Assembly: GCF_024972755.1 (NCBI RefSeq)
Contig: NZ_CP087724.1
Span: forward strand, 930,001-994,000
DNA: 64,000 bases
Direction of reading: 5' to 3'
Origin: Halanaeroarchaeum sp. HSR-CO
GTDB taxonomy: Archaea > Halobacteriota > Halobacteria > Halobacteriales > Halobacteriaceae
Of the stretch, positions 1 to 64,000 are shown one piece after another. The notes under the pieces were generated by a model. It made no database searches. It was not told the DNA's origin and saw nothing but the letters and a program-made list of their open reading frames with translations. Positions within the stretch are counted from its first letter, which is position 1; each line of letters starts with the position of its first letter. The position numbers and the translations under genes were made by a program.

Positions 1-241
1 CTTCGTCGAGCACCGCTCGCTGGTCCGTCGGGATAGTGAAGGCGACGTCGACGTCCTGGAATTCGTCGGGTTCGCCGTCCAGGTAGCCGAATATTCGGTC
101 GAGGAGCGCGTGCTCGGCTTCGGCGTCCTGGTCGGGTGTCTCGGGAAAGGAGACGCTGATGACCTTCGACCCGACGACGCCGATCTGGACGTATCGGTCC
201 AGCGTCGCCGATTCTCGCGCGTAGATGCCGGCTGCCTCCAT
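1..241 (-). CDS. MGMT-family (methylated-DNA-cysteine methyltransferase-like) protein, 5' part
   Basis: The 80 visible codons start at an ATG and run off the left edge, so this is the N-terminal part only. The opening (MEAAGIYARE) and a VVGSKVISVSFPE stretch followed by an acidic DEPDEFQDVDV region resemble the N-terminal domain of haloarchaeal O6-alkylguanine-DNA alkyltransferase-like proteins. In that family the acceptor cysteine lies in a C-terminal PCHR motif, which would fall outside the window, so activity cannot be judged. The gene is divergent from the trp operon with an 84 bp spacer. Family assignment rests on remembered sequence resemblance; the orientation and reading frame are clear. 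Confidence 0.62.
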   Translation of the reverse strand, partial: MEAAGIYARESATLDRYVQIGVVGSKVISVSFPETPDQDAEAEHALLDRIFGYLDGEPDEFQDVDVAFTIPTDQRAVLDE

Positions 242-290
242 GGAGTGATGGTGTCCTGGCCAGGCCATGAACGTTTGGCCCGAGCCGCAA

Positions 291-322
291 TGCTTATGCA
301 CAGACTAGTGCATTGATGTACA
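291..322 (+). promoter_or_regulatory. trp operon promoter with palindromic operator candidate
   Basis: A TATA-like CTTATGCA lies about 30 nt before the trpC ATG. Immediately after it is a perfect dyad, ATGCAC-N6-GTGCAT (296-313). A TGTACA hexamer (317-322) ends 3 nt before the start codon. TGTACA is the consensus of the TRP box bound by the TrpY repressor of Methanothermobacter. Both elements sit where a bound repressor would block TFB/RNA polymerase. The sequence elements are seen; their regulatory role is inferred. Confidence 0.5.
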
Positions 323-325
323 ACA

Positions 326-1078
326 ATGGACGAAATGAACTCGATGGCCCCCGCGGTGCGCTCGATTCTGCGGGCGGCCGACGAACGTCCCGATCCCGAC
401 GGTCGCGTCGCGGTCGATGGTCAGTCCCTGGTGACGGCCATCGAGACGACGACCGAGGCCGGGCGGGTCCCGATCATCGCCGAGGTGAAACCCACGAGTC
501 CAACGACCGATGGAACCCGGACCGACGACCCCCTGACGCTCGCCCGCGAGATGGTGGCCGGCGGGGCGACGGCGCTCTCGGTGCTCACCGAACCCGAGCA
601 CTTCGGCGGGTCGACCGCGTCGCTCGAACGCATCCGCGAGACGGTCGACGTCCCGGTGGTGCGCAAGGATTTCGTCCGCAGCGAGGCCCAGCTGGACGCC
701 GTCGCCGCGGACGCGGTACTGCTGATCGTTCGGTTCGTCGAGGACCTTCCCCACCTCGTCGAAGCGGCTCGCGACCGCGGGATGGAACCGCTGGTGGAAG
801 CGCACTCCAGTGACGAACTGGCCGAGGCACTCGACGCCGGTGCCGACCTCGTGGGCATCAACAACCGCGACCTCTCTCGACTCGAGGTCGACCTGGCTAC
901 CTTCGAAGCGGTAGCGCCGAGCGCGCCCGATGACGTCACGCTCGTCGCCGAGAGCGGCATCGCCACGCCGGACGACGTCCATCGGATGCGTGAGGCTGGT
1001 GCCGACGCGTTGCTCGTCGGCTCCGCCATCATGGCCGGCGACGTCCGGGAACGGACACGGGAGCTGGTCGCGGCATGA
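326..1078 (+). CDS. trpC: Indole-3-glycerol phosphate synthase
   Basis: Converts carboxyphenylaminodeoxyribulose phosphate to indole-3-glycerol phosphate in tryptophan synthesis (cytosolic TIM barrel). The 250 residues match the family length. Active-site segments are visible: [11 protein letters not shown] (50-60) with the conserved lysine at 55, RKDFV with Lys114, VGINNRDL around Asn180, AESGI (208-212) and the phosphate-binding VGSAIM near 231. The ATG follows the promoter by only a few nucleotides, so the mRNA is nearly leaderless; an in-frame ATG at 335 or 344 cannot be excluded. It is the first gene of trpCBA and overlaps trpB by 4 nt. Confidence 0.95.
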
Positions 1079-2298
1079 GCGTGGGAAGCTTCGGCGAGTA
1101 CGGCGGACAGTACGTGCCAGAAGCGCTGATGCCGGCGGTCGAGGAACTCGCCGACGCGTACGAACGCTACGTCCTCGAGAACGAGGACGGATTCATGGAC
1201 GAACTGCGACGCCATCTCCGGGAGTTCGGCGGTCGGCCGACGCCGTTGCAACACGCGGCGGCCCTGAGCGACCGCTACGGGGACGACGTCTACCTCAAAC
1301 GGGAGGACCTCCTTCACGGCGGTGCGCACAAACTGAACAACGCCCTCGGACAGGTCCTGCTGGCGACGTACATGGGCAAAGAGCGCATCATCGCGGAGAC
1401 GGGAGCGGGACAGCACGGCACGGCCACGGCGATGGCCTGCGCGTATCTCGATGTCGATTGCGAGATCTACATGGGCCGGACCGACATCAACCGCCAGCGC
1501 CCCAACGTCTTCCGGATGCGGATCCACGACGCGGCCGTCAACCCCGTCGACGCGGGCTCAGGGACGCTCAAGGAAGCCATCAACGCCACGCTACGCGACT
1601 GGGCGACGAACGTCGAGGACACCCACTACGTCATCGGCTCGGTCGTCGGCCCCCACCCGTTCCCGAGTATGGTACGTGACTTCCAGGCGGTCATCTCCGA
1701 GGAGGCACGCGAACAGGCCCTGGATCAGATCGGGGCCCTCCCGGAGGCCGTGGTGGCCTGTGCGGGTGGCGGGTCGAACACCATGGGTTCGTTCGCGAAC
1801 TTCATCGACGACGAGTCAGTGGACCTCTACGCCGTCGAGGCCGGTGGCGACGGGATCACGGTCGAGGATTCGACGGGGTTCGCGCCACACTCCGCCTCGC
1901 TCTCGGCTGGCGAGGACGGCGTGCTCCACGGCGCGCGGACGAAACTCTTGCAGACGAGCAAGGGGCAGGTCGTCGAGTCCCACAGCGTGAGCGCAGGTCT
2001 CGACTACGCCGGTGTCGGCCCGGAGCTCTCTCACCTCGTCGACGAAGGACGGGTCACGCCGGTCCACGTGGACGACGACGCGGCCCTAAATGCTTTCCAC
2101 CGACTCTCGCAGGCCGAGGGGATTATCCCGGCGCTGGAGAGCAGCCACGCCATCGCCTTCCTGGAAGACGGCGATTTCGATGGCCCGGTCGTCGTCACGC
2201 TCTCCGGGCGCGGGGACAAGGACCTCGATACGGTCATCGAGGAGAGCGATCGGCGGGAGATTCCCGCTGCACCGTCGATGGAGGTATTCGATGGGTGA
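1075..2298 (+). CDS. trpB: Tryptophan synthase beta chain
   Basis: PLP enzyme that condenses indole with serine to give tryptophan, working in the alpha2beta2 complex with TrpA. The 407 residues are the TrpB1 length. The PLP lysine is in GAHKLNN (Lys86). The ETGAGQHG loop (108-115) supplies the catalytic glutamate region. A glycine-rich phosphate cradle (CAGGGSN) and a C-terminal SGRGDKD segment are also present. The start overlaps the trpC stop (ATGA) and the end overlaps trpA by 8 nt, so the three genes are translationally coupled. Confidence 0.97.
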
Positions 2299-3121
2299 AC
2301 GGGCCATCGCGCGGGCCTTCGAGGACGGGCCCGCACTGGTTCCGTACGTCGTCGCCGGAGACCCCGACGCCGAATCGACCGCGGCGTACGTCGAGGCCCT
2401 CGTCAGGGGCGGGGCTGACGTCGTGGAGCTCGGACTGCCGTTCTCCGAGCCCATCGCCGACGGTCCGACCATCGAGGGTGGCATCCGCCGGGCCCTGGAC
2501 GCCGGGATGACGCCATCACGGTATCTGGACCTCGTCGCCGACCTCGACGTGGCGGTCCCCATCGTCACGATGACGTATTACAACCTTATCTTCCACTACG
2601 GCGACGGCGACGTGGAACCGTTCGTGGCTGACGCCGCAGCCGCCGGCGTCGACGGCCTGATCGTGCCCGACCTCCCTGTGGAGGAGAGTGAGCCGTTGCG
2701 AGCGGCCTGCGAGGAACACGACCTCGCCCTCGTGTTCATCGTGGCACCGACGACGACAGCCGCGCGGATCGAACGGATCGTCTCACAGGCGTCCGGATTC
2801 GTCTACGTTCAGGCTCGTCTGGGAACGACCGGAGCCCGGGAGAGCGTGAGCGAACAGACCTACGAGAGCCTGGAACGCCTCCCCGACGTCGACATCCCGA
2901 CGGCGGTTGGATTCGGCGTCAGTAGCGGCGAACAGGCCAGTTCCATCGTCGAGGGCGGTGCCGACGGCGTCGTCGCCGGGAGCGTCTTCGTCGACATCAT
3001 CGCATCGGGCGAGACCGTGCCAGCGCGTCTCGAAGAAACCGCCGCCGCCATCAAGGCGGGCGCGACCGCCGCGGCTGCCGAGTCCGACCAGTCCGCCCTG
3101 TCGGAACCGGAACGAACATAG
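2291..3121 (+). CDS. trpA: Tryptophan synthase alpha chain
   Basis: Cleaves indole-3-glycerol phosphate and channels indole to TrpB. The 276-residue frame starts at the ATG inside the last codons of trpB; a longer upstream reading frame is only trpB in another phase. Catalytic Glu46 ([10 protein letters not shown]) and Asp57 (IADGPT) are in place. The usual PFSDP reads PFSEP here. A VGFGVS segment for phosphate binding is present. The C-terminal about 20 residues are Ala-rich and acidic and extend beyond the barrel. Last gene of trpCBA; it ends 18 nt before the next gene on the same strand, which may be co-transcribed. Confidence 0.96.
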
Positions 3122-3139
3122 CAACGGGCTTGCTACACC

Positions 3140-3940
3140 ATGGCAATGACAGCTGGGAAAACCGCACGACTCGACCGTATCGGACGTGACGGACGGTTCG
3201 TCACGATCCCGATGGACCACGGCATAACAATGGGACCGGTACGCGGCCTCGTCGACATCGAGGCGACCATCGACGCGGTGACCCGCGGCGGTGCCGACGC
3301 CGTCCTCACCCAGAAGGGCATCGCGTCTCGGGTCCATCCGAACAAGAACGGCAAGGGCTACATCGTCCACCTCAACGGCTCGACCACCATCGGGCCGGAC
3401 GAGAACGACAAGCGCGTCACCGGGACCGTCGAGGACGCGGTGCGGGCCGGTGCCGACGCCGTCTCCTTTCATATCAACGTCGGCAGCGTGCACGAACCCG
3501 ATCAGATCGAAGACCTGGCCGAACTCACCACGGAGGCCGACCGGCTCGGAATGCCGGTCCTCGCGATGGCGTACGCCAGGGGGCCGGGGGTCGACGAACA
3601 CGACGCAGAGAGTCTGGGTCACGCGGTCCGACTGGCCGAGGAACTCGGCGCGGACGTCGTAAAGACGGCCTACAGTGGCGATGCAGAGAGCTTCGAACAC
3701 GTCGCGAACGCTGCACGGCTCCCGGTTATCATCGCCGGCGGAAGTCCCCAGGGCGACCTCGCGACGCTCGAGAACGTCCAGGGCGTCATCGAGGCCGGCG
3801 GCGCGGGCGTCTCGATGGGACGAACCATCTTCCAGCACGACGACCCCTACGCCATGACGGCTGCGGTCTCGGCGGTCGTCCACGACGAGGTCGACCCCGA
3901 GACGGCGATGCGCGAGGCGGGCCTGGCCGTCGAGGCCTGA
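3140..3940 (+). CDS. 2-amino-3,7-dideoxy-D-threo-hept-6-ulosonate (ADH) synthase
   Basis: Class I aldolase-like enzyme that makes ADH from aspartate semialdehyde and a 6-deoxy-5-ketofructose phosphate, the first step of the archaeal alternative route to 3-dehydroquinate. The 266 residues carry TIPMDHG with Asp26, MAYARGP with Tyr145 and a Schiff-base lysine candidate in VVKTAYSG (Lys175). The C-terminal GVSMGRTIFQ is the phosphate site. An in-frame ATG at 3146 is an equally good start. It follows trpA by 18 nt and abuts the convergent HAD gene with no gap. Its partner, dehydroquinate synthase II, is 0.8 kb downstream. Confidence 0.93.
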   Translation: MAMTAGKTARLDRIGRDGRFVTIPMDHGITMGPVRGLVDIEATIDAVTRGGADAVLTQKGIASRVHPNKNGKGYIVHLNGSTTIGPDENDKRVTGTVEDAVRAGADAVSFHINVGSVHEPDQIEDLAELTTEADRLGMPVLAMAYARGPGVDEHDAESLGHAVRLAEELGADVVKTAYSGDAESFEHVANAARLPVIIAGGSPQGDLATLENVQGVIEAGGAGVSMGRTIFQHDDPYAMTAAVSAVVHDEVDPETAMREAGLAVEA

Positions 3941-4609
3941 TCAGAAGACGGTGGGCAGTTGCTGCAGCGAATCCAGGGTGTGGACCGGTTCGGCCGTCGA
4001 CCGCTCTTCTCTGTCCACCGACGTCGGCACCCAGACGGACCTGACACCGACGCGGTTCGCGCCGGCCACGTCGTCGGAGCGAGAGTTCCCCACGTGGATC
4101 GTCGCGTCCGCCTCGACGCCGAGATCCGAGAGGGCGATCTCGAATGGCTCCGGTGAGGGTTTCGACGGTGTGGTGTCGCCACCATAGACGATGGTGTCGA
4201 AGACGTCGGTGAGACCGAGCGTCTCCAGTTTCTGCCACTGGTGGGCGCGTTCACCGTTCGTGACGAGGCCAACCGGTCGATCGCCGACGCTCGTGAGGGC
4301 CTCGCGGGCGCCCTCGCGAAAGCTGACCGCCGTGTGGTCGAACCGGCCGATGTACGTCTCGGCGATGGCGTCGGCGGGAACTGGTTCGGCGCCGGCGCGC
4401 TGGGCGGCGATGTCGAACGCGTTGGCCATGAACGAGACGGTGTCGTCCGCGTCGGGGGCCTCGTTGATGGCCTCGCGAAGCCGCTGCTGGTCGGTGAAGG
4501 GTTCGACGTCGAGCGTCTCGAACGTCTCCTGGAGGAGGGCCTCGCCGTCCTGCTCGTGGACGCAGAGCGTCCCGTCGAGGTCGAAGAGGACGGCGTCGGT
4601 TCGTGACAT
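3941..4609 (-). CDS. HAD-superfamily hydrolase (phosphatase-like)
   Basis: A 222-residue haloacid dehalogenase-type phosphohydrolase. Motif I is VLFDLDGTL (Asp10 nucleophile, Asp12), followed by a helical cap. Motif II is LVTNGE, motif III lysine is in KPSPEPFEIAL, and the acidic motif IV is in HVGNSRSDD. The start at the ATG before SRTDAVLF is chosen because upstream residues in that frame are not domain-like. Its stop codon directly abuts the stop of the convergent ADH synthase gene. Substrate cannot be told from sequence; phosphoglycolate-phosphatase-like sugar phosphatases are the nearest type. Confidence 0.88.
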   Translation of the reverse strand: MSRTDAVLFDLDGTLCVHEQDGEALLQETFETLDVEPFTDQQRLREAINEAPDADDTVSFMANAFDIAAQRAGAEPVPADAIAETYIGRFDHTAVSFREGAREALTSVGDRPVGLVTNGERAHQWQKLETLGLTDVFDTIVYGGDTTPSKPSPEPFEIALSDLGVEADATIHVGNSRSDDVAGANRVGVRSVWVPTSVDREERSTAEPVHTLDSLQQLPTVF

Positions 4610-4713
4610 AGCCAACACTGCACACCGCGTTCTGATAACGGTTCGGACGTCGAGGGTGGTCAGTAATCCGCGGTTTCGGCACGTTGAAGGACGGCCACTG
4701 CCACAGTGCGGGT

Positions 4714-5877
4714 ATGACACCCTCGGTCTGGCTGAAAGCCGACGATGCGGTCGGCGACTGGGAGACGCGCAAACGACGGATCACGACCGGCCTGGAGGCC
4801 GGCGTCGACTGGATTCTCGTCGACGAGTGGGACGTCACGAAGGTCCGGGAACTCGGCGAGGTGAACGTCGCCGCCTTCGTCACCGACGACGTCGACGTCA
4901 TCGGCGAACAGGCGGAGGACCTGGGCGATGCCGACGCCTACGTCGTCGGCAAGGACGGCGAAGGCGACGGGACCATCGACCTCCCCAGCGACTTCGCGGG
5001 GTCGGCCGACCTCTCGACCGTCCGCCGGGACGGCGCGGACGGCGCGTTCGTCCGCATCTTCGACGCCGACTACGAAGCCTTCGCCGAGGCCGCGGCCGCC
5101 GACGCCGATCACACCCTCGTCGTCGGTGAGGACTGGAAGATCATCCCGCTCGAGAATCTCATCGCCCGCATCGGCGACGAGACGGACCTCATCGCCGGCG
5201 TCCAGACCGCCGCCGAGGCCGAGACCGCCTTCGACACGCTCGATATCGGTGCCGACGGGGTCCTCCTCGACACGGACGATCCGGACGAGATCCGCGAGAC
5301 GGTCCGCGTGCGCGATTCGACCACCCGCGAATCGGTCGACCTGGAGTACGCCGAGGTCATCGAAGTCGAACCGGCGGGGAGCGCCGACCGCGTCTGTGTC
5401 GACACCGCCACCATCATGGACGACGACGAAGGGATGCTCGTCGGGAGTATGAGCCGCGGGCTCTTTTTCGTCTACGCCGAGACCGCAGAATCGCCGTACG
5501 TCGCGTCGCGGCCGTTCCGCGTCAATGCCGGGGCCGTCCACGCCTACGCGCGGACGCCGGCGGGCGACACGAAGTACCTCGCGGAACTGAAAAGTGGCGA
5601 CGAGGTCCAGATCGTGGACACCGCCGGCAACACCCGCGAGGCGGTGGTCGGGCGTGCGAAGATCGAACGCCGGCCCATGTTCCGGGTTCGCGCCCGAGCG
5701 GCTGACGGCGACGAGTTCGAGACGCTGTTGCAGAACGCCGAGACGATCAAGGTCGAGACCCGGGACGGACGGCGGGCCATCACCGACCTCGAGGTCGGCG
5801 ACGAGGTGTGCGTCTTCCGGCAATCCGGCGGTCGTCACTTCGGCGAGGCAGTGGACGAACGCATCATCGAGAAGTAG
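4714..5877 (+). CDS. 3-dehydroquinate synthase II
   Basis: NAD-dependent enzyme that oxidatively deaminates and cyclises ADH to 3-dehydroquinate in archaea that lack classical AroB. The 387 residues begin MTPSVWLKAD and match the family length. Family-typical segments are visible: VDWILVDEWDV near the N-terminus, EDWKIIPLENLIA in the middle, then GMLVGSMSRGLFFVYAE and RPFRVNAGAVHAY. The ATG at 4714 was preferred over an upstream in-frame ATG at 4684, whose extra residues are not family-like. It works directly after the ADH synthase encoded at 3.1-3.9 kb. Confidence 0.94.
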   Translation: MTPSVWLKADDAVGDWETRKRRITTGLEAGVDWILVDEWDVTKVRELGEVNVAAFVTDDVDVIGEQAEDLGDADAYVVGKDGEGDGTIDLPSDFAGSADLSTVRRDGADGAFVRIFDADYEAFAEAAAADADHTLVVGEDWKIIPLENLIARIGDETDLIAGVQTAAEAETAFDTLDIGADGVLLDTDDPDEIRETVRVRDSTTRESVDLEYAEVIEVEPAGSADRVCVDTATIMDDDEGMLVGSMSRGLFFVYAETAESPYVASRPFRVNAGAVHAYARTPAGDTKYLAELKSGDEVQIVDTAGNTREAVVGRAKIERRPMFRVRARAADGDEFETLLQNAETIKVETRDGRRAITDLEVGDEVCVFRQSGGRHFGEAVDERIIEK

Positions 5878-5898
5878 GTCCGGTCGTTCGGACTCGGC

Positions 5899-6366
5899 TC
5901 ACCGAAACGGCAGTCCCTCGGGCCCCTCGTCCTCTTCGGGGCTGACCTCCGTCTCCAGCTCCGAGAGTTCGGTCGTACACCACGGACAGAAGTCGAGTTC
6001 GGCGTCGAGTTCGCCGCCGCAGTTCGGACACGTTGGCGTCTCGCTACTGGCCTGGCGGTCGGTCGCCCGTTCCTGCCGGAGTCCGGTCAGATAGGCGTCG
6101 ACGACGTTGAGCACCCTGACGACAAGGAGACTGCCCGTGACTTCGAGCGAAAAATCCTGACTCGCCGAGATGAGTCCGTCGATGCCGGTCTGCTGGAACG
6201 CGGTGACGGCGGATTCAGGGACGACCATCGCCGCGGTGACCAGCGCGAGCGCGAACCACGCGATCGCTCTGAGCCAGGCCCGGAGATAGATGTGTCCGAG
6301 CCCCGGGTACAGGAACCCGAGCAGGCCGGCGATGATCGGGCGACGGCGGATCAGCGACGATTGCAC
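5899..6366 (-). CDS. Zinc-ribbon membrane protein, function unknown
   Basis: A 155-residue protein with two hydrophobic segments at about residues 10-27 (AGLLGFLYPGLGHIY) and 32-52, then an acidic linker. The C-terminal double CxxC zinc ribbon is CPNCGGE and CPWCTTE, around residues 116-134. The GLGHIYLR motif resembles small TM2-type or membrane-scaffold proteins; zinc-ribbon-tailed proteins of this type are common and uncharacterised in haloarchaea. It converges on dehydroquinate synthase II with a 21 bp gap and follows the tfb-aroD pair on the same strand. Confidence 0.75.
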   Translation of the reverse strand: MQSSLIRRRPIIAGLLGFLYPGLGHIYLRAWLRAIAWFALALVTAAMVVPESAVTAFQQTGIDGLISASQDFSLEVTGSLLVVRVLNVVDAYLTGLRQERATDRQASSETPTCPNCGGELDAELDFCPWCTTELSELETEVSPEEDEGPEGLPFR

Positions 6367-6427
6367 ACCTGCACTCTTCGCCGTGGACAGGTTAAGGTGT
6401 TGCTTTCTACGATGTCACCCGGACTCC

Positions 6428-7111
6428 TCAGAGCAAGGCGTCGACGAGGGTCCGCAACTGTGCGAGGTCGTACTGGCCGGGTGCAGTCGCGTTCGCCGGG
6501 TCGACCGGTGCGTAGCCGATCGACGAGCCGTACAGGGGTGCGACGACTCGCGAGTGACGGCCTGGTTGGCCCATCGCCATCGTCGCGACCCGTTCGCCGG
6601 CCCGGGAGAACTCGTACGTGACCCGCAGAAGGTCGAGGACTTGACCGCTGTGTTCGGCGGTGACGGCCAGTTTGCCGACGTCGCCGAGGGCACAGAGTTG
6701 CGCCAGGCGATCGGCGAGTTCGCTCAGATCGGGTGTGCGCTCGAAATCGTGGCTCGAGACGACGGTCTGGACGTCCGCCGATTCCGCTGCCGCCAGTACC
6801 TCGGAGGCGTCCTCGTGGACGTCGGTGTCGATCAGTGCATCGAGTTCGACGTCCACGGCCTCGACGGCGTCGAACGAGACTGCTGTTACCAGTTCGCCGA
6901 TCCGTTCGGGTCCGTCGGCCCGTTCTCCGCCCTCCCACTCGGGTCGGTTCGTCACGAGGAGCGGCAGGGTGCCGTCGTACCCCTCGAGGTCGGCGAGCGG
7001 GTCGTCGGCGAGGTCCATGCGAAACTCGACGGCGTCGGCGTGCTCGCGTGCCGCCGGCTCTTCGTTCAGGTCGCCCGTACTCGCTGCCAGGACGAACCCG
7101 TCGAAATCCAT
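6428..7111 (-). CDS. aroD: 3-dehydroquinate dehydratase, type I
   Basis: Dehydrates 3-dehydroquinate to 3-dehydroshikimate by a Schiff-base mechanism. The 227 residues show EFRMDL (29-34), the general-base histidine in SSHDF (His121) and the Schiff-base lysine in GKLAVTA (Lys147). MGQPGRHSRV and the FGSS-like YGSSIGYAP form the C-terminal substrate loop. The start codon shares one base with the tfb stop codon (TGATG), so translation is probably coupled to tfb. A longer reading frame upstream is merely tfb in another phase. Confidence 0.94.
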   Translation of the reverse strand: MDFDGFVLAASTGDLNEEPAAREHADAVEFRMDLADDPLADLEGYDGTLPLLVTNRPEWEGGERADGPERIGELVTAVSFDAVEAVDVELDALIDTDVHEDASEVLAAAESADVQTVVSSHDFERTPDLSELADRLAQLCALGDVGKLAVTAEHSGQVLDLLRVTYEFSRAGERVATMAMGQPGRHSRVVAPLYGSSIGYAPVDPANATAPGQYDLAQLRTLVDALL

Positions 7112-8058
7112 CAGACCGGGATGGTGTCTTCGGCCTCGAGGAGTTCGTGATAGCGGTTCCGGATGGTGACCTCGGAGATGTCGGCGACGTCGCTGACCTT
7201 CGCCTGCGTGGTCTTCTCGTTCGTGAGGAGGGCGGCGGCGTAGACGGCGGCCGCGGCGAGGCCGACCGGGCTCTTGCCGCTGTGGACGCCCTTCTCTTTG
7301 GCGTTCTCGAGGAGCTCGCGGGCGCGGTGCTGGGACTCGTCGCTCAGCCCGAGTTCGGAGGCGAAGCGCGGAACGTAGCTCGCGGGGTCGGCGGGCCTTA
7401 CTTCGAGACCGAGTTCGCGGACGATGTAGCGGTAGGTGCGAGCGATCTCGTCCTTCTCGACGCGGCTGACGTCGTCGATCTCGTCGAGGCTGCGGGGCAC
7501 TCCGGCCTGGCGGGCGGCGGCGTAGACACAGGAGGTGGCGACGCCCTCGATGGACCGGCCCGGGAGGAGATCCTCCTCGAGTGCACGCCGGTAGATGACG
7601 GAGGCCGTCTCGCGGACGTTGTCGGGGAGGCCGGTCGCGGAGGCCATCCGGTCGATTTCGCCGAGTGCCTGCTTGAGATTGCGCTCCTTGGCGTCTCGCG
7701 TGCGGAACCGCTCGTTCCACTTGCGCAGTCGCTGCATCTTCTGGCGCTGGCGCGAGCCGAGGGAGTTCCCGTAGGCGTCCTTATCTCGCCAGTCGATGTT
7801 GGTCGAGAGGCCCTTGTCGTGCATGGTGTTCGTGGTGGGCGCGCCGACGCGCGATTTCTTGTCCTTCTCCTGGGAGTCGAAGGCTCGCCACTCGGGACCA
7901 CGGTCGATGCCGTCCTCCTCGACCACGAGGCCACAGTCGGCACAGACCGTCTCGCCGTGCTCTTCGTCGGTTACTACCAGGCCGCCACACTCCGGGCAGC
8001 CGTCGGTCGATTCTTTCTCCTGCTCGTCTCGTTCGGTTGTTCTCAGTGCGTGGGACAT
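7111..8058 (-). CDS. tfb: Transcription initiation factor IIB (TFB)
   Basis: General factor that binds TBP-DNA and the BRE and recruits RNA polymerase. The 315 residues show an N-terminal zinc ribbon (CPECGG and CADCGL, about residues 21-41), the B-reader/linker with GPEWRAF, and two cyclin folds (about 120-210 and 215-310). The first repeat carries LPGRSIEGVA and the second a helix-turn-helix with AKVSDVADISEVTIRNRY. Haloarchaea usually encode several TFBs; which paralogue this is cannot be told. It heads a two-gene unit with aroD. The 5' leader holds a hairpin overlapping the Shine-Dalgarno site. Confidence 0.95.
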   Translation of the reverse strand: MSHALRTTERDEQEKESTDGCPECGGLVVTDEEHGETVCADCGLVVEEDGIDRGPEWRAFDSQEKDKKSRVGAPTTNTMHDKGLSTNIDWRDKDAYGNSLGSRQRQKMQRLRKWNERFRTRDAKERNLKQALGEIDRMASATGLPDNVRETASVIYRRALEEDLLPGRSIEGVATSCVYAAARQAGVPRSLDEIDDVSRVEKDEIARTYRYIVRELGLEVRPADPASYVPRFASELGLSDESQHRARELLENAKEKGVHSGKSPVGLAAAAVYAAALLTNEKTTQAKVSDVADISEVTIRNRYHELLEAEDTIPV

Positions 8059-8063
8059 GCGAA

Positions 8064-8084
8064 CCCTCCGGGAGGACTCCCGGA
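8064..8084 (-). promoter_or_regulatory. tfb leader hairpin overlapping the Shine-Dalgarno site
   Basis: Reading the minus strand, TCCGGGAG-TC-CTCCCGGA forms a perfect 8-bp inverted repeat (8067-8084). It would fold as a 7-bp stem with a 4-nt loop. A GGAGGG Shine-Dalgarno sequence (8064-8069), 5 nt before the ATG, shares three bases with the 3' arm. The stem would lie at roughly +10 to +27 of the transcript. This could be a translation switch or an operator. The structure is read directly; function is inferred. Confidence 0.5.
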
Positions 8085-8116
8085 CAATCGTGAACGCCTG
8101 GTTTGGACAAAAGTGA

Positions 8117-8122
8117 CTTATA
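8117..8122 (-). promoter_or_regulatory. TATA box of tfb
   Basis: TATAAG on the minus strand, preceded by GGAAGC as a possible BRE. Initiation about 25 nt downstream would be near 8094, giving a leader of about 36 nt. This differs from the leaderless style of most genes in the window. Confidence 0.55.
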
Positions 8123-8305
8123 GCTTCCGCTCTATCCTACCTGGGAGACTGGTTACCGTGGTACAGGTATCACCACACCGGGTGGCGATTTTCTCCCGCG
8201 TTACTGTCCGGTCGATGCCGAAAGACGTCTGATTGATTGCCCGATACGATAGGCTGCGGGTGCGCGTCGCGAAACACTCAATTGGGTCGGCCGCCCCGTT
8301 CGGGT

Positions 8306-8821
8306 ATGCGGGTCGCAGTCGGGAGCGAGAATCCGGTGAAGCGAGCGGCGACCGAGCGAGCATTGGCCGACGTGGCGACCGCCGTCGAGAGCGTGGCGGT
8401 CGAGTCGGGTGTGGCCGAACAGCCCTGGGGGGAAGCGGAGACGATCGAGGGCGCGAGGACCAGAGCCGAGCGGGCGCGATCGGCGGACGACTACGACCTC
8501 GGCGTGGGTATCGAAGGTGGTGTGGCCTCGGTGGACGGGGCTAACGGGCTGTTCTTGATCATGTGGGCTGCGGTGACTGATGGCAAGCAGGTCGGCCTCG
8601 GTGCTGGTCCGCGACTGGAATTGCCCGAAACCGTCGCGAGCAGACTCGAGGCGGGGGCGGAACTCGGGCCGTTGCTGGACGACCTTCTCGACACGACTGG
8701 TATCAAAGAAGACCAGGGTGCCGCCGGCGTCCTCACCGACCGGATCATCACTCGAGAGGACGCTCTCTTCCAGGCTGTCGCCGGTGGGTTCGGTCCGTTC
8801 GTCTCCGGGCAGTACGACTGA
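8306..8821 (+). CDS. Inosine/xanthosine triphosphatase (YjjX/DUF84 family)
   Basis: A 171-residue house-cleaning NTPase that hydrolyses non-canonical purine triphosphates (ITP/XTP). The N-terminal nucleotide-binding segment VAVGSENPVKRAA (3-15) is typical. It is followed by the acidic DYDLGVGIEGGV and the C-terminal LTDRIITREDAL and GGFGPF. The start is set at the ATG before RVAVGSEN, since the upstream in-frame stretch is Cys/Arg-rich and unlike the family. It is divergent from tfb with a 247 bp spacer and converges on the AglD-like gene. Confidence 0.88.
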   Translation: MRVAVGSENPVKRAATERALADVATAVESVAVESGVAEQPWGEAETIEGARTRAERARSADDYDLGVGIEGGVASVDGANGLFLIMWAAVTDGKQVGLGAGPRLELPETVASRLEAGAELGPLLDDLLDTTGIKEDQGAAGVLTDRIITREDALFQAVAGGFGPFVSGQYD

Positions 8822-8830
8822 CGGTGGCAC

Positions 8831-10678
8831 TCACTCGTCGGCCGACGGGTGGGCGGCCTTCCCGTCCGGAGTAACGTCTCCCGTTCCGTCGACGGCTTCG
8901 GTGAGCGAGACGTTCAACGCGATCATCGAGACGGCGCCACCGAGGACCGTGACGACGTTTTTGACCGCGTGATCGACGATGGCCGCAGCGAGTGCGATGG
9001 CTGGACCGACCGGCGTTAGCGCGACCACCAGAACCGTAAACGCCGCCTCGTAGAGGCCGATACCGCCGGGCGAGAGTGGGAGTACCTTCGCGAGGTTCCC
9101 GACGCTGACGGCGAAGAAGCCGACGGCCAGCAGCGTTGCCAGCGGCAGGTCGACGCCGAACGCGCCGAACACGACGAGGGCCGTCAACACGTCGATGCCC
9201 CAGATGGTGAGGCTGGCCACGCCGACCCGGGCGAAGGCACGCCGGTCGGCAGCGACGGTCTGCACGTCGCCCACGAACCGTTCTATGATGGTGGCGACGT
9301 ACTCCACGTACGAGTCGTCGCTGGCCCACTCGATGAGTGGGCGGATGCGGTTCGTCTCCGAGCGCGCGGAGACGACGATGGCCACTACGGCACCGATGGC
9401 CACCGTGCCCACTCCGAGAGCGACGGCGATGGCAGTCCGCGCGCTCTCCCGCTGGGCGGCCGACACGTCACCGCCGCCCAGGAGCGTCGCGGTGAGAGTG
9501 GCCAGGTCGGCCGGCGAGAAGACGGCGAGGCCGACCAGGACGCTCCCGGCGAGCAGCGTTATCGTGAGCAGATCGAAGACCCGCTCGACGGCCAACGAGG
9601 CGAAGCCAGACGCGTACGGCACACTCCGTCGGGCCTTGACCACGTACGCGCGGACGGCGTCGCCGGCCCTGGCTGGGAACACCAGGTTGCCCGTCTGGCT
9701 GATGAAGATAGCCCCGGTCAAAAAGCCGGTCCGCTCGTTGAAACCGAGTTCCCGCAGGATGTCGCGATAGCGGCGACCCCGCAGTGGCCAGGAGGTAAGA
9801 TAGATAGCGGCCGCGACCGCTACCAGGACCGGATCCGCCCCCGCCATGGCCGCGAGGACCGACTTCGGGTCCAGATAGAGGAACATCAACATGACGGCCA
9901 CCACCGAGAGACTGATTCCCACGAGCATCCCGGTCCGTCGGTTGGCGTACGGTTTCACTCTGAACTCCCAGCCGACCCGCAGTACCTGTGACCCCATCCC
10001 GAAGACGTCTCGCACCAGATCCACCTTGGAGTCCCCCTTGGGCGTCCACTCGACCGGGAACTCCTTGACCCTGTACCCCCGACGCTGAGCCTTGACGAGC
10101 ATCTCCGTGTCCCAGAACCAGTGCTCGTCCTGGACCGCTGGCTGGAGGGCCTCGAACGCCTCGCGACTGAGGGCCTTGAACCCGGCCTGGTGGTCCCGGA
10201 GGTTCGAGCCGAGGACCGTGCGGACGAGGAAATTGAATCCCCGCGATGGGATGCCGCGTTTGGCCGGTCGATCGGCCTCCTCGCCGGGTATCCACCGTGA
10301 TCCGGTCGCGAGGTCCCACTCCCCCGAACGGACGCTCTCGACGAGTTCCTCCAGGTGGGACATGTCGGTCGCGAGGTCGGTGTCGTAGTAGACGAGCGTG
10401 TCGCCGTCGGCGGCGGCGAACGCCCGTTCGAGGGCCCCACCGCGACCGAGGCGTTCGTCGCTGTGGAAGTGGCTTACCCGGTCGTCCTCGGCAGCGAGAC
10501 GGTCGGCGATAGCGGGCGTTCGGTCGTCACACCCGTCCTCGGCAACGATGACCTCGTAACTTCCGGCGGGCAAAAACGAGTCGAGTGTCGCCAGCGAGAC
10601 GGCAACGGTTTCCTCGATGGTCGCCTCCTCGTTGTAGGCCGGCAGGACGACGCTCACCTCGACGGACCGCTCGCTCAT
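8831..10678 (-). CDS. aglD: AglD-like glycosyltransferase: GT2 domain fused to a flippase-like membrane domain
   Basis: A 615-residue two-part protein. Residues 1-235 are a GT-A family 2 transferase (VVLPAYNEEAT at 10-20, YYDTDLATD with a DTD metal motif at 99-101, HWFWDTEML with Asp190). Residues from about 255 form 7-8 membrane helices of the UPF0104/lysylphosphatidylglycerol-synthase type. Haloferax volcanii AglD charges dolichol phosphate with the final hexose of the S-layer N-glycan; its essential Asp110, Asp112 and Asp201 align here with 99, 101 and 190 at a constant offset of 11. The start MSERSVEV was chosen because the upstream in-frame sequence is basic and non-homologous. No other agl genes are in the window. 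Confidence 0.8.
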   Translation of the reverse strand: MSERSVEVSVVLPAYNEEATIEETVAVSLATLDSFLPAGSYEVIVAEDGCDDRTPAIADRLAAEDDRVSHFHSDERLGRGGALERAFAAADGDTLVYYDTDLATDMSHLEELVESVRSGEWDLATGSRWIPGEEADRPAKRGIPSRGFNFLVRTVLGSNLRDHQAGFKALSREAFEALQPAVQDEHWFWDTEMLVKAQRRGYRVKEFPVEWTPKGDSKVDLVRDVFGMGSQVLRVGWEFRVKPYANRRTGMLVGISLSVVAVMLMFLYLDPKSVLAAMAGADPVLVAVAAAIYLTSWPLRGRRYRDILRELGFNERTGFLTGAIFISQTGNLVFPARAGDAVRAYVVKARRSVPYASGFASLAVERVFDLLTITLLAGSVLVGLAVFSPADLATLTATLLGGGDVSAAQRESARTAIAVALGVGTVAIGAVVAIVVSARSETNRIRPLIEWASDDSYVEYVATIIERFVGDVQTVAADRRAFARVGVASLTIWGIDVLTALVVFGAFGVDLPLATLLAVGFFAVSVGNLAKVLPLSPGGIGLYEAAFTVLVVALTPVGPAIALAAAIVDHAVKNVVTVLGGAVSMIALNVSLTEAVDGTGDVTPDGKAAHPSADE

Positions 10679-10783
10679 TGTTCGAGAAATCCGCCGTGCC
10701 CGTGTAAGAACCTTCTGGACCCCGGGCCAACTCGTACAGAAACGGGTGAACAATCGGTCAGGAAATCGATGGGGCGGGGAGCG

Positions 10784-13495
10784 TTAGCTGGCGTCAGCCG
10801 ATGGGGTACCCGCGGGCGGAGTTCCCGACCTGTCGCTGCGGCGGCGGTTGAGCACCGAGAGACCCGCGAGGATGGCGAGCCCGGTGGCACGAATCGGGAA
10901 GGTGACCGCGAAGCCAGTCAGCGAGACCGGGGCCACGAGTCCGATCAGGGTCTCGGCCGGTAACAGGAGTAGCTCGGGCACGGTGAGGAACAACGATGCG
11001 ATACCGTAGAGGGTCCGTTCGAGGCCGTTGACCGTACTGAACTGGTGGCCGATGATCGTCACGCCGAGGGCGTACACCCCGAGGTAGAGCCCGAGGACCG
11101 GGACGAGGACCTCGGGAACCACGTACCCGACGTTCGCGAGGTCGGCCAATCCGACCATCGAGTAGCCGGTTTCCTGGTTCCCCTTGATCAGGAGGATGCC
11201 CTGCGAGAACACGAAGGCGAACGGCACCAGGAGTTTGTTCAGCGAGAGCAGGAAGGCCGTCGTGGCCGTCTCGAATTCGTCGGCCTTGGCGACGCCAGCG
11301 CCGGCGAACGCCGCGACGGCGACCGGTGGCGTAACGTCGGCCATGAGCCCCCAGTAGAGGATGAACAGGTGGGCGGCGAGCAGCGCCACGCCGAACTCTT
11401 CGATGGCCGGCCCCAGCATCGCGACGAGGATGATGTACATGACCGTCGTCGGCATCCCCATCCCGAAGATGATGGCCGCGACACCGGTCAACAGGAGCAG
11501 TCCGACCAGCGACTGACCGCTGACCGAGAGGATCAACGCCGTGAGGTTCGGCCCCAATCCGGTGACGCTGATGACGCCCGGGATCACGCCTGCTGCCGCG
11601 ACCGAGACCACCACCGTCGTGGCCGTCTTCGCCCCGTCCTCCATCGATTTGAGGACGAACGAGACGACACGGTAGGCCGGTTTGCCTGCCAGGCCCGGGC
11701 GTCCGATGAACTTCGCCCCGGCTCTGGCACTCTTATCGACGGAATCGTCGAGTTCGAGCAGGGGCGAACTGGTCTCCGGTCGCACCAGCAAAATGCTCAG
11801 GGAGACGGCGACGACCAGGAATCCCAGGTCGCTCATGGTGGCCATGACGGCCTCACTGAACACCATGCCTCCCGCCACTGCCCCGCCCGAGACGAGGGTC
11901 TCGAAAAGCCCGAACAGACCGTACCCGGTTGTCATCAGCGTGGCGACCTGAGCGAGGAATATACCCAGGATTGTGCCGAAGAGGGGCACCCGGGTTCGCT
12001 CCGAGTACGCGGCCAGGAAGGCCACGAGGGCGATCAACGCGATGATGGTGAACCAGCCAGACCGTGCCACGGACAGTCGAACCACGACGAGGAAGTACAG
12101 CAGGAGGCCGACGGGCACCAGGTAGAACCACCCGTTTTTCAGAATCTTTAGCGGTTTTGAGAGCGACTCCTTCGGGACGCCGCCGATGTCGTGTTTGACG
12201 GCTTCCAGGTGCACCATCACCCACATCCCGAAGAAGAAGGCCAGCGCTGGGATCGCCGCCGCCACGATGACCTCGGCGTACGGCGTCTGCGTGAACTCCA
12301 CGATCAGGAACGCCGCAGCCCCCATCACCGGCGGGAGGATCTGCCCACCGGAGGAGGCCGACGCCTCGACGGCCCCGGAGAAAGAGGGCGAGTAGCCGGA
12401 GCGTTTCATCAGCGGAATCGTGAAGGCACCGGTCGTCACCGTGTTGGCGATTGACGACCCGGACAGCATGCCCATGAACCCGCTGGCCACGACACTCGAC
12501 TTCGCCGGTCCCCCGCGTTGGGACCCGGTCAACGAGTACGCGAAGTCGATGAACCACTTGCCCGCTCCGCTCATTTCGAGGAAGGCCCCGAAGAGGATGA
12601 AGATGTAGATGAACCGGAGGCTGACGGTGACCGGGATGCCGAAGACGCCGGCCTCGGTATTGAACCAGAGGTCACGGAGGATGCTCGCCCATCGGGTCGG
12701 GGGAATCGATAGCGAACCGAGGAACGAGTCTCTCGGGATGAAGTGCCCCCAGCGTGCGTAGACGATGAAGAGGGTGACGAGTCCCGTCAGTAGCCATCCG
12801 AGCGCTCGGCGAGTGGCTTCCAGGACTAGCAGGACGCCGATCGCGGCCAGGATGAACGCGAACGACGTCTCGTCGAGGGGAATGCCGGTCGCCGAGACGA
12901 GCGAGACGATGGGGTCCGTGATTGGCCAGACCTCCTGGAGCGGTCGGCCCGCCGTGAGTCCGCGGACCCGCATCGAGCGGATCTCGTCGAACTCGGTGAT
13001 CATGTAGAACGGGGTCAGCAAGATGAGGAAACTGAACAGGAGGTCGACCGGTGTCACGCGGTCCGAATTCGCGTCGACGGCTGCCCAGCGGACGAACCCG
13101 CGGAGGCGTTCGAACACCGAGACGACCCCGCTATCGGGCCCGAACTGGGACCGGACTGCTGGAAGGATTTTCCCCAATCGGCGCGCGACTGGCCCCGTAC
13201 CCCTCGAGGTCGGGAACAGGAAAAATGTCAGGACGAACGCGAAGGCGACGTGGACCGCGTTCGCCTGGAGCAACTGGAGGGAGAACAGTTCGACAGTGCC
13301 GAAGAAGGGCACGCCGAACTCGAACTGGAAACTCTTCGCGGCCAGCCACATCTGGAAGGCCGAGAACGTGATTCCAACGGTGGCGACCAGGACCGCGGAC
13401 CAACCGCGGAGTGACCGCTTGCGTTCTACTTCCTGTAACAGTTCGTCGGTGTCCGGTTCTTCGTCGTCGGTCTGTTCGGGATCGGGTTCACTCAT
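10784..13495 (-). CDS. TRAP transporter fused permease (TAXI type, 4TM/12TM)
   Basis: A 903-residue membrane protein in which the small (DctQ-like) and large (DctM-like) TRAP permease subunits are fused. About 18-20 hydrophobic segments are visible. The DctM-like core has GAFLEMSGAGKWFIDFAY, a GSSIANTVTTGAFT helix, EASASSGGQILPPVMGAAAF and FGMGMPTTVMYI, which are hallmark segments of fused TRAP permeases. Substrates are usually organic acids such as glutamate or dicarboxylates, but the sequence does not identify one. Its start overlaps the DUF1850 stop by 4 nt. It is the third gene of the SBP-DUF1850-permease operon. Confidence 0.93.
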   Translation of the reverse strand: MSEPDPEQTDDEEPDTDELLQEVERKRSLRGWSAVLVATVGITFSAFQMWLAAKSFQFEFGVPFFGTVELFSLQLLQANAVHVAFAFVLTFFLFPTSRGTGPVARRLGKILPAVRSQFGPDSGVVSVFERLRGFVRWAAVDANSDRVTPVDLLFSFLILLTPFYMITEFDEIRSMRVRGLTAGRPLQEVWPITDPIVSLVSATGIPLDETSFAFILAAIGVLLVLEATRRALGWLLTGLVTLFIVYARWGHFIPRDSFLGSLSIPPTRWASILRDLWFNTEAGVFGIPVTVSLRFIYIFILFGAFLEMSGAGKWFIDFAYSLTGSQRGGPAKSSVVASGFMGMLSGSSIANTVTTGAFTIPLMKRSGYSPSFSGAVEASASSGGQILPPVMGAAAFLIVEFTQTPYAEVIVAAAIPALAFFFGMWVMVHLEAVKHDIGGVPKESLSKPLKILKNGWFYLVPVGLLLYFLVVVRLSVARSGWFTIIALIALVAFLAAYSERTRVPLFGTILGIFLAQVATLMTTGYGLFGLFETLVSGGAVAGGMVFSEAVMATMSDLGFLVVAVSLSILLVRPETSSPLLELDDSVDKSARAGAKFIGRPGLAGKPAYRVVSFVLKSMEDGAKTATTVVVSVAAAGVIPGVISVTGLGPNLTALILSVSGQSLVGLLLLTGVAAIIFGMGMPTTVMYIILVAMLGPAIEEFGVALLAAHLFILYWGLMADVTPPVAVAAFAGAGVAKADEFETATTAFLLSLNKLLVPFAFVFSQGILLIKGNQETGYSMVGLADLANVGYVVPEVLVPVLGLYLGVYALGVTIIGHQFSTVNGLERTLYGIASLFLTVPELLLLPAETLIGLVAPVSLTGFAVTFPIRATGLAILAGLSVLNRRRSDRSGTPPAGTPSADAS

Positions 13496-14004
13496 GTGTA
13501 TGCTAACAACGTTCGAAGTGGCCGGTCTCGCTCGACGGTGATCTGTACGGCCGACGCGTCGGATCGCTCGACGAGGTCGTACTCCTCGTCGCCGACGACG
13601 AGCGTGTGTCCGGCGACGGTGCCCGGGACGACGTCGAGGCGCTCGTAGGTTCGGTCCTCGAAGGTGATGTAGAACTCGCCATCAGTCGTCCGCCCATCGA
13701 TGTCCGCTCTGGCCGGCAGTCCCCAGCCGAACGAGGAGAACTCCATCCGGGTCATGCGGAGAGAGTCGCCCTCGACGACGTAGACGTCTCGAACGGTGGT
13801 CTTCTCGACGCTGTGCATGTACTCGAGCGTGACCGTGGTTCCGTCGTCGACTTCGGTGACCAGGAGTTCCTCGCCGGTCTCCTGGCCGGAGACGACGAGT
13901 ACCGGTGACGCGGCTGCCTGTGCAGCGGTCGCCAGGGCTACGGCGACGACGAGTACGGCGACTGCGACGACGAGCAGCCTCCTGGACGGACGTGGTGGCG
14001 TCAC
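13492..14004 (-). CDS. DUF1850 protein, TRAP-associated
   Basis: A 170-residue protein with an N-terminal membrane anchor or signal segment (residues 9-30, LLVVAVAVLVVAVALA). The body has a DUF1850 signature, YMHSVEKTTV (around 61-70) followed by MEFSSFGWGLPA. DUF1850 proteins are typically encoded between the solute-binding protein and fused permease of TAXI TRAP systems, as here, but have no established function. An accessory role at the outer membrane face is inferred. The stop overlaps the permease start by 4 nt, so the two are coupled. Confidence 0.85.
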   Translation of the reverse strand: MTPPRPSRRLLVVAVAVLVVAVALATAAQAAASPVLVVSGQETGEELLVTEVDDGTTVTLEYMHSVEKTTVRDVYVVEGDSLRMTRMEFSSFGWGLPARADIDGRTTDGEFYITFEDRTYERLDVVPGTVAGHTLVVGDEEYDLVERSDASAVQITVERDRPLRTLLAYT

Positions 14005-14109
14005 GGTGGGCTAGTTGTACGTGAAACTGGTAACCGTTCGGGTACGGTTCTTCGCGTGTCCCGTCGAACGCGCGTTGGAAAGAACGGTTCGATTGGGATC
14101 GGCGACGCG

Positions 14110-15144
14110 TTATCCGAAGTAGGCGGCCGCGCCCGGGTGGAGTTCGATGGACATGCCGTCCTGGGCGGAGTCGGCGCTGATGAAGTCCGCCTTGATGGAC
14201 AGGTCGTCGGTGTTGTCGAAGATGGCCGCGGTCACTTCCTCGACGACCTCTTCGGAGTACTCCTCGCGGGTCGCGATCATGGCCTGCACGGAGACGGTGG
14301 TGACGTCCTCTTCGATACCGGCGTAGGTGCCGGCCGGGACGGTGTCCTCGGCGAACCACGAGGCGGCGTCGAGGACCGTCTGGAGCGTGTCACCCTCGAC
14401 GGGGAGGAGTTCGATATCCGAAGTCGTCGCGAGCTCCTCGATGGCGCCGACGGGCCAGCCACCGACGACGAACGCGGCGTCCACGTCGCCGTCACGGATC
14501 TGGTCGGCCGCCGTGGAGAAACTGGCGTTCTGTTCGTCGAAGTCGTCGGTCGTGACGCCGACGGCCTCCAGGATCTGGAGGGCGTTCACCTGGGTACCGG
14601 AGCCGAGGTCGCCAGTGTTGACGCTCTTGCCTTCGAGGTCCTGGAGCGACTCGACGCCCGCGTCCGGTCGCGTGATGACGTGGATGGTCTCCGGGTAGAG
14701 CGTCGCCACGCCCATCAGGTTGGGTATCGCTGCGCCTTCGAACTCGTCGAGACCCTCGCCGTTCTTCGCGAAGTACGCGATGTCGTTCTGGATGAGCGCG
14801 AAGTCGGCAGAGCCGTTGCCGAGACTGCCGACGTTCTCGACGCTCGCGCCGGTCGACTGGACCTGGAGCGTGTGGTCCGTGTTCTCTTCGACGATGGTCT
14901 TGAACTCGCCGGAGAGCGGGTAGTACGTCCCACCGGTACCGCCAGCGTGCCACGCGATGCGCTCTCCAGCTGGTCCGCCGTCTCCACCATCGCCGCCGTC
15001 GCCACCGTCTCCGCCATCGTCACCGTCGCCACCGTCGCCGCCGTCGCCACCGTCGCCGCCGTTACCGCCACAGCCGGCGAGTGCGGTGATTCCTGCTACG
15101 CCCGTTGCCTTGATGAACGTCCGCCGATCAGCATACTTTGCCAT
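14110..15144 (-). CDS. TAXI-family TRAP solute-binding lipoprotein
   Basis: Extracytoplasmic receptor of the TRAP system. The 344 residues start with a Tat-type signal (DRRTFIK, 6-12), a hydrophobic core and a lipobox LAGC with Cys25. A Gly/Asp linker of about 32 residues (26-57) follows. The mature domain has the TAXI features: WHAGGTGGTYYPLSGEF, then SVNTGDLGSGTQVNA. It ends HPGAAAYFG. The protein is probably exported folded by Tat and lipid-anchored outside the cell, as is common in haloarchaea. The ATG at 15144 is preferred to a TTG two codons earlier. First gene of the transporter operon, 105 bp before DUF1850. Confidence 0.93.
   Translation of the reverse strand: MAKYADRRTFIKATGVAGITALAGCGGNGGDGGDGGDGGDGDDGGDGGDGGDGGDGGPAGERIAWHAGGTGGTYYPLSGEFKTIVEENTDHTLQVQSTGASVENVGSLGNGSADFALIQNDIAYFAKNGEGLDEFEGAAIPNLMGVATLYPETIHVITRPDAGVESLQDLEGKSVNTGDLGSGTQVNALQILEAVGVTTDDFDEQNASFSTAADQIRDGDVDAAFVVGGWPVGAIEELATTSDIELLPVEGDTLQTVLDAASWFAEDTVPAGTYAGIEEDVTTVSVQAMIATREEYSEEVVEEVTAAIFDNTDDLSIKADFISADSAQDGMSIELHPGAAAYFG
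14974..15069 (-). repeat. Short tandem repeat encoding the Gly-Gly-Asp linker
   Basis: About 11 copies of a 9-bp unit encoding GGD run through codons 26-57 of the TAXI receptor. The unit is nearly uniform apart from one GDD interruption. It is a likely site of length variation by slippage. Functionally it gives an extended, charged spacer between lipid anchor and binding domain. Confidence 0.85.
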
Positions 15145-15218
15145 ACCCAATCATTCACTAAGGTTCATATTAATCCCTTTCCCTTGAAGCCGAATCTTAC
15201 TCTTTTTAATGACCTCCT

Positions 15219-15250
15219 ATTAACGGAACTGGGAACGTGGTCCCGTTAAT
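15219..15250. promoter_or_regulatory. Perfect dyad ATTAACGG-N16-CCGTTAAT upstream of the TRAP operon
   Basis: Two perfect 8-bp arms separated by 16 bp, lying 75-106 bp before the receptor start codon on the side facing the divergent winged-helix gene. A second nested pairing (GGGA/TCCC) lies inside. The right arm continues into a motif repeated at 15333-15351. Position and symmetry suggest a dimeric regulator site; no binding protein is identified. Confidence 0.5.
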
Positions 15251-15351
15251 CCGTCGTACCAACACGCTTGGTCCTTTCGGGCTAACGCTGCCGCCCTGGT
15301 CGAAGGATCTGCACAATCGCAGTACAGCGTGGCGTTAACCCACCGTACCAA
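15244..15351. repeat. Direct repeat of a CGTTAA-NCC-NN-CGTACCAA motif
   Basis: Two 19-bp copies, at 15244-15262 and 15333-15351, match at 16 positions and share CGTTAA, CC and CGTACCAA. They are spaced 89 bp start to start in the intergenic region between the TAXI operon and the small winged-helix gene. The second copy lies about 35 bp before the winged-helix start codon, so it could act on that promoter. Confidence 0.45.
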
Positions 15352-15385
15352 ACCCACTATACGCTCGTACGCCGTCCCCTTCGAT

Positions 15386-15634
15386 ATGAGCGCGAGCGCG
15401 TCACCACAGACGAACTCGGCGACGCTGAGCCCGAAACAGCAACGCATCCTCGAGTACCTCCGGGGGAAGGCACAGACGAAGACGTACTTCAAGTCGAGGG
15501 TCATCGGCGACGCTCTCGGCCTCTCGGCCAAAGAGGTCGGAACCAACATGCCCGCCATCTCGAACGCAGAGGGACTCGAGATAGAGAAGTGGGGGTACTC
15601 GTCGAGTACGACCTGGAAGGTCACGACGGCCTGA
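15386..15634 (+). CDS. Small winged-helix protein (DUF7123-like)
   Basis: An 82-residue protein with a Ser/Ala-rich start and a compact winged-helix: SPKQQRILEYLRGKA, then TYFKSRVIGDALGLSAKEVG as the recognition region, and a C-terminal EKWGYSSSTTWKVT wing. Close homologues are widespread, uncharacterised small haloarchaeal proteins. The start is the ATG before SASASPQ, because upstream codons include no homologous sequence. It is divergent from the TAXI TRAP operon across a 241 bp region with symmetrical elements, which makes it a candidate regulator of that operon or of itself. Confidence 0.8.
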   Translation: MSASASPQTNSATLSPKQQRILEYLRGKAQTKTYFKSRVIGDALGLSAKEVGTNMPAISNAEGLEIEKWGYSSSTTWKVTTA

Positions 15635-15770
15635 ACGCTCGGAATCGACGCTTTCCCGCTCGTCGTCGTTCGGTCGTTCTCGTGGTGTGGAGTCGGCGTT
15701 CACCATCTCGATGGCCACCCAGCGCGGGTTCGCCTCTCGATGGGGGCTGTCACAGAAACTGCTCTCTCTG

Positions 15771-16367
15771 TTAGGGATCGTACTGGACGAGGGACGCCGC
15801 CTCCGACGCGAGGGTCGCCGCCCGGTCGTCGAACGAATCGGCGTACCGGACGAGCAACGTCAAGAGAGTCTCAGGCCTGGCGATGCGATACCCGTCCGCG
15901 GCTTCGAGAACGCCGACGCCCCTGAGTTCGGATGCGTAGGTACTGATCGTCGCCCGGGAGACGTCGAGTCGGTCTGCGAGGTCACTCCCGGTCGTGGATG
16001 GGTCTCTGAGCAACTCGACGACCATGCCCCGTGGCGTGTCCCGGCGGAGATAGCCCAGTGCGACCTGCTCGTAGTCCGAAAAGCGGCCGGCCTGGAAGAA
16101 CCGACGGTAGTCGCCGTCCCGATGGCTCACGATGGCACCATCGTCCTGCAATCGGCGGAGGTGGTGCTGTGCCTCGCCCGTGCCGAGTTTGAGGTCGTCG
16201 CGCACTTTCGAGAAGTGGGCGCCCGGGGTCGCCCCGAGATACCCGAGGATCGCTTCTCTGACCTCGCTGTCGTCGTCATCCCGATTTCCGACGACGGCGA
16301 GTGGACTCGCTGCCCCGACCGCGGCGAATCGCCGGAGCGTGGCCCGCTTGTCCTCGTCGATACCCAT
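15771..16367 (-). CDS. Tandem winged-helix regulator with hydrophobic, Tat-like N-terminus
   Basis: A 198-residue protein with two winged-helix units. The first (about residues 35-90) has AILGYLGATPGAHFSKVRDDL and GEAQHHLRRLQDDG. The second (about 105-165) has LLRDPSTTGSDLADRLDVSR and TISTYASELRGVG. Such two-domain MarR/ArsR-like regulators are common in haloarchaea. The N-terminus (ATLRRFAAVGAASPLAVVG, 9-27) is short, hydrophobic and preceded by twin arginines, unusual for a cytosolic regulator; it may anchor the protein in the membrane. It is convergent with the small winged-helix gene. Targets are unknown. Confidence 0.82.
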   Translation of the reverse strand: MGIDEDKRATLRRFAAVGAASPLAVVGNRDDDDSEVREAILGYLGATPGAHFSKVRDDLKLGTGEAQHHLRRLQDDGAIVSHRDGDYRRFFQAGRFSDYEQVALGYLRRDTPRGMVVELLRDPSTTGSDLADRLDVSRATISTYASELRGVGVLEAADGYRIARPETLLTLLVRYADSFDDRAATLASEAASLVQYDP

Positions 16368-16443
16368 TCGACTCTGGCTACGTGACGGGAGGGGAAAAGT
16401 ATTCGCTCGGTTCTCGCTCCGGTAGATGGTCCCTTCGTCCCGA

Positions 16444-17547
16444 TTACTTCTCCGGTGGTGTCTCCTCTCCCTCGAGTTCCTTGTCCAGTTCCTCGATGAC
16501 CTCTTCGGCGGACTTGAGCCCCTCCTGTGCCACGTTCGGACTGATCTCGCTGTCCACCTCGAACTTCCCGATCATCTCGTCGATGTTGTCGAGACCGAGC
16601 AGTTCCCGGGTGTCCTCGTCGAACTCCAGGCTGTCGAGGACGGTCATCTCCTGGGCGACGTCACCGTCGGTGAGGTGTTTGCCGTACCGGCCGACCAGCG
16701 AGGAGAGTTCCTGCGGGATGACGAAGGTCGTCGATTCGCCCTGGCCGATTGCCTCCAGGGTTTCCATGCCCTTCTCGATGATGGCCCGCTCGCCCATCGA
16801 CTCGGCCGATCTGGCGCGGAGCACCGTCGAGATTGCGTCACCCTGGGCTTCGAGAATCTGTGATTCCTTCTCCCCCTGGGCCCGGATGATGTCCGAGCGC
16901 TTCTGTCCCTCTGCCTTCTCGATGGCACTCTGGCGTTCACCCTGCGCTTCGAGGATCATCGCCCGGCGACGACGCTCCGCAGAGGTCTGTTGTTCCATCG
17001 CCTGCTGGACCTCCCGGGAGGGGTTGACCTCCCGGACCTCGACGGACTCCACGCGGATGCCCCACTCGTCGGTTGGCTCGTCGAGTTCCTCGCGGATGCG
17101 AGAGTTGATTTCCTGGCGCTTGTTGAGCGTATCGTCGAGTTCCATATCGCCGATCACGGCACGGAGCGTGGTCTGCGCGAGATTGGAGACGGCGCGCTTG
17201 TAATCGTCGACCTCGAGGAAGGCCCGCTTCGCGTCCATCACGCGGATGTAGACCACGGCGTCCGCGGTGACCGGCGAGTTGTCCCTCGTGATCGCCTCCT
17301 GTTGGGGCACGTCGATGGTCTGTGTCCGCATATCGAACGTATACCGCCTGGAGACGAACGGCGGCACGAAGCTGATCCCCGGTTCGAGCAACCCGCGGTA
17401 CTCGCCGAACACCGTCAGTGCGTCCTTCTCGTAGGCGTCGACGATGGCGACGGCCGAATAGACGGCCACGATCAGCAGGGCCAGCACCAGCAATCCCGCG
17501 AAGGTGATGGACGACCCGGCCGGGAGTGACTGGAGGATTGGTATCAT
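16444..17547 (-). CDS. SPFH/stomatin-like (paraslipin) membrane protein
   Basis: A 367-residue protein of the stomatin/prohibitin family that organises membrane microdomains. One N-terminal transmembrane helix (about 14-36) is followed by the SPFH domain, with LLEPGISFVPPFVSR, VTADAVVYIRV and NLAQTTLRAVIGDMELD. A long coiled coil comes next (about 195-275, rich in EAQGE repeats), then an acidic C-terminal tail. It is 51 nt downstream of an NfeD gene, the usual partner of SPFH proteins, and is the last gene of the pyk-mini protein-nfeD-SPFH run. Confidence 0.92.
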   Translation of the reverse strand: MIPILQSLPAGSSITFAGLLVLALLIVAVYSAVAIVDAYEKDALTVFGEYRGLLEPGISFVPPFVSRRYTFDMRTQTIDVPQQEAITRDNSPVTADAVVYIRVMDAKRAFLEVDDYKRAVSNLAQTTLRAVIGDMELDDTLNKRQEINSRIREELDEPTDEWGIRVESVEVREVNPSREVQQAMEQQTSAERRRRAMILEAQGERQSAIEKAEGQKRSDIIRAQGEKESQILEAQGDAISTVLRARSAESMGERAIIEKGMETLEAIGQGESTTFVIPQELSSLVGRYGKHLTDGDVAQEMTVLDSLEFDEDTRELLGLDNIDEMIGKFEVDSEISPNVAQEGLKSAEEVIEELDKELEGEETPPEK

Positions 17548-17598
17548 ACCTGATGCATTGGGTCCCCACCCGAATAACAGTTGGTGTCCCAGCGGGCG

Positions 17599-18126
17599 TT
17601 ACGCCTGTTCGCTCTCCTCTCGTTCTCGTTGCCGGGCGAGTTCTCGGTCTATCTCGTCGATCTCGGAGAGCTGCTCGACGGTGATGACGTTGCCGCCACC
17701 CGGGTCGATGACCACCACCTCGGCATCGACGGGAATCTCACCCTCGAGGCTCCGAGCCGCGTACGTCGAGTCGAATCCGCCCCGTTCGAGTTCGACCCGA
17801 CCGGACCGTTCGGTCACCCGCTCGACGACGTGTCCACGCTCACCCCGCAGGTCCTCCGAACTCCTCGTCTGGCCGGTGTCCGTCCCCTGGTAGAGGTTGA
17901 GGCGGCGGTAGACGACGAGGGCTGCTCCACCGGTGATGGTCACGAGTAGCGCCAGGATGAGCGGACTCGCAAGCGATGGCACGAGCAACCCGATCAACCC
18001 GGCCGTTATGAGGGCAACCCCCAGGACGATCAGGTGCGCACCGGGCGCGAGCGCCTCCATGATGGCGATCACGATGCCAGCACTGAAGAGCAAAAGCGAG
18101 AGCGATTGTCCGAGGACATCTACCAT
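17599..18126 (-). CDS. NfeD-family membrane protein
   Basis: A 175-residue short-type NfeD protein: three to four membrane helices (about residues 10-75), then a soluble OB-fold (about 95-150) with GERGHVVERV and VVVIDPGGGNVITVEQL. NfeD proteins partner with SPFH/stomatin proteins, and the cognate gene is directly downstream. The start MVDVLGQ is chosen because the preceding in-frame residues are Arg/Ser/Cys-rich and out of character. The C-terminal 20 residues are charged and helical. Confidence 0.88.
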   Translation of the reverse strand: MVDVLGQSLSLLLFSAGIVIAIMEALAPGAHLIVLGVALITAGLIGLLVPSLASPLILALLVTITGGAALVVYRRLNLYQGTDTGQTRSSEDLRGERGHVVERVTERSGRVELERGGFDSTYAARSLEGEIPVDAEVVVIDPGGGNVITVEQLSEIDEIDRELARQREREESEQA

Positions 18127-18157
18127 GCAGACGCTTGGCACTGCACGGCAAAAACCG

Positions 18158-18328
18158 TTACCCGAGTCCGAGCAACGTCGCGAAGACGTACAGCGCCGCC
18201 AGGACGCCGAGCAGCACGAAGATGGCGTTCTCGAGTGACGGCGTCCCCTTCTCGACCGGCGGCAGCTCGTATTCGTCCACGACGCCGTCCGGGCCGACGT
18301 CATCGAGATCGTACTTCCAGTCGCTCAT
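18158..18328 (-). CDS. Small single-helix membrane protein
   Basis: A 56-residue protein: acidic N-terminal half (DWKYDLDDVGPDG and EYELPPVEKG) and one C-terminal transmembrane helix (AIFVLLGVLAALYVFATLLGLG, about 35-56). It is conserved-looking but of unknown function. It sits 31 nt after pyruvate kinase and 31 nt before NfeD on the same strand, so it is probably co-transcribed and may belong with the SPFH/NfeD membrane module. Confidence 0.75.
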   Translation of the reverse strand: MSDWKYDLDDVGPDGVVDEYELPPVEKGTPSLENAIFVLLGVLAALYVFATLLGLG

Positions 18329-18359
18329 CGACGAGAATTGGTGGCGGGCGGGCAAAAGC

Positions 18360-20102
18360 TCACTGGCCGGTGACCGCACCAGCGAAGACGACACCGCGTT
18401 CGCCGTCGATCGTCACCGTCGTCCCGTCGGCGACCGAGGGGAGTTCGGCGCCGCTCACCATGGGCACGCCCACCTCGCGGGCGACCATCGCGGCGTAGCC
18501 GGTCATCCCGGACTTCGCGCTCACGATGCCGACCAGTTTCGAGACGTCGCCGTCGAACTCCTCGTCGAAGTCGTGGTCGAGCACGGCGATGGCACCGGTC
18601 GGGACCGCGGAGAGGTCACCGTCGTCCAATCTCGCGACGGGACCGGCGACCCGTCCGCCGACGACAGCTCGTCCGACCGCGAGCGTCTCCGCGGCGACGT
18701 GTACCTTGAGCGTATTCGCGGTGTCCTCGCCGTCGAGTTCGGTCATCATTCCGGACATCACCACCACCGTGTCGCCGCTCTCGACGATGCCGGCGTCGAC
18801 ACTCGCCTGAACGGATCGGTCGATGACGGAGGTGGCCGATCCACCCTCGATCGTCGCCAGCTGTGCGTTCACTCCCCAGACGAGTCCCATCTGTCGGCGG
18901 ACGTCGTCCCGGGGCGTCGTCGCCACGACCGGGACGCCGGGGCGGAACTTGGCGACTTTCCGGGCGGTGTAGCCCGACTCGCTCGCCACGACCACGGCGC
19001 TCGCGTCGATGTCCCTCGCGAGATACCGGGCCGATCGCGCCACGGCCTCGGTCCGCGATTCGTCCTCCGCGGGCGGCACGCGCTGGTCCTGCAGTTCCTC
19101 GTATTCGGGACTCGATTCGATCTCTCGGACGATGCGGTCCATCGCCCGGACGACCTTGGCCGGGTGATCGCCGACGGCGGTCTCCGCGGAGAGCATCACC
19201 GCGTCGGTGCCGTCGAGGACGGCGTTGGCCACGTCCGAGGCCTCGGCGCGCGTCGGTCGGCCACGGTGGACCATCGAATCGAGCATCTCCGTCGCCGTGA
19301 TGACGGGGGTGCCGGTCGCCTGGGCTCCCCTGATGATCCGTTTCTGGATGAGCGGGACGTCCTCCATCGGGAGCTCGACACCGAGGTCACCCCTGGCAAC
19401 CATGACTCCCTGTGAGGCCTCGATGATCGCATCCCGGTTCTCGACCGCGCCGGCCCGCTCTATCTTCGCTACGACCGGGATGTCGGCGCCCAGCGATTCG
19501 AGGAACCCATTGACCGCGAGGACGTCATCGGCGTTCCGTACGAAACTCGCCGCGACGAAATCCACGTCCGTCTCGGCAGCCAGTTCGAGGTCCGCCCGGT
19601 CCTTCTCGGTGACGACGTCGAGGTCGAGGGCCACCCCGGGGACGTTGACTCCCTTGTGACTCGTCAGTTCACCGCCGACGTCGACCGTCGCGACGACGCG
19701 CTCTCCGTCGACGCGTTCGACGGTCGTCTCGATCCGACCGTCGTCAACGAGCACCCGGTCCCCGGGTTCGACCGTCGCGATACTCGTCGACAGCCCGATC
19801 CGTTCGTCAGTTACCGTCTCTCCCGGCTCGAAGTGGACCGTCTCGCCCGTCTGGAGGGTGACGGGGGCTTCGGTCTCGCCGGTCCGAATCTCCGGTCCCT
19901 GCAGATCCATCATCACTGCGAGCGGGTTCTCCGTCACCTCGTCTACCCGTTGTGCGCGGTCGATCAGGGTCGCCCGGTCCTCGCGAGTTCCGTGACTGGC
20001 GTTGATGCGCGCCACCGTCATCCCGGCGTCTGCGAGGTCCCGTATGGCGTCGACGGTGTTCGACGCCGGCCCCAGGGTGCAGACCACCTTCGCGTTTCGC
20101 AT
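18360..20102 (-). CDS. pyk: Pyruvate kinase with C-terminal PEP-utilizer domain
   Basis: Transfers phosphate from PEP to ADP in the last step of glycolysis. The 580 residues comprise the TIM barrel and B domain (starting RNAKVVCTLGPAS, with MDLQGPEIRTG, VAKIERAGAVEN and VMVARGDLGVELP), then the C domain. An extra C-terminal domain (about 490-580) resembles the swivelling phosphohistidine domain of PEP-utilizing enzymes, but has no catalytic His in SAKSGMTGYAAMV. A TTTTTTG promoter lies 24-29 nt before the ATG, indicating a leaderless mRNA. First gene of the run into NfeD/SPFH. Confidence 0.95.
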   Translation of the reverse strand: MRNAKVVCTLGPASNTVDAIRDLADAGMTVARINASHGTREDRATLIDRAQRVDEVTENPLAVMMDLQGPEIRTGETEAPVTLQTGETVHFEPGETVTDERIGLSTSIATVEPGDRVLVDDGRIETTVERVDGERVVATVDVGGELTSHKGVNVPGVALDLDVVTEKDRADLELAAETDVDFVAASFVRNADDVLAVNGFLESLGADIPVVAKIERAGAVENRDAIIEASQGVMVARGDLGVELPMEDVPLIQKRIIRGAQATGTPVITATEMLDSMVHRGRPTRAEASDVANAVLDGTDAVMLSAETAVGDHPAKVVRAMDRIVREIESSPEYEELQDQRVPPAEDESRTEAVARSARYLARDIDASAVVVASESGYTARKVAKFRPGVPVVATTPRDDVRRQMGLVWGVNAQLATIEGGSATSVIDRSVQASVDAGIVESGDTVVVMSGMMTELDGEDTANTLKVHVAAETLAVGRAVVGGRVAGPVARLDDGDLSAVPTGAIAVLDHDFDEEFDGDVSKLVGIVSAKSGMTGYAAMVAREVGVPMVSGAELPSVADGTTVTIDGERGVVFAGAVTGQ

Positions 20103-20120
20103 ACCGCTGCTTTCGATGCC

Positions 20121-20131
20121 GTCACAAAAAA
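20121..20131 (-). promoter_or_regulatory. TATA-like TTTTTTGTGAC promoter of pyk
   Basis: TTTTTTGTGAC on the minus strand begins 29 nt before the ATG. An almost identical element stands 30 nt before the start of the small membrane protein gene at 28529. Spacing fits a haloarchaeal TATA box giving a leaderless transcript. Confidence 0.5.
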
Positions 20132-20178
20132 CCCCGCCGTCGCTACCGGAGCCACTACAGTTACTACCGCTCCCGCAT

Positions 20179-21378
20179 ATGCTCTCGCAGATGCGCGAGC
20201 GCCGTCGGACCCTCTTCGTGACTTCGACCGCCCTCTTTTTCTCGGTGCTCATCTGGTTCAACTACTCCGCGGTCCTCCCCTTCGTCGTCGACGAGTGGGG
20301 ACTCACGGGGACCGAGGCGGGGGTCATCTTCGGGGCGTTCCAGGCGGGCTATCTCGTGGCCATCCTTCCGGCAGGGTGGCTCTCGGATCGGTACTCCCCG
20401 CGCTGGATCATCGCGGTCGGTGCCACGGGAACGGCCGTCCCGAGTCTCGCGTTCGCGGCCATCGCGGACGGCTACCTGATCGGTGTCGTCCTCCGATTTT
20501 TCTCGGGACTCTTCGTCGCCGGGGTCTACGTCCCCGGGATGCGATTTCTCACGGACTGGTTTCCACCGGCGGTCCGTGGGCGGGCGCTCGGTCTCTACAT
20601 CGGGACGTTCTCCGTCGGGAGCGGACTGACCTTCGTGTTCTCGACCGTGACGGCATCCGCCCTCGACTGGCGGGTCGCCATCGGGGTGACCAGCGTGGGT
20701 GCCCTGTTCGTCGCCCCACTCGTGCTGGGACTCACGCGGGACCCACCGGACCGCGACAGCAAACCGGCGGGATTCTCCCTCTCGGTGCTCGCCAACAGGG
20801 AGTACCGCTGGTCGGTGAGCATCTACGCCTGGCACAATTGGGAGCTCTTCGGCGTTCGCAACTGGCTCCTGGCGTTCCTCGTCGCTGCGCCGGCTTTCGC
20901 GGCCACCGGGTCGGCGGTCCTTCCGGGGGTCATCGTGGGTGCCATGATCGCCATGAGTGGCGTGGGGAACGTCGTCGGTGGGTACTCGAGCGACCGCGTG
21001 GGGCGGACGCGGACCATCGCCGTCGCCCTGGCCGCGAGCGCGCTGGTGAGCGCGTCCATGGGTTTCCTTGGCGACCTCCCGGTCGCGATACTGGCCGGCG
21101 TCGTCTTGCTGTACGGCGTCGTCCTGGCGATGGACTCGGCGCCGACCTCCACGCTCGTCACGGAGGTCGTCGAGGACGAGGTGGTGGGGACGGCCCTCGC
21201 TATCCAGTCGCTCGTCGGCTTCTCGACGACGGTCGTCTCCCCGGTCGTCTTCGGCCTCGCCCTCGACCGGGCGGGGTACGCGGTGGCGTTCTCCACGATG
21301 GCCGCCGGCGCGGTCCTCGGGCTGCTGTCGGTCGGGGGTCTCGTGCGATTGCGTCGAAAACGAGATGCGTCCGCGTGA
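20179..21378 (+). CDS. MFS transporter
   Basis: A 399-residue major facilitator with 12 predicted membrane helices. The inter-helix 2-3 motif reads GWLSDRYSPRW (close to the MFS A-motif), and GNVVGGYSSDRVGRTRT is its counterpart in the second half. Substrate is not evident; anion:cation symporter-like and nitrate/sugar-type MFS proteins share this look. An in-frame ATG at 20191 is an alternative start. It is divergent from pyk with a 76 bp spacer and converges on metG. Confidence 0.87.
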   Translation: MLSQMRERRRTLFVTSTALFFSVLIWFNYSAVLPFVVDEWGLTGTEAGVIFGAFQAGYLVAILPAGWLSDRYSPRWIIAVGATGTAVPSLAFAAIADGYLIGVVLRFFSGLFVAGVYVPGMRFLTDWFPPAVRGRALGLYIGTFSVGSGLTFVFSTVTASALDWRVAIGVTSVGALFVAPLVLGLTRDPPDRDSKPAGFSLSVLANREYRWSVSIYAWHNWELFGVRNWLLAFLVAAPAFAATGSAVLPGVIVGAMIAMSGVGNVVGGYSSDRVGRTRTIAVALAASALVSASMGFLGDLPVAILAGVVLLYGVVLAMDSAPTSTLVTEVVEDEVVGTALAIQSLVGFSTTVVSPVVFGLALDRAGYAVAFSTMAAGAVLGLLSVGGLVRLRRKRDASA

Positions 21379-21402
21379 CGACCGAACGAATGTTCCGGGC
21401 GA

Positions 21403-23529
21403 TTATCGGATCTTCGTTCCCGGTTCGGCGTCGTCGTGGGTGGTCAACAGATCGGCGTCCTCGCCGGCCGCGAGGATCATTCCGTTGGACTCCACACCGA
21501 ACAGTTCGGCCTTCTCCAGGTTCGCCAGAAGGACGATGCGCGTTCCCGGGAGGGCCTCGACGTCGTGGAGTTGCCTGATGCCCGCGACGACCTGGCGTTC
21601 CTCGACGCCGATGTCGACCTCGAGTCGGACCAGTTTGTCCGCGCCCTCGATCGGTTCGGCCGCGAGTATCTCGCCGACGCGGATGTCGAGTTCCTGGAAC
21701 TCCTCGAAGGAGATGCGTTCGTCTGCGATGGGTTCGAGTTCGGTCATTGGTTTGGACTCGTCGTCGTCCGTGGTATCGGTTTCGACATCATCGCCATCGG
21801 TAGAATCACCCGCTGCTTCGGCTGCTGCGGCGTCCGCTTCGGCGACGCGTTCTGCCAACTGCTCGTTCAGTTCGTCGACGGTCTCGTCTTCGATCTTCTC
21901 GAAAAGCTCGGTTGGCTCCCCGAAGGTCTCGGGTGGTGCCTCGAGACAGGCCTCGATGTGCTGGTCGTGGATGGTGCCGTCTTCCTCCAGTTGGGACCAG
22001 ACGGTCTCGGCCTTTTCGGGGGTGAACGGCGCGAGCAACACGGCGATGGCCTTCACCAGCTGGACCGTATCGCGGATGACCCGTGCGGCCTGGTCGGGGT
22101 CCTCGTCGGTGAGCTTCCAGGGCTCGTTGCGCTGGATGTACTCGTTGCCGAACCGTGCCAGGTCGATGGCGGCGTCGCCGGCCCGTCGCAGCGAGTAGTC
22201 GTTGAGCGCGTCCTGGAACTCGGCCATCGCGTCTCGAATGGCGTCTTCGACCTCCTCGGAGACGTCGGCGTCGGGCGTTCCATCGTAGTTCCGGGTGGCG
22301 AAGAGCAACGCCCGGTAGACGAAGTTGCCCACGTCGTCGGCGAGTTCGGTGTTGACGCGTTCCTGGAACCGCTCCCAGGTGAAATCCACGTCCCGCTCGA
22401 AGCTCCCGGCGGTCGAGAGGTAGTAGCGGAGCAGGTCGGTCGAGAAACCGGTGTCGAGGTAGTCGTCGGCCCAGATGGCCCGGTTGCGACTGGTCGAGAA
22501 CGCTCGCCCCTCCAGGTTGACGAATCCACTGGCCATCACGGCCCGGGGTTCGGCGTAGTCGGCGCCGTGCAGCATTGCCGGCCAGAAGACGGTGTGATGC
22601 TGGATGATGTCTCGGCCGATGACGTGGACGATCTCCCCGCCGCCGGAATCTCCGTCGCGCCAGACCGTCTCCCAGTCGTACTCCTCGGCACCCACGCGCT
22701 CCGTGTACTGCTTCGTCGAGGAGATGTACTCGATGGGCGCGTCGACCCAGACGTAGAGGACGAGGTCGTCTGCCTCCTCGTCGTCGCCCGGATAGTCGAT
22801 GCCCCAGTCGAGGTCGCGGGTGATACACCAGTCCTGGAGGTCGCCCTCGATCCACTCCCGGGGCTGATTCTGGGCGTTCGAGGTCCCCTCGAGACGGTCG
22901 ATGAATCCCTGGAGGTACTCCTGGAAGTCCGAGACGCGGAAGAACTTGTGCTCGCGGGTGCGGTACTCCGCCGGATTCCCGGTGAGCGTACTCTTCGGAT
23001 CTTCTATCTCGCCGGGTTCGAGGTGTCGGCCACACCCCTCGTCGCACTCGTCGCCCCGTGCAGTCTCGCCGCAGTAGGGACAGGTCCCGACCACGTACCG
23101 GTCGGGGAGGGGCTGATCGTCGATGGGGTCCCAGGCGACTTCTATCTCCTTCTCGTAGATGTATCCGCGATCGTCCAGGGTTCGAACGATGTCGCGGGTG
23201 ATTGCCGTGTTCGTCTCGTCGTGGGTGTTCCCGTAGTTGTCGAACTCGATGTCGAACTTCGGGAAGGTTTCCTCGTAGGTCTCGTGCCACTCGAGGGCGA
23301 ATTCCTCGGGGGAGACCCCCTCCTGATCGGCGTTGACGGCGATTGGCGTTCCGTGCATGTCCGACCCGGAGACGAAGGCCGTCTGCTGGCCGATGGTCGC
23401 CAGTGCGCGCGAGAGGATGTCGCCGCTCACGTAGGTCCGCAGGTGGCCGACGTGCAGGTCGCCGTTGGCGTAGGGAAGCCCACAGGTCACCACAGCGGGT
23501 GATTCCGTGGGGAAGTCCTCGTGGCTCAT
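21403..23529 (-). CDS. metG: Methionyl-tRNA synthetase
   Basis: Class I aminoacyl-tRNA synthetase charging tRNA-Met. The 708 residues include the HIGH-type site GDLHVGHLRTY near residue 30, a zinc knuckle (CPYCGET, then CDEGCGRH), WVDAPIEYIS, and FSTSRN in the position of KMSKS. After an acidic linker (about 585-600), a C-terminal tRNA-binding OB domain follows (DIRVGEILAAEPIEGADKL). The ATG MSHEDFP is chosen because an upstream 54-residue extension shows no homology. A GTTATCC element about 30 nt upstream is a plausible promoter. Confidence 0.96.
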   Translation of the reverse strand: MSHEDFPTESPAVVTCGLPYANGDLHVGHLRTYVSGDILSRALATIGQQTAFVSGSDMHGTPIAVNADQEGVSPEEFALEWHETYEETFPKFDIEFDNYGNTHDETNTAITRDIVRTLDDRGYIYEKEIEVAWDPIDDQPLPDRYVVGTCPYCGETARGDECDEGCGRHLEPGEIEDPKSTLTGNPAEYRTREHKFFRVSDFQEYLQGFIDRLEGTSNAQNQPREWIEGDLQDWCITRDLDWGIDYPGDDEEADDLVLYVWVDAPIEYISSTKQYTERVGAEEYDWETVWRDGDSGGGEIVHVIGRDIIQHHTVFWPAMLHGADYAEPRAVMASGFVNLEGRAFSTSRNRAIWADDYLDTGFSTDLLRYYLSTAGSFERDVDFTWERFQERVNTELADDVGNFVYRALLFATRNYDGTPDADVSEEVEDAIRDAMAEFQDALNDYSLRRAGDAAIDLARFGNEYIQRNEPWKLTDEDPDQAARVIRDTVQLVKAIAVLLAPFTPEKAETVWSQLEEDGTIHDQHIEACLEAPPETFGEPTELFEKIEDETVDELNEQLAERVAEADAAAAEAAGDSTDGDDVETDTTDDDESKPMTELEPIADERISFEEFQELDIRVGEILAAEPIEGADKLVRLEVDIGVEERQVVAGIRQLHDVEALPGTRIVLLANLEKAELFGVESNGMILAAGEDADLLTTHDDAEPGTKIR

Positions 23530-23691
23530 GGTGTTCGGTGCCGTCTCCGAGCGGATAACGCTCGCGATTTCTGTGTTCGCATAGGTGGTGTGATGGAATC
23601 GACACGCCGGGATCGGCCTGCCGGTTGGTACGTAATGGCGTACTCCTCGCCCCGGGAAAAGAATTCCTTTCACGGATCCGAGGTGGTTCAC

Positions 23692-24369
23692 CTAGTCGAG
23701 GACTTCGACGCCGCCGAAGAGGGTCAATCCGGTGATGACGAGTTGGGTCTCCCCACCGCCCGTCCGAAGACGCGTGTCCTCGCTGGCCCCGAAGAGCGTC
23801 AGGGTCTCCATCGAGACGGTCCAGTCCTCCGGTACCCGAACCTCGAGTCCGCCGAAGAGGGAGAGCGCCTCGATGACCGCGGGCGGCGATTCGACGGCCG
23901 CGTCGCGGAGATCGATCTCCGACCCGCCGAAGATGGAGACCACGGTCCCGCCCACGAAGGTCTCCGCTGTCACCCGCCGCTGGCTGCCACCGAAGATGGC
24001 CACCATGGAGAGGTCGTCGGCACTCCTCTCCTCGAGATGCAAGCGACGCCGCCGTGACCGACCGACGAGGACGAGCACCCCGAACAGGACGACGAACAGC
24101 GGCCACCAGCTACCGATCTGTGCGTCCGAGACGACCCCGAGGTTCCGTAACTGAAACGTGCCGGCGACGGCGACGATCATGACCGGACCGGTCACGTTAC
24201 GGCCCCCGCTTTTCACGATGGCCCAGAGACCGAGCACCACGAAGAGGAGGGGGACCCACGACCACAGGGAGGCGGTCGGGAGGAGGTCCGTCGTCGATGC
24301 GAGCAGCAGGAGACCGAACAGGACGATGAGGAGGCCACTCACGAGGCGGCCGGTGGGACGACTGGCCAT
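23692..24369 (-). CDS. LiaF/LiaI-like membrane protein
   Basis: A 225-residue protein with about four membrane helices in the first half (LVSGLLIVLFGLLLL, LWSWVPLLFVVLG, VTGPVMIVAVAGT, WWPLFVVLFGVLVLVG). A soluble beta-repeat domain follows, in which short FGG motifs recur (SMVAIFGGS, VVSIFGGSE, ALSLFGGLE, LTLFGAS, LTLFGGVEV). This is the layout of LiaF-like proteins, which in Firmicutes modulate a cell-envelope stress histidine kinase. No kinase or regulator gene is adjacent, so the archaeal role is unknown. A strong TATTTTATA promoter precedes it. Confidence 0.85.
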   Translation of the reverse strand: MASRPTGRLVSGLLIVLFGLLLLASTTDLLPTASLWSWVPLLFVVLGLWAIVKSGGRNVTGPVMIVAVAGTFQLRNLGVVSDAQIGSWWPLFVVLFGVLVLVGRSRRRRLHLEERSADDLSMVAIFGGSQRRVTAETFVGGTVVSIFGGSEIDLRDAAVESPPAVIEALSLFGGLEVRVPEDWTVSMETLTLFGASEDTRLRTGGGETQLVITGLTLFGGVEVLD

Positions 24370-24390
24370 AGAGAGACGACGGCCGCCTGA

Positions 24391-24399
24391 TATAAAATA
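24391..24399 (-). promoter_or_regulatory. TATA box of the LiaF-like gene
   Basis: TATTTTATA on the minus strand, centred about 26 nt before the ATG at 24369 and lying in the 36 bp after the stop of the upstream DedA-family gene. It implies a leaderless transcript separate from the upstream gene. Confidence 0.65.
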
Positions 24400-24405
24400 C
24401 TGGGC

Positions 24406-24972
24406 TCAGATGACGAACAAGGTCCCCTCGATGAGGCCGATGGTGACGAGGAGTCTGCCGACGCTCCCCGCGAACGCGGCGGCGGCGAACTTCACGTAAT
24501 CGTCCTCGAGGATGGAGAAGGCGTACAGCGAGAGCGTGTCGGGGAAGAATGGCACCGACAATCCCATGGCCATACCCACGTATCCCCATCGCTTGACGAG
24601 GGCGACCATCTGTTTCTGGGACCACTCTTTCGGTCGGAATCCCAGTCGTCGCAACGACCTGATGACGATACCGGAGTGAGAGGCGTTGTGGCCGATGGCC
24701 AGGGCGAAGACGCTCCCGATAGCCTTGCCCAGTCCACTCACCACGATGACCACCACGACCTGCAGTTCGCCGGGGAACCCGAGGGCGAGGGTGTTCCCCG
24801 AACAGACGTAGCCGACCGGACAGAGGACCACCTCGCTCGGCAGTGGGAGGATAAAGGAGATGAGAACGGAGTACACGAAGATGAGGAACACGCCGCTCCA
24901 GCCACTGGCCGTTCGAATCGCGGCTTCGAACGGATCGAATCCCAGTGACTCGATGACGAGGACCAGGCTCAC
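24406..24972 (-). CDS. DedA/VTT-family (SNARE-associated) membrane protein
   Basis: A 188-residue integral membrane protein with 4-5 hydrophobic segments. It contains the family-typical PLPSEVVL near residue 44, GLGKAIGSVFALAIGHN in the middle, and RWGYVGMAMGLSVPFFPDTLSLYAF, corresponding to the VTT-domain re-entrant regions. Relatives include lipid scramblases and undecaprenyl-phosphate translocases; the archaeal substrate is unknown. It starts with GTG. The next gene on this strand has its own promoter. Confidence 0.82.
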   Translation of the reverse strand: MSLVLVIESLGFDPFEAAIRTASGWSGVFLIFVYSVLISFILPLPSEVVLCPVGYVCSGNTLALGFPGELQVVVVIVVSGLGKAIGSVFALAIGHNASHSGIVIRSLRRLGFRPKEWSQKQMVALVKRWGYVGMAMGLSVPFFPDTLSLYAFSILEDDYVKFAAAAFAGSVGRLLVTIGLIEGTLFVI

Positions 24973-25033
24973 ACGCCCTCATCTAGGATGGCCAGGCAAA
25001 ACGATATCGTTCTCTTCTCCGGTGTCTCCGGTC

Positions 25034-26110
25034 TCACCGAGACTGGCGGTCCAGGTCGGACAGGAAGGCTTCGAGCATCTCCCGCGTCACGTGTGGCATC
25101 ATCACGACGCGTACTTCGCCGGCTGCCGTCCGCGAGAGACGCCATCCTTCGTCCGTCAACGCCTCGAAGATTGCCGCTGGGAGATCGATGGCCACGATCG
25201 GATGGTGGGGTTCGACGACGTCGTAGCCACGGGTCTGCATCGCGTTCGCGAGCCACGTCGCGAGGGTCATCCCTCGTTCGTAGTTCTCACGGTAGCCGTC
25301 CGGCCACTGTTCGGTCAGGGCGGCGTGGGCACTCGCGACCCCGGCGCCGCTACGCGTCCCCGTGAGACTCGCCTGTCCAGCCGTCTCGAGGTACGGGGTG
25401 TCCACGGCGAGGGCGTCCAGGACGGACTCGTCGGTCGTGAGCAACCCGCCAGCCGGGATGGCGGCCTGTCCCATCTTGTGGGGGTCGATGGTCATCGTGT
25501 CGATGGCAGCGTCGCCGAAGTTCCACGCTTCGTCGGTGAACGGGAGGACGAAGCCGCCCCAGGCGGCGTCGACGTGGAACCGAGCGTCGGCGTCGTGTGC
25601 GACGTCGGCGAGCGCGGGAATCGGGTCCACCCGGCCGTACTCCGTCGTCCCGGCCACACCAACCACCAGGACGGTATCGCCGTCGACGAGTTCGGTGACG
25701 GCGTCGACGTCTGCGCGGTAGTCGCCGCCGACCGGTGCCAACCGGAGGTCGACGTCGAGGATGTCGGCTGCCTTCTGGAAGGAGAAGTGGACGCTCGCCG
25801 GACCGACGACGTTCGGATCGTCGGTATTCGCCAGATTTCTGGCGGCACGGACGGCCTGGATGTTGGCCTCGGTCCCTCCGGTCGTGACGTACCCCTTCGG
25901 ATCTGGCAAGTCGACCAGTGTGCCGAGCATCTCGACGACCTCCCGTTCCAGTTCGGCCACGCCAGGATAGGTCTCTGGATCGCCGGGATTCGTCGCGAGA
26001 AACCGCATCGCGGCGTCGCGTGCCTCGGGGATGGGCTCGGTACACATCGAGGAGAGCACGCGTTCGAACGACTGGGGCTCGGGACGGGCGCCCATCTCGG
26101 GGGCGGTCAT
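25034..26110 (-). CDS. mfnA: MfnA-type amino-acid decarboxylase (probable aspartate decarboxylase)
   Basis: PLP group II decarboxylase of 358 residues. The PLP lysine is Lys212 in [10 protein letters not shown], with HVDAAWGGF (179-187) and [12 protein letters not shown] (75-86) forming the cofactor site. In methanogens the family decarboxylates tyrosine (for methanofuran) and aspartate. Halophiles lack methanofuran, so beta-alanine formation for coenzyme A is the likely role; the sequence alone does not fix substrate. It lies downstream of ppsA on the same strand with a 46 bp gap and has its own TATA-like CTAAACG. Confidence 0.9.
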
Positions 26111-26156
26111 ACCGGGAAAATGCAGTTCGTCTCGTTTAGCGATTGTGTTTGCGAGG

Positions 26157-28409
26157 CTACTCTCGAACCGCGTCGAGAATCAACCGCTGTTCGACCCGCT
26201 TGACCTCGTGCTGGACGTCGCGCACGGCGTCGATGTTGGCGGAGATAGAGGAGATGCCCTCTTCGGCCAGGAAACGAACCATCTCGGGTTTCGACCCGGC
26301 CTGTCCGCAGATGCTCGTGTCCACGTCGTGGTCGCGACAGATCGAAATGGTCTGTTCGATGAGGCGGAGAACGGCAGGGTGTAACTCGTCGAAGCGGTCG
26401 GAGACGTTGCCGTTGTTGCGGTCGACCGCGAGCGTGTACTGGGTGAGGTCGTTGGTCCCGAAGGAGGCGAAATCGATGCCCTCGGCGGCCATCTCCTCGA
26501 TCATCATCGCACTCGCCGGCGTCTCGATCATCACGCCCCACGTGCGCTTTTCCGGATCGATCCCCACTTCGGTCATCAATTCGCGGGCCGCAGCCACGTC
26601 CCGCTCGTCGTTCACGAGTGGGAACATGATCTCGACGTTGTCGTAGCCCATCTCGTAGAGGCGTTTGAACGACTGTAGCTCGTGTTTGAACAGGCCGGGC
26701 TCGTCGAGTGACCGCCGGATGCCCCGATAGCCGAGCATCGGGTTGTGTTCGTGGGGTTCGTCTTCGCCGCCCTCGAGCTGGCGGAACTCGTCGGTCGGGG
26801 CGTCGAGTGTCCTGACCCGCACGGGTCGCGGGTAGAACTCGTCCGCCACGCCGCGGACGCCCTCGACGATCTCGTCGACGTAGGCCCGTTCGCCGTGGTC
26901 GGCGATGTACCGTTCGGGCGTCTTGTTCGTCGAGAGGATCATGTGTTCCAGGCGCAGCAGACCGACCCCGTCTGCGCCGGTCGCGGCGGCCCGTTCGGCG
27001 GCCTCTGGGATGGAGACGTTGACCTTGACCTCGGTCGCTGTCATCGGTTTCACCGGTGTCTTCGGTCGTGCTTCTTCGATCGGTTCGCGTTCGGTCACGG
27101 ATTCGGGACGGCCCTCGGTGATGGCCCCTCGATCGCCGTCGATGGTGACGATCTGGTCGTCCTTGAGGAGGTCAGTGCCGTTCCCGCAACCGACGACGGC
27201 GGGGACACCGAGTTCGCGTGAGACGATCGCTGCGTGACTGGTCATTCCGCCTTCGTCGGTGATGATCCCGGCCGCTCGCTTCATCGCCGGGACCATGTCC
27301 GGGGTCGTCATCTCGGTGACGATGATGTCCCCCTCGCCGACCTTGTCTAGCTGGTCCAGTTTGTCGACGATGCGGACCGCACCCGAGGCGATGCCCGGAC
27401 TGGCACCGAGGCCGGAGAGGAGTTCCTCGCCGTTACCGTCCTCGGAAACGGCCGCCTGGCTCTCATCGGTGATGGTGGTGATGGGACGCGACTGGAGCAT
27501 GTACACGTCGCCGTCGACGATCGCCCATTCGACGTCCTGGGGGGTTCCATAGTGCTCTTCGACCCGCCGCCCGAGAGCGACGAGGTCGGCGAGTTCGTCG
27601 TCCGTGAGCACCCGTGCGGTTCGGTGGTCGTCGGGGACCTCTCGCTCGACGGTCTCTCCGGAGTCAGGGTCCCGCTCCATCATGATCTTCTTGTCGGCGA
27701 TGGTCACGTCCTCGACGGCCTCGCTCTCGCGATCGACGACGTAGTTGTCGGGCGAGACGGATCCGGAGACGACGGCCTCTCCGAGCCCCCAGGCCGCCTC
27801 GACGATGACCTTGGGCGCCCCGGTCGAGGGGTGGCTGGTGAACATCACGCCGCTCTTCTCGGCGTCGACCATCTGCTGGACGACGACCGCGATGTTCACG
27901 ACGTCGTGTTCGAAGCCCTTCTGCTGGCGGTAGTAGATGGCCCGCTGTGTGAACAGCGACGCCCAGCAGCGTTTCACCCTGTCGACGAGGTCGTCGCGCT
28001 CGACGTTCAAATACGTCTCCTGTTGGCCGGCGAAGCTCGCGTCCGGGAGGTCCTCAGCGGTCGCCGAGGACCGTACGGCGACGAATGCCTCGCCATCTCC
28101 CAGGGCGTCGTACGCGGACTCGATCTCCTCGTGGAGCTCGTCCGGCATCGGCGTCTCGAGGATGAGGCTCTTGGCGTGCGCCTCGGCCTCTGCGAGTGCC
28201 GCCGAATCCTCCGTGTCCACGTCGACGGACTCGAACAGTTCTTCGTCGATGCCCGTCTCCTCGATGAAGTCACGATACGTTCCTGCAGTCACGACGAACC
28301 CCGGCGGTACCGGGAGGCCTGCATCGGTCATCTCCCCGAGTGAGGCCCCTTTACCGCCGACGAGGTCGATGTCGTCGGCTCGGATATCTTCCAGCCAGCG
28401 TACAGCCAT
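26157..28409 (-). CDS. ppsA: Phosphoenolpyruvate synthase
   Basis: Makes PEP from pyruvate and ATP in gluconeogenesis. The 750 residues follow the standard order: ATP-grasp pyruvate/PEP-binding domain ([17 protein letters not shown] at the N-terminus), the swivelling phosphohistidine domain ([15 protein letters not shown], about 393-407) and the PEP-binding barrel (MLGYRGIRR, then [13 protein letters not shown]). The ATG before AVRWLEDI is preferred to an upstream frame extension, and CTTTATGG (28435-28442) gives a leaderless transcript. The opposing enzyme, pyruvate kinase, is 6 kb away on the same strand. Confidence 0.96.
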
Positions 28410-28434
28410 GTGGCATCCTAGATGACTGCAATCT

Positions 28435-28442
28435 CCATAAAG
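28435..28442 (-). promoter_or_regulatory. TATA box of ppsA
   Basis: CTTTATGG on the minus strand, centred about 29 nt before the ppsA ATG, consistent with a leaderless transcript. Confidence 0.5.
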
Positions 28443-28498
28443 AAGGTTGCGCACGGCGAGTGACAAACATTGCCGCTACGGCCAGGCCGTGACGGGTG

Positions 28499-28509
28499 TT
28501 TTTTGTGAC
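28499..28509 (+). promoter_or_regulatory. TATA-like TTTTTTGTGAC promoter
   Basis: TTTTTTGTGAC starts 30 nt before the ATG at 28529 and matches the pyk promoter element base for base over 11 positions. Confidence 0.5.
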
Positions 28510-28528
28510 CTGCCTCCCATCCACCGCT

Positions 28529-28948
28529 ATGGAATCACGACGCGCACTCGCGTGGTCCGCCCGGTATTTCCTGATCAGTGCGGTTTTCGCGCTCGTCGGC
28601 GCGGTGCTGGTCGGCGTCGGTGTGGGGTACGGAGGGCTACAGGCGTGGAGTATCTACCAGCAGACGGGGGACGCGTTGGGGGCAACCCAGGGTGTCGCGG
28701 TCTATCTCGCGCTCGCGCTCGTCGGCATCCTCGTGTGGCGTTTCGGGAAGGCGTTCGCCCTCTACGCGACCCTGACCGGCGCCGTCGAGGAGCAACTCGG
28801 TGACACGTTCGACACCGAACACGTGAAAAGCGACATCGTCGCCATCCTCGACGACCGTCTCGCCGACATGCAACAGGACCTCCAGTCGGTCAACCGCGAG
28901 ATCCGTGACGTGAAAAACGAATCCGAGTTCGAGTTTCAGCGCGAGTAG
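28529..28948 (+). CDS. Small two-helix membrane protein with coiled-coil tail
   Basis: A 139-residue protein with two transmembrane helices (about residues 10-36 and 53-75). An acidic, helical C-terminal half follows, including DIVAILDDRLADMQQDLQSV as a likely coiled coil. No catalytic motif is visible and I do not recognise a characterised family. The ATG at 28529 fits the leaderless promoter; an upstream in-frame ATG lies before the TATA box. It is divergent from ppsA and convergent with the PhzF gene. Confidence 0.78.
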   Translation: MESRRALAWSARYFLISAVFALVGAVLVGVGVGYGGLQAWSIYQQTGDALGATQGVAVYLALALVGILVWRFGKAFALYATLTGAVEEQLGDTFDTEHVKSDIVAILDDRLADMQQDLQSVNREIRDVKNESEFEFQRE

Positions 28949-28965
28949 GTGGCGCGCCGCCGTTT

Positions 28966-29910
28966 TCAGCTCACTTCGAGGATGTCGTCGCCGTCCGGTT
29001 CCGGAACGATCAGCTCGCCGTCGAGCGCCGTCGTCGCCGTCCCACCCACACGAACGGTCTCGCCCACGCGAACCCGCACGCGTCCGGGCCGGTCGATGAA
29101 ATCGCCCTGTTCGAACCGGAGTTCCTCGGGCATCCCGTCGGCAACACTGACGTCGCTACCGCCCGGTGCCGACCCGCCGCCGTCGAAGGCACCGACGTAT
29201 CGAAGGTACGCGCCGGTCGCACCGCTCGCCGTTCCCGTCACCGGATCCTCGGAGACCCCGGCGCCGGGGACGAAGGCCCGACCGTGCACGGTCGAATTCG
29301 ATTCGAGCGTATCGAAGGTGAACGCGTAGACACCGACCGCGTCCACCCGCGCTGCCAGCGCGTCGACCGCCCCGTCGTCGGGGTCCGCCCGCCCGAGTTC
29401 TTCGAGGAAGTTGACCGGGACGACGAGGAATGGCAACCCGGTACTGGTGACCGCGAGTGGTAGGTCGTCACGGACCGCTTCGATGGCCTCGGCACGGATG
29501 CCCAACGCCGACGCGACCTCGGCCGTGTCCAGATCCACCGTTCGAACCGTTGGCTCGGATTGGGTCATCCAGGCCGTCCCGTCCTCCTCGACAGCCACGT
29601 CGAGGACGCCGACGTTCGTCTCGATGGTGAACTCGCCGGTGACCGTGCCCCGCTCCGCGAGGTGGACGAGGCTCGCGATGGTCGCGTGCCCACAGAGGTC
29701 GACCTCCGTGGTCGGCGTGAAGTAGCGAAGCCGCCTGTCAGCCCGAGTCGAAGGGTGGACGAACGCCGTCTCGCTCGCGCCGATTTCACTCGCGATGGCC
29801 TGCATCTGGCCGTCGTCCAGTCCCTCGGCATCCGGGACGACGCCCGCGGGATTCCCGGCGTAGGGTTCGTCGGTGAACGCGTCGACGATGAGCCCCCGTA
29901 TCTCGTTCAT
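28966..29910 (-). CDS. PhzF-family isomerase-like protein
   Basis: A 314-residue diaminopimelate-epimerase-fold protein. The N-terminal DAFTDEPYAGNPAGVV and the catalytic glutamate in GASETAF (Glu47) are typical of PhzF/YddE proteins. The second-half counterpart GVSEDPVTGTASG is also present. No phenazine genes are nearby, so it is a general PhzF-like isomerase of unknown substrate. The ATG at 29910 lies about 60 nt after a CTATATAGT box, giving a short leader. An in-frame ATG at 29970 abuts that box and is unlikely. Confidence 0.88.
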   Translation of the reverse strand: MNEIRGLIVDAFTDEPYAGNPAGVVPDAEGLDDGQMQAIASEIGASETAFVHPSTRADRRLRYFTPTTEVDLCGHATIASLVHLAERGTVTGEFTIETNVGVLDVAVEEDGTAWMTQSEPTVRTVDLDTAEVASALGIRAEAIEAVRDDLPLAVTSTGLPFLVVPVNFLEELGRADPDDGAVDALAARVDAVGVYAFTFDTLESNSTVHGRAFVPGAGVSEDPVTGTASGATGAYLRYVGAFDGGGSAPGGSDVSVADGMPEELRFEQGDFIDRPGRVRVRVGETVRVGGTATTALDGELIVPEPDGDDILEVS

Positions 29911-30256
29911 GGGCAGTTTGTTCGGCGGAACCGTGTTGAACCCATCGAGTTGGGTGACGTACAGGTACATACTATATAGTCCATGTGTGTACTCTCAGAT
30001 GGTGGCGAATACAACAATAGCTAAGTAGGTTCGGAATCCGGGTCAACATGGGTGTCAGAGGCACGGTCCGGTCGGAACTCCTCCCCTCCCACCGCACTCC
30101 CCCATCGTCTCCGGCCGCCCGTCCGACGCACCCATTTTGTATTCCCCCGTCTCCTCTTTGGCACAGCGAACGAGGAGTTGCCAGAACCCGTCGGATGGGG
30201 CGGATGTCAAAGCAGTTAATGCGAGTCGTGGCGTTGGTCGAGCGTGGTGACCGAGC
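29911..30256. other. 346 bp intergenic region between divergent PhzF and phosphoribosyltransferase genes
   Basis: The longest gene-free stretch in the window. It holds a CTATATAGT TATA box for the PhzF gene (29971-29979, minus strand). Near the right end is a GTTAATGC element (about 30212-30219) followed by a GGTGA Shine-Dalgarno (30246-30250) for the phosphoribosyltransferase gene. The middle is pyrimidine-rich on the plus strand. Short frames across it have no domain-like composition. No tRNA or clear RNA structure was found. Confidence 0.5.
29971..29979 (-). promoter_or_regulatory. TATA box of the PhzF gene
   Basis: The palindromic CTATATAG core at the left end of the intergenic region. 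Initiation would fall near 29945, leaving a leader of about 35 nt before the ATG at 29910. Confidence 0.55.
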
Positions 30257-30955
30257 ATGTCTGATCTCCCGGATGAGTTCTCCTGCACTGTCACGAACTG
30301 GGAGTACATCTACGGCCTCGCGCGGGACGTAAGCGACCAGGTGAAAGCGGCCGACTTCGAACCCGACGTCATCGTGGCACTGGCCCGCGGTGGCTGGTTC
30401 GCGGGCCGCGTCCTGTGTGACTTCCTCGGCCTCGACGATCTGACCAGTCTGAAGATGGAACACTACGTGGGGACCGCCGAACAGAGCGGATCGCCGGAGA
30501 TTCGCTATCCGATGCCAGAAGGGTCGGTCGAGGGCAAGGACGTCCTGATCGTCGACGACATCGCAGACACCGGCGGGTCCATCGAACGGGCCTACGAGTA
30601 CGTGACCGACCGGGACGCGGGCGAGGTCCAGACCGCGACTCTGCAGTTACTGCAGACCAGCGAGTTCGAACCGGATTTCGTCGGCGAACGCCTCGAACAG
30701 TGGGCCTGGATCGTCTACCCCTGGAACTTCATCGAGGACATGGTCGACCTCATCAGCGGGGTCATGGCGAAGGCCGACGACCCGCCGTACACCAGAGACG
30801 ATATCCGACACCTCCTCACGGCGTATCACGACGTCGAACGTATCGAGATGGAGATCGCACAACCCGACCGTCTCGGCGAAGTCCTCGACGAGATGGAACG
30901 GCGCGACGTGGTCGAACGAGTCGAACCGGACGCCTGGGCACCGCAAGCCGACTGA
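30257..30955 (+). CDS. Purine phosphoribosyltransferase (hypoxanthine/guanine type)
   Basis: A 232-residue protein of the type I phosphoribosyltransferase fold. VLIVDDIADTGGS (96-108) is the PRPP-binding signature, preceded by VIVALARGGWFAGRVL (38-53). The C-terminal about 60 residues add a small acidic helical domain. Archaeal relatives salvage hypoxanthine, guanine or xanthine; specificity is not readable here. A GGTGA Shine-Dalgarno stands 6 nt before the ATG. The next gene on the strand is MTA phosphorylase, so both handle purine salvage. Confidence 0.87.
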   Translation: MSDLPDEFSCTVTNWEYIYGLARDVSDQVKAADFEPDVIVALARGGWFAGRVLCDFLGLDDLTSLKMEHYVGTAEQSGSPEIRYPMPEGSVEGKDVLIVDDIADTGGSIERAYEYVTDRDAGEVQTATLQLLQTSEFEPDFVGERLEQWAWIVYPWNFIEDMVDLISGVMAKADDPPYTRDDIRHLLTAYHDVERIEMEIAQPDRLGEVLDEMERRDVVERVEPDAWAPQAD

Positions 30956-31031
30956 CCGGTATCTGGCCCATCCGTACCGACACAGGCACCCGAACGGAAT
31001 CATTTTCCCGCCCGTCCCGACAACTAGCGGT

Positions 31032-31886
31032 ATGCTCGGGTTCATCGGTGGCAGCGGCATCTACGACGCCCTGCCCCTCCAGAACGTCCGCGAAGAGACC
31101 GTCGAAACGCCCTACGGGTCGCCGAGTGCGCCGGTGACCATCGGCGAGTTCGAGGATACCGGCACCGACGTCGCGTTCATCCCGCGTCACGGGAAGGACC
31201 ACCAGTACTCCCCCACCGACGTTCCCTACCGGGCGAATATCTACGCGCTCAAGCACCTCGGTGTCGAGCGGGTTCTCGCCAGCAACGCGGTCGGCAGCCT
31301 CCGTGAGGACCTCCCCCCGCGGAGTCTCGTCGTCCCGGACCAGACCTTCGACCGGACCCGGCACCGCGAGCAGACGTTCTTCGGCGATGGCATCGTGGTT
31401 CATCAGTCACAGCCGGACCCATTCTGTCCGCACCTCTCCGGAATCCTCGCCGATGCAGCCCGGGAGGCCACGGATGCCCACGTCGAGGAGGGTGGCACGT
31501 ACGTCTGTATCGAGGGACCACATTTCTCCACGCGCGCGGAGAGCGAGTTCTACCGCGATCAGGGGTGGGACGTCATCGGGATGACCGCCGTCCCGGAGGC
31601 CAAACTCGCCCGCGAAGCCGAACTCTGCTATGCGACCGTCACCGGCATCACCGATTACGACGTCTGGAACGAGGACAGCGAGGTTACCCTCGAGGAGGTG
31701 CTGGAGAACGCTGCTCACAACGAGGATCTGATCAAGCGAACCGTCGAAGCCGCGATCCGAAGCATGCCAGAGGGACGTGAGTGCGGGTGTGAGACGGCAC
31801 TCGAGGGATCGATCAACACGCCGAAAGCTGCCGTCCCCGAGGAGACCCTGGACCGGGTCTCGCTTTTCGTCGACGACTACCTCTGA
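31032..31886 (+). CDS. mtnP: S-methyl-5'-thioadenosine phosphorylase
   Basis: Cleaves methylthioadenosine (a by-product of polyamine and other SAM-dependent pathways) to adenine and methylthioribose phosphate. The 284 residues fit the trimeric purine phosphorylase family: GFIGGSGIYDAL at the start, IPRHGKDHQYSP for phosphate, EGPHFSTRAES and GMTAVPEAKLARE for the nucleoside, and GITDYDVW. Purine-nucleoside phosphorylases of the same fold are an alternative. An ATCATTTT element about 28 nt upstream supports a leaderless mRNA. Its 3' end overlaps the convergent scpA gene by 10 nt. Confidence 0.92.
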   Translation: MLGFIGGSGIYDALPLQNVREETVETPYGSPSAPVTIGEFEDTGTDVAFIPRHGKDHQYSPTDVPYRANIYALKHLGVERVLASNAVGSLREDLPPRSLVVPDQTFDRTRHREQTFFGDGIVVHQSQPDPFCPHLSGILADAAREATDAHVEEGGTYVCIEGPHFSTRAESEFYRDQGWDVIGMTAVPEAKLAREAELCYATVTGITDYDVWNEDSEVTLEEVLENAAHNEDLIKRTVEAAIRSMPEGRECGCETALEGSINTPKAAVPEETLDRVSLFVDDYL

Positions 31887-32836
31887 GGCTGGCCGGATTC
31901 GTTCCCGTCCGCCTCGTCGGTCTCGTCGTCCGCTCCGTCTCCGTTCGTCATCGCCTTCTGGCCGTCGTCCTCGGCGGCGGTCCCGTCGCCGAACGCCACG
32001 TCCGGGTCCGCCTCCGGGTCGATGATCCAGAGGTCGCCGAAGAGGTCGTCCTGCTGGAGGTAGACGTCGCCCCGGTGGGAGAGGAACAACAGGGCGAGAA
32101 ACGACTCGATACGCGTCCCCGCGGCGTCGGCGATCTCCTCGAAGAGGACCTCCGTTCGCCCCTTCTGATAGGCCAGCTCCAGTTGCGACCAGACGGCTTC
32201 GATGAGGGCGTCGATGTCCTCCTGGTGGGTCGTTCCGGTGACGTCGTCCGTATCCGGTTCGCCCTCCATCCGCATGTCGTCACCCGAGCGGTAATCGAGG
32301 GTCTGGACCCCGCGACTGAACCCACTCGGGGACTCGCTCGTGTCGTAGGAGCGTGACTCCTTCCACCAGGTCCCCCGCTCGGCCTTCCGAAGGTCCCTGA
32401 CGAGTTCGTCCAGGGTCATCGGGGTGCCGCGCGCAGTCTTGCGGTCGAGTCGCCGCTCCATCTCGTTCTCGAGTGCCGCGATGGGGTCACCGGCGGGCCC
32501 GTCGAAGGCGTCGTCGTCCCAGCCCTCTTCCCAGGGCGGGGCCGGCTCCATCTCGTCGTCCGTTTCAGCTTCCTCGTCGTCGTCCGACAGCATCACGTCG
32601 CTTTTCATCCGGAGGAGGACGCTCGCGTAGAACAGAGCTCGTCCAGACGTCCGGAGGTCCCCGTCGTCCAGGGCCGCGAGGAACTCGTCGGTCACCGTGA
32701 CGATGTCGACGTCCCAGGGATCGATGTCCCCCTGTTTCGCCAGTTGCACCAGTAGTTCGACGGGTTCGACGTCGCCGTCGTCCTCGTTCGTGGGATCGGG
32801 ATCCGGGGGTCTGGCCACGTCGACGCCGTCAGTCAT
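31877..32836 (-). CDS. scpA: Segregation and condensation protein A (ScpA)
   Basis: Kleisin subunit that bridges the heads of the SMC dimer. The 319 residues begin with an acidic stretch, then the kleisin N-terminus (VELLVQLAKQGDIDPWDVDIVTVTDEFL, about 27-54) and FYASVLLRMKSDVML. The middle is acidic and low-complexity. The C-terminal winged-helix (about 215-280) has VLFEEIADAAGTRIESFLALLFLSHRGDVYL. Its start lies 8 nt inside the 3' end of smc, so the two proteins are co-translated. No scpB is nearby, which is normal in archaea. Confidence 0.93.
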   Translation of the reverse strand: MTDGVDVARPPDPDPTNEDDGDVEPVELLVQLAKQGDIDPWDVDIVTVTDEFLAALDDGDLRTSGRALFYASVLLRMKSDVMLSDDDEEAETDDEMEPAPPWEEGWDDDAFDGPAGDPIAALENEMERRLDRKTARGTPMTLDELVRDLRKAERGTWWKESRSYDTSESPSGFSRGVQTLDYRSGDDMRMEGEPDTDDVTGTTHQEDIDALIEAVWSQLELAYQKGRTEVLFEEIADAAGTRIESFLALLFLSHRGDVYLQQDDLFGDLWIIDPEADPDVAFGDGTAAEDDGQKAMTNGDGADDETDEADGNESGQPQR

Positions 32837-35800
32837 CGGCGATCAGCTCCCGCTGGGCGGCCAGATCGATACCAGTGACGGCGCTGACGTTCTCGTCTTG
32901 CATGGTCACGCCGATGGCCCGCTCGGAGCGCTCGAGCATCGCCGAGCGGTGGGAGACGACGACGAACTGGGCCTCCGTGGCGAGTTCGTCGACCATCTCG
33001 CCGACTCGTTCCGCGTTCGCGGCGTCGAGGAACGCGTCGACCTCGTCGAGGGCGTAGAACGGTGCCGGATTGAACCGCTGGATGGCGAAGATAAAGGCGA
33101 GGGCGGTGAGGGACTTCTCGCCGCCGGACATCGCGTCCAGGCGCTGGATGGGTTTATCACCCGGCTGGGCACGCATGGTGAGGCCTCCATCGAATGGGTC
33201 GGCCGGATTCTCGAGGACGAGTTCGCCGGTCCCGTCGGAGAGGCGCTGGAAGATGTCCTCGAACTGCTCGTTGATGGCCTCGTAGGCCTCCATGAACGTC
33301 TCCTTTTTCAGCCGGTCGTACTTCTCGATGCGCTCCTGGATGGCGTCCCGTTCCGCCACGAGTTCGTCTTTGCGGCCCTCGAGATCCTCGAGTTTCGACT
33401 GGACGCGGTCGTAATCCTCGATGGCCTTCATGTTCACCGGCTCGAGTTCGGCCATCTGGGTCTCGAGGCGTCGGATGTTCCGTTCGACCTCCTCGAGGTC
33501 GGGGATCTCCTCGGGGTCGTACTCCTCGACCGTCTCTGAGAGCTCCTCGATCTCCTCCTCGAGACGGTCTCTGGCCCGTTTCAGGCTCTCCAGGCGGTTG
33601 GAGACCCGCTCGACCTCCTGTTGTTTCTCGTCGCGGTGACCCTTGGCCTCCTTGAGCTCGGATTTCAGCCCCTCGCGGTCGTCTTTGAGCTCAGCCAGTT
33701 CTTCTTCGAGTTCCGCGACCGCCTCGCGCTTCTCCTCGAGGAGTCCCTCGTTCTCCTCGATCTCGGCTTCCAGTTCTTCGATACGCTCCTGCTGGGCCGC
33801 CTTCTTGTTCTGAGCGGCCTCGACGTCGTCGTGCAGTTCGTCGACGGCCTCCTCGGCGTACTGCTTTTCGAGGTTGAGGCTGTTGAGGTCGCCGTCGATG
33901 TCGTCCATCCGGGATTCGATGTCGTCGATCGCCGCCTGGATCTCCTCGCGTTTCGCCGCGAGTTCGGGCACCCGCGAGTCGGCCAGTTCGGCCTCTATCT
34001 CCTCGATCTCGGCCTGGATGGATTCGATCTCGTCGCTCTTCTCGGCGATGTCCGCGTCGAGGTCCTGCATCTGCTCGTCGACGTCCTCTCGTTCGGTTTC
34101 GAGCCGTTCGATACGGGACTCCATGGCCTCGATGCGGTCCTCGGCGTCCTCGCGTTCGCCCTGGATGCGTTCGATATCCGACTCGAGATCCCGGACCTGG
34201 TCGGCCGCGGCGGCACGCTTCTCGCGGGCGTCTTCCAGGCGACCCTCGATGGCGCGAACGTCCTCGCGGATGTCCGCCCGTTTGTCCTCGAGACGCTGGA
34301 TGCGTTCGGCGACCCGTTCGAGTTGCCCCTTCCCGGTCTTCGAGAAGGAGTATCGCGAGCCAGATCGGCTCCCGCCGGTCATCGCACCGCTTTTCTCGAT
34401 GAGGTCGCCATCGAGTGTGACGAGTCGCCGGTCGCCCATCAGCGAGCGGGCGGTGTCCAGGTCCTCGACGACCAGGGTGTCGCCGAGCACGTACGAGAAG
34501 ACGGCGACGTACTGCTCGTCGAAGTCGACGAGGTTGTAGGCGTAGTCGACGACGCCCGGTTCGTTCGGCGCGCTCGGGAGCGAGCGCTCGTACATCTCGG
34601 TCAACGGCAGGAACGTCGCCCGGCCTGCATTGCGCGATTTGAGGTAGTCGATGCACTGCTGGCCGACGCCGTCGTCGTCGACCACGACGTTCGCCATGCG
34701 GCCCCCGGCGGCCGTCTCGCAGGCTGTCGCGTAGCGTTCTTCCACGCCGCCGAGTTGGCCGACGGTCCCGTGGACGCCGTCGAAGCCCGCGTTCAGGACC
34801 GTCGTGACGGCTCTGCCATAGGAACTGTCGCCGTTCTCGTCGGCCCGTGCCTCGATCCGGGCGTACTCCTCGCGGGCCGCGCCAAGGTCGTCTTCGACGT
34901 CGTCGAGGTCGTCCTGTCGCTCGGTCTTCTCCCGTTTCAGGTCCTCGACGACCGCCGCGATCTGGCTCTCGTTCTCCTGTGCCTTCTCCAGTTCCGTGCG
35001 CAGGTCCTCGATGCGTGAATCGAGTTCGCTGATGGTCTCCTCGGCGTCCTCGACGTTCGACCTCGCCTGCTCGATGTCGTTCGACCGCCGTCGGGCTTCG
35101 TCGATGAGCCGGTCCTTCTCGCGCTGGAGGTCGTTCCGGGCGCTCTTGGCCGCCTCGAGTGCCTCCTTCTCCTCCTCGAGGGCGTCTTTCAGTTCGTCGT
35201 ACTCCGTGTCGATGTCGTCGATCTCGCGCTGGACTGCTTCGAGGTCGGTCTGCTTCTCCTGTTTTTCGGTCGCGAGCGAGGACTTCTCGACTTTCTTCTC
35301 GCGGATCTCCGCCTCGAGGTCTTCGATCTTCTCTTGCTTGCGGTCGATCTGGACGAAGGCCTGCCGACGGGTCTGTTCGGCCTCCTCGATGCGCTCTTCG
35401 GCACCGTCGATCTGGTCCTCCAGTCGGGAGATCTCGCCTTTCACCTCCTCTATCTCGCGCTTTATCGCGAGTTGTTCGTCCTCGCCTTTCCGTTCGATCT
35501 CGGCGTTGAGGTCCTCCAGGTCCTCCTCGAGTCGCAGGACCTCGCCCCGTCGCTCGTCGAGTTCGGCTTTCAGCTCCTCGAGTTCCGCCGACCGTTCCTC
35601 GATGTCGGCCTCTGTGGCCGTCAGGTCCTCCTGTCGCTCCTCGAGCTCAGCTGCCTTCTGGAACCCCTCGTATTCGCGTTTCTCGTCGCGGAGGCCCTGG
35701 TATTCGAGGGCGGTCTCGCGTTCGTCCTCGAGCTGATCGAGCCGTTCGTGTTTCTCCTCGATGCGTAGTTCGGCTTCGTCGATCCGCTCGCGAACGACGT

Positions 35801-36401
35801 CCAGCTCTTCGAAGGCGTCGGCCTTCTTCTGGTCGAACTCGGCCACGCCGGCGATCTCGTCGATGATCTCGCGCCGTTCGTGGGGTGTCATCTGGATGAT
35901 ACCCGTCACGTCGCCCTGCATCACGACGTTGTAGCCCTCGGGTGCGACGCCCGCCTGCGCGAGCAACTCGGTGATGTCCGAGAGGTTGACCGACCGTCCG
36001 TTGAGGTAGTAATAAGAGTAGTAGTTGTCCTCGGTGCGTTTGACCCGACGTTTCACCCGGATGCGGTCGACGTCACCCACGTCGTCCGTGCCGGCCGCGT
36101 TGACGACCTGCGTCCGGGAGAGCGTCCGATCCTCGTTGTTGAGGATGACCTCGACGTTGGCCTCCTTCGGACCGGTGACCTCGCCCTCCTCGTGACTCGG
36201 GTTGTAGATCAGGTCCGTGAGCTTCTCCGCGCGCATTCCCCTGGTGCGGGCGAGGCCAAGGGCGAACAGGATGGCGTCGATGATGTTGGACTTCCCGGAC
36301 CCGTTCGGTCCACTGATCGTGGTGAAGTCTTCGTAAAACGGGATCTTGGTGGTCCGTCCAAAGCTCTTGAAGTTGTCGAGGACGATCTCGTCTATGTACA
36401 T
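32829..36401 (-). CDS. smc: Chromosome segregation protein SMC
   Basis: ABC-type ATPase that compacts and segregates chromosomes. The 1190 residues have the standard plan: Walker A GPNGSGKS (31-38), long acidic coiled coil, hinge (about 525-650, with VLNAGFDGVHGTVGQLGGV), second coiled coil, signature MSGGEKS (1091-1097; LSGGE in most) and Walker B FYALDEVDAFLD (1115-1126). The C-terminal SHRSAML is the D-loop/H-loop region. It overlaps scpA by 8 nt and follows a small coiled-coil protein gene by 24 nt. Confidence 0.97.
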   Translation of the reverse strand: MYIDEIVLDNFKSFGRTTKIPFYEDFTTISGPNGSGKSNIIDAILFALGLARTRGMRAEKLTDLIYNPSHEEGEVTGPKEANVEVILNNEDRTLSRTQVVNAAGTDDVGDVDRIRVKRRVKRTEDNYYSYYYLNGRSVNLSDITELLAQAGVAPEGYNVVMQGDVTGIIQMTPHERREIIDEIAGVAEFDQKKADAFEELDVVRERIDEAELRIEEKHERLDQLEDERETALEYQGLRDEKREYEGFQKAAELEERQEDLTATEADIEERSAELEELKAELDERRGEVLRLEEDLEDLNAEIERKGEDEQLAIKREIEEVKGEISRLEDQIDGAEERIEEAEQTRRQAFVQIDRKQEKIEDLEAEIREKKVEKSSLATEKQEKQTDLEAVQREIDDIDTEYDELKDALEEEKEALEAAKSARNDLQREKDRLIDEARRRSNDIEQARSNVEDAEETISELDSRIEDLRTELEKAQENESQIAAVVEDLKREKTERQDDLDDVEDDLGAAREEYARIEARADENGDSSYGRAVTTVLNAGFDGVHGTVGQLGGVEERYATACETAAGGRMANVVVDDDGVGQQCIDYLKSRNAGRATFLPLTEMYERSLPSAPNEPGVVDYAYNLVDFDEQYVAVFSYVLGDTLVVEDLDTARSLMGDRRLVTLDGDLIEKSGAMTGGSRSGSRYSFSKTGKGQLERVAERIQRLEDKRADIREDVRAIEGRLEDAREKRAAAADQVRDLESDIERIQGEREDAEDRIEAMESRIERLETEREDVDEQMQDLDADIAEKSDEIESIQAEIEEIEAELADSRVPELAAKREEIQAAIDDIESRMDDIDGDLNSLNLEKQYAEEAVDELHDDVEAAQNKKAAQQERIEELEAEIEENEGLLEEKREAVAELEEELAELKDDREGLKSELKEAKGHRDEKQQEVERVSNRLESLKRARDRLEEEIEELSETVEEYDPEEIPDLEEVERNIRRLETQMAELEPVNMKAIEDYDRVQSKLEDLEGRKDELVAERDAIQERIEKYDRLKKETFMEAYEAINEQFEDIFQRLSDGTGELVLENPADPFDGGLTMRAQPGDKPIQRLDAMSGGEKSLTALAFIFAIQRFNPAPFYALDEVDAFLDAANAERVGEMVDELATEAQFVVVSHRSAMLERSERAIGVTMQDENVSAVTGIDLAAQRELIADD

Positions 36402-36425
36402 TGGGAGAGGGCGCGGTGGTCCCGG

Positions 36426-36698
36426 TCAGGCGACGATGATCTCGTCACTGTCTCGAGACGAACCGTCCTCGTCCGAGGAACTGGCCGAGCCGTTGCCCTC
36501 GACCTCCTCGGACGCAGGAACCCACCCGCTCGCCCCTTCCTCGACGGACTGCTCCTCGGCAGTCTCCGCGTCCATCGCCGCTTCCAGTTCTCGGACTCGC
36601 TCGGTCGTGTCGACCAGTTCCGAGGTCAGCGTCTCGACGGTCGCCTCGAGTTCGCGGATGCGCCCCTCGAGCTCGTGTCGCTCCCGTTCGTCGCTCAT
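36426..36698 (-). CDS. Small acidic coiled-coil protein (DUF7518-like)
   Basis: A 90-residue protein. Residues 1-45 form a heptad-rich coiled coil (ELEGRIRELEATVETLTSELV), and the C-terminal half is acidic and Ser-rich, ending DEIIVA. No enzymatic motif is seen. It lies 24 nt before smc on the same strand and is probably co-transcribed, so it may act with SMC; this is inference from position. The ATG at 36698 is preferred over an upstream in-frame start. Confidence 0.78.
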   Translation of the reverse strand: MSDERERHELEGRIRELEATVETLTSELVDTTERVRELEAAMDAETAEEQSVEEGASGWVPASEEVEGNGSASSSDEDGSSRDSDEIIVA

Positions 36699-36812
36699 GG
36701 TCCTACCAGTCGCCGCGAGCACTATAAAGGGAACGTCAGCCGAGCGTCAGACAGTCGCCGCCAGCCAGCCCCTTCGTTACTCCTAAGCGTGCCCGTGCCG
36801 AACCCGTGTGCA

Positions 36813-38300
36813 ATGAGTGCGCAGGCCGCCACGCAGGAGGACCTCGCGGTCGTCATCGGCCTCGAGGTCCACGTGCAACTGGAGACGGACACCAAGATCT
36901 TCTGTGGGTGTTCGACGGACACCGCCGGCGCCGAGCCGAATACGCACACGTGCCCGGTCTGCCTCGGGTTGCCGGGGGCGCTCCCGGTGCTCAACGAGGC
37001 CGCCGTCGAATCCGCCGTCAAACTCGGGAAGGCCATCGACGCTGAGGTCCCCGAACGAACCCGGTTCCACCGGAAGAACTACTTCTATCCGGACCTCCCG
37101 AAGGGCTTCCAGATCACCCAGTACGACGCTCCTATCTGCCAGGACGGATCGCTCGAGATCAGCCACGAGGGCGAGAAGCGAGCCATTGGCATCGAACGTG
37201 CGCATCTGGAGGAGGACCCTGGGAGTCTTCAACACGTCGGCGGGAGCATCGACACTGCCGATTACGTCACCGTAGACTACAACCGGGCCGGCGTCCCGCT
37301 GATGGAGATCGTGACACGACCGGACTTCCGCGGTCCCGGCGAGGCCCGGGCGTTCCTCGCCAAACTCGAGGAAGTGCTCGAGTATCTGGCGATCTACGAC
37401 AGCCAGCGCGACGGTAGTCTCCGCATCGACGCGAACATCTCGATGGTCGACGCGGGCGAGGTCGATACCGACGGCTCCATCGCTGACGACGTCCTCGCCG
37501 CGGCCAACCGTACCGAGGTGAAGAACATCTCGAGCCACAAGGGCGCCGAGAAAGCTCTGGCCTACGAGGTCACCCGCCAGCGCAACGCTATCCAGCGGGG
37601 GCGCGAGGTCGAACAGGAGACCCGCCACTGGGACGAATCCCGTGGCATCACGGTGTCGATGCGATCGAAGGAGGCCGAAAAGGATTACCGGTACTTCCGC
37701 GAGGCCGACCTGCCGCCGCTGGAGGTTTCGGACTGGACGGACTCCATTCCGATTCCCGAACTTCCCGATGCCCGCAGGGACCGGTTCCAGTCCGATTATG
37801 GTCTGGACGAGGAGGCTGCGGACAAGCTAACGTCCACCAAGCAGGTCGCCGACTTCTTCGAGGACGTCGCCGAGCGGTTCGACGCGGAACTGGCGGCGAC
37901 GTGGGTCGCCGACGACCTCCTCGGTGAACTCAACTACCGCGACATGTCCATCACCGACGTCGCGGATCGCCTCGAGGAGTTCGCCCGTCTGGTCGAGATG
38001 GTGGCCGACGAGGAGATAACCGAAAAGAACGCCCGTGAGGTCGTCCTCCGGACGATGCTCGACGAGGGCGATTCTCCGGACGACGTCGTCGAGGCGGCGG
38101 GGCTGGGCAAGACGAGCGGCGACGAGGTGGCCCAGGCCGTCGCGACGGCCATCGAGGAGAACCCGGACGCCGTCGAGGATTACCACGCCGGCGAGGGCGG
38201 AGCGATCAACTTCCTGGTGGGGCAGGTCATGCAGAAGACGGGTGGGAGTGCCGACCCGGGCGAGGTCAACGAGTTGTTACGCGACGCGATGGACGAGTGA
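36813..38300 (+). CDS. gatB: Aspartyl/glutamyl-tRNA(Asn/Gln) amidotransferase subunit B
   Basis: Subunit of the transamidosome that converts mischarged Glu-tRNA-Gln and/or Asp-tRNA-Asn. The 495 residues contain GLEVHVQLETDTKIFCGC and a conserved CPVCLGLPGALPVLN (zinc site), KNYFYPDLPKGFQITQYD, IERAHLEEDPG and the MRSKEAEKDYRYFREADLPP segment. The C-terminal YqeY-like helical tail ends in DAMDE. A CCTAAG box about 29 nt before the ATG implies a leaderless transcript. The last 31 bp before the stop codon are duplicated just downstream. Confidence 0.96.
   Translation: MSAQAATQEDLAVVIGLEVHVQLETDTKIFCGCSTDTAGAEPNTHTCPVCLGLPGALPVLNEAAVESAVKLGKAIDAEVPERTRFHRKNYFYPDLPKGFQITQYDAPICQDGSLEISHEGEKRAIGIERAHLEEDPGSLQHVGGSIDTADYVTVDYNRAGVPLMEIVTRPDFRGPGEARAFLAKLEEVLEYLAIYDSQRDGSLRIDANISMVDAGEVDTDGSIADDVLAAANRTEVKNISSHKGAEKALAYEVTRQRNAIQRGREVEQETRHWDESRGITVSMRSKEAEKDYRYFREADLPPLEVSDWTDSIPIPELPDARRDRFQSDYGLDEEAADKLTSTKQVADFFEDVAERFDAELAATWVADDLLGELNYRDMSITDVADRLEEFARLVEMVADEEITEKNAREVVLRTMLDEGDSPDDVVEAAGLGKTSGDEVAQAVATAIEENPDAVEDYHAGEGGAINFLVGQVMQKTGGSADPGEVNELLRDAMDE
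38267..38297 (+). repeat. 31-bp direct repeat, copy 1 (gatB 3' end)
   Basis: CAACGAGTTG...GGACGAG encodes the last residues of GatB (NELLRDAMDE). An exact second copy begins 38 bp downstream, outside the gene. Confidence 0.9.
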
Positions 38301-38304
38301 CGGG

Positions 38305-38335
38305 CAACGAGTTGTTACGCGACGCGATGGACGAG
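38305..38335 (+). repeat. 31-bp direct repeat, copy 2 (intergenic)
   Basis: Exact copy of 38267-38297, separated from it by 7 bp that include the gatB stop codon. It looks like a tandem segmental duplication of 38 bp by slippage or unequal exchange. The copy would encode the same residues in another frame after a GTG, but is not needed for any gene. Confidence 0.9.
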
Positions 38336-38380
38336 AGATCGACGCGGGTCGAACGCCCGAATCTGTACGGCCGATACCCT

Positions 38381-38386
38381 CATATA
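38381..38386 (+). promoter_or_regulatory. TATA box of the 69-residue protein gene
   Basis: CATATA centred about 30 nt before the ATG at 38414, suggesting a nearly leaderless transcript independent of gatB. Confidence 0.5.
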
Positions 38387-38413
38387 CGGCGGTTTCCTAC
38401 GAACGGTCGACCG

Positions 38414-38623
38414 ATGGCCACGAAATGGCATACCAACCTCCCGTCGGACTGGGACGACGCGCCCAGCGACCCGCCCGAAGACGACACCGATTCCGTCATC
38501 GAACCGTACGGTGACGGCGTGGTGATGCGACCCCTTCAGGCCGCCGTAGACAATCAGAAGACCGCGGCGTACCTCTACTGCAACGCACGAGCGGTGAGCG
38601 ACCTCGGCGAAGAAGCGGTCTGA
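38414..38623 (+). CDS. Small hypothetical protein
   Basis: A 69-residue soluble, acidic protein (MATKWHTNLPSDWDD...) with a Pro/Asp-rich N-terminal half. The C-terminal half is predicted helical, with LQAAVDNQKTAAYLYCNARA. I do not recognise a family and no motif suggests function. It has its own TATA box. An in-frame extension back to a GTG at 38297 would read through the duplicated gatB tail and is considered artificial. Confidence 0.62.
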   Translation: MATKWHTNLPSDWDDAPSDPPEDDTDSVIEPYGDGVVMRPLQAAVDNQKTAAYLYCNARAVSDLGEEAV

Positions 38624-38647
38624 CCCCGCCGAGAGTTCTTCGAAACG

Positions 38648-38938
38648 TTATTCGACAGCCGACTTCTCGACCGACGAGCGATGGCCGTGCCAGTAATCGA
38701 CGGTCCGATAGAGCACGTAGAGGACGGCATTCAGGAACCCGACCACGGCGAACAGGGCGCCGAGTTGCGCACCGAGTGAGCCGACGAGTCCCCGGCCCTG
38801 GGGACCGATGTTCCCGACGCCGACCGCGAAGAACGCGGCGAAGACGCCCCAGACGAGGAGGATGGCGGCGATTCTCGCCCCGTCTTCGATGTACGATGCG
38901 ACCGAATGTGGCGGACGAATGGAGGGCAGATCGTCCAT
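38648..38938 (-). CDS. Small two-helix membrane protein
   Basis: A 96-residue protein with two hydrophobic segments (about 24-43 IAAILLVWGVFAAFFAVGVG and 55-77 GAQLGALFAVVGFLNAVLYVLY) and polar termini. It has no recognised family. It converges on the 69-residue protein gene and is divergent from topA. Confidence 0.68.
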   Translation of the reverse strand: MDDLPSIRPPHSVASYIEDGARIAAILLVWGVFAAFFAVGVGNIGPQGRGLVGSLGAQLGALFAVVGFLNAVLYVLYRTVDYWHGHRSSVEKSAVE

Positions 38939-39070
38939 GATCGGCGTTCGACCGGGCGTGGAATAAAAGCCAGTGTGTCAGTCCGTCTCGTAGCGCCGAA
39001 CGACGAAATCCTTACAAGTCGGTTCGGCCTACAGGCGAGCAGTAACCGGCCCGGCGCCGGGGTGTGATAC

Positions 39071-41554
39071 GTGGAACTCATCGTAACCGAGAAGAACAAC
39101 GCGGCACGTCGTATCGCGGAGATCCTGAGCGACGGGTCCGCGACGACGGAGCGCGTCGGCGGCGTCGACGTGTATCGCTGGGGAACACACCGGGTCATCG
39201 GCCTGTCCGGCCACGTCGTCGGGGTGGACTTCCCCGAGGAGTACGCCGACTGGCGGGACGTCGAACCGGCCGAACTGGTCCACGCGTCGGTCCAGAAACG
39301 ACCGACCCAGGACGACATCGTCAGGGCACTCAAGCGCCTGGCCAGACGGGCCGACGACGTCGTCATCGCGACCGACTACGACCGCGAAGGCGAACTCATC
39401 GGGAAGGAAGCATACGAACTCGTCCGCGAGGAGAACGAGGACGTTCCGGTCCGGCGCGTCCGCTTCTCCTCGATCACCGAGAACGAGGTGAAGAATGCCT
39501 TCGCAAATCCCGACGAACTGGATTTCGACCTCGCGGAGGCCGGCGAGGCCCGACAGATCATCGACCTGATTTGGGGCGCGGCGCTTACCCGCTTTCTCTC
39601 GCTGTCGGCCCGCCAGATGGGCAACGACTTCATCAGCGTGGGTCGGGTCCAGACGCCGACGCTCAGGCTCATCGTCGAGAAGGAACGCGAGATCGACGCC
39701 TTCGAACCCGAGGACTACTGGGAGCTGTTCGCCGACCTGGCGAAAAACGGCGATGCCTTCGAGGCGCAATACTTCTATCGCGACGACGACGGCACCGAAG
39801 CCGAACGCATCTGGAACGAGGCAGACGCGAGCGAGGCGACGGCGATCCTCGAGGGCGAACGGGCGGCCATCGTCGAGTCCGTCTCGCGACGGACCCGGCG
39901 CGACGATCCGCCGGCCCCGTTCAACACCACGCAGTTCATCCGTGCCGCCGGGTCGCTCGGGTTCGCCGCCGGTCGGGCGATGAGCATCGCCGAGGACCTC
40001 TACACGGCGGGGTACATCACCTACCCCCGGACCGACAACACGGTGTATCCGGACGACCTCGACCCCGAAGAACTCCTCGAGACGTTCGCCGGAACGGGTG
40101 AATTCGGTGAGGACGCCACCTCGCTGTTGCAATCGGAGTCGCTCTCCCCGACCCGAGGGGACAACGAGACGACCGACCACCCGCCGATCCATCCCACCCC
40201 GGACCTCCCAGACAAGGGCGACCTCTCCGGAGACGAGTGGCGGGTCTACGAACTCGTCGTCCGGCGCTTTTTCGCCACGCTCGCCGAACCCGCCGTGTGG
40301 GAGCACCTGCGCGTCGTGGCCGAGACGGCGGGTCTGCGCCTGAAGGCCAACGGCAAGCGCCTCCGCGAACCGGGGTATCACGCGGTTTATCCCTACTTCA
40401 ACACGAGCGAGAACTACGTCCCCGACGTCGAGGAGGGCGAGACGCTGTCCATCGAGGACGTACGCCTCGAAGACAAGGAGACCCAGCCGCCACGCCGGTA
40501 CGGGCAGTCCCGCCTCATCGAGAAGATGGAGGATCTGGGTATCGGGACGAAGAGTACCCGCCACAACGTCATCGAGAAACTCTACGACCGCGGGTACATC
40601 GAGGAGGACCCACCACGGCCGACCCGCCTCGCGAGAGCGGTCGTCGAGGCCGCCGAGGAGTTCGCCGATCTGGTGGTCAGCGAGGAGATGACCAGCGAAC
40701 TCGAAGCGGAGATGACGGCCATCGCGAACGGAGAGAAGACCTTGGAGGAGGTCACCGACGACTCCCGGGAAGCCCTCGACCGCATCTTCGCGGAACTGGG
40801 CGAGTCCCGCGAGGACATCGGCGAGCACCTCCAGGAGTCGCTCAAGGCGGACAAGACACTCGGTCCGTGCCCGGAGTGTGGCGAGGACCTCCTCGTCCGG
40901 CGGAGTCGACGCGGATCGTACTTCGTGGGCTGTGATGGCTATCCCGAGTGTCGGTTCACCCTCCCGCTCCCGAACAGTGGCGAACCACTGGTGATGGACG
41001 AAACTTGCGAGGAGCACGACCTCCGGCACGTCAAGATGCTCGCGGGACGCAGCACCTTCGTCCACGGCTGTCCGCTGTGCAAGGCCGAGGAGGCCGACGA
41101 CGAGGAAGACCGGGTGATCGGAGACTGTCCCGAATGTGGTGCGGACCACGGTGGCGAACTGGCCATCAAACGCCTTCGGAACGGGAATCGGCTGGTCGGC
41201 TGTACGCGGTATCCCGACTGCGAGTACTCCTTACCGCTCCCGCGGCGCGGCGAGATCGAGATCACCGACGACCACTGCGAGGAGCACGACCTCCCCGAAC
41301 TCGTCGTCCACGACGGCGACGAACCGTGGGAACTGGGCTGTCCCATCTGTAACTACGAGGAGTACAGCGCCGCCCAGAACGATGCCGACCTCGAATCGCT
41401 CGACGGCGTCGGTCCGAAGACTGCGGAACGACTGCGCGAAGCGGGCGTCGACGACGTGGGCGACCTCACGGACGTCGATCCGGACGAACTGGCCGAATCG
41501 GTGCAGGGCGTGACCGCCGACACCGTTCGCGAATGGCAGGCGGAGGCCGACTGA
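39071..41554 (+). CDS. topA: DNA topoisomerase I (type IA)
   Basis: Relaxes negative supercoils through a 5'-phosphotyrosine link. The 827 residues start at a GTG; an in-frame TGA two codons upstream rules out a longer protein, and a GGTGTGAT Shine-Dalgarno precedes it. Toprim acids are in TDYDREGE (Asp102, Asp104, Glu107), and the catalytic tyrosine is Tyr318 in YITYPRTD. The C-terminus has four cysteine-rich fingers (CPECGED, CPLCKAE, CPECGAD, CPICNYE with partners) and a final helix-hairpin-helix (about 775-827, LDGVGPKTAERLREAG). Confidence 0.96.
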   Translation: MELIVTEKNNAARRIAEILSDGSATTERVGGVDVYRWGTHRVIGLSGHVVGVDFPEEYADWRDVEPAELVHASVQKRPTQDDIVRALKRLARRADDVVIATDYDREGELIGKEAYELVREENEDVPVRRVRFSSITENEVKNAFANPDELDFDLAEAGEARQIIDLIWGAALTRFLSLSARQMGNDFISVGRVQTPTLRLIVEKEREIDAFEPEDYWELFADLAKNGDAFEAQYFYRDDDGTEAERIWNEADASEATAILEGERAAIVESVSRRTRRDDPPAPFNTTQFIRAAGSLGFAAGRAMSIAEDLYTAGYITYPRTDNTVYPDDLDPEELLETFAGTGEFGEDATSLLQSESLSPTRGDNETTDHPPIHPTPDLPDKGDLSGDEWRVYELVVRRFFATLAEPAVWEHLRVVAETAGLRLKANGKRLREPGYHAVYPYFNTSENYVPDVEEGETLSIEDVRLEDKETQPPRRYGQSRLIEKMEDLGIGTKSTRHNVIEKLYDRGYIEEDPPRPTRLARAVVEAAEEFADLVVSEEMTSELEAEMTAIANGEKTLEEVTDDSREALDRIFAELGESREDIGEHLQESLKADKTLGPCPECGEDLLVRRSRRGSYFVGCDGYPECRFTLPLPNSGEPLVMDETCEEHDLRHVKMLAGRSTFVHGCPLCKAEEADDEEDRVIGDCPECGADHGGELAIKRLRNGNRLVGCTRYPDCEYSLPLPRRGEIEITDDHCEEHDLPELVVHDGDEPWELGCPICNYEEYSAAQNDADLESLDGVGPKTAERLREAGVDDVGDLTDVDPDELAESVQGVTADTVREWQAEAD

Positions 41555-41616
41555 CCGGCGAGCCGTGTCGGTCCTGGGCCGGCGCAGATGGCATCGCCGG
41601 GCCGGTGCCGGAGGGT

Positions 41617-41622
41617 CTTTTA
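41617..41622 (+). promoter_or_regulatory. TATA-like box of nreA
   Basis: CTTTTACG spans this site, about 27 nt before the nreA ATG. It suggests a leaderless transcript separate from topA. Confidence 0.45.
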
Positions 41623-41646
41623 CGACAGCGGATGTAGCGATTACAG

Positions 41647-42954
41647 ATGCGTCTCGACGAGTACATCGAGGAACTCGAACCGGACGAGGCCGCCGACCGG
41701 CGGCGACTCGCGGAGGAGAAGTCCTACGAGATCCTCGACTACGTCGAGGGGCTGGAGTCGGCCTTCGAATCCGCCATCACCGGCGACTCGATGGTCGGGA
41801 GCACGGCCCCGTCGGTCTTCGTCGGTCGGTCGTCCTACCCGAACGTCAACGCCGGCATCCTGGCCCCCGTCGGCCAGGAGGACCGTGCGAAGGATTTCGC
41901 CACGTCGGGTGACTGGTACGCCCGAGGACTCGACATCGACAACGTCCTCCAGTACCGGACCGGGCTGTTGAACTCGCGTCGGTCGGCGAAGGTGGCAGTC
42001 GACGACGTCTGGGACGGCTTCGTCGGGGTCCAGCGCGAGGTCGCCATCGCAGATCGGCCGGTCGACGTCGAAATCGGCCTCTCCGAGACGCCGACCTTCG
42101 ACAGGGAGCGCTACGCGACGCCGCAGGCCAATGCGCCGTCGGGTCCCAACGCGACCGCCGAGTCCGCCGACCTCCGGGAGAATCCCCACGTTCCCCGGGC
42201 CGTGGAGAAGACCTTGGAAGACGACGACTGGCGTGCGGAGGGTGCGATGACTTACCTGTATCGGCGGGGATTCGACGTCTACGAGATCAACCGCATCCTC
42301 TCTGTCGGGGCGCTGGGTCAGGGCCAGCATCGCCGACTCGTTCCGACGCGGTGGTCCATCACGGCCGTCGACGACACGGTCGGCACGTTCCTTCGGGGGT
42401 CCATCCGTTCTAACCCGAGCGTGGACCAGGTCCAGGTGTTCGAGAACGAGTACCTGGGCAACCGATACTGGGTCGTCCTCGCTCCCGGGCGGTGGGAGTA
42501 CGAACTCGTCGAGATGAAATCGCCGGGCAGTATCTGGAATCCCGATCCGGCGGGCGACGTCTTCCTGGGCAGCGCGTCCGAGGGGTTCGAGGGCCGGTCG
42601 GGGTACGTCGACGAGACCGCCGGCGCGTACTACGCCGCCAGACTCGGTGTGCTCGAATATCTGGACCGGATCGGCCGGCAGGCGAAGGTCCTGGTCCTCC
42701 GCGAGGTCTCCGACGATTACTGGGCGCCGGTCGGCGTCTGGCAGGTCCGCGAGAGCGTCAGGAACGCCTTCGACGGGCCGCCGATGGCCCAGCGAGGCGA
42801 GCGGGCGGACCTGGCCGGCGAGGCAGGGGTCGCCGAGACGTTCCACGACGCCGTCGAACAGATCGTCCCGCATCTGCCGATTTCGATGGGGACCCTCCGG
42901 CGAAAATCGACGCTGGTCTCCGGCCTCCAGACCGGTCTCGGCGACTTCGGCTGA
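41647..42954 (+). CDS. nreA: DNA repair protein NreA
   Basis: Archaeal Nre-family protein linked to repair of mitomycin C and similar damage in Haloferax, acting with PCNA. The 435 residues lack the N-terminal zinc finger found in some members. Family segments include STAPSVFVGRSSYPNVNAG, YLYRRGFDVYEINRILS and VPTRWSITAVDDT. The last residues (LQTGLGDFG) form a PCNA-interacting motif: Gln428, Leu431, Phe434. The gene is next to topA and is followed by an unrelated membrane-protein pair. Confidence 0.92.
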   Translation: MRLDEYIEELEPDEAADRRRLAEEKSYEILDYVEGLESAFESAITGDSMVGSTAPSVFVGRSSYPNVNAGILAPVGQEDRAKDFATSGDWYARGLDIDNVLQYRTGLLNSRRSAKVAVDDVWDGFVGVQREVAIADRPVDVEIGLSETPTFDRERYATPQANAPSGPNATAESADLRENPHVPRAVEKTLEDDDWRAEGAMTYLYRRGFDVYEINRILSVGALGQGQHRRLVPTRWSITAVDDTVGTFLRGSIRSNPSVDQVQVFENEYLGNRYWVVLAPGRWEYELVEMKSPGSIWNPDPAGDVFLGSASEGFEGRSGYVDETAGAYYAARLGVLEYLDRIGRQAKVLVLREVSDDYWAPVGVWQVRESVRNAFDGPPMAQRGERADLAGEAGVAETFHDAVEQIVPHLPISMGTLRRKSTLVSGLQTGLGDFG

Positions 42955-42970
42955 TTCCTGCCCAGAAGGA

Positions 42971-42976
42971 TTATCG
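42971..42976 (+). promoter_or_regulatory. TATA-like box of the 74-residue membrane protein gene
   Basis: GATTATCGG with core TTATCG, 26 nt before the ATG at 42999, indicates a leaderless start for the mini-protein/CPBP unit. Confidence 0.45.
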
Positions 42977-42998
42977 GTTTTCGTCCCGCACTTTCAGT

Positions 42999-43223
42999 AT
43001 GGTCTTCGCCGTCCCCGCTGTCGTCGGTATCCCTGGCGGTCTCGAACTCTTGATCATCCTCTTCATCTTCGTCCTCCTGTTCGGGATTCCATTGACGATC
43101 CTGTTGTTCCTCGGTTATCGGCTCACGGACAAAGTGGGCGAATCGGCCGTCTCCGAGGACCGCCTCGAAGAACTCGAAGCCGAGGTCACGGAGCTCAGGG
43201 AGCGACTGGAGGACGACCAATGA
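42999..43223 (+). CDS. Mini membrane protein with coiled-coil tail (TatA-like layout)
   Basis: A 74-residue protein: a Gly/Pro turn, one long hydrophobic helix (LELLIILFIFVLLFGIPLTILLFLG, about 15-40), then an amphipathic coiled coil (EDRLEELEAEVTELRERLEDD). The layout resembles TatA but the FG hinge and the amphipathic TatA helix are not clear, so it is left unassigned. Its stop overlaps the CPBP protease start (ATGA), making the pair translationally coupled and suggesting a common role. Confidence 0.7.
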   Translation: MVFAVPAVVGIPGGLELLIILFIFVLLFGIPLTILLFLGYRLTDKVGESAVSEDRLEELEAEVTELRERLEDDQ

Positions 43224-44113
43224 GCGACGAGTCACGTGACGAGACGAGTGACCGCGACTGGGATGGGGCGGACCGGGACGCCATCGCTTCCACCGAGCGT
43301 GACCGGTCCGTGGCGGTCGACAGCGAGCCGTCGCCAGCGGATCGTCCGCCGATCGAGGTCCAGAAACAGGAGAGTCCGCTGTACGCCTTGCTGGGCGCGC
43401 TGCTCGTAGCCGTCGGCGGGATCGCCGGTGCGGTCGCCGCCAGCGGCGTGGTGTTTCTCGGCATCTCCCTGTTCGCCCTGTCGCTCTCTCCAGTAGCGTC
43501 GTTCGGGCTGTCGTTTCTTGCCGGGGGCGTCGGATTCGTCGGCGTCGCCCTCCTCTACATCCGGTATCGGGGGAGAGACCCGATCCAGTACATCGGATTC
43601 CGGATCCCGAACTGGCAGGACCTCAAGTGGATCGTCGGCGGGTATCTCGGGGCGATGGCCCTCGTGGTGGCGAGTGGTATCGCGTTGACGGCGCTCCAGG
43701 TGGACCCGGAGACGACCAACCGTGCTGCGGAGGCCGGTCTAGAACGGCCGGAACTGCTCCTGTGGCTCGTTCCACTCTCCTTTCTCGTCATCGCTCCCGG
43801 TGAGGAACTTCTCTTCCGGGGAACGGTACAGAGTCGGCTCCGTGAGGCGTTCTCGCCGGCCGTCGCCATCACCATCACCGCCGCGGTGTTCGCCGTCCTG
43901 CACTTCTTCTCCCTGACCGGGGGTGCCGGTGGTCGGTTCATCGCCATCTCGATCCTATTCTTGCCGAGTCTGGTCTTCGGGGCCGTCTACGAGTACACCG
44001 GGAACATCGTCGCCTCGATGCTGGTCCACGGCGCCTACAACTCGACGCTGGTGCTGTTGGTGTACGTCACGCTCCAGCAGTTCCCCGCAGAAGAACTCGC
44101 GGTACTGCTCTAG
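43220..44113 (+). CDS. CPBP-family intramembrane metalloprotease
   Basis: A 297-residue membrane protein with an acidic, disordered N-terminus (about 1-50) and 7-8 helices. The CPBP (Abi/Rce1) motifs are present: APGEELLFRGTVQSRLR (the EExxxR glutamates and arginine), then VFAVLHFF with the first metal histidine, and VHGAYNS near the end with the second. These proteases cleave within membranes or process prenylated proteins and are sometimes tied to bacteriocin immunity. It overlaps the mini membrane protein gene by 4 nt and abuts the convergent DUF5789 gene. Confidence 0.9.
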   Translation: MSDESRDETSDRDWDGADRDAIASTERDRSVAVDSEPSPADRPPIEVQKQESPLYALLGALLVAVGGIAGAVAASGVVFLGISLFALSLSPVASFGLSFLAGGVGFVGVALLYIRYRGRDPIQYIGFRIPNWQDLKWIVGGYLGAMALVVASGIALTALQVDPETTNRAAEAGLERPELLLWLVPLSFLVIAPGEELLFRGTVQSRLREAFSPAVAITITAAVFAVLHFFSLTGGAGGRFIAISILFLPSLVFGAVYEYTGNIVASMLVHGAYNSTLVLLVYVTLQQFPAEELAVLL

Positions 44114-44410
44114 TTACTCTTCTGTCGTTTCGGCGGTGGGGACCGGTCCCGTTCCGATGACCTCGCGGACGGCGTCTTCGAAGGCCCGTCGGGTGTCGAA
44201 GTACGTCTCCTCTACCTCCGAGAGGATGTCCGAGAGCTCTCGGGGGCCTTCGGGCGTCCGGACGACGGTCTCGCCCTGCTTGCGGTCGATCTCGCTTTTC
44301 TGGATTGCCCAGGTCAACCGGGCTGAGACACGGGAGAGCGGTGCGCCTTCGACCGGTTCACCCTCGCCGAGTTCGACGGCAGGACCCTCCTCGTCGGTAT
44401 CGTCGGCCAT
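44114..44410 (-). CDS. DUF5789-like small protein
   Basis: A 98-residue acidic soluble protein. The conserved-looking core is LSRVSARLTWAIQKSEIDRKQGETVVRTPEGP, followed by a helix with SEVEETYFDTRRAFEDAV. The resemblance is to small haloarchaeal DUF5789 proteins of unknown function. The stop directly abuts the stop of the CPBP gene. It is divergent from the DUF7139-like gene. Confidence 0.75.
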   Translation of the reverse strand: MADDTDEEGPAVELGEGEPVEGAPLSRVSARLTWAIQKSEIDRKQGETVVRTPEGPRELSDILSEVEETYFDTRRAFEDAVREVIGTGPVPTAETTEE

Positions 44411-44521
44411 GTCTGGGCCTTCCGCGTGGCGGTGATTCAAGCTTTCGATGCGCCGCGTCGGCCCGGATGCATGCCGTCCGTCTGACGCAGGGTTAATGTG
44501 TTTCCTCACGTACGCCTGCGT

Positions 44522-45418
44522 ATGCCGAGCCTCGGGGACACGTACGAACGACGGGCCGGGACCGCCAGTCGCAAACAGGTGGTCCTGGGAACGGGGCTCT
44601 TCGCGACGGGGGCGCTGCTCGTCGTCGGGGGCATCCTCGCTGGCGCGACGGGCCTGTTGATAGAGAACGGCTTCTCGGTGCTGGGGAGCCGTGAGATCGG
44701 CGCCACGCTCGCCGCACTGGGGTTGCCGGCGGTCTTCGTGGGCATCACCATCGTCCTGCCGGCGTCGAAGGTCCACCGCGCAGCGACGGTATTCGGGTCG
44801 GGGATGGCCATCCTCGGCGTGATGCTCTTCCGCTATGCGTACCCGGACCGATGGTACGCCGGTGCCGGGATTCCGTCGTCGGTGACCCTCGCGGCGGTGC
44901 TCGTGTACTCCGTCGGCGTCATCGTCACCTTCTGGGCGCTGTTCACGGCCGTCGCGACGTTCAAGACCCGGAACGATCCAGGCGGGACCGTCTCGCTGTC
45001 GGTGACGACTGGTGGGGCCGCATCGACCGTCGAGGCCGCCCGCGAGGACTTCCACGCCGCGAAATCCGCAATCGGCGGGGCGGTCGGCGTCTTCGGTGGC
45101 GTGGAGGACCCCGAACCACTCTACCTCGATTCGGGGTCCAGCGTGGGCACCTCCGCCTCGGACGGCGGCACCGCTACAAACGCGGACATCACCTCGCCGA
45201 AAGACCGGTCACGGCCCGAATCCCGGCCCGACGAGGGCGTCGAGGTCGTGAAAGGCAAACGGCACGCAGACGTCGAACCAGACCGATACTGCGGGAACTG
45301 TACACACTTCGATTACGAGCGAGATGGCGGTTCGATGCAGCCCTACTGCGGCCTCTACGAGGAGTCGATGGACGACATGGAGGCCTGCGAATGGTGGGAG
45401 ACGAACAGCGGCTCATAG
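44522..45418 (+). CDS. Membrane protein with C-terminal cysteine cluster (DUF7139-like)
   Basis: A 298-residue protein with about five membrane helices (roughly residues 22-45, 57-77, 82-100, 113-140). An acidic disordered region follows (about 190-260). A C-terminal module has four spaced cysteines: YCGNCTHFDY, QPYCGLY and MEACEWWE (C-x2-C-x14-C-x11-C), likely a metal or redox site. Homologues are haloarchaeal and uncharacterised. GGTTAATG about 28 nt upstream supports a leaderless ATG at 44522. Its 3' end overlaps the convergent Mut7-C gene by 6 nt. Confidence 0.8.
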   Translation: MPSLGDTYERRAGTASRKQVVLGTGLFATGALLVVGGILAGATGLLIENGFSVLGSREIGATLAALGLPAVFVGITIVLPASKVHRAATVFGSGMAILGVMLFRYAYPDRWYAGAGIPSSVTLAAVLVYSVGVIVTFWALFTAVATFKTRNDPGGTVSLSVTTGGAASTVEAAREDFHAAKSAIGGAVGVFGGVEDPEPLYLDSGSSVGTSASDGGTATNADITSPKDRSRPESRPDEGVEVVKGKRHADVEPDRYCGNCTHFDYERDGGSMQPYCGLYEESMDDMEACEWWETNSGS

Positions 45419-45871
45419 CCGTTCTATCCGGTCTGCGACGTCGTCCCAGTGGCTTCCTTTCCAGAAAAGCTGGCCACAGTCACGACAGCGCCAGCACTGG
45501 CGGTTCGCGGGATCCGGCGCGTCCTCGGGCGTCTCCGCTCCGTCCGGCAGTTCCGTCAGCGCACCGTTGCACGCAGCGCAGCGCCGAGGTTCCGAAAGCG
45601 TCAGCTCGAACCCCGCCGCCGCGAGCTCGGCGAGTTGGTCGTCGGCGTCCTTCGAGTGGAGGAGGACGGCGTCGTCGGTCCGGTCCGCGAGTGTCACGTC
45701 TCGGGTAAGCAGCACTCGTCCTTCGGATTCGGCGAGGGTCTTGACCGCGTCGTCCGCCTCGACGCCCCGTTCCAGCGCGTACGCCGTATCGTAGCCAACC
45801 ATCCGGAGGATAGTCCGGATTCCCCCGACCATCGCGTCGAGCAAGAGACGGGTATCCTCGGGCGTGGGCAT
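45413..45871 (-). CDS. Mut7-C RNAse domain (PIN-like) protein with zinc ribbon
   Basis: A 152-residue protein. The N-terminal part is a Mut7-C PIN-like fold: LLLDAMVGGIRTILRMVGYDT (early Asp), then GRVLLTRDVTLADR with the second acidic site. The C-terminal zinc ribbon has CAACNGAL and CRDCGQLF. Mut7-C proteins are predicted nucleases; the family is named after the C-terminal part of animal Mut7 exonuclease. The start codon overlaps the polX stop codon (TGATG), so it is translated with PolX and is the last gene of the DUF5788-polX-Mut7-C operon. Confidence 0.88.
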   Translation of the reverse strand: MPTPEDTRLLLDAMVGGIRTILRMVGYDTAYALERGVEADDAVKTLAESEGRVLLTRDVTLADRTDDAVLLHSKDADDQLAELAAAGFELTLSEPRRCAACNGALTELPDGAETPEDAPDPANRQCWRCRDCGQLFWKGSHWDDVADRIERL

Positions 45872-47619
45872 CAGTGGAGGAACTCGCGAACTCCATCGGC
45901 GTCCCGGGTGTTGAGCACGTCTGGCGGGCTCGCCCACCCACGACGAGCCGTGTGGATTCCGTACCGGAGGTTTCCGAACTCCTGTGGGCTGTGGGCGTCG
46001 GTATCGATGACGATGGTCGCTCCCGCGTCGATGGCGGTCTGGACGGCACTCCCCCAGAGGTCGAGTCGATGCGGATTGCTGTTTATCTCGAGGGCGACGT
46101 CGTGCTCAGCGGCCGCCGCCCCGAGCCTCGCCGGGTCGAATTCGATCCCCGGTCGCTGGTTGAGGAGACGGCCGCTCGGATGGCCGAGCACGTCTACCGC
46201 GGGGTGTTCGATCGCGGCGATCAGTCGTTCGGTCTGATCGTCCTCGGCAGTGAGTCCGCTGTGTGGCGAGGCGATGACGAGGTCGAGTTCCGCGAGGGTC
46301 TCGTCGTCGAGGTCTCCCACGGTCCCATCCGCCGCGATGTTGGCCTCGATCCCGGTGAACACCTCGATATCGACCGATTCGCCCGCTTCGTGGACGACCT
46401 CGAGTTGGTCAGCGACCTCCTCGTCGGTGAGGCCGGAATCGCCGAACACGCCCGGTCCTGCCGCGTGATCGGAGATGCAGAGGTAGTCGTGACCGAACTC
46501 GGCCGCGCCCTCCAGCATCTCCTCGACGGTGAACTCGCCGTCCGACCAGTCGGTGTGGGTGTGGAGGTCACCGCGGACGTCGTCGTGGTCGATGAGGTCC
46601 GGCAACTCGCCCGCCAGTGCGGCGTCGATCTCGCCCCGATCCTCCCGCATCTCGGGGGCGATCCAGGGGAGGTCTACAGCCTCGTAGACCGCCTCCTCGG
46701 TCTCGCTCGCGAGCAGCTCTCCCACTCGCTGTCCTGCGTCCGGGTCCGCCACGTCCGAGACATCGAAGATACCGTACTCGTTGATCTTCAACCCCTTCTC
46801 GATGGCGTGGTTGCGCAGGGTGATGTTGTGGTCTTTGCTCCCCGTGAAGTACTGCAAGGCGCTGCCGAACTCCGTCGGCGTGACCACGCGCAGATCGACT
46901 CGCATGTCGGCGATTCTGACGCTCGTCTTCGTCGGACCGGTCTCGATGACCGAATCGACGCGGTCCCAGTCGGCCATCGCGTCGGCGACCGATTCGCCCG
47001 CATCGCTTCCCACCAGGACGTCGACGTCGCCGATGGTCTCGCGCCACCGACGGATCGAACCGGCGACCTCGCAGCGTTCGACCACGTCGACCTCCTCGAG
47101 GTGGGCGAGCACGTCGTCGGCGACCGGACGGGCGTCGCCGAGGAGCTGGCGTTCCTGGGATTGGCGGGCGAACTCGACGTGTTCGAGGATGTTTGCCTCC
47201 GTCGTCTCGCCGAAGCCCGATACCTCGCGGACCTCGCCGTTCCGTGCGGCCGTTTCGAGTTCGTCGAGGGTGGTGATTCCCAGTGCTTCGTACAGTGCCG
47301 CGGCGGTCTTCGGCCCGACGCCCTCGACCCGGGTGAGCGTTTCCATGTCCACGGGCAGTCGGTCGCGTTCTTCTTCCAGTTCCGCTATCTCGCCAGTCTC
47401 GATGTACTCGATGACCTTCTCACCGATCCCATCGCCGACCCCGTCGATAGCGGTAACGGCGTCCAGTCCTTCGGCTGCCAGGGCCTCGATCGGTTCGGGA
47501 TGATCCTCGATGTTCTGGGCGGCCTTGCGGTAGGCACGCGGTTTGAAATCCACGTCCTGGGCCTCGAGGAGGGCTGCGTACTCCTCCAGCAACGCCGCGA
47601 CCTCGCCGTTCCGACTCAT
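45871..47619 (-). CDS. polX: DNA polymerase X with PHP 3'-5' exonuclease
   Basis: Family X repair polymerase of 582 residues. An 8-kDa-like helix-hairpin-helix N-terminus (GVGDGIGEKVIEYI and GVGPKTAAAL) precedes the nucleotidyltransferase palm (GSIRRWRETIGDVDVLV with the metal aspartates, then RVDLRVV). The C-terminal PHP domain starts DLHTHTDWSDG and includes SDHAAGPG, SPHSG and DTDAHS, the metal-binding set for exonuclease or AP-site repair. It overlaps DUF5788 by 4 nt at the start and Mut7-C by 1 nt at the end. Confidence 0.95.
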   Translation of the reverse strand: MSRNGEVAALLEEYAALLEAQDVDFKPRAYRKAAQNIEDHPEPIEALAAEGLDAVTAIDGVGDGIGEKVIEYIETGEIAELEEERDRLPVDMETLTRVEGVGPKTAAALYEALGITTLDELETAARNGEVREVSGFGETTEANILEHVEFARQSQERQLLGDARPVADDVLAHLEEVDVVERCEVAGSIRRWRETIGDVDVLVGSDAGESVADAMADWDRVDSVIETGPTKTSVRIADMRVDLRVVTPTEFGSALQYFTGSKDHNITLRNHAIEKGLKINEYGIFDVSDVADPDAGQRVGELLASETEEAVYEAVDLPWIAPEMREDRGEIDAALAGELPDLIDHDDVRGDLHTHTDWSDGEFTVEEMLEGAAEFGHDYLCISDHAAGPGVFGDSGLTDEEVADQLEVVHEAGESVDIEVFTGIEANIAADGTVGDLDDETLAELDLVIASPHSGLTAEDDQTERLIAAIEHPAVDVLGHPSGRLLNQRPGIEFDPARLGAAAAEHDVALEINSNPHRLDLWGSAVQTAIDAGATIVIDTDAHSPQEFGNLRYGIHTARRGWASPPDVLNTRDADGVREFLH

Positions 47620-48062
47620 CGCACCCGGGCCCCCGGTCCGCTGTCGTCGCTATCGTGGCCGAGTGCCTTCTTCAGGAATGCCAGCCAGCGCTTCTGGTCT
47701 GCCGTCTCGGCGGATTTTGACGCCTGGGTGAGATCGGTCTCGCCGAGCGATTCGAGTGCGTTCAAGGCGCGGTCGATGCCGACGATGGTCTCCACGAGTT
47801 CCTCACCTCGCGCACGATCGATGTCCTCGTGTTCCAGTTGCCTGCGGCGCTCCTGGCGTTCTGCACGGAGGCGTTTCTTGACGGAATCGACCCGTTCGCG
47901 GTGGTTGGCTGGAACCTCCGCTTGCCGTTTCGTCTCGAACACGAACGACTGCAACTCGAATGGCTCTCCCTGGAGGTCGATGGTCTCCGGGACGCTGGCC
48001 CCGACCGTCGCCCCGTCCCGACCGATCCGCTCGAGCAGCTGCTTTCGCTCGTACTCCTTCAC
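47616..48062 (-). CDS. DUF5788-like protein
   Basis: A 148-residue charged, helix-rich protein. Recognisable segments are KEYERKQLLERIGRDGATVGASVPETI near the N-terminus and a basic helix (RERVDSVKKRLRAERQERRRQL). Start choice: a GTG at 48062 is preferred over a GTG at 48086, because TATTTTG just upstream of 48086 fits a TATA box for a leaderless transcript starting near 48062. It is the first gene of the operon with PolX and Mut7-C. Function unknown; context suggests nucleic-acid repair. Confidence 0.78.
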   Translation of the reverse strand: MKEYERKQLLERIGRDGATVGASVPETIDLQGEPFELQSFVFETKRQAEVPANHRERVDSVKKRLRAERQERRRQLEHEDIDRARGEELVETIVGIDRALNALESLGETDLTQASKSAETADQKRWLAFLKKALGHDSDDSGPGARVR

Positions 48063-48197
48063 GCCCGAATATTGGCGTGGCGACACAAAATACCTGTCCG
48101 TCGGTGGGCCGGAACGGAGGGGATGGGCTGGCGATCGTGGGCGACGAATTCACTCTCACCGGAACTACTTTCCCCCGCTCGGACTAACGTGGGCCAA

Positions 48198-49106
48198 ATG
48201 GCGACGTGCGACGTGTGTGGGCGCGAAGAGGGGATGCCCTACCAATGTCGGCTCTGCGGTGGCACATTCTGTTCGGAGCACCGACTGCCCGAGGCCCACG
48301 ACTGTCCGGGACTCGATAACTGGAACGACCCCGGTGGTGTCTTCGATTCGGGGTTCGACGAGTCGGTCGATTCGAGTCGGTCATCGTCGCGCTCGGTGAC
48401 GGACGCGATCCCGATCGATACCGGGCCTGGGGGCGTTTTCGCGTACTTCCGGAACAACCTGACCTACCTCTTTCTCGCGTTGATGTGGGTCACCTTCCTG
48501 CTCGAAGCGATCGTCCTCTTCGTCCTGGGCGACGTCGTGCTGTTCCGGACGCTGTTCACGCTCTCCTCGGACAACGTCACCTACGTCTGGACGTGGGTGA
48601 CCTCGATCTTCGCCCACGACCCCGGTGGCTTCTTCCACATCTTCTTCAACAGCATCGTGCTGTACTTCTTCGGGCCGGTGGTCGAACGCCGGGTCGGGTC
48701 GAAGAAGTTCGTCGCGCTGTTCCTCATCAGCGGCGCCGTCGCGGGCCTCGCCCAGGTGCTCGCGGTCATGGCGGTCGGTGGCTCCACCTCGGTCCTCGGG
48801 GCGAGTGGTGCCATCGCCGCGCTCCTGGGCGTGCTGACGGTGTTGAACCCGAACCTCCGCATCTACCTCTACTTCATCATCCCGATGCCCCTGTGGGTCG
48901 CCACGGCGTTGTTCGCCGGCTACTCCATCATGGTGAGTACCGCTGGCGGCATCGGCTTCGGTGGCGTCGCCCAACTCGCCCACCTGGCCGGCCTGGGCAT
49001 CGGGCTGGCGTACGGAGTCGTCCTGAAGCGCCGGGGGGCCCGGGCGCCCCAGCAACTCCAGTTCGGCGGCCGGGGCGGCGGCCGTCGCGGCCGCGGCCGG
49101 TTCTGA
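48198..49106 (+). CDS. Rhomboid intramembrane protease with N-terminal AN1 zinc finger
   Basis: A 302-residue protein. Residues 4-36 form an AN1-type zinc finger (Cys4, Cys7, Cys17, Cys20, Cys25, His28, His34, Cys36). After an acidic linker come six membrane helices, with the catalytic serine in GASGAIAAL (Ser203) and histidine in QLAHLAG (His262). HIFFNSIVLYFFGP is the helix-2 motif. The tail (about 289-302) is an RG-rich stretch, GGRGGGRRGRGRF. AN1-rhomboids occur in haloarchaea; substrates are unknown. First gene of the operon with EndoV, SDR and glycerate kinase. Confidence 0.9.
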   Translation: MATCDVCGREEGMPYQCRLCGGTFCSEHRLPEAHDCPGLDNWNDPGGVFDSGFDESVDSSRSSSRSVTDAIPIDTGPGGVFAYFRNNLTYLFLALMWVTFLLEAIVLFVLGDVVLFRTLFTLSSDNVTYVWTWVTSIFAHDPGGFFHIFFNSIVLYFFGPVVERRVGSKKFVALFLISGAVAGLAQVLAVMAVGGSTSVLGASGAIAALLGVLTVLNPNLRIYLYFIIPMPLWVATALFAGYSIMVSTAGGIGFGGVAQLAHLAGLGIGLAYGVVLKRRGARAPQQLQFGGRGGGRRGRGRF

Positions 49107-49107
49107 G

Positions 49108-49899
49108 ATGGAGGTGGTCCGGCCAGAGTACCTCCCCGACCCTGCCCTCGACCGGGCAGCGATGGAAGCCCTCCAGCGGGCCATCGCAGACGACGCCCGC
49201 TTCGAAGACGACGGGCGCATCGACCCGGCCGAGTTGACGATCGACGAGCCGCTGGAACTGCCTGATGGTACCGTCTCCGTGTCACCCGCGACGACCGCCC
49301 CCATCGTCGTCGGAATCGACCAGGCGTTCGCCGAGGAACGTGCCGTGAGTGCCGCTATCGCCATTCAGGACGGTCGCGTGGTCGACTGGTCGGTCGGCCG
49401 CGAACCGCTCCAGCTGCCCTACATCCCCGGATTGCTGGCGTTTCGCGAGGCGGGCGCCATCGTCGACGCGCTCGAGGGCCTCTCCGTGGAGCCGACGCTG
49501 CTAGTCCTCGACGGGAGCGGCCGTCTCCACTTCCGGCAAGCCGGTATCGCGACCCACGTGGGTGTCGTCTTCGACGTTCCGGCCATCGGCGTGGCGAAGT
49601 CGTTGCTGTGCGGACGGCCGGCCCGATCACTGGCGGAGCCACTGCCGGCGGGGACGCGGGTGCCGATCCTCGCCGACGATTCGGTGGACGCAGACCTCGA
49701 CACCGTCATCGGGCACGCGTATCAGTCACGACAGTTCTCCTATCCCGAGCGTCGGCACGTGAACCCGTTGTTCGTCAGTCCGGGCCATCGGATCAGTGCC
49801 GAGACGACCGTCGAGGCCGTCGGAGCGTTGTCGGCGGGGTACAAACTCCCCGAGCCGACGCGACTGGCCGATCGGGCCGTCGACGTGTGCAAGGATTAA
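49108..49899 (+). CDS. nfi: Endonuclease V
   Basis: Nicks DNA or RNA one base 3' of deaminated adenine (inosine). The 263 residues contain the catalytic Asp in VVGIDQAF, LPYIPGLLAFREAGAIVDAL with the conserved Glu, and the second acidic motif LDGSGRLHFRQAGIATHVG, where HFR replaces the usual HPR. PAIGVAKSLL supplies the conserved lysine. It starts 2 nt after the rhomboid stop, so the two are almost certainly co-translated, and is followed 24 nt later by the SDR gene. Confidence 0.92.
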   Translation: MEVVRPEYLPDPALDRAAMEALQRAIADDARFEDDGRIDPAELTIDEPLELPDGTVSVSPATTAPIVVGIDQAFAEERAVSAAIAIQDGRVVDWSVGREPLQLPYIPGLLAFREAGAIVDALEGLSVEPTLLVLDGSGRLHFRQAGIATHVGVVFDVPAIGVAKSLLCGRPARSLAEPLPAGTRVPILADDSVDADLDTVIGHAYQSRQFSYPERRHVNPLFVSPGHRISAETTVEAVGALSAGYKLPEPTRLADRAVDVCKD

Positions 49900-49923
49900 C
49901 TATCGGTCGTGCGAGGGTACGGT

Positions 49924-50739
49924 ATGGAACGGACGGTACTCATCACTGGCTGTTCGTCCGGCATCGGTCGGGCGACGGTCCGCGCATATCTCTCCGAGGG
50001 GTGGACGGTATACGCGACCGCGAGAGACGTGGCGGACATCGCCGATCTGGCCGACGCGGGTGCGGAGACCAGGGAACTCGACGTAACACGGCCGGCGCAG
50101 TGCCGGGACGTCGTCGAGGAGATTGTTGATTCGGCGGGCCGTCTCGACGTCCTCGTGAACAACGCCGGCTACGCTCAGTTCGGTGCACTCGAAGACGTGC
50201 CAACGCGGGAGGTACAGCGACAGTTCGACGTGAACGTCTACGGCCCGCATCGGCTCATCCGGGCCGCCCTCCCGCACATGCGGGACGCCGAGGATGGAAC
50301 CATCGTCAACGTCTCGAGCGTGACGGGCAGACTCGCCACGCCCGGAATGGGTGTCTACGCTGGTTCGAAATTCGCCCTCGAGGGGATGAGCGACGCTCTC
50401 AGAGGCGAGGTCGGGCAGTTCGGGGTCGACGTGGTCGTGGTCGAACCGGGCCCGGTCGAGACGAACTTCGACGACCGAGCGCGACGGGAAGTGCGTACGA
50501 TCGACTCGAACCCGGCGTACGACGACCTCTACGACCTGTACGAGGACTACACCGCGATGTCCGGTGTCGGGGCCGTCTCACCGGCCGAGGTCGCCGACGT
50601 GATCCTCGAGGCCGGCGTCTCGACCGACCCGGAACCCCGGTATGCCGTCGGGCAGGTCGCCCGGTACAGCCTCCTCGGACGGTTCGTCCCCGACCGCTGG
50701 CGTGACACCATCTTCTCACTCCTCCAGCGTCTGCCATGA
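49924..50739 (+). CDS. SDR-family oxidoreductase
   Basis: Short-chain dehydrogenase/reductase of 271 residues. The Rossmann motif TGCSSGIG (about 8-15) precedes NNAGYA near residue 80 and the catalytic Ser (NVSSVTG), Tyr and Lys (YAGSKFAL). Acidic residue placement after beta-2 is not clear enough to assign NAD or NADP. Substrate is unknown. The ATG before ERTVLITG is preferred over an upstream GTG. Its 3' end overlaps the glycerate kinase start by 4 nt. Confidence 0.91.
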   Translation: MERTVLITGCSSGIGRATVRAYLSEGWTVYATARDVADIADLADAGAETRELDVTRPAQCRDVVEEIVDSAGRLDVLVNNAGYAQFGALEDVPTREVQRQFDVNVYGPHRLIRAALPHMRDAEDGTIVNVSSVTGRLATPGMGVYAGSKFALEGMSDALRGEVGQFGVDVVVVEPGPVETNFDDRARREVRTIDSNPAYDDLYDLYEDYTAMSGVGAVSPAEVADVILEAGVSTDPEPRYAVGQVARYSLLGRFVPDRWRDTIFSLLQRLP

Positions 50740-52088
50740 CTGACGCCGGTTCCCCGGCTCCCAACACGGAGATACGCGACCGCGATTCGCTCGCTACGTC
50801 GCCCACGAGAGATCTAGCCCTCTCCTGTCTGGAAGCGGGTATCGACGCCGCCCACCCCGAACGGGTGATTCGCGACGCCGTTGTTGTCGAAGACGGCCGC
50901 CTCCAGGTCGCCGACGCCACCTACGACCTCTACCCCTTCCGGCGAATCCTCGTCCTGGGCGGCGGGAACGCGGCGGCCCACGTCGCCACCGCGATCGAAT
51001 CCGTCCTCGGTGACCGCCTCGACGGCGGAGTCGTCGTGACGGACGACCCGGTGTCCCTCGAGTCGGTTACCGTCCTCCCCGGCGACCACCCGGTCCCCAG
51101 CCAGCAGGGGGTCGAATCGACCGAGCAACTCCTCGAGACGGCCAGGGAGGTCGACGAAGATACCCTGGTCGTCGGGGTCATCACTGGTGGAGGGAGCGCT
51201 CTCATGGCCGCTCCTGCGCCGGGGCTCTCGCTCGCCGACCTCCGCGAGACGACCGACGCGCTCCTGCGGAGCGGCGCGACCATCCACGAGATCAACGCGG
51301 TCCGCAAACACTGTTCGGCCATCAAGGGCGGGCAACTCGCGGACGCACTCGCTCCCGCGACGGTCGTCTCGTTGGTCCTCTCGGACGTCGTCGGCAACGA
51401 CCTCGACGTCATCGCCAGTGGGCCGATGGTCCCCGACCGCTCGTCGTTCGCAGACGCCCTCGCCGTCCTGGACACGTACGACGTCACGGTTCCGGAGTCC
51501 GTCCGGGATCGACTCGAAGCGGGGGCCGACGGACGGATCGCCGAGACCCCCACTGCGGGTGATTCGATATTCGACGGCGTGAACACGCACGTGCTCGCGG
51601 ATGGGTTCACCGCGCTCGAGGCTGCAGCGGCGACCGCCGCCGAGGCCGGTTACGACCCACTGATCCTCTCGTCCCGACTCGAAGGGGAATCTCGGGACCT
51701 GGGGTCGACACACGCTGCGATCGTCGACGAGATGCAGGCCACGGGACACCCCGTCGACCCACCCGCGGTGCTGCTCTCGGGTGGCGAGACGACGGTTTCG
51801 GTCACCGGCGACGGCCACGGCGGCCCGAACCAGGAGTTCGCGCTCTCGGCTGCGCTCTCGACCGACGCCGATGCGGTCGTCGCCGCCGTCGACACCGACG
51901 GTATCGACGGCAACTCGGCGGCGGCCGGGGCGATTCTCGATGGCGGCGCGGATTTCGACCAGCGGGCAAAACGAGCCCTCGCGGACAACGACGTCACTCC
52001 CTATCTCGACGAACGATCGTCGCTGGTCGTCACCGGGCCGACGGGAACGAACGTCAACGACCTGCGGGTGCTGGTCGTTCCCCGGTGA
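50736..52088 (+). CDS. Glycerate 2-kinase (MOFRL family)
   Basis: Phosphorylates glycerate to 2-phosphoglycerate using the DUF4147/MOFRL fold. The 450 residues include ILVLGGGNAAAHVATAIE, then GVITGGGSALMAAP, INAVRKHCSAIKGGQLA and the C-terminal MOFRL segment with LSGGETTVSV and GPNQEFALSAAL, ending GPTGTNVNDL. In haloarchaea this type of kinase serves glycerate from fructose or glucose degradation side routes. It is the last gene of the rhomboid-nfi-SDR operon, and its stop directly abuts the stop of the convergent Get3-like gene. Confidence 0.92.
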   Translation: MTDAGSPAPNTEIRDRDSLATSPTRDLALSCLEAGIDAAHPERVIRDAVVVEDGRLQVADATYDLYPFRRILVLGGGNAAAHVATAIESVLGDRLDGGVVVTDDPVSLESVTVLPGDHPVPSQQGVESTEQLLETAREVDEDTLVVGVITGGGSALMAAPAPGLSLADLRETTDALLRSGATIHEINAVRKHCSAIKGGQLADALAPATVVSLVLSDVVGNDLDVIASGPMVPDRSSFADALAVLDTYDVTVPESVRDRLEAGADGRIAETPTAGDSIFDGVNTHVLADGFTALEAAAATAAEAGYDPLILSSRLEGESRDLGSTHAAIVDEMQATGHPVDPPAVLLSGGETTVSVTGDGHGGPNQEFALSAALSTDADAVVAAVDTDGIDGNSAAAGAILDGGADFDQRAKRALADNDVTPYLDERSSLVVTGPTGTNVNDLRVLVVPR

Positions 52089-53120
52089 TCACTGGAGGCA
52101 GGCGGCGACGACGCGGAGCATCCGTTCGCCGGCGACCTCGTCGGCGAACAGGGGGACCCGCTTGACGTCGTGGCCGCGGAACAGGTCTTGTGCGGACTGC
52201 AAGGCACCCTGTTGGACCGCCCACCGGCGCTGACAGAATTCGCAGTGTTCCAGGTCCGGTGAGACGAACGTCTCCTCGGGCACGTCGTCGGTCACCTGGG
52301 AGAGCGGCTCCATCACCCGGTTGACGACGACGGTACCGACGGGGATGCCGAACTCCTCGAGTCGGGAGCGGAGTCTGAGCGACTCCTGGACGGCCATCTC
52401 CTCCGGGACGGTGACGATGCGGAAGTCCGTCCGCTGCGGATCGCGGAGGATCGCTCGCAGCCGCTCCACCCGATCGGCGAGTTCGTCCAGGTCGTCCATG
52501 CCGTCTCCCTCGGCGGGCGCCTCCTCGCCGAACATTCCCTTTACGCCCTCCATCAGCCCGCCCAGGCGCTCGCGGAGGGCCACGAAGCGGCCGACCATCG
52601 AGTCCAGGAGTTCCGGCAGCTCGAGCAACCGGAGCGTGTGACCGGTCGGCGCGGTGTCCACGACGACGCGGTCGAATCGCTGGTCGTCGAGGTAGGTCAG
52701 GAGCAGTTGCATCGCGGCGGCCTCGTCGGCGCCCGGCATCTGTCCGCCCATCATCGGGTCGAACCCCTCGTCACCGAGGAGGTCGCCGAGCGGTCCCATC
52801 GCCGACCCGTCGTCCCCGAATATCGGCGCTTCGTCCATCGCTTTATCGGGATCGATCTCGACGCCGTATAGCGGGACGTCCTCGCGCAATCGCGTCGGTT
52901 CGTCGGGGATGTCCACGCCCAGCGTATCGGAGAGGGAATGGGCCGGGTCCGTGGAGACGACGAGCGTCGACGTCCCGTCCGTCGCGCTCGCGAGCGCGGT
53001 GGCCGCCGCCATCGTGGTCTTTCCCACGCCGCCCTTGCCACCGTACAGGACGTATTCGGCCGTCTCGGCGTCCAGTGCCGGCTCGAGGGAATCGACCGCC
53101 TCGACCGTCAGTTCGTCCAT
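52089..53120 (-). CDS. Get3/ArsA-family ATPase
   Basis: A 343-residue deviant Walker A ATPase. YGGKGGVGKTT (26-36) carries both P-loop lysines. Switch I is STDPAHSLSD and switch II is VVDTAPTGHTLRLLELP. The CxxC in EHCEFCQRRW, near residue 285, is the dimer zinc site of Get3-type proteins. Arsenite-site cysteines of bacterial ArsA are not seen. Members target tail-anchored membrane proteins or transport anions; Get3-like targeting is more likely here. Its stop abuts that of the glycerate kinase gene. Confidence 0.9.
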   Translation of the reverse strand: MDELTVEAVDSLEPALDAETAEYVLYGGKGGVGKTTMAAATALASATDGTSTLVVSTDPAHSLSDTLGVDIPDEPTRLREDVPLYGVEIDPDKAMDEAPIFGDDGSAMGPLGDLLGDEGFDPMMGGQMPGADEAAAMQLLLTYLDDQRFDRVVVDTAPTGHTLRLLELPELLDSMVGRFVALRERLGGLMEGVKGMFGEEAPAEGDGMDDLDELADRVERLRAILRDPQRTDFRIVTVPEEMAVQESLRLRSRLEEFGIPVGTVVVNRVMEPLSQVTDDVPEETFVSPDLEHCEFCQRRWAVQQGALQSAQDLFRGHDVKRVPLFADEVAGERMLRVVAACLQ

Positions 53121-53198
53121 GTCGGCGCTGGGCGGTGGAGCCGTGAGTATCCGTCGGTCTCCGCCCGGTTCCGCCTGGGACGGGCCCCTGGCACCGGT

Positions 53199-54299
53199 TT
53201 ACGAGAAGTATTCGGCGAGCCGGTCGGCCGCTTCGTCGACGCGCGGGGTCACGAGCGCGAACCGGAACCAGTCCTCGAAGGCCTCGCCGAAACTCTCGCC
53301 CGGCATCCCCGCCACCCCGGCCTCGTCGATGAGGGTGAAGGTGTTCTCGAGGGTGCCGTCGATACCGGGGAATCGAGCCATGACGTAGAACGCTCCATCG
53401 GGTCGTGTGTACTCGGCCCCGGCCCGGTCCAGGCCGGTGGTAAACGTCTCGATTCGTTCCTCGATCAGGTCCCGATTTGCCTGGTGGTAGGCCGGGTCCG
53501 TCGTCTGAAGCGCGTGTAAGACGGCATACTGTGCGGGTCGAGATCCGGCGACGTTCGTCAGCATGTGTCGGGTTCGGACGGCGTCGACGTGCTCGTCCGG
53601 GACGATGGCATAGCCGACGCGGAAGCCGGTGATGGCGAAGGTCTTCGAGTAGGACCCCGTGACGATGCGGTTCGGGGAATCGACGGAGAGCGCACTCGTG
53701 AAGCGACCCGAGTAATCGAAGTGGTCGTAGACCTCGTCGCTCACGAGGACGGCGTCGTGTCGCTCGGCGATGTCGACGAGTCGTTCCATCGTCGCCGCGG
53801 GATAGACCGCCCCTGTCGGATTGTTCGGGGTGTTGACCACGATGCAGGCGGTCTCCGCCGAGGCGGCGGCTGCGACCCGCTCGGGGTCGAGTTGGCCGTC
53901 CTCCTCGGCCGGAACGAAGACCTGTTCACCCCCGAGCATCGACGTCTTTCCCGGATAGTAGGGATAGACCGGGTCGGTGAGAATGACCTCCCGCCCGGCG
54001 TCACGTGAGAGTGCTCGCGCCATGCCGAGATAGTTCGCTTCGCCGCCGCCGTTCGTGATGACGACGTTCTCGACCGGGACGTCGTTCCGGCTGGCGACTT
54101 CCTCGCGCAACTCCCGCAACCCCACGCTGGGTGGATACTGGAAGTCCAGCCCACCGGTGTCGGCGTATTCGTGCAATCCTTCCGCGATTCCTGGTGGGGC
54201 ACCCCAGTCCGGGTTTCCGGAGACCATCTCGATGATGTCTCCTTCGGCGTGGACCGCGTAGGACATCACCCGGAAGAACAGGGGCTCTTCGTACTCCAT
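53199..54299 (-). CDS. Class I/II PLP aminotransferase
   Basis: Fold type I aminotransferase of 366 residues. The PLP lysine is Lys219 in GSYSKTF, with NTPNNPTGA (156-164), SDEVYDHF (187-194) and GFRVGYA as the phosphate/carboxylate sites. It resembles aspartate/aromatic aminotransferases; specificity is not resolved. The ATG MEYEEPLFF is chosen as the start, since the 16 residues upstream in frame are not family-like. It is divergent from the CinA-type gene with an 80 bp spacer. Confidence 0.9.
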   Translation of the reverse strand: MEYEEPLFFRVMSYAVHAEGDIIEMVSGNPDWGAPPGIAEGLHEYADTGGLDFQYPPSVGLRELREEVASRNDVPVENVVITNGGGEANYLGMARALSRDAGREVILTDPVYPYYPGKTSMLGGEQVFVPAEEDGQLDPERVAAAASAETACIVVNTPNNPTGAVYPAATMERLVDIAERHDAVLVSDEVYDHFDYSGRFTSALSVDSPNRIVTGSYSKTFAITGFRVGYAIVPDEHVDAVRTRHMLTNVAGSRPAQYAVLHALQTTDPAYHQANRDLIEERIETFTTGLDRAGAEYTRPDGAFYVMARFPGIDGTLENTFTLIDEAGVAGMPGESFGEAFEDWFRFALVTPRVDEAADRLAEYFS

Positions 54300-54379
54300 A
54301 TCCGGCCATTCGCCGCCGGCTACGTGTGTGTTTCGACGACGGGCCAAGCTTTGTAGGGGCGGCGAGCATCGGATACGCC

Positions 54380-54907
54380 ATGACCGAGGAGACGCCCGTA
54401 GCAGAACGAATCGGCGAGGCGCTTTCGGCCGCCGGAGAGACGCTCTCGACGGCGGAGTCCTGCACCGGTGGGCTCATCGGCTCGCTCGTGACCGACGTGC
54501 CGGGATCGAGCGACTACTTCGACCGGGCGTACGTCACCTACTCGTACGACGCGAAACTCGAACTCGGGGTCGGTCGCGAGGCGCTCGACGAGCACGGTGC
54601 CGTCAGCAAACCGGTGGCCATCGAGATGGCTCGGGCGAGTCGCGACCGAGCGGGGACGACCTGGGGGGTCGCCACGACGGGCATCGCTGGTCCCGCGGGT
54701 GGCACCGAGGAGAAACCGGTGGGCACCGTCTTCATCGCCATCGCCTTCGCCGCGCCGTGGGGAACCCAGGACTCCTACGCGACGGTCGAACACGAGACCT
54801 TCGACGGTACCAGACGGGAGATCAAGTCCGCGATCGCCAGGCGGTCGCTCGAACTCCTCGAACGGGAACTGGAATCGTCTGCGAACCGTTCACCCGACCG
54901 TCAGTAG
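54380..54907 (+). CDS. CinA C-terminal-type nicotinamide-nucleotide amidohydrolase
   Basis: A 175-residue stand-alone CinA_C domain, which deamidates nicotinamide mononucleotide in NAD recycling. Family segments are STAESCTGGLIGSLVTDVPGSSDYF with the catalytic serine, then AVSKPVAIEMA and TTGIAGPAGGTEEKPVGTV. The N-terminal molybdopterin-binding half of full CinA is absent, as in PncC. The start was set at the ATG before TEETPVA. The 3' end overlaps the convergent PHP protein gene by 7 nt. Confidence 0.9.
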   Translation: MTEETPVAERIGEALSAAGETLSTAESCTGGLIGSLVTDVPGSSDYFDRAYVTYSYDAKLELGVGREALDEHGAVSKPVAIEMARASRDRAGTTWGVATTGIAGPAGGTEEKPVGTVFIAIAFAAPWGTQDSYATVEHETFDGTRREIKSAIARRSLELLERELESSANRSPDRQ

Positions 54908-55677
54908 ACGCTGCTGTCGTCGAAGGCACCGTCGTAGGCGACGTGGTCGGGGTGGGTCGCCTCCATCCCCGAGAGGAGGAGTCTGTCGACTTTCTCCCAC
55001 GTGTTCTCGTAGCCGAGATGGGCGCGTTCGAGGGCACAGCGGGCCTGGTGGGCGAACCCCGGTCGGTGGGCAACAGTGCGGTCGGCGCCCTCGGTGACTG
55101 CATCGACGAGGTCCTCGGTCGACGTGATCTCCCGGTCGAACGTCGTCCAGACCTCGCCGACGGTCCCGGGGAGGTGGGCATACGAGGAGCCGAAAACGGG
55201 GACGTCGAGTTCGGTGGCGATCCGTCGAGCGGTCTCGTTGTGTCGGGACAGATGCTTGGGATTGTACACCTCGACGGCATCGACGACACCGTCGTAGCGC
55301 TCGATAGCCGCCTGTCCGAGACTCACGGTGAGGAACTCCGGGTGGGGGACGAGCGTCGCCCCGGCGTACTCGTCCAGCGCATCCATCGCCCCTGGGAGCG
55401 AGACGAAATCGGGGATCGGCCGCGAGAGCCCGATCCCGAGGACGTGCTTGCGGTCCCGCCAGGAGCCAGTAAAAATCTCTCGGGCCGGGACCACCAGCAC
55501 GTCATCGTCAGTGAACCGGTCCGCCCGCGCCTCGATGGTCGGGAGGCGGGTGAAGTGCGGTGCGTAGACGAGGACGTCGATGTCCCGTTCCTTCGCCCGC
55601 TGGACGACGCGCTCGGAGAGTATCTTCACGTGGAAGTCGACGCGGGTCGGCACGTCCAGGAGTAGGGGCCTCGTCAC
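54901..55677 (-). CDS. PHP-domain protein
   Basis: A 258-residue protein with a PHP-associated layout. HVKILSERVVQRAKERDIDVLVYAPHFT near the N-terminus, LVPHPEF in the middle and VYNPKHLSRHNETARR provide probable metal ligands, while the N-terminal HxH motif is reduced to DFH. It may be a phosphoesterase, but substrate is unknown. The start is GTG at 55677. It is divergent from the zinc-finger gene, and its 3' end overlaps the CinA-type gene. Confidence 0.82.
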   Translation of the reverse strand: MTRPLLLDVPTRVDFHVKILSERVVQRAKERDIDVLVYAPHFTRLPTIEARADRFTDDDVLVVPAREIFTGSWRDRKHVLGIGLSRPIPDFVSLPGAMDALDEYAGATLVPHPEFLTVSLGQAAIERYDGVVDAVEVYNPKHLSRHNETARRIATELDVPVFGSSYAHLPGTVGEVWTTFDREITSTEDLVDAVTEGADRTVAHRPGFAHQARCALERAHLGYENTWEKVDRLLLSGMEATHPDHVAYDGAFDDSSVY

Positions 55678-55718
55678 TTTGCTGGTTACGGTTCGGCGGC
55701 GAACTGGGCTTTACATAA

Positions 55719-55734
55719 CGAAAACCCTTATTTA
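55719..55734 (+). promoter_or_regulatory. BRE and TATA box of the zinc-finger gene
   Basis: CGAAAAC (BRE-like, 55719-55725) is followed by TTATTTA (55728-55734). The latter is centred 27 nt before the ATG at 55758. It is one of the clearest haloarchaeal promoters here and predicts a leaderless mRNA. Confidence 0.65.
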
Positions 55735-55757
55735 GGTGTTTTGACTACAGGTGAGTA

Positions 55758-56084
55758 ATGGCCCCCTGGACCTGTGCGATCGGCGGGTGTGCGGCGTCGT
55801 TCGACGACATCGAGGCGCTCGTGGCCCACCAGGTGACGGGCCACGAAGCCCACCGGTGTCGGGTCTGTGACGAGGTCGTCCCGGAGGGATTTTTCGCCAT
55901 CAGACATATGGTCGAAGAGCACACCCGTGCGGAGTACGTCCGGTTCTACGACGCCAATTCGGACGACATCAGACTCCGTGAGTCACTCGTCGAGGACGTG
56001 ACCGCGGAGATAGACGTCGAGGCGCTCCACCGGCGTCTGGAAGCCGACGGTTCGGACGGACCCCAGGCTGAAGCCCTCGAATAA
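55758..56084 (+). CDS. Small C2H2-type zinc-finger protein (DUF7565-like)
   Basis: A 108-residue protein with two zinc-binding units: WTCAIGGCAASFDDIEALVAHQVTGH (C-x4-C ... H-x4-H) and HRCRVCDEVVPEG (CxxC) with HMVEEH. The acidic C-terminal half is helical. Small C2H2 proteins of this kind are frequent in haloarchaea and possibly regulatory; no target is known. It has a strong leaderless promoter and is convergent with spt5. Confidence 0.82.
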   Translation: MAPWTCAIGGCAASFDDIEALVAHQVTGHEAHRCRVCDEVVPEGFFAIRHMVEEHTRAEYVRFYDANSDDIRLRESLVEDVTAEIDVEALHRRLEADGSDGPQAEALE

Positions 56085-56102
56085 CTGGAGAACCGTCGTC
56101 TT

Positions 56103-56540
56103 CTACCGTTCGTCGCTGTCCAGAACGCGGATCTGGTCGCCACGGACGGTGACCGGAATCGGGACCGTCGCCTCGTAGAGTTCGACCGTGACCTGGTCTT
56201 TGCTCTCGTCGATGCGCTGGACCTGGGCCTTCTCGCCCTTGAACGGGCCGGCGATGAGTTCGACGATGTCGCCCTCGGCGATCCCCTCGACGTCGGGTTT
56301 CGGCGAGAGGAAGTGCTCGACCTCGCCGATGCCGCTCTCGCCCGGGACGACCGAGCGGGCGTGGGGGATGTCCTCGAGGACGCGGTCGAGGACCGGCGTC
56401 CCGTCCGCCTCGACCATCACGTAACTCGTCAACGACTCCGGCGCGAGGACGGCGTGGACCTCGTCCTCCTCGCGGTTGGCGATCATGCTGGCCACAGTCT
56501 GTTCCTGGCTCGCCGTGGTCTTGACGGCGTAGATCGGCAC
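56103..56540 (-). CDS. spt5: Transcription elongation factor Spt5 (NusG-like)
   Basis: Binds the RNA polymerase clamp and keeps elongation processive, usually with Spt4. The 145 residues consist of an NGN domain ([22 protein letters not shown] at the start) and a KOW domain (about 85-120, [22 protein letters not shown]). Start is a GTG at 56540, close after the secE stop. Part of the ftsZ-secE-spt5 neighbourhood characteristic of haloarchaea. Confidence 0.93.
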
Positions 56541-56542
56541 GA

Positions 56543-56713
56543 TCAGGCCCCCGGCAGCACGCTCATGATGAGGAAGATGATGAAGCCGATGACGCCGATC
56601 AACAGGATGCCCGCCCCGGCGATCAACGAGACCTGGGAGAACTCCTCCCAGTCGGGCGTGCTGGCGAGCTTGAGCACGCGGGTATACGCAGAGAGCTCGT
56701 ACGGTACTTCCAT
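56543..56713 (-). CDS. secE: Protein translocase subunit SecE (Sec61 gamma)
   Basis: A 56-residue tail-anchored component of the SecYE channel. The amphipathic helix ([18 protein letters not shown]) is followed by one C-terminal transmembrane segment (about 31-53, [19 protein letters not shown]). The TPDWEEF motif is diagnostic of archaeal SecE. It ends just before the spt5 start (2 nt gap) and begins 114 nt after ftsZ. An AATAGATAG box about 30 nt upstream could start its transcript. Confidence 0.92.
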
Positions 56714-56827
56714 GGACGGGGATTTGCGACGCGGGTTTTTCTATCTATTGATGCCGGTCCACGTCTGAGGAGGAGATCGTGAGCGACATCTCGACCGATC
56801 GGCGGACGAAATCGCCGCCCCTAGCCA

Positions 56828-57961
56828 TTACTCGACGAAGTCGATGTCTTCCATGCCCTGGGCCGCGCCCGCCGGTTGTTCGTTGCGGCCGTAGATCTGC
56901 GGGGACTGGACGCCGGTGACGACGACCATCGTGCGCATCCGCTCGTCGAGTTCGTCGTCGATGGAGGTTCCCCAGATGATACGTGCGTCGGGGTCGATGC
57001 GGTCGTAGATCTCCTCCACGACGCCCTCCGCCTCCTCGATGGACATGTCCGGGCCACCGGTGACGTTGACGAGGGCGGAGTTCGCCCCGGAGATGTCGAC
57101 GTCCAGCAGGGGGGAGCGAAGCGCTTCGCGGACGGACTCGGTCGCCTTGCTGTCGGTCTCCGACTCCCCGAGACCGATCATGGCGACGCCGCCTTTCTCC
57201 ATGACGGTGCGGACGTCGGCGAAGTCGAGGTTTACCAGCCCCGGTTTGGTGATCAACTCGGTGATGCCTTTGACCGAGCGCATCAGGATCTCGTCGGAGA
57301 TCTTGAACGCTTTGCGCACGGGGAGTTTGCCGACCGAGTCCAGCAGGCGGTCGTTGGGGACGACGATGACCGTGTCGGCCACGTCGCGGAGCCGTTCGAG
57401 ACCCGCCTCGGCATTCGTCCGTCGGACCTCGCCCTCGGCGGTGAACGGCGTGGTGACCACCGCGATGGTCAGCGCGCCGCGTTCTTTCGCGGCCTTCGCG
57501 ACGACTGGGGCGGAACCGGTGCCCGTGCCGCCACCCAGACCGGCGGTCACGAACACCATGTCCGCGCCGGCGATCGACTCGCGGATCTCGTCCTGGCTCT
57601 CCAGGGCAGCTTCCTCGCCGACCTGTGGGAGCGAGCCGGCCCCCCGACCCTGGGTCTTCTCCTTGCCCATGAGGATCTTGGTGTCGGCTTCGATGTCCAC
57701 GAGATGTTGTACGTCGGTGTTTGCAGCGACGAGTGATGCTCCACGGATGCCCGCTTCGAACATTCGGTCGATGGTGTTGCTCCCCGCACCGCCACAGCCG
57801 ACGACCGTGATCTCGGTCTGAAGGTCCTCGAGAACGTCTTTGAGTTCCTCGTCGGTCATGGTCCCGGACCGCGACTGGTCCGAGGTGGGTGTCGCACCAT
57901 CCCCCGAAGCCGGTGGCTCCGCTTCGGCTTCGTCGATTGCGTCCTGTACAATCGAATCCAT
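56828..57961 (-). CDS. ftsZ1: Cell division protein FtsZ (FtsZ1 type)
   Basis: Tubulin-like GTPase that forms the division ring; FtsZ1 assembles early and scaffolds FtsZ2 in haloarchaea. The 377 residues begin with an acidic extension (1-50) that marks haloarchaeal FtsZ1. The GTPase core has CGGAGSNTI (56-64), the GGGTGTG signature (143-149), [12 protein letters not shown] and the T7-region [19 protein letters not shown]. It ends with an acidic short tail (DIDFVE). It is followed by secE and spt5 and preceded by dtdA on the same strand. Confidence 0.95.
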
Positions 57962-57988
57962 CGTTAATAAACCGATACCGGACCGAGC

Positions 57989-57995
57989 TTAATTA
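57989..57995 (-). promoter_or_regulatory. BRE and TATA box of ftsZ1
   Basis: TAATTAA on the minus strand, preceded by a GAAAGG BRE-like stretch, is centred 31 nt before the ftsZ1 ATG. A second AT-rich GTTTATTAACG lies next to the start codon. Confidence 0.6.
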
Positions 57996-58021
57996 CCTTT
58001 CCCCTCCACGTCCGACGCGTG

Positions 58022-59314
58022 TCAGACGGTGAACCGCTGTCGTTCCCGTTTTTGGACGTTTTCGGGTCTGACCGCTTCGCCGTCGACGTCCACCGGTTCC
58101 CCACCGGCCAGTCGACCGAACTTCGGCCCCTCTGGAACGCCCGCCCGTCGGGCGGCCTCCGGATCGAACGTCGTTCGTTCGGCGACGATCGCGCCGGCCT
58201 CCCTGTAGACCGAGTCGTACGCGTCTTCCAGGATCCCGACGAGACCATCGACGAGGTGATCGACCCCGTCGTCGGTGGCAAATGCCGCCGACCCCTCGAT
58301 CCGATTGCCATTCTCGACGGTCTCGTACGCGACCGTGTACTCCTCGAGGAGGGCCCGTGTGGCATCGTCGTCGATGGTCTGCCCCTCGGCGATTGCCTCG
58401 TCCGGTAACGGCCGAACGGTAAGCGAGGCGGGGGCGGCCCGTCGCTCTCCGAAGGCGACTCCGGTATCGATAGGGGCCAGCTTTCGTTCGACGGCCTCGA
58501 CCAGTTCCATCGGAATCCCGTCAGTCGTTCGCAGCCAGGTCTCGCTGACGATACGGTACCCGAGGTCCTCGACGACCGATTCGACGGCGGGATGGTCACC
58601 GTCGAAGACAGCGAGGTCCGCACCACTGGCCGCGAACATCTCGTCGATCAGGTCGGGGTGGGACTCGGGCCTGCCGAGCGCCTCGATGCTCCAGTCGGCG
58701 GCGACGTGGCCCATCGCGACGTCGGTCTCCGTCACCAGCCTGGAGGGCCTGGGGGCGTAGTGGTTGCCGCCGAACCCGACGACGGTGCGGACGGGCTCGG
58801 CTCCGTGCCCGTCGAGTGCCAGGATACTCCTGGCGACGGCTCGAGCGCCTTCTGAGTCTCGCCACTGTGTTTCGTCGCTGCCGAGTTCGACGAACATGGA
58901 CGGGGCACCGACGGCAGTCGGCCCGTGATGGGTACACTCCATCGCCACGTCCCAGCCCGCCGGTGCGTGCTTCGAGAGGGCCTGGAGGACCTGTTTGTGG
59001 GCTCCCGGACAGGGTGTCGCGAGGTCGCGGTCGTCGCCGCCGAACTCCGCCTCGCCGAAGTTCCCGGTGAAGTGGGCACTGAGCAACCGACCGGTCTCCC
59101 CGGAGTGTCGGGAGGCGAAGACGATACAGTCGGGGTCGTCGAAGGCCGCTGCGACGCCATCGAGTTCGAGATGCCACTCCTCGAACTCTCGCAACTCGAA
59201 GCCGTCCGTCCGGTAGACCCCCGGTTCGACCGTCTCCCAGTCGGTCGCTTCGAGGAGCATCTCGCCGATGTGCGCCGACGCTTCGTCGGCCGTGCTGACG
59301 ACGATTCCTATCAC
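58022..59314 (-). CDS. dtdA: D-aminoacyl-tRNA deacylase (DtdA/GEK1 type)
   Basis: Removes D-amino acids wrongly attached to tRNA. The 430 residues start IGIVVSTADEASAHIGEMLLE and contain the archaeal/plant-type segments FASRHSGETGRLLSAHFTGN and ATPCPGAHKQVLQALS. MECTHHGPTAVGAPSMFVELGSDETQW follows, as does VGFGGNHYAPRPSRLV; the histidines there are the metal-dependent catalytic set. It lies 60 bp upstream of ftsZ1 on the same strand and 66 bp after the antiporter gene. Confidence 0.92.
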   Translation of the reverse strand: MIGIVVSTADEASAHIGEMLLEATDWETVEPGVYRTDGFELREFEEWHLELDGVAAAFDDPDCIVFASRHSGETGRLLSAHFTGNFGEAEFGGDDRDLATPCPGAHKQVLQALSKHAPAGWDVAMECTHHGPTAVGAPSMFVELGSDETQWRDSEGARAVARSILALDGHGAEPVRTVVGFGGNHYAPRPSRLVTETDVAMGHVAADWSIEALGRPESHPDLIDEMFAASGADLAVFDGDHPAVESVVEDLGYRIVSETWLRTTDGIPMELVEAVERKLAPIDTGVAFGERRAAPASLTVRPLPDEAIAEGQTIDDDATRALLEEYTVAYETVENGNRIEGSAAFATDDGVDHLVDGLVGILEDAYDSVYREAGAIVAERTTFDPEAARRAGVPEGPKFGRLAGGEPVDVDGEAVRPENVQKRERQRFTV

Positions 59315-59380
59315 GAACCCGGGTAGGCGGAGGGTGTAAAAAACTCCCGCGGTCGGACCGATAGACGACCCCGGAGTCGG

Positions 59381-60742
59381 TCAGCCGAGGTAGTACCCGG
59401 TCGCCCGGCGGATCGCTGCCCGCGAATCGGAGACGATCTCCACGATCGCCTCTCGCCGCTGGTAGAACAACCCGAGCGCGAGGACGACGTACAGGACGGC
59501 GTAACTGTCGAGCAGGACGATACTCAGCTCCTCGGCGCGAGCGGCTGGCAGGAGTCTGATGAGGGCGAACTCCGCGGCGACCTGCGAAATGAACAGTCCC
59601 AGCAGGACGATCGCCTCGCGACCGCTGATTGTGAAGTTGACCAGCACCGCGATAGCGAAGAGGCTCTGTGCCGCGGTGATCCAGATCTCGGCAGCCTGTT
59701 TGGCGTCGAAGGGGAGCGTCCCGAGTTGTCCCAGAGCGAGGCTGTAGACGACCGCCAGCGTCCCGATGAGGAGCGTCCATTGGTTGAGCTTCGAGGAGAT
59801 GAGGGCGTTGAACCCTGCCGTCGTCCGGGCCTTGTTCACCAGATAGACCACGACGATGAGTTCGGGACTCTCGCTCGCCAGGGGTGCGATCCACTGGATC
59901 ATGAAAAAGGGCGGGAGGCCGAGGTTCTGCCCGAGCACCTCGAGACCGTGTGCGAAGGGGTGGACGGCCACGTAGATGAGAAAGCCGGAGTACAGGAAGA
60001 GGGCGATGGCGGTCGGGGCTCGTAGCAGCCGTGGTCTGGCGTGGAAGTACGCCGGGACGCCGACCTGCTCGCCGACCTCCTCGACCTCACCGGAGATGGC
60101 GATGAGGATGTAGACTACGTACAATCCGACGAGGACGGCGGTGTCGACCAGGCCGATGCCACCGTTCAGCGGGACGAAGAAGGCGACGACGGTGGCTGCC
60201 AGGAGAAACCCGATCTCGACGGAGATGTTCCGGTCGAGATGCACGACGTCCGCGAGGAACCCGTCGCGATGCTCGATCGATCGATCCGTGTGGGCGAGCG
60301 CTCTGTAGATGCTGAAGAGGGCGATGCCGGCCCAGCCGATACCGATGAGGATTCGGTTCGCGCCGGTCATGTTCGCCACGGCGAGATTGGCGTCGTGACA
60401 TGCCCGAACGACGCCCGGCGTCGACGCGACGGCACAGGCTTCGGCGGTCGCACCGCCCGCCCCCGCTCGCCAGGCGTAGAGCGCGTCCACGGCGTACTCA
60501 GGTGCGACGGCGAGGACGGCCAGCACGGCGATGGCGAACGCTCGAGGAACGTCCTTCTCGGCGATCTCTGCGGCCCAGGCCAGCATGAACGAGGCGCCGA
60601 GGATCCCGAAACCCGCGACGGCGACGGTGGGGAGCGGCGCCATCGAGTCGGTGTTCCCGGTTGCCCAGATGATCATCCAGGGTGCCGTCATCGCGAGGGC
60701 GGCAGCGAGGATGAGAAGGGGGTGTCGGAACCGCGATGCCAT
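59381..60742 (-). CDS. Na+/Ca2+-antiporter-like membrane protein
   Basis: A 453-residue cation antiporter-type protein with about 11-12 membrane helices and two alpha-repeat-like motifs: [16 protein letters not shown] in the first half and [19 protein letters not shown] in the second. Calcium/sodium exchange is the family norm, but ion specificity is not established. A GATAAAG box (about 60770-60778, minus strand) predicts initiation just before the ATG at 60742, so that start was chosen over ATGs at 60766-60769. It is divergent from aroE. Confidence 0.85.
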
Positions 60743-60823
60743 TGTCGATGGTGGTTTCGAGGCCATCACTCTTTATCTGTCGATTCGGGAATGCATCGGG
60801 TGAGAGTCTCACTCGACCGTCGG

Positions 60824-60828
60824 TTTTA
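60824..60828 (+). promoter_or_regulatory. TATA-like box of aroE
   Basis: GTTTTACG (core TTTTA), about 28 nt before the aroE ATG, giving a leaderless transcript. Confidence 0.45.
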
Positions 60829-60853
60829 CGACGACGCGCCCGTCACTCGCGGC

Positions 60854-61669
60854 ATGAACGTCTTCGGACTCGTCGGGAACCCGGTCGGACACTCCGTCTC
60901 CCCGAGCATGCACGAGGCGGCCTACGACGAACTCGACCTCGACGCCCGCTATGTCACCTTCGAACCGGATCCCACCGAACTCGAGACGGCAATCTCGGGG
61001 GCCGACGCGCTGGGTATCGACGGGCTCAACGTAACCATCCCGTTCAAACAGGCCGTCCGGGAACTCGTCGAACCGGACGATCTCGCCTCACGAATCGGGG
61101 CCGTCAACACCATCGATTTCACCGGTGACCGCCCCGTGGGACTCAACACCGACGCCGAGGGCGCACGGCGCGCACTCGTCCGTCACGAGGTCACTCTCGA
61201 CGGAAGGACAGTTGTCGTCGTCGGGGCCGGCGGGGCGGCCCGAGCGATCGCATTCATGGCCACTGACGAGGGTGCGACCGTCCACGTCGCCAACCGAACC
61301 AGGGACACGGCGATCGAACTCGCCGACGCCGTCGACGGGACGGGGCACGGTCTCGACGCACTCCCAGCCCTGCTGCCCGACGCCGACGTCCTCGTCAACG
61401 CCACCAGCGTCGGGATGGAAGAAGACGTCTCTCCCGTTCCATCGGAGGCATTGCACGCCGATCTGGTCGTGATGGACGCGGTGTATTCGCCGCTCGAGAC
61501 GACGCTCCTCCGCGAGGCAGCGGCGGCCGGCGCGACGACCATCGACGGTGCCTGGATGCTCCTCTACCAGGGGGTCGCCGCCTTCGAACGGTGGACGGGC
61601 CTGGCCGCACCCGTCGAACGGATGAACCGGACGGTTCGCGCGGAACTGACGGGGAACGAGGACGTCTGA
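60854..61669 (+). CDS. aroE: Shikimate dehydrogenase
   Basis: NADP-dependent reduction of 3-dehydroshikimate to shikimate. The 271 residues have [12 protein letters not shown] (9-20) for shikimate, catalytic Lys65 in TIPFKQA and Asp100 in NTDAEGA, and the nucleotide loop GAGGAARA (124-131) followed by VANRT. It continues the pathway from AroD (6.4 kb) but sits 53 kb away and is on its own. The ATG follows a leaderless promoter; a long upstream reading frame is the antiporter gene's antisense. Confidence 0.95.
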
Positions 61670-61680
61670 GACAACTATCT

Positions 61681-61687
61681 ATTTACA
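61681..61687 (+). promoter_or_regulatory. TATA-like box of the AEP-repeat protein gene
   Basis: CTATTTACAC with core TTTAC, about 28 nt before the ATG at 61713. Confidence 0.45.
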
Positions 61688-61712
61688 CCCGGCGTCGATA
61701 GAGACCCATACA

Positions 61713-62546
61713 ATGGGATGGATCGAAACGATTCGGTCGTTGCTGGGGCTTCAGTCCAACGGTCACCAGGAGGCCGGTGACGTCGAGGTGACGGTCGAGA
61801 AGGAACCGGACGCCTCGTCGGAACGTGCCGTAAAGGAGCCCTCCGACGGCGACATTGTCGAACGGGACGACGCTGCGGAAGGGGATGACGATGAACCTGA
61901 ATCGGAAGCCGCCGAAGCAGCCGAAGCGGAACCCGCCGAGGAAGCCGCCGAAGAAGCCGAAGCGGAACCCGCCGAAGAAGCCGAAGCGGAACCCGCCGAA
62001 GCGACCGAAGCGGAACCCGCCGAGGAAGCCGCCGAAGCAGCCGAAGCGGAACCCGCCGAGGAAGCCGCCGAAGAAGCCGCCGAAGTGGCCGAAGCGGAAC
62101 CCGCCGAGGGAGCCGCCGAAGTGGCCGAAGCGGAACCCGCCGAGGGAGCCGCCGAAGCGGCCGAAGCGGAACCCGCCGAAGAAGCCGCCGAAGCGGCCGA
62201 AGCGGAAGCCGCCGAAGAAGCGGAAGCCGCCGAGGAAGCCGCCGAAGAAGCGGAAGCCGCCGAAGAAGCGGAAGCCGCCGAAGCGACCGAAGCGGAACCC
62301 GCCGAAGCGACCGAAGCGGAACCCGCCGAAGAAGCCGCCAGCGAGGAGCAGCCTCCGGTATCAGCCGAACCCATCGAACTCACCGACATCAAGGGGATCG
62401 GGTCGGCCTACGCCGACCGTCTACAGGCCGCGGGCGTCGAAGACGGCGCCGACCTCGCCGCCGCCGATGCCGCGGCTCTCTCCGCCGAGACCGACATCTC
62501 CGAGAAGCGTCTCCACCGGTGGATCGACCGGGCCACGGATCGTTGA
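61713..62546 (+). CDS. AEP-repeat protein with C-terminal helix-hairpin-helix domain
   Basis: A 277-residue, extremely acidic protein. The first 13 residues (MGWIETIRSLLGL) look like a short amphipathic helix. Residues 66-208 are Ala/Glu/Pro-rich repeats, with 12-residue units such as AEVAEAEPAEGA clearest at about 122-165. The end (221-277) is a helix-hairpin-helix, LTDIKGIGSAYADRLQAAGV, resembling the C-terminal HhH of TopA at 41.4 kb. The HhH suggests nucleic-acid or protein binding on a long flexible tether; function is unknown. The repeats also keep other frames open, but only this frame has a promoter and a domain. Confidence 0.82.
   Translation: MGWIETIRSLLGLQSNGHQEAGDVEVTVEKEPDASSERAVKEPSDGDIVERDDAAEGDDDEPESEAAEAAEAEPAEEAAEEAEAEPAEEAEAEPAEATEAEPAEEAAEAAEAEPAEEAAEEAAEVAEAEPAEGAAEVAEAEPAEGAAEAAEAEPAEEAAEAAEAEAAEEAEAAEEAAEEAEAAEEAEAAEATEAEPAEATEAEPAEEAASEEQPPVSAEPIELTDIKGIGSAYADRLQAAGVEDGADLAAADAAALSAETDISEKRLHRWIDRATDR
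61908..62336 (+). repeat. Ala-Glu-Pro coding minisatellite
   Basis: About 430 bp of imperfect repeats built from GCCGAAGCGGAACCCGCC-like blocks. A 36-bp unit (12 codons) is nearly perfect over at least three copies between about 62070 and 62190. Because the unit is a multiple of 3, copy-number change would keep the frame. The low-complexity GCC/GAA pattern also creates spurious open frames on both strands. Confidence 0.9.
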
Positions 62547-62611
62547 GCGACCCCGCGCGACCCGATCGTCCACGATATCGTCTTTCTTTCTGCTCACCGA
62601 CCTGCGCCCGG

Positions 62612-62899
62612 TCACTCGATGGTGAACGCGGGTTCGTCGATGGCCTCGCTCTTGCATTCCGGACAGCGTGAGGGGTGATTGAGCGGGTCGTCGAACCCAT
62701 CGAAGCCACAGTCGCGACAGGTCGGTGGTCGCACGAGGAAGTCCTCGTCGGTCCCGTCGACCGACCGGGCGACGTGTCGGAGGTGTCGAAGCGCCGACTC
62801 GCTCGAAATGGAGTAGCGCTCCGATAGGGAGGACGCCGTCTCCGCCCCCTCCCGGAGGGCCTCGGCGATCTTCTCCCGGGTGGTGCGAGCGTTCTCCAT
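62612..62899 (-). CDS. HTH-Zn-ribbon transcriptional regulator
   Basis: A 95-residue protein: an N-terminal helix-turn-helix (TREKIAEALREGAETASSLSERYSISSESALRHLRHV, about 5-42) and a C-terminal zinc ribbon (CRDCGFDG and CPECKSEA, about 61-90). It matches the COG3357 type of archaeal regulators with HTH fused to Zn-ribbon. The ATG at 62899 is used; upstream in-frame sequence is antisense to the neighbouring gene's start. It is divergent from the nucleotidyltransferase gene. Confidence 0.85.
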   Translation of the reverse strand: MENARTTREKIAEALREGAETASSLSERYSISSESALRHLRHVARSVDGTDEDFLVRPPTCRDCGFDGFDDPLNHPSRCPECKSEAIDEPAFTIE

Positions 62900-62984
62900 A
62901 CCGAGCGAAGGTGCCACTGTCCTTTCAATCCGCCGCCTGTAGAACATGAAAAAGGACTTAGGGGCGTACGTAGACCTCCAAGAC

Positions 62985-63953
62985 ATGGATGCTGTCGTTC
63001 TCGCCGGGGGATACGCGACGCGGTTGTGGCCGATCACGAAACATCGTCCGAAGATGTTTCTCCCCGTCGGAGCGTCGACGGTCATCGACCGAATCTTCGC
63101 CGAACTCGAGGCCGAAACGCGCATCGATACCGTCTACGTCAGCACGAACGAGCGCTTCGCCGACGACTTCCGGGAGCACCTGGCGGCGTCGGACTACGAG
63201 AAACCCGTCCTGTCCGTCGAAGACACGACGGCAGAGTCGGAGAAGTTCGGCGTCATCGGTGCGCTCGCCCAGCTCGTCGACCGGGAGGGTGTCGACGACG
63301 ACCTCCTGGTGGTGGCCGGCGACAATCTGATCAGCTTCGCGATCAGCGACTTCGTCGACTTCTTCGAGCGGAAGGGCGTGCCGACCATCGCCGCGTACGA
63401 CGTGGGCTCACTCGATCGGGCGAAATCGTACGGCCTCGTCACGCTCGACGGTGACGAGGTCGTGGACTTCCAAGAGAAGCCCGACGACCCGGAGAGTACG
63501 CTCGTCTCCATCGCGACCTATGGCTTCCCCGCGGAAACGCTGTCGCTACTCGAGACCTACCTCGCCGAAGATCAGAACCCGGACGAACCCGGCTGGTTCA
63601 TCGAGTGGCTCCAGTCGCGTGGCTCGGTCTGCGCGTACACCTTCGACGGCGCGTGGTTCGATATCGGAACGCCGGAGAGCTATCTGGACGCGGTACGGTG
63701 GGCGCTCGACGGGGACAACGTCGTCGCCGACAGTGCGACCCTGGAGAACGTGGATATCGGGGAGAACGTCCACATCATGGACGGTGTCGAGATAACGGAT
63801 TCGAACGTGGATGGGAGCGTCATCTTCCCGAATGCAGTCCTCCGGAACTGTTCGGTTCGCGATTCCATCATCGACGAACAGACCCACCTGGCGGACATCG
63901 ACTTCTCGGGCGCGCTCGTCGGTGCCCACACGACCATCTCGAACGGCGACTGA
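62985..63953 (+). CDS. Sugar-phosphate nucleotidyltransferase
   Basis: A 322-residue NDP-sugar pyrophosphorylase. The N-terminal nucleotidyltransferase domain starts VVLAGGYATRLWPIT, with PKMFLPVG supplying the lysine, then VVAGDNLIS and YGLVTLDGDEVVDFQEKP. The C-terminal part is a left-handed beta-helix (NVDIGENVHIMDGVEITDS). Glucose-1-phosphate thymidylyl/uridylyl transferase or GlmU-like roles are possible. The ATG at 62985 is preferred over an in-frame ATG at 62946 because an ACTTAGG box at about 62957 fits a leaderless start. Confidence 0.9.
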   Translation: MDAVVLAGGYATRLWPITKHRPKMFLPVGASTVIDRIFAELEAETRIDTVYVSTNERFADDFREHLAASDYEKPVLSVEDTTAESEKFGVIGALAQLVDREGVDDDLLVVAGDNLISFAISDFVDFFERKGVPTIAAYDVGSLDRAKSYGLVTLDGDEVVDFQEKPDDPESTLVSIATYGFPAETLSLLETYLAEDQNPDEPGWFIEWLQSRGSVCAYTFDGAWFDIGTPESYLDAVRWALDGDNVVADSATLENVDIGENVHIMDGVEITDSNVDGSVIFPNAVLRNCSVRDSIIDEQTHLADIDFSGALVGAHTTISNGD

Positions 63954-63980
63954 CGCTCTCGCTTTCGACCATCGAATGGC

Positions 63981-64000
63981 TCACTCGTCTCCGAGCCAGG
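63981..64000 (-). CDS. Possible 3' end of a minus-strand gene
   Basis: The last 20 bases could encode a C-terminal WLGDE followed by a TGA stop (63981-63983, minus strand), a typical haloarchaeal protein end. Too short to identify. It would converge on the nucleotidyltransferase gene. Confidence 0.25.

Follow-up and report, generated by a model that had tools for sequence, protein, structure and literature searches.

An AN1 zinc finger fused to a haloarchaeal rhomboid protease: distribution of the fusion and a possible docking role

The rhomboid gene and the features of its product

The window (the whole stretch of DNA analysed, 64,000 nucleotides of contig NZ_CP087724.1 from Halanaeroarchaeum sp. 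HSR-CO) carries a gene encoding a rhomboid protease with an AN1 zinc finger at its N-terminus and a tail rich in glycine and arginine at its C-terminus. The reading frame is exact, starting with an ATG at 48198 and ending with a TGA stop at 49104-49106, and encodes 302 residues. The features considered are the following:

48198..49106, + strand: coding sequence of the AN1-rhomboid protease, 302 aa, almost certainly of the RhoII/Rho2 type (Pfam, reading frame, class-wide matches)
48207..48317, + strand: AN1 zinc finger, residues 4-40, C6H2 (PF01428, 5.6e-13; ligands in 87/87; Cuz1 5ij4 is the best PDB AN1 chain by profile)
48330..48371, + strand: conserved linker motif, residues 45-58 (PGGVFDSGFDESVD), in the low-confidence linker (VFDSGFD in 71/87; pLDDT 50-61)
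48459..48524, + strand: predicted first transmembrane helix, residues 88-109 (AlphaFold2 model)
48582..49031, + strand: Rhomboid domain, Pfam residues 129-278 (PF01694, 2.1e-26; GlpG at Foldseek ranks 1-16)
48804..48806, + strand: codon of the predicted catalytic Ser203, in GASGA (motif in the translation; alignment)
48981..48983, + strand: codon of the predicted catalytic His262, in AHLAG (motif in the translation; alignment)
49065..49103, + strand: Gly/Arg-rich C-terminal tail, residues 290-302, of low model confidence (translation; tail counts; pLDDT)
49108..49899, + strand: endonuclease V gene, a conserved neighbour, one base after the rhomboid stop (PF04493, 3.5e-50; 39/43 loci)

Both domains were recognized by Pfam above the cut-off, the finger at residues 4-40 (PF01428, zf-AN1, E 5.6e-13) and the protease at residues 129-278 (PF01694, Rhomboid, E 2.1e-26). 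An AlphaFold2 model built on 34 haloarchaeal sequences had a mean pLDDT of 82.8 and contained six long helices of high confidence, which were read as TM1-6. In a Foldseek search with this model ranks 1 to 16 were all GlpG structures. E. coli GlpG and its homolog 2nr9 share with the window protein the rhomboid fold, the Ser/His dyad and the HxxxN and GxSG motifs, whereas the matched chains have neither an AN1 finger nor a Gly-rich tail and are 23-26% identical to it in the Foldseek alignments. Judging from the six-TM GlpG fold, the N- and C-terminal ends should both be cytosolic. The AN1 finger was modelled with a pLDDT of 79-85 for residues 1-30 and 70 for residues 31-40, the linker (residues 41-80) with 50-61 and the tail (residues 291-302) with values under 50. 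The linker and the tail, with this low model confidence, are probably disordered.

The sequence hallmarks of rhomboid proteases (MEROPS S54) are all found, namely six TM helices, the GxSG serine, the histidine of TM6 and HxxxN. Residues H147, N151, G201, S203 and H262 are invariant across the 34 rows of the haloarchaeal alignment A1 and also across the 27 rows of alignment A2 (17 outside the class, 10 belonging to it), in which the AN1 ligands are invariant together with HxxxN, GAS and His262. Halobacterial orthologs were counted from 96 rows, three of which are the window gene itself, giving 87 distinct sequences, and G[AS]SGA was found in 87/87 of them. A pattern for the catalytic histidine, [AG]H.[AG]G, matched 47/87 and was abandoned as too narrow, since other residues precede the last Gly and His262 does not vary in either alignment. 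The original prediction had read the domains correctly: the AN1 finger has its full set of eight ligands, the rhomboid core contains Ser203 and His262, and a tail rich in Gly and Arg follows. Its sequence marks the protein as an intramembrane serine protease whose active site is complete, and proteolytic activity is predicted.

The AN1 finger and the linker

The ligands of the finger are C4, C7, C17, C20, C25, H28, H34 and C36, which is the C6H2 set at AN1 spacing. All eight at their exact spacing, as well as HRLPExHxC, are kept in 87/87 distinct halobacterial sequences, window protein included. The best AN1 structure retrieved by Foldseek was the Cuz1 finger 5ij4 (E 0.30, prob 1.00). When 27 archaeal AN1 fingers were combined into a profile and compared with the PDB, Cuz1 5ij4 (4.4e-11) came above the plant and human AN1 chains; the C2H2 zinc finger chains placed above Cuz1 in this search were discarded as sums of weak matches and not AN1. 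With the window protein as sole query Cuz1 (4.1e-4) and the plant AN1 chain 1wg2 (4.0e-4) tied.

The fingers of yeast Cuz1 and human ZFAND1 and ZFAND2 have the same C6H2 AN1 arrangement, with L/M-P-aromatic at the LDFLP position and HRL.E.H.C, but these proteins are eukaryotic and without a rhomboid domain, and the window finger does not have the exact LDFLP. Neither LDFLP nor RDFLP occurs between its first and second CxxC, where EGMPY is found instead, which places it outside the LDFLP subfamily. The LDFLP motif is the one that defines the Cuz1/AIRAP/ZFAND1 group (PMC5035049). Among the distinct halobacterial N-termini position 14 is Pro in 83/83, position 13 is Met (59) or Leu (24) and position 15 is Tyr.

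In the linker VFDSGFD was found in 71/87 distinct orthologs and the full VFDSGFDDSV in 51/87, the surrounding linker being otherwise variable. This conserved stretch looks like a short binding motif.

The C-terminal tail

The tail of the window protein (residues 290-302) is GGRGGGRRGRGRF, and a relative of the same genus with 85% identity (L006) ends GGGGGGGAGGRRRGPGRF. Tail statistics were preferably taken from counts over the last 13, 20 and 25 residues of 86 distinct complete proteins; earlier statistics, from which the GGPGG, RGG and Phe-end counts derive, used a loose anchor that gave tail lengths of 10 to 53. The last 13 residues of the 86 tails are 53% Gly, 20% Arg and 18% Pro with 2 of 1118 residues acidic, whereas acidic residues make up 6.1% of the rest of the protein. 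A C-terminal Phe was found in 61/86 orthologs and Arg-Phe in 45/86, while under the loose definition GGPGG was present in 54/86 tails and RGG in 30/86.

The conservation of the RG-rich tail had been put forward as a check on the original prediction. A basic, Gly-rich tail is indeed not specific to this strain, whereas the RG pattern is local, at least three RG in the last 20 residues being found in 3/86 orthologs, the window protein among them. RGG-box RNA-binding proteins are characterized by two or more closely spaced RGG. The tail of the window protein contains a single RGG, and 2/86 orthologs have two or more RGG within their final 25 residues; since the ortholog tails are mostly Gly/Pro repeats, the proposal of an RNA-binding RG tail is left without support.

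None of the 17 AN1-rhomboids aligned from outside the class Halobacteria has the long tail. One protein from outside the class, L133, still ends SQLNFGNRGGPF, and an aromatic residue in the last three positions (16/18) and Lys or Arg in the last six (15/18) are frequent there. Conserved among the orthologs is a tail of Gly, Pro and Arg with almost no acidic residues and, usually, a final Phe; it most likely represents a flexible basic appendage and not an RGG box. As a speculation, a Gly-rich end could also protect the adaptor from its own unfoldase, which might otherwise draw it in. The presence of a derlin-like SHP box in the tail was considered and dropped, as such a likeness is uninformative in a Gly-rich sequence.

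Distribution of the AN1-rhomboid fusion

Haloarchaea have been described in a 2015 review as having unusual rhomboids with an N-terminal AN-1 Zn-finger, and RhoII of Haloferax volcanii as having six TMS and the finger (PMC4343526). The architecture is therefore already published and the gene is an ordinary one for a haloarchaeon. Haloferax volcanii RhoII/Rho2 (HVO_0727) is reported with the same six TMS, the N-terminal AN-1 finger and a predicted operon with endV (PMC4343526, PMC11985538). The window gene answers to this description, with six TMS and an N-terminal AN1 followed by endV, and differs in coming from another haloarchaeon and in a tail richer in RG than most orthologs read. We are highly confident that the protein is a haloarchaeal rhomboid of the RhoII/Rho2 type; its probable orthology to HVO_0727 rests on the architecture, the neighbouring gene and the class-wide presence.

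The protein query matched 292/292 of the class genomes searched (77/77 genera), and among the matches listed the class rows span residue 1 to at least 295, which argues that the joining of AN1 and rhomboid is not due to chance. In the phylum sample, in which the class members are included, zf-AN1 matched 245/392 genomes (217 over the cut-off). Among 14 control genomes an AN1 match was obtained in H. volcanii alone, the other control archaea (Methanocaldococcus jannaschii, Sulfolobus acidocaldarius and Methanosarcina acetivorans) giving none. Outside the class, 18/20 high-scoring AN1 loci were AN1-rhomboids (17 aligned, L134 by reading), a proportion that is not an unbiased rate as the 20 loci were drawn from the best-scoring rows. 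The AN1-rhomboid fusion reaches well beyond the Halobacteria. An AN1 finger had also been suspected in the bacterial matches L079-L111; the two that extend furthest N-terminally, L079 and L087, have none in their translations.

Divergent copies of the AN1-rhomboid were also noticed in Halorubrum salipaludis (L068:6001-6921) and Halobellus rufus (L074:6001-6921), with short tails that end in RCRF and RRRF.

AN1 fingers on other archaeal membrane proteins

All of the high-scoring AN1 loci fetched from outside the class (20/20) encode membrane proteins, including the two that are not rhomboids: L141 combines AN1, TM and CAP, and L148 consists of TM, AN1 and TM with a weak transglutaminase-like match. 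Moreover, 19 distinct proteins were fetched from six genomes that each gave several AN1 matches, three of them Halobacteria and three of family f15; 5/19 were rhomboids. A hydrophobic segment, defined as a 19-residue Kyte-Doolittle mean above 1.7 (L162 was judged by eye), was present in 17/19 and in neither L167 nor L169; as loci and genomes had been selected for the strength or number of their matches and some of the 19 proteins are paralogs, 17/19 is a lead and neither figure is a rate. Among the 19 are L165, a DUF553 transglutaminase-like protein with AN1 (5.1e-49), and L159, which resembles M50 proteins (2.0e-4, below the Pfam cut-off) and has its AN1 at the C-terminus. L161, L162, L163, L168 and L171 are short AN1 proteins whose single TM is C-terminal; the finger of L162 lacks the first CxxC. 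As a lead, the archaeal AN1 fingers sampled appear to sit mainly on membrane proteins.

Neighbouring genes

Endonuclease V (EndoV) was present in 41/43 named halobacterial loci with a length of at least 4 kb, and in 39/43 it lies on the same strand within 300 bases downstream. It is about 2 kb away in L067 and L076 and was not found in the fetched flanks of L068 and L074, the species of the latter having another copy (L054) with EndoV. The EndoV start is at most 20 bases from the rhomboid stop in 30/41, the nearest possible start codon having been chosen. In H. volcanii an operon of rho2 and endV has been predicted (PMC11985538) and EndoV is HVO_0726 (PMC7776575), the number next to HVO_0727. 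The rho2 mutant of this species is reported to recover poorly from UV (PMC11985538), a phenotype that could come from the co-operonic endV.

Other genes of the region were less constant. A GET3/TRC40/ArsA family ATPase gene (52089-53120, TIGR00345, 2.3e-73) lies about 3 kb downstream of the rhomboid gene, and a homolog was found in the fetched flank of 22/44 loci; a neighbourhood of membrane-protein biogenesis is possible. Upstream, a divergent cluster (45413-48086) encodes DUF5788, a PolX-type polymerase with PHP and a Mut7-C RNase; DUF5788 and PolX were matched in 15/44 loci and Mut7-C in 13/44. A second membrane protease gene, encoding a Rce1-like CAAX endopeptidase, is also nearby (43223-44113, PF02517, 2.4e-20) and was found in 3/44 loci.

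Possible roles of the AN1 finger

Our best explanation as a whole, adopted tentatively and held to be somewhat less than probable, is that the protein is a RhoII-type rhomboid whose AN1 finger docks an AAA+ partner. The finger on its flexible linker would be a docking module bringing a cytosolic partner to the protease, and the likeliest partner would be an AAA+ proteolytic machine (PAN/20S or Cdc48-type). Cleavage in the membrane by the rhomboid would then be coupled to the extraction and degradation of the product, in the manner of YqgP-FtsH in Bacillus, and the tail would serve as a flexible basic appendage. This mechanism, drawn from analogies, is possible and on balance doubtful.

In favour of docking count the closeness of the finger to Cuz1 in the profile and Foldseek comparisons and the position of most sampled archaeal AN1 fingers on membrane proteins; the tie of 1wg2 with Cuz1 counts against it. 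Several published findings also bear on it. Binding of Cuz1 to the proteasome is reported to be lost on zinc chelation, AN1 being necessary and not sufficient, while Cdc48 is bound through the Ubl domain and neither Cdc48 nor the proteasome requires LDFLP for its binding (PMC5035049). For ZFAND5, a review describes AN1 as sitting between subdomains of the Rpt5 ATPase in cryo-EM and A20 as binding ubiquitin (PMC11799193). In addition, the rhomboid YqgP of Bacillus subtilis works together with an AAA+ protease: it presents substrate to FtsH, for which its metal-binding cytosolic domain at the N-terminus is essential. The likeness to YqgP is one of description, and its domain is there described for Mn/Zn sensing, without AN1 (PMC7231995). 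Because of these Cuz1, ZFAND5 and YqgP facts, taken together as analogies, docking of an AAA+ machine is suggested to be more plausible for the finger than the reading of tags, and an AN1-AAA+ contact in archaea is putative. Rpn1 and Rpn2 are 19S subunits that are not known from archaea. They are the contacts reported for Cuz1 and ZFAND2A (Rpn2 and Rpn1), and this speaks against docking (PMC11799193). A strict need for AN1 is disfavoured because overexpressed rho1 is reported to restore motility to the rho2 mutant (PMC11985538); Rho1 is presented without AN1 where its domains are described (PMC4343526).

PAN (TIGR01242) was matched in 39/39 chosen genomes and over the cut-off in 37; as 20 of the 39 have no AN1 match, its occurrence carries no information on docking. 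The two best PAN matches of G000 scored 496 and 486 bits, just under the cut-off of 500, and an AN1-rhomboid genome that is 78% complete (G318) gave weaker matches, none over the cut-off.

As an alternative, the AN1 finger may gate the protease, as a regulatory or metal-responsive domain, with no partner protein, like the N-terminal domain of YqgP, which is reported to bind Mn2+/Zn2+, to facilitate cleavage and to be essential for the FtsH adaptor function (PMC7231995). The conserved linker motif (VFDSGFD, 71/87), which adjoins the finger, also counts in favour. However, high rigidity and stability are described for the Cuz1 AN1 (PMC5035049), which would suit sensing poorly, and the finger is also borne by several other kinds of membrane protein. 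Moreover, the trace-element dependent shape phenotype of H. volcanii is attributed to rho1, rho2 being described without substantial shape change (PMC11985538). We regard gating by metal as unlikely.

The original prediction had the protease steered by ubiquitin-like (SAMP) tags or by nucleic acid. In the first case the AN1 finger would read SAMP tags on membrane substrates. AN1 does occur in proteins of ubiquitin pathways, an earlier study had Cuz1 binding longer ubiquitin chains (cited in PMC5035049), and Ubl-modified TBP2 is reported to be degraded by proteasomes in H. volcanii (PMC4895103). E1-like ThiF, matched in 34/39 chosen genomes (33 over the cut-off), exceeded the cut-off in G000 and in 17/18 outside-class AN1-rhomboid genomes against 15/20 genomes without AN1, a lean too slight to weigh in so few genomes. 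Nevertheless one AN1-rhomboid genome, G598 (96% complete), gave very weak ThiF matches only (2.1e-4). NMR is reported to have given no shift with mono-ubiquitin for the Cuz1 AN1, and another study is cited as finding no direct binding (PMC5035049); in ZFAND5 the ubiquitin binder is given as A20 and not AN1 (PMC11799193). Tag reading of this kind is in our judgement quite improbable.

A link of the protease to nucleic acid metabolism, through binding of RNA or DNA by the Gly/Arg tail and the adjoining endonuclease V, is very unlikely. In its favour, the tails are basic and nearly free of acidic residues, EndoV is within 300 bases in 39/43 named loci and the rho2 mutant recovers poorly from UV (PMC11985538). 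Against it, Gly and Pro dominate the tails, two or more RGG are rare, the long tail is missing outside the class and the UV effect could stem from endV.

Docking of an AAA+ machine could also be extended to the other AN1 proteins. AN1 in these archaea would then be a general membrane-side docking tag for one shared cytosolic machine (PAN/20S or Cdc48), carried by rhomboids, one M50-like protein, proteins with transglutaminase-like or CAP ectodomains and small tail-anchored proteins. An archaeal counterpart to ER-associated degradation would be built around the AN1-rhomboid, and the eukaryotic AN1 proteins (Cuz1, ZFAND1/2/5) would keep an ancestral binding to ATPase rings and not to ubiquitin. 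We offer this wider scheme as a conjecture that is unlikely to hold.

The main interest lies less in the gene itself than in the occurrence of the AN1-rhomboid fusion beyond the Halobacteria and of AN1, as a lead, mainly on membrane proteins. Should AN1 prove to dock an AAA+ machine, these proteins would represent an archaeal forerunner, open to testing, of the quality control of membrane proteins, and this would hint at a role of AN1 before eukaryotic ubiquitin.
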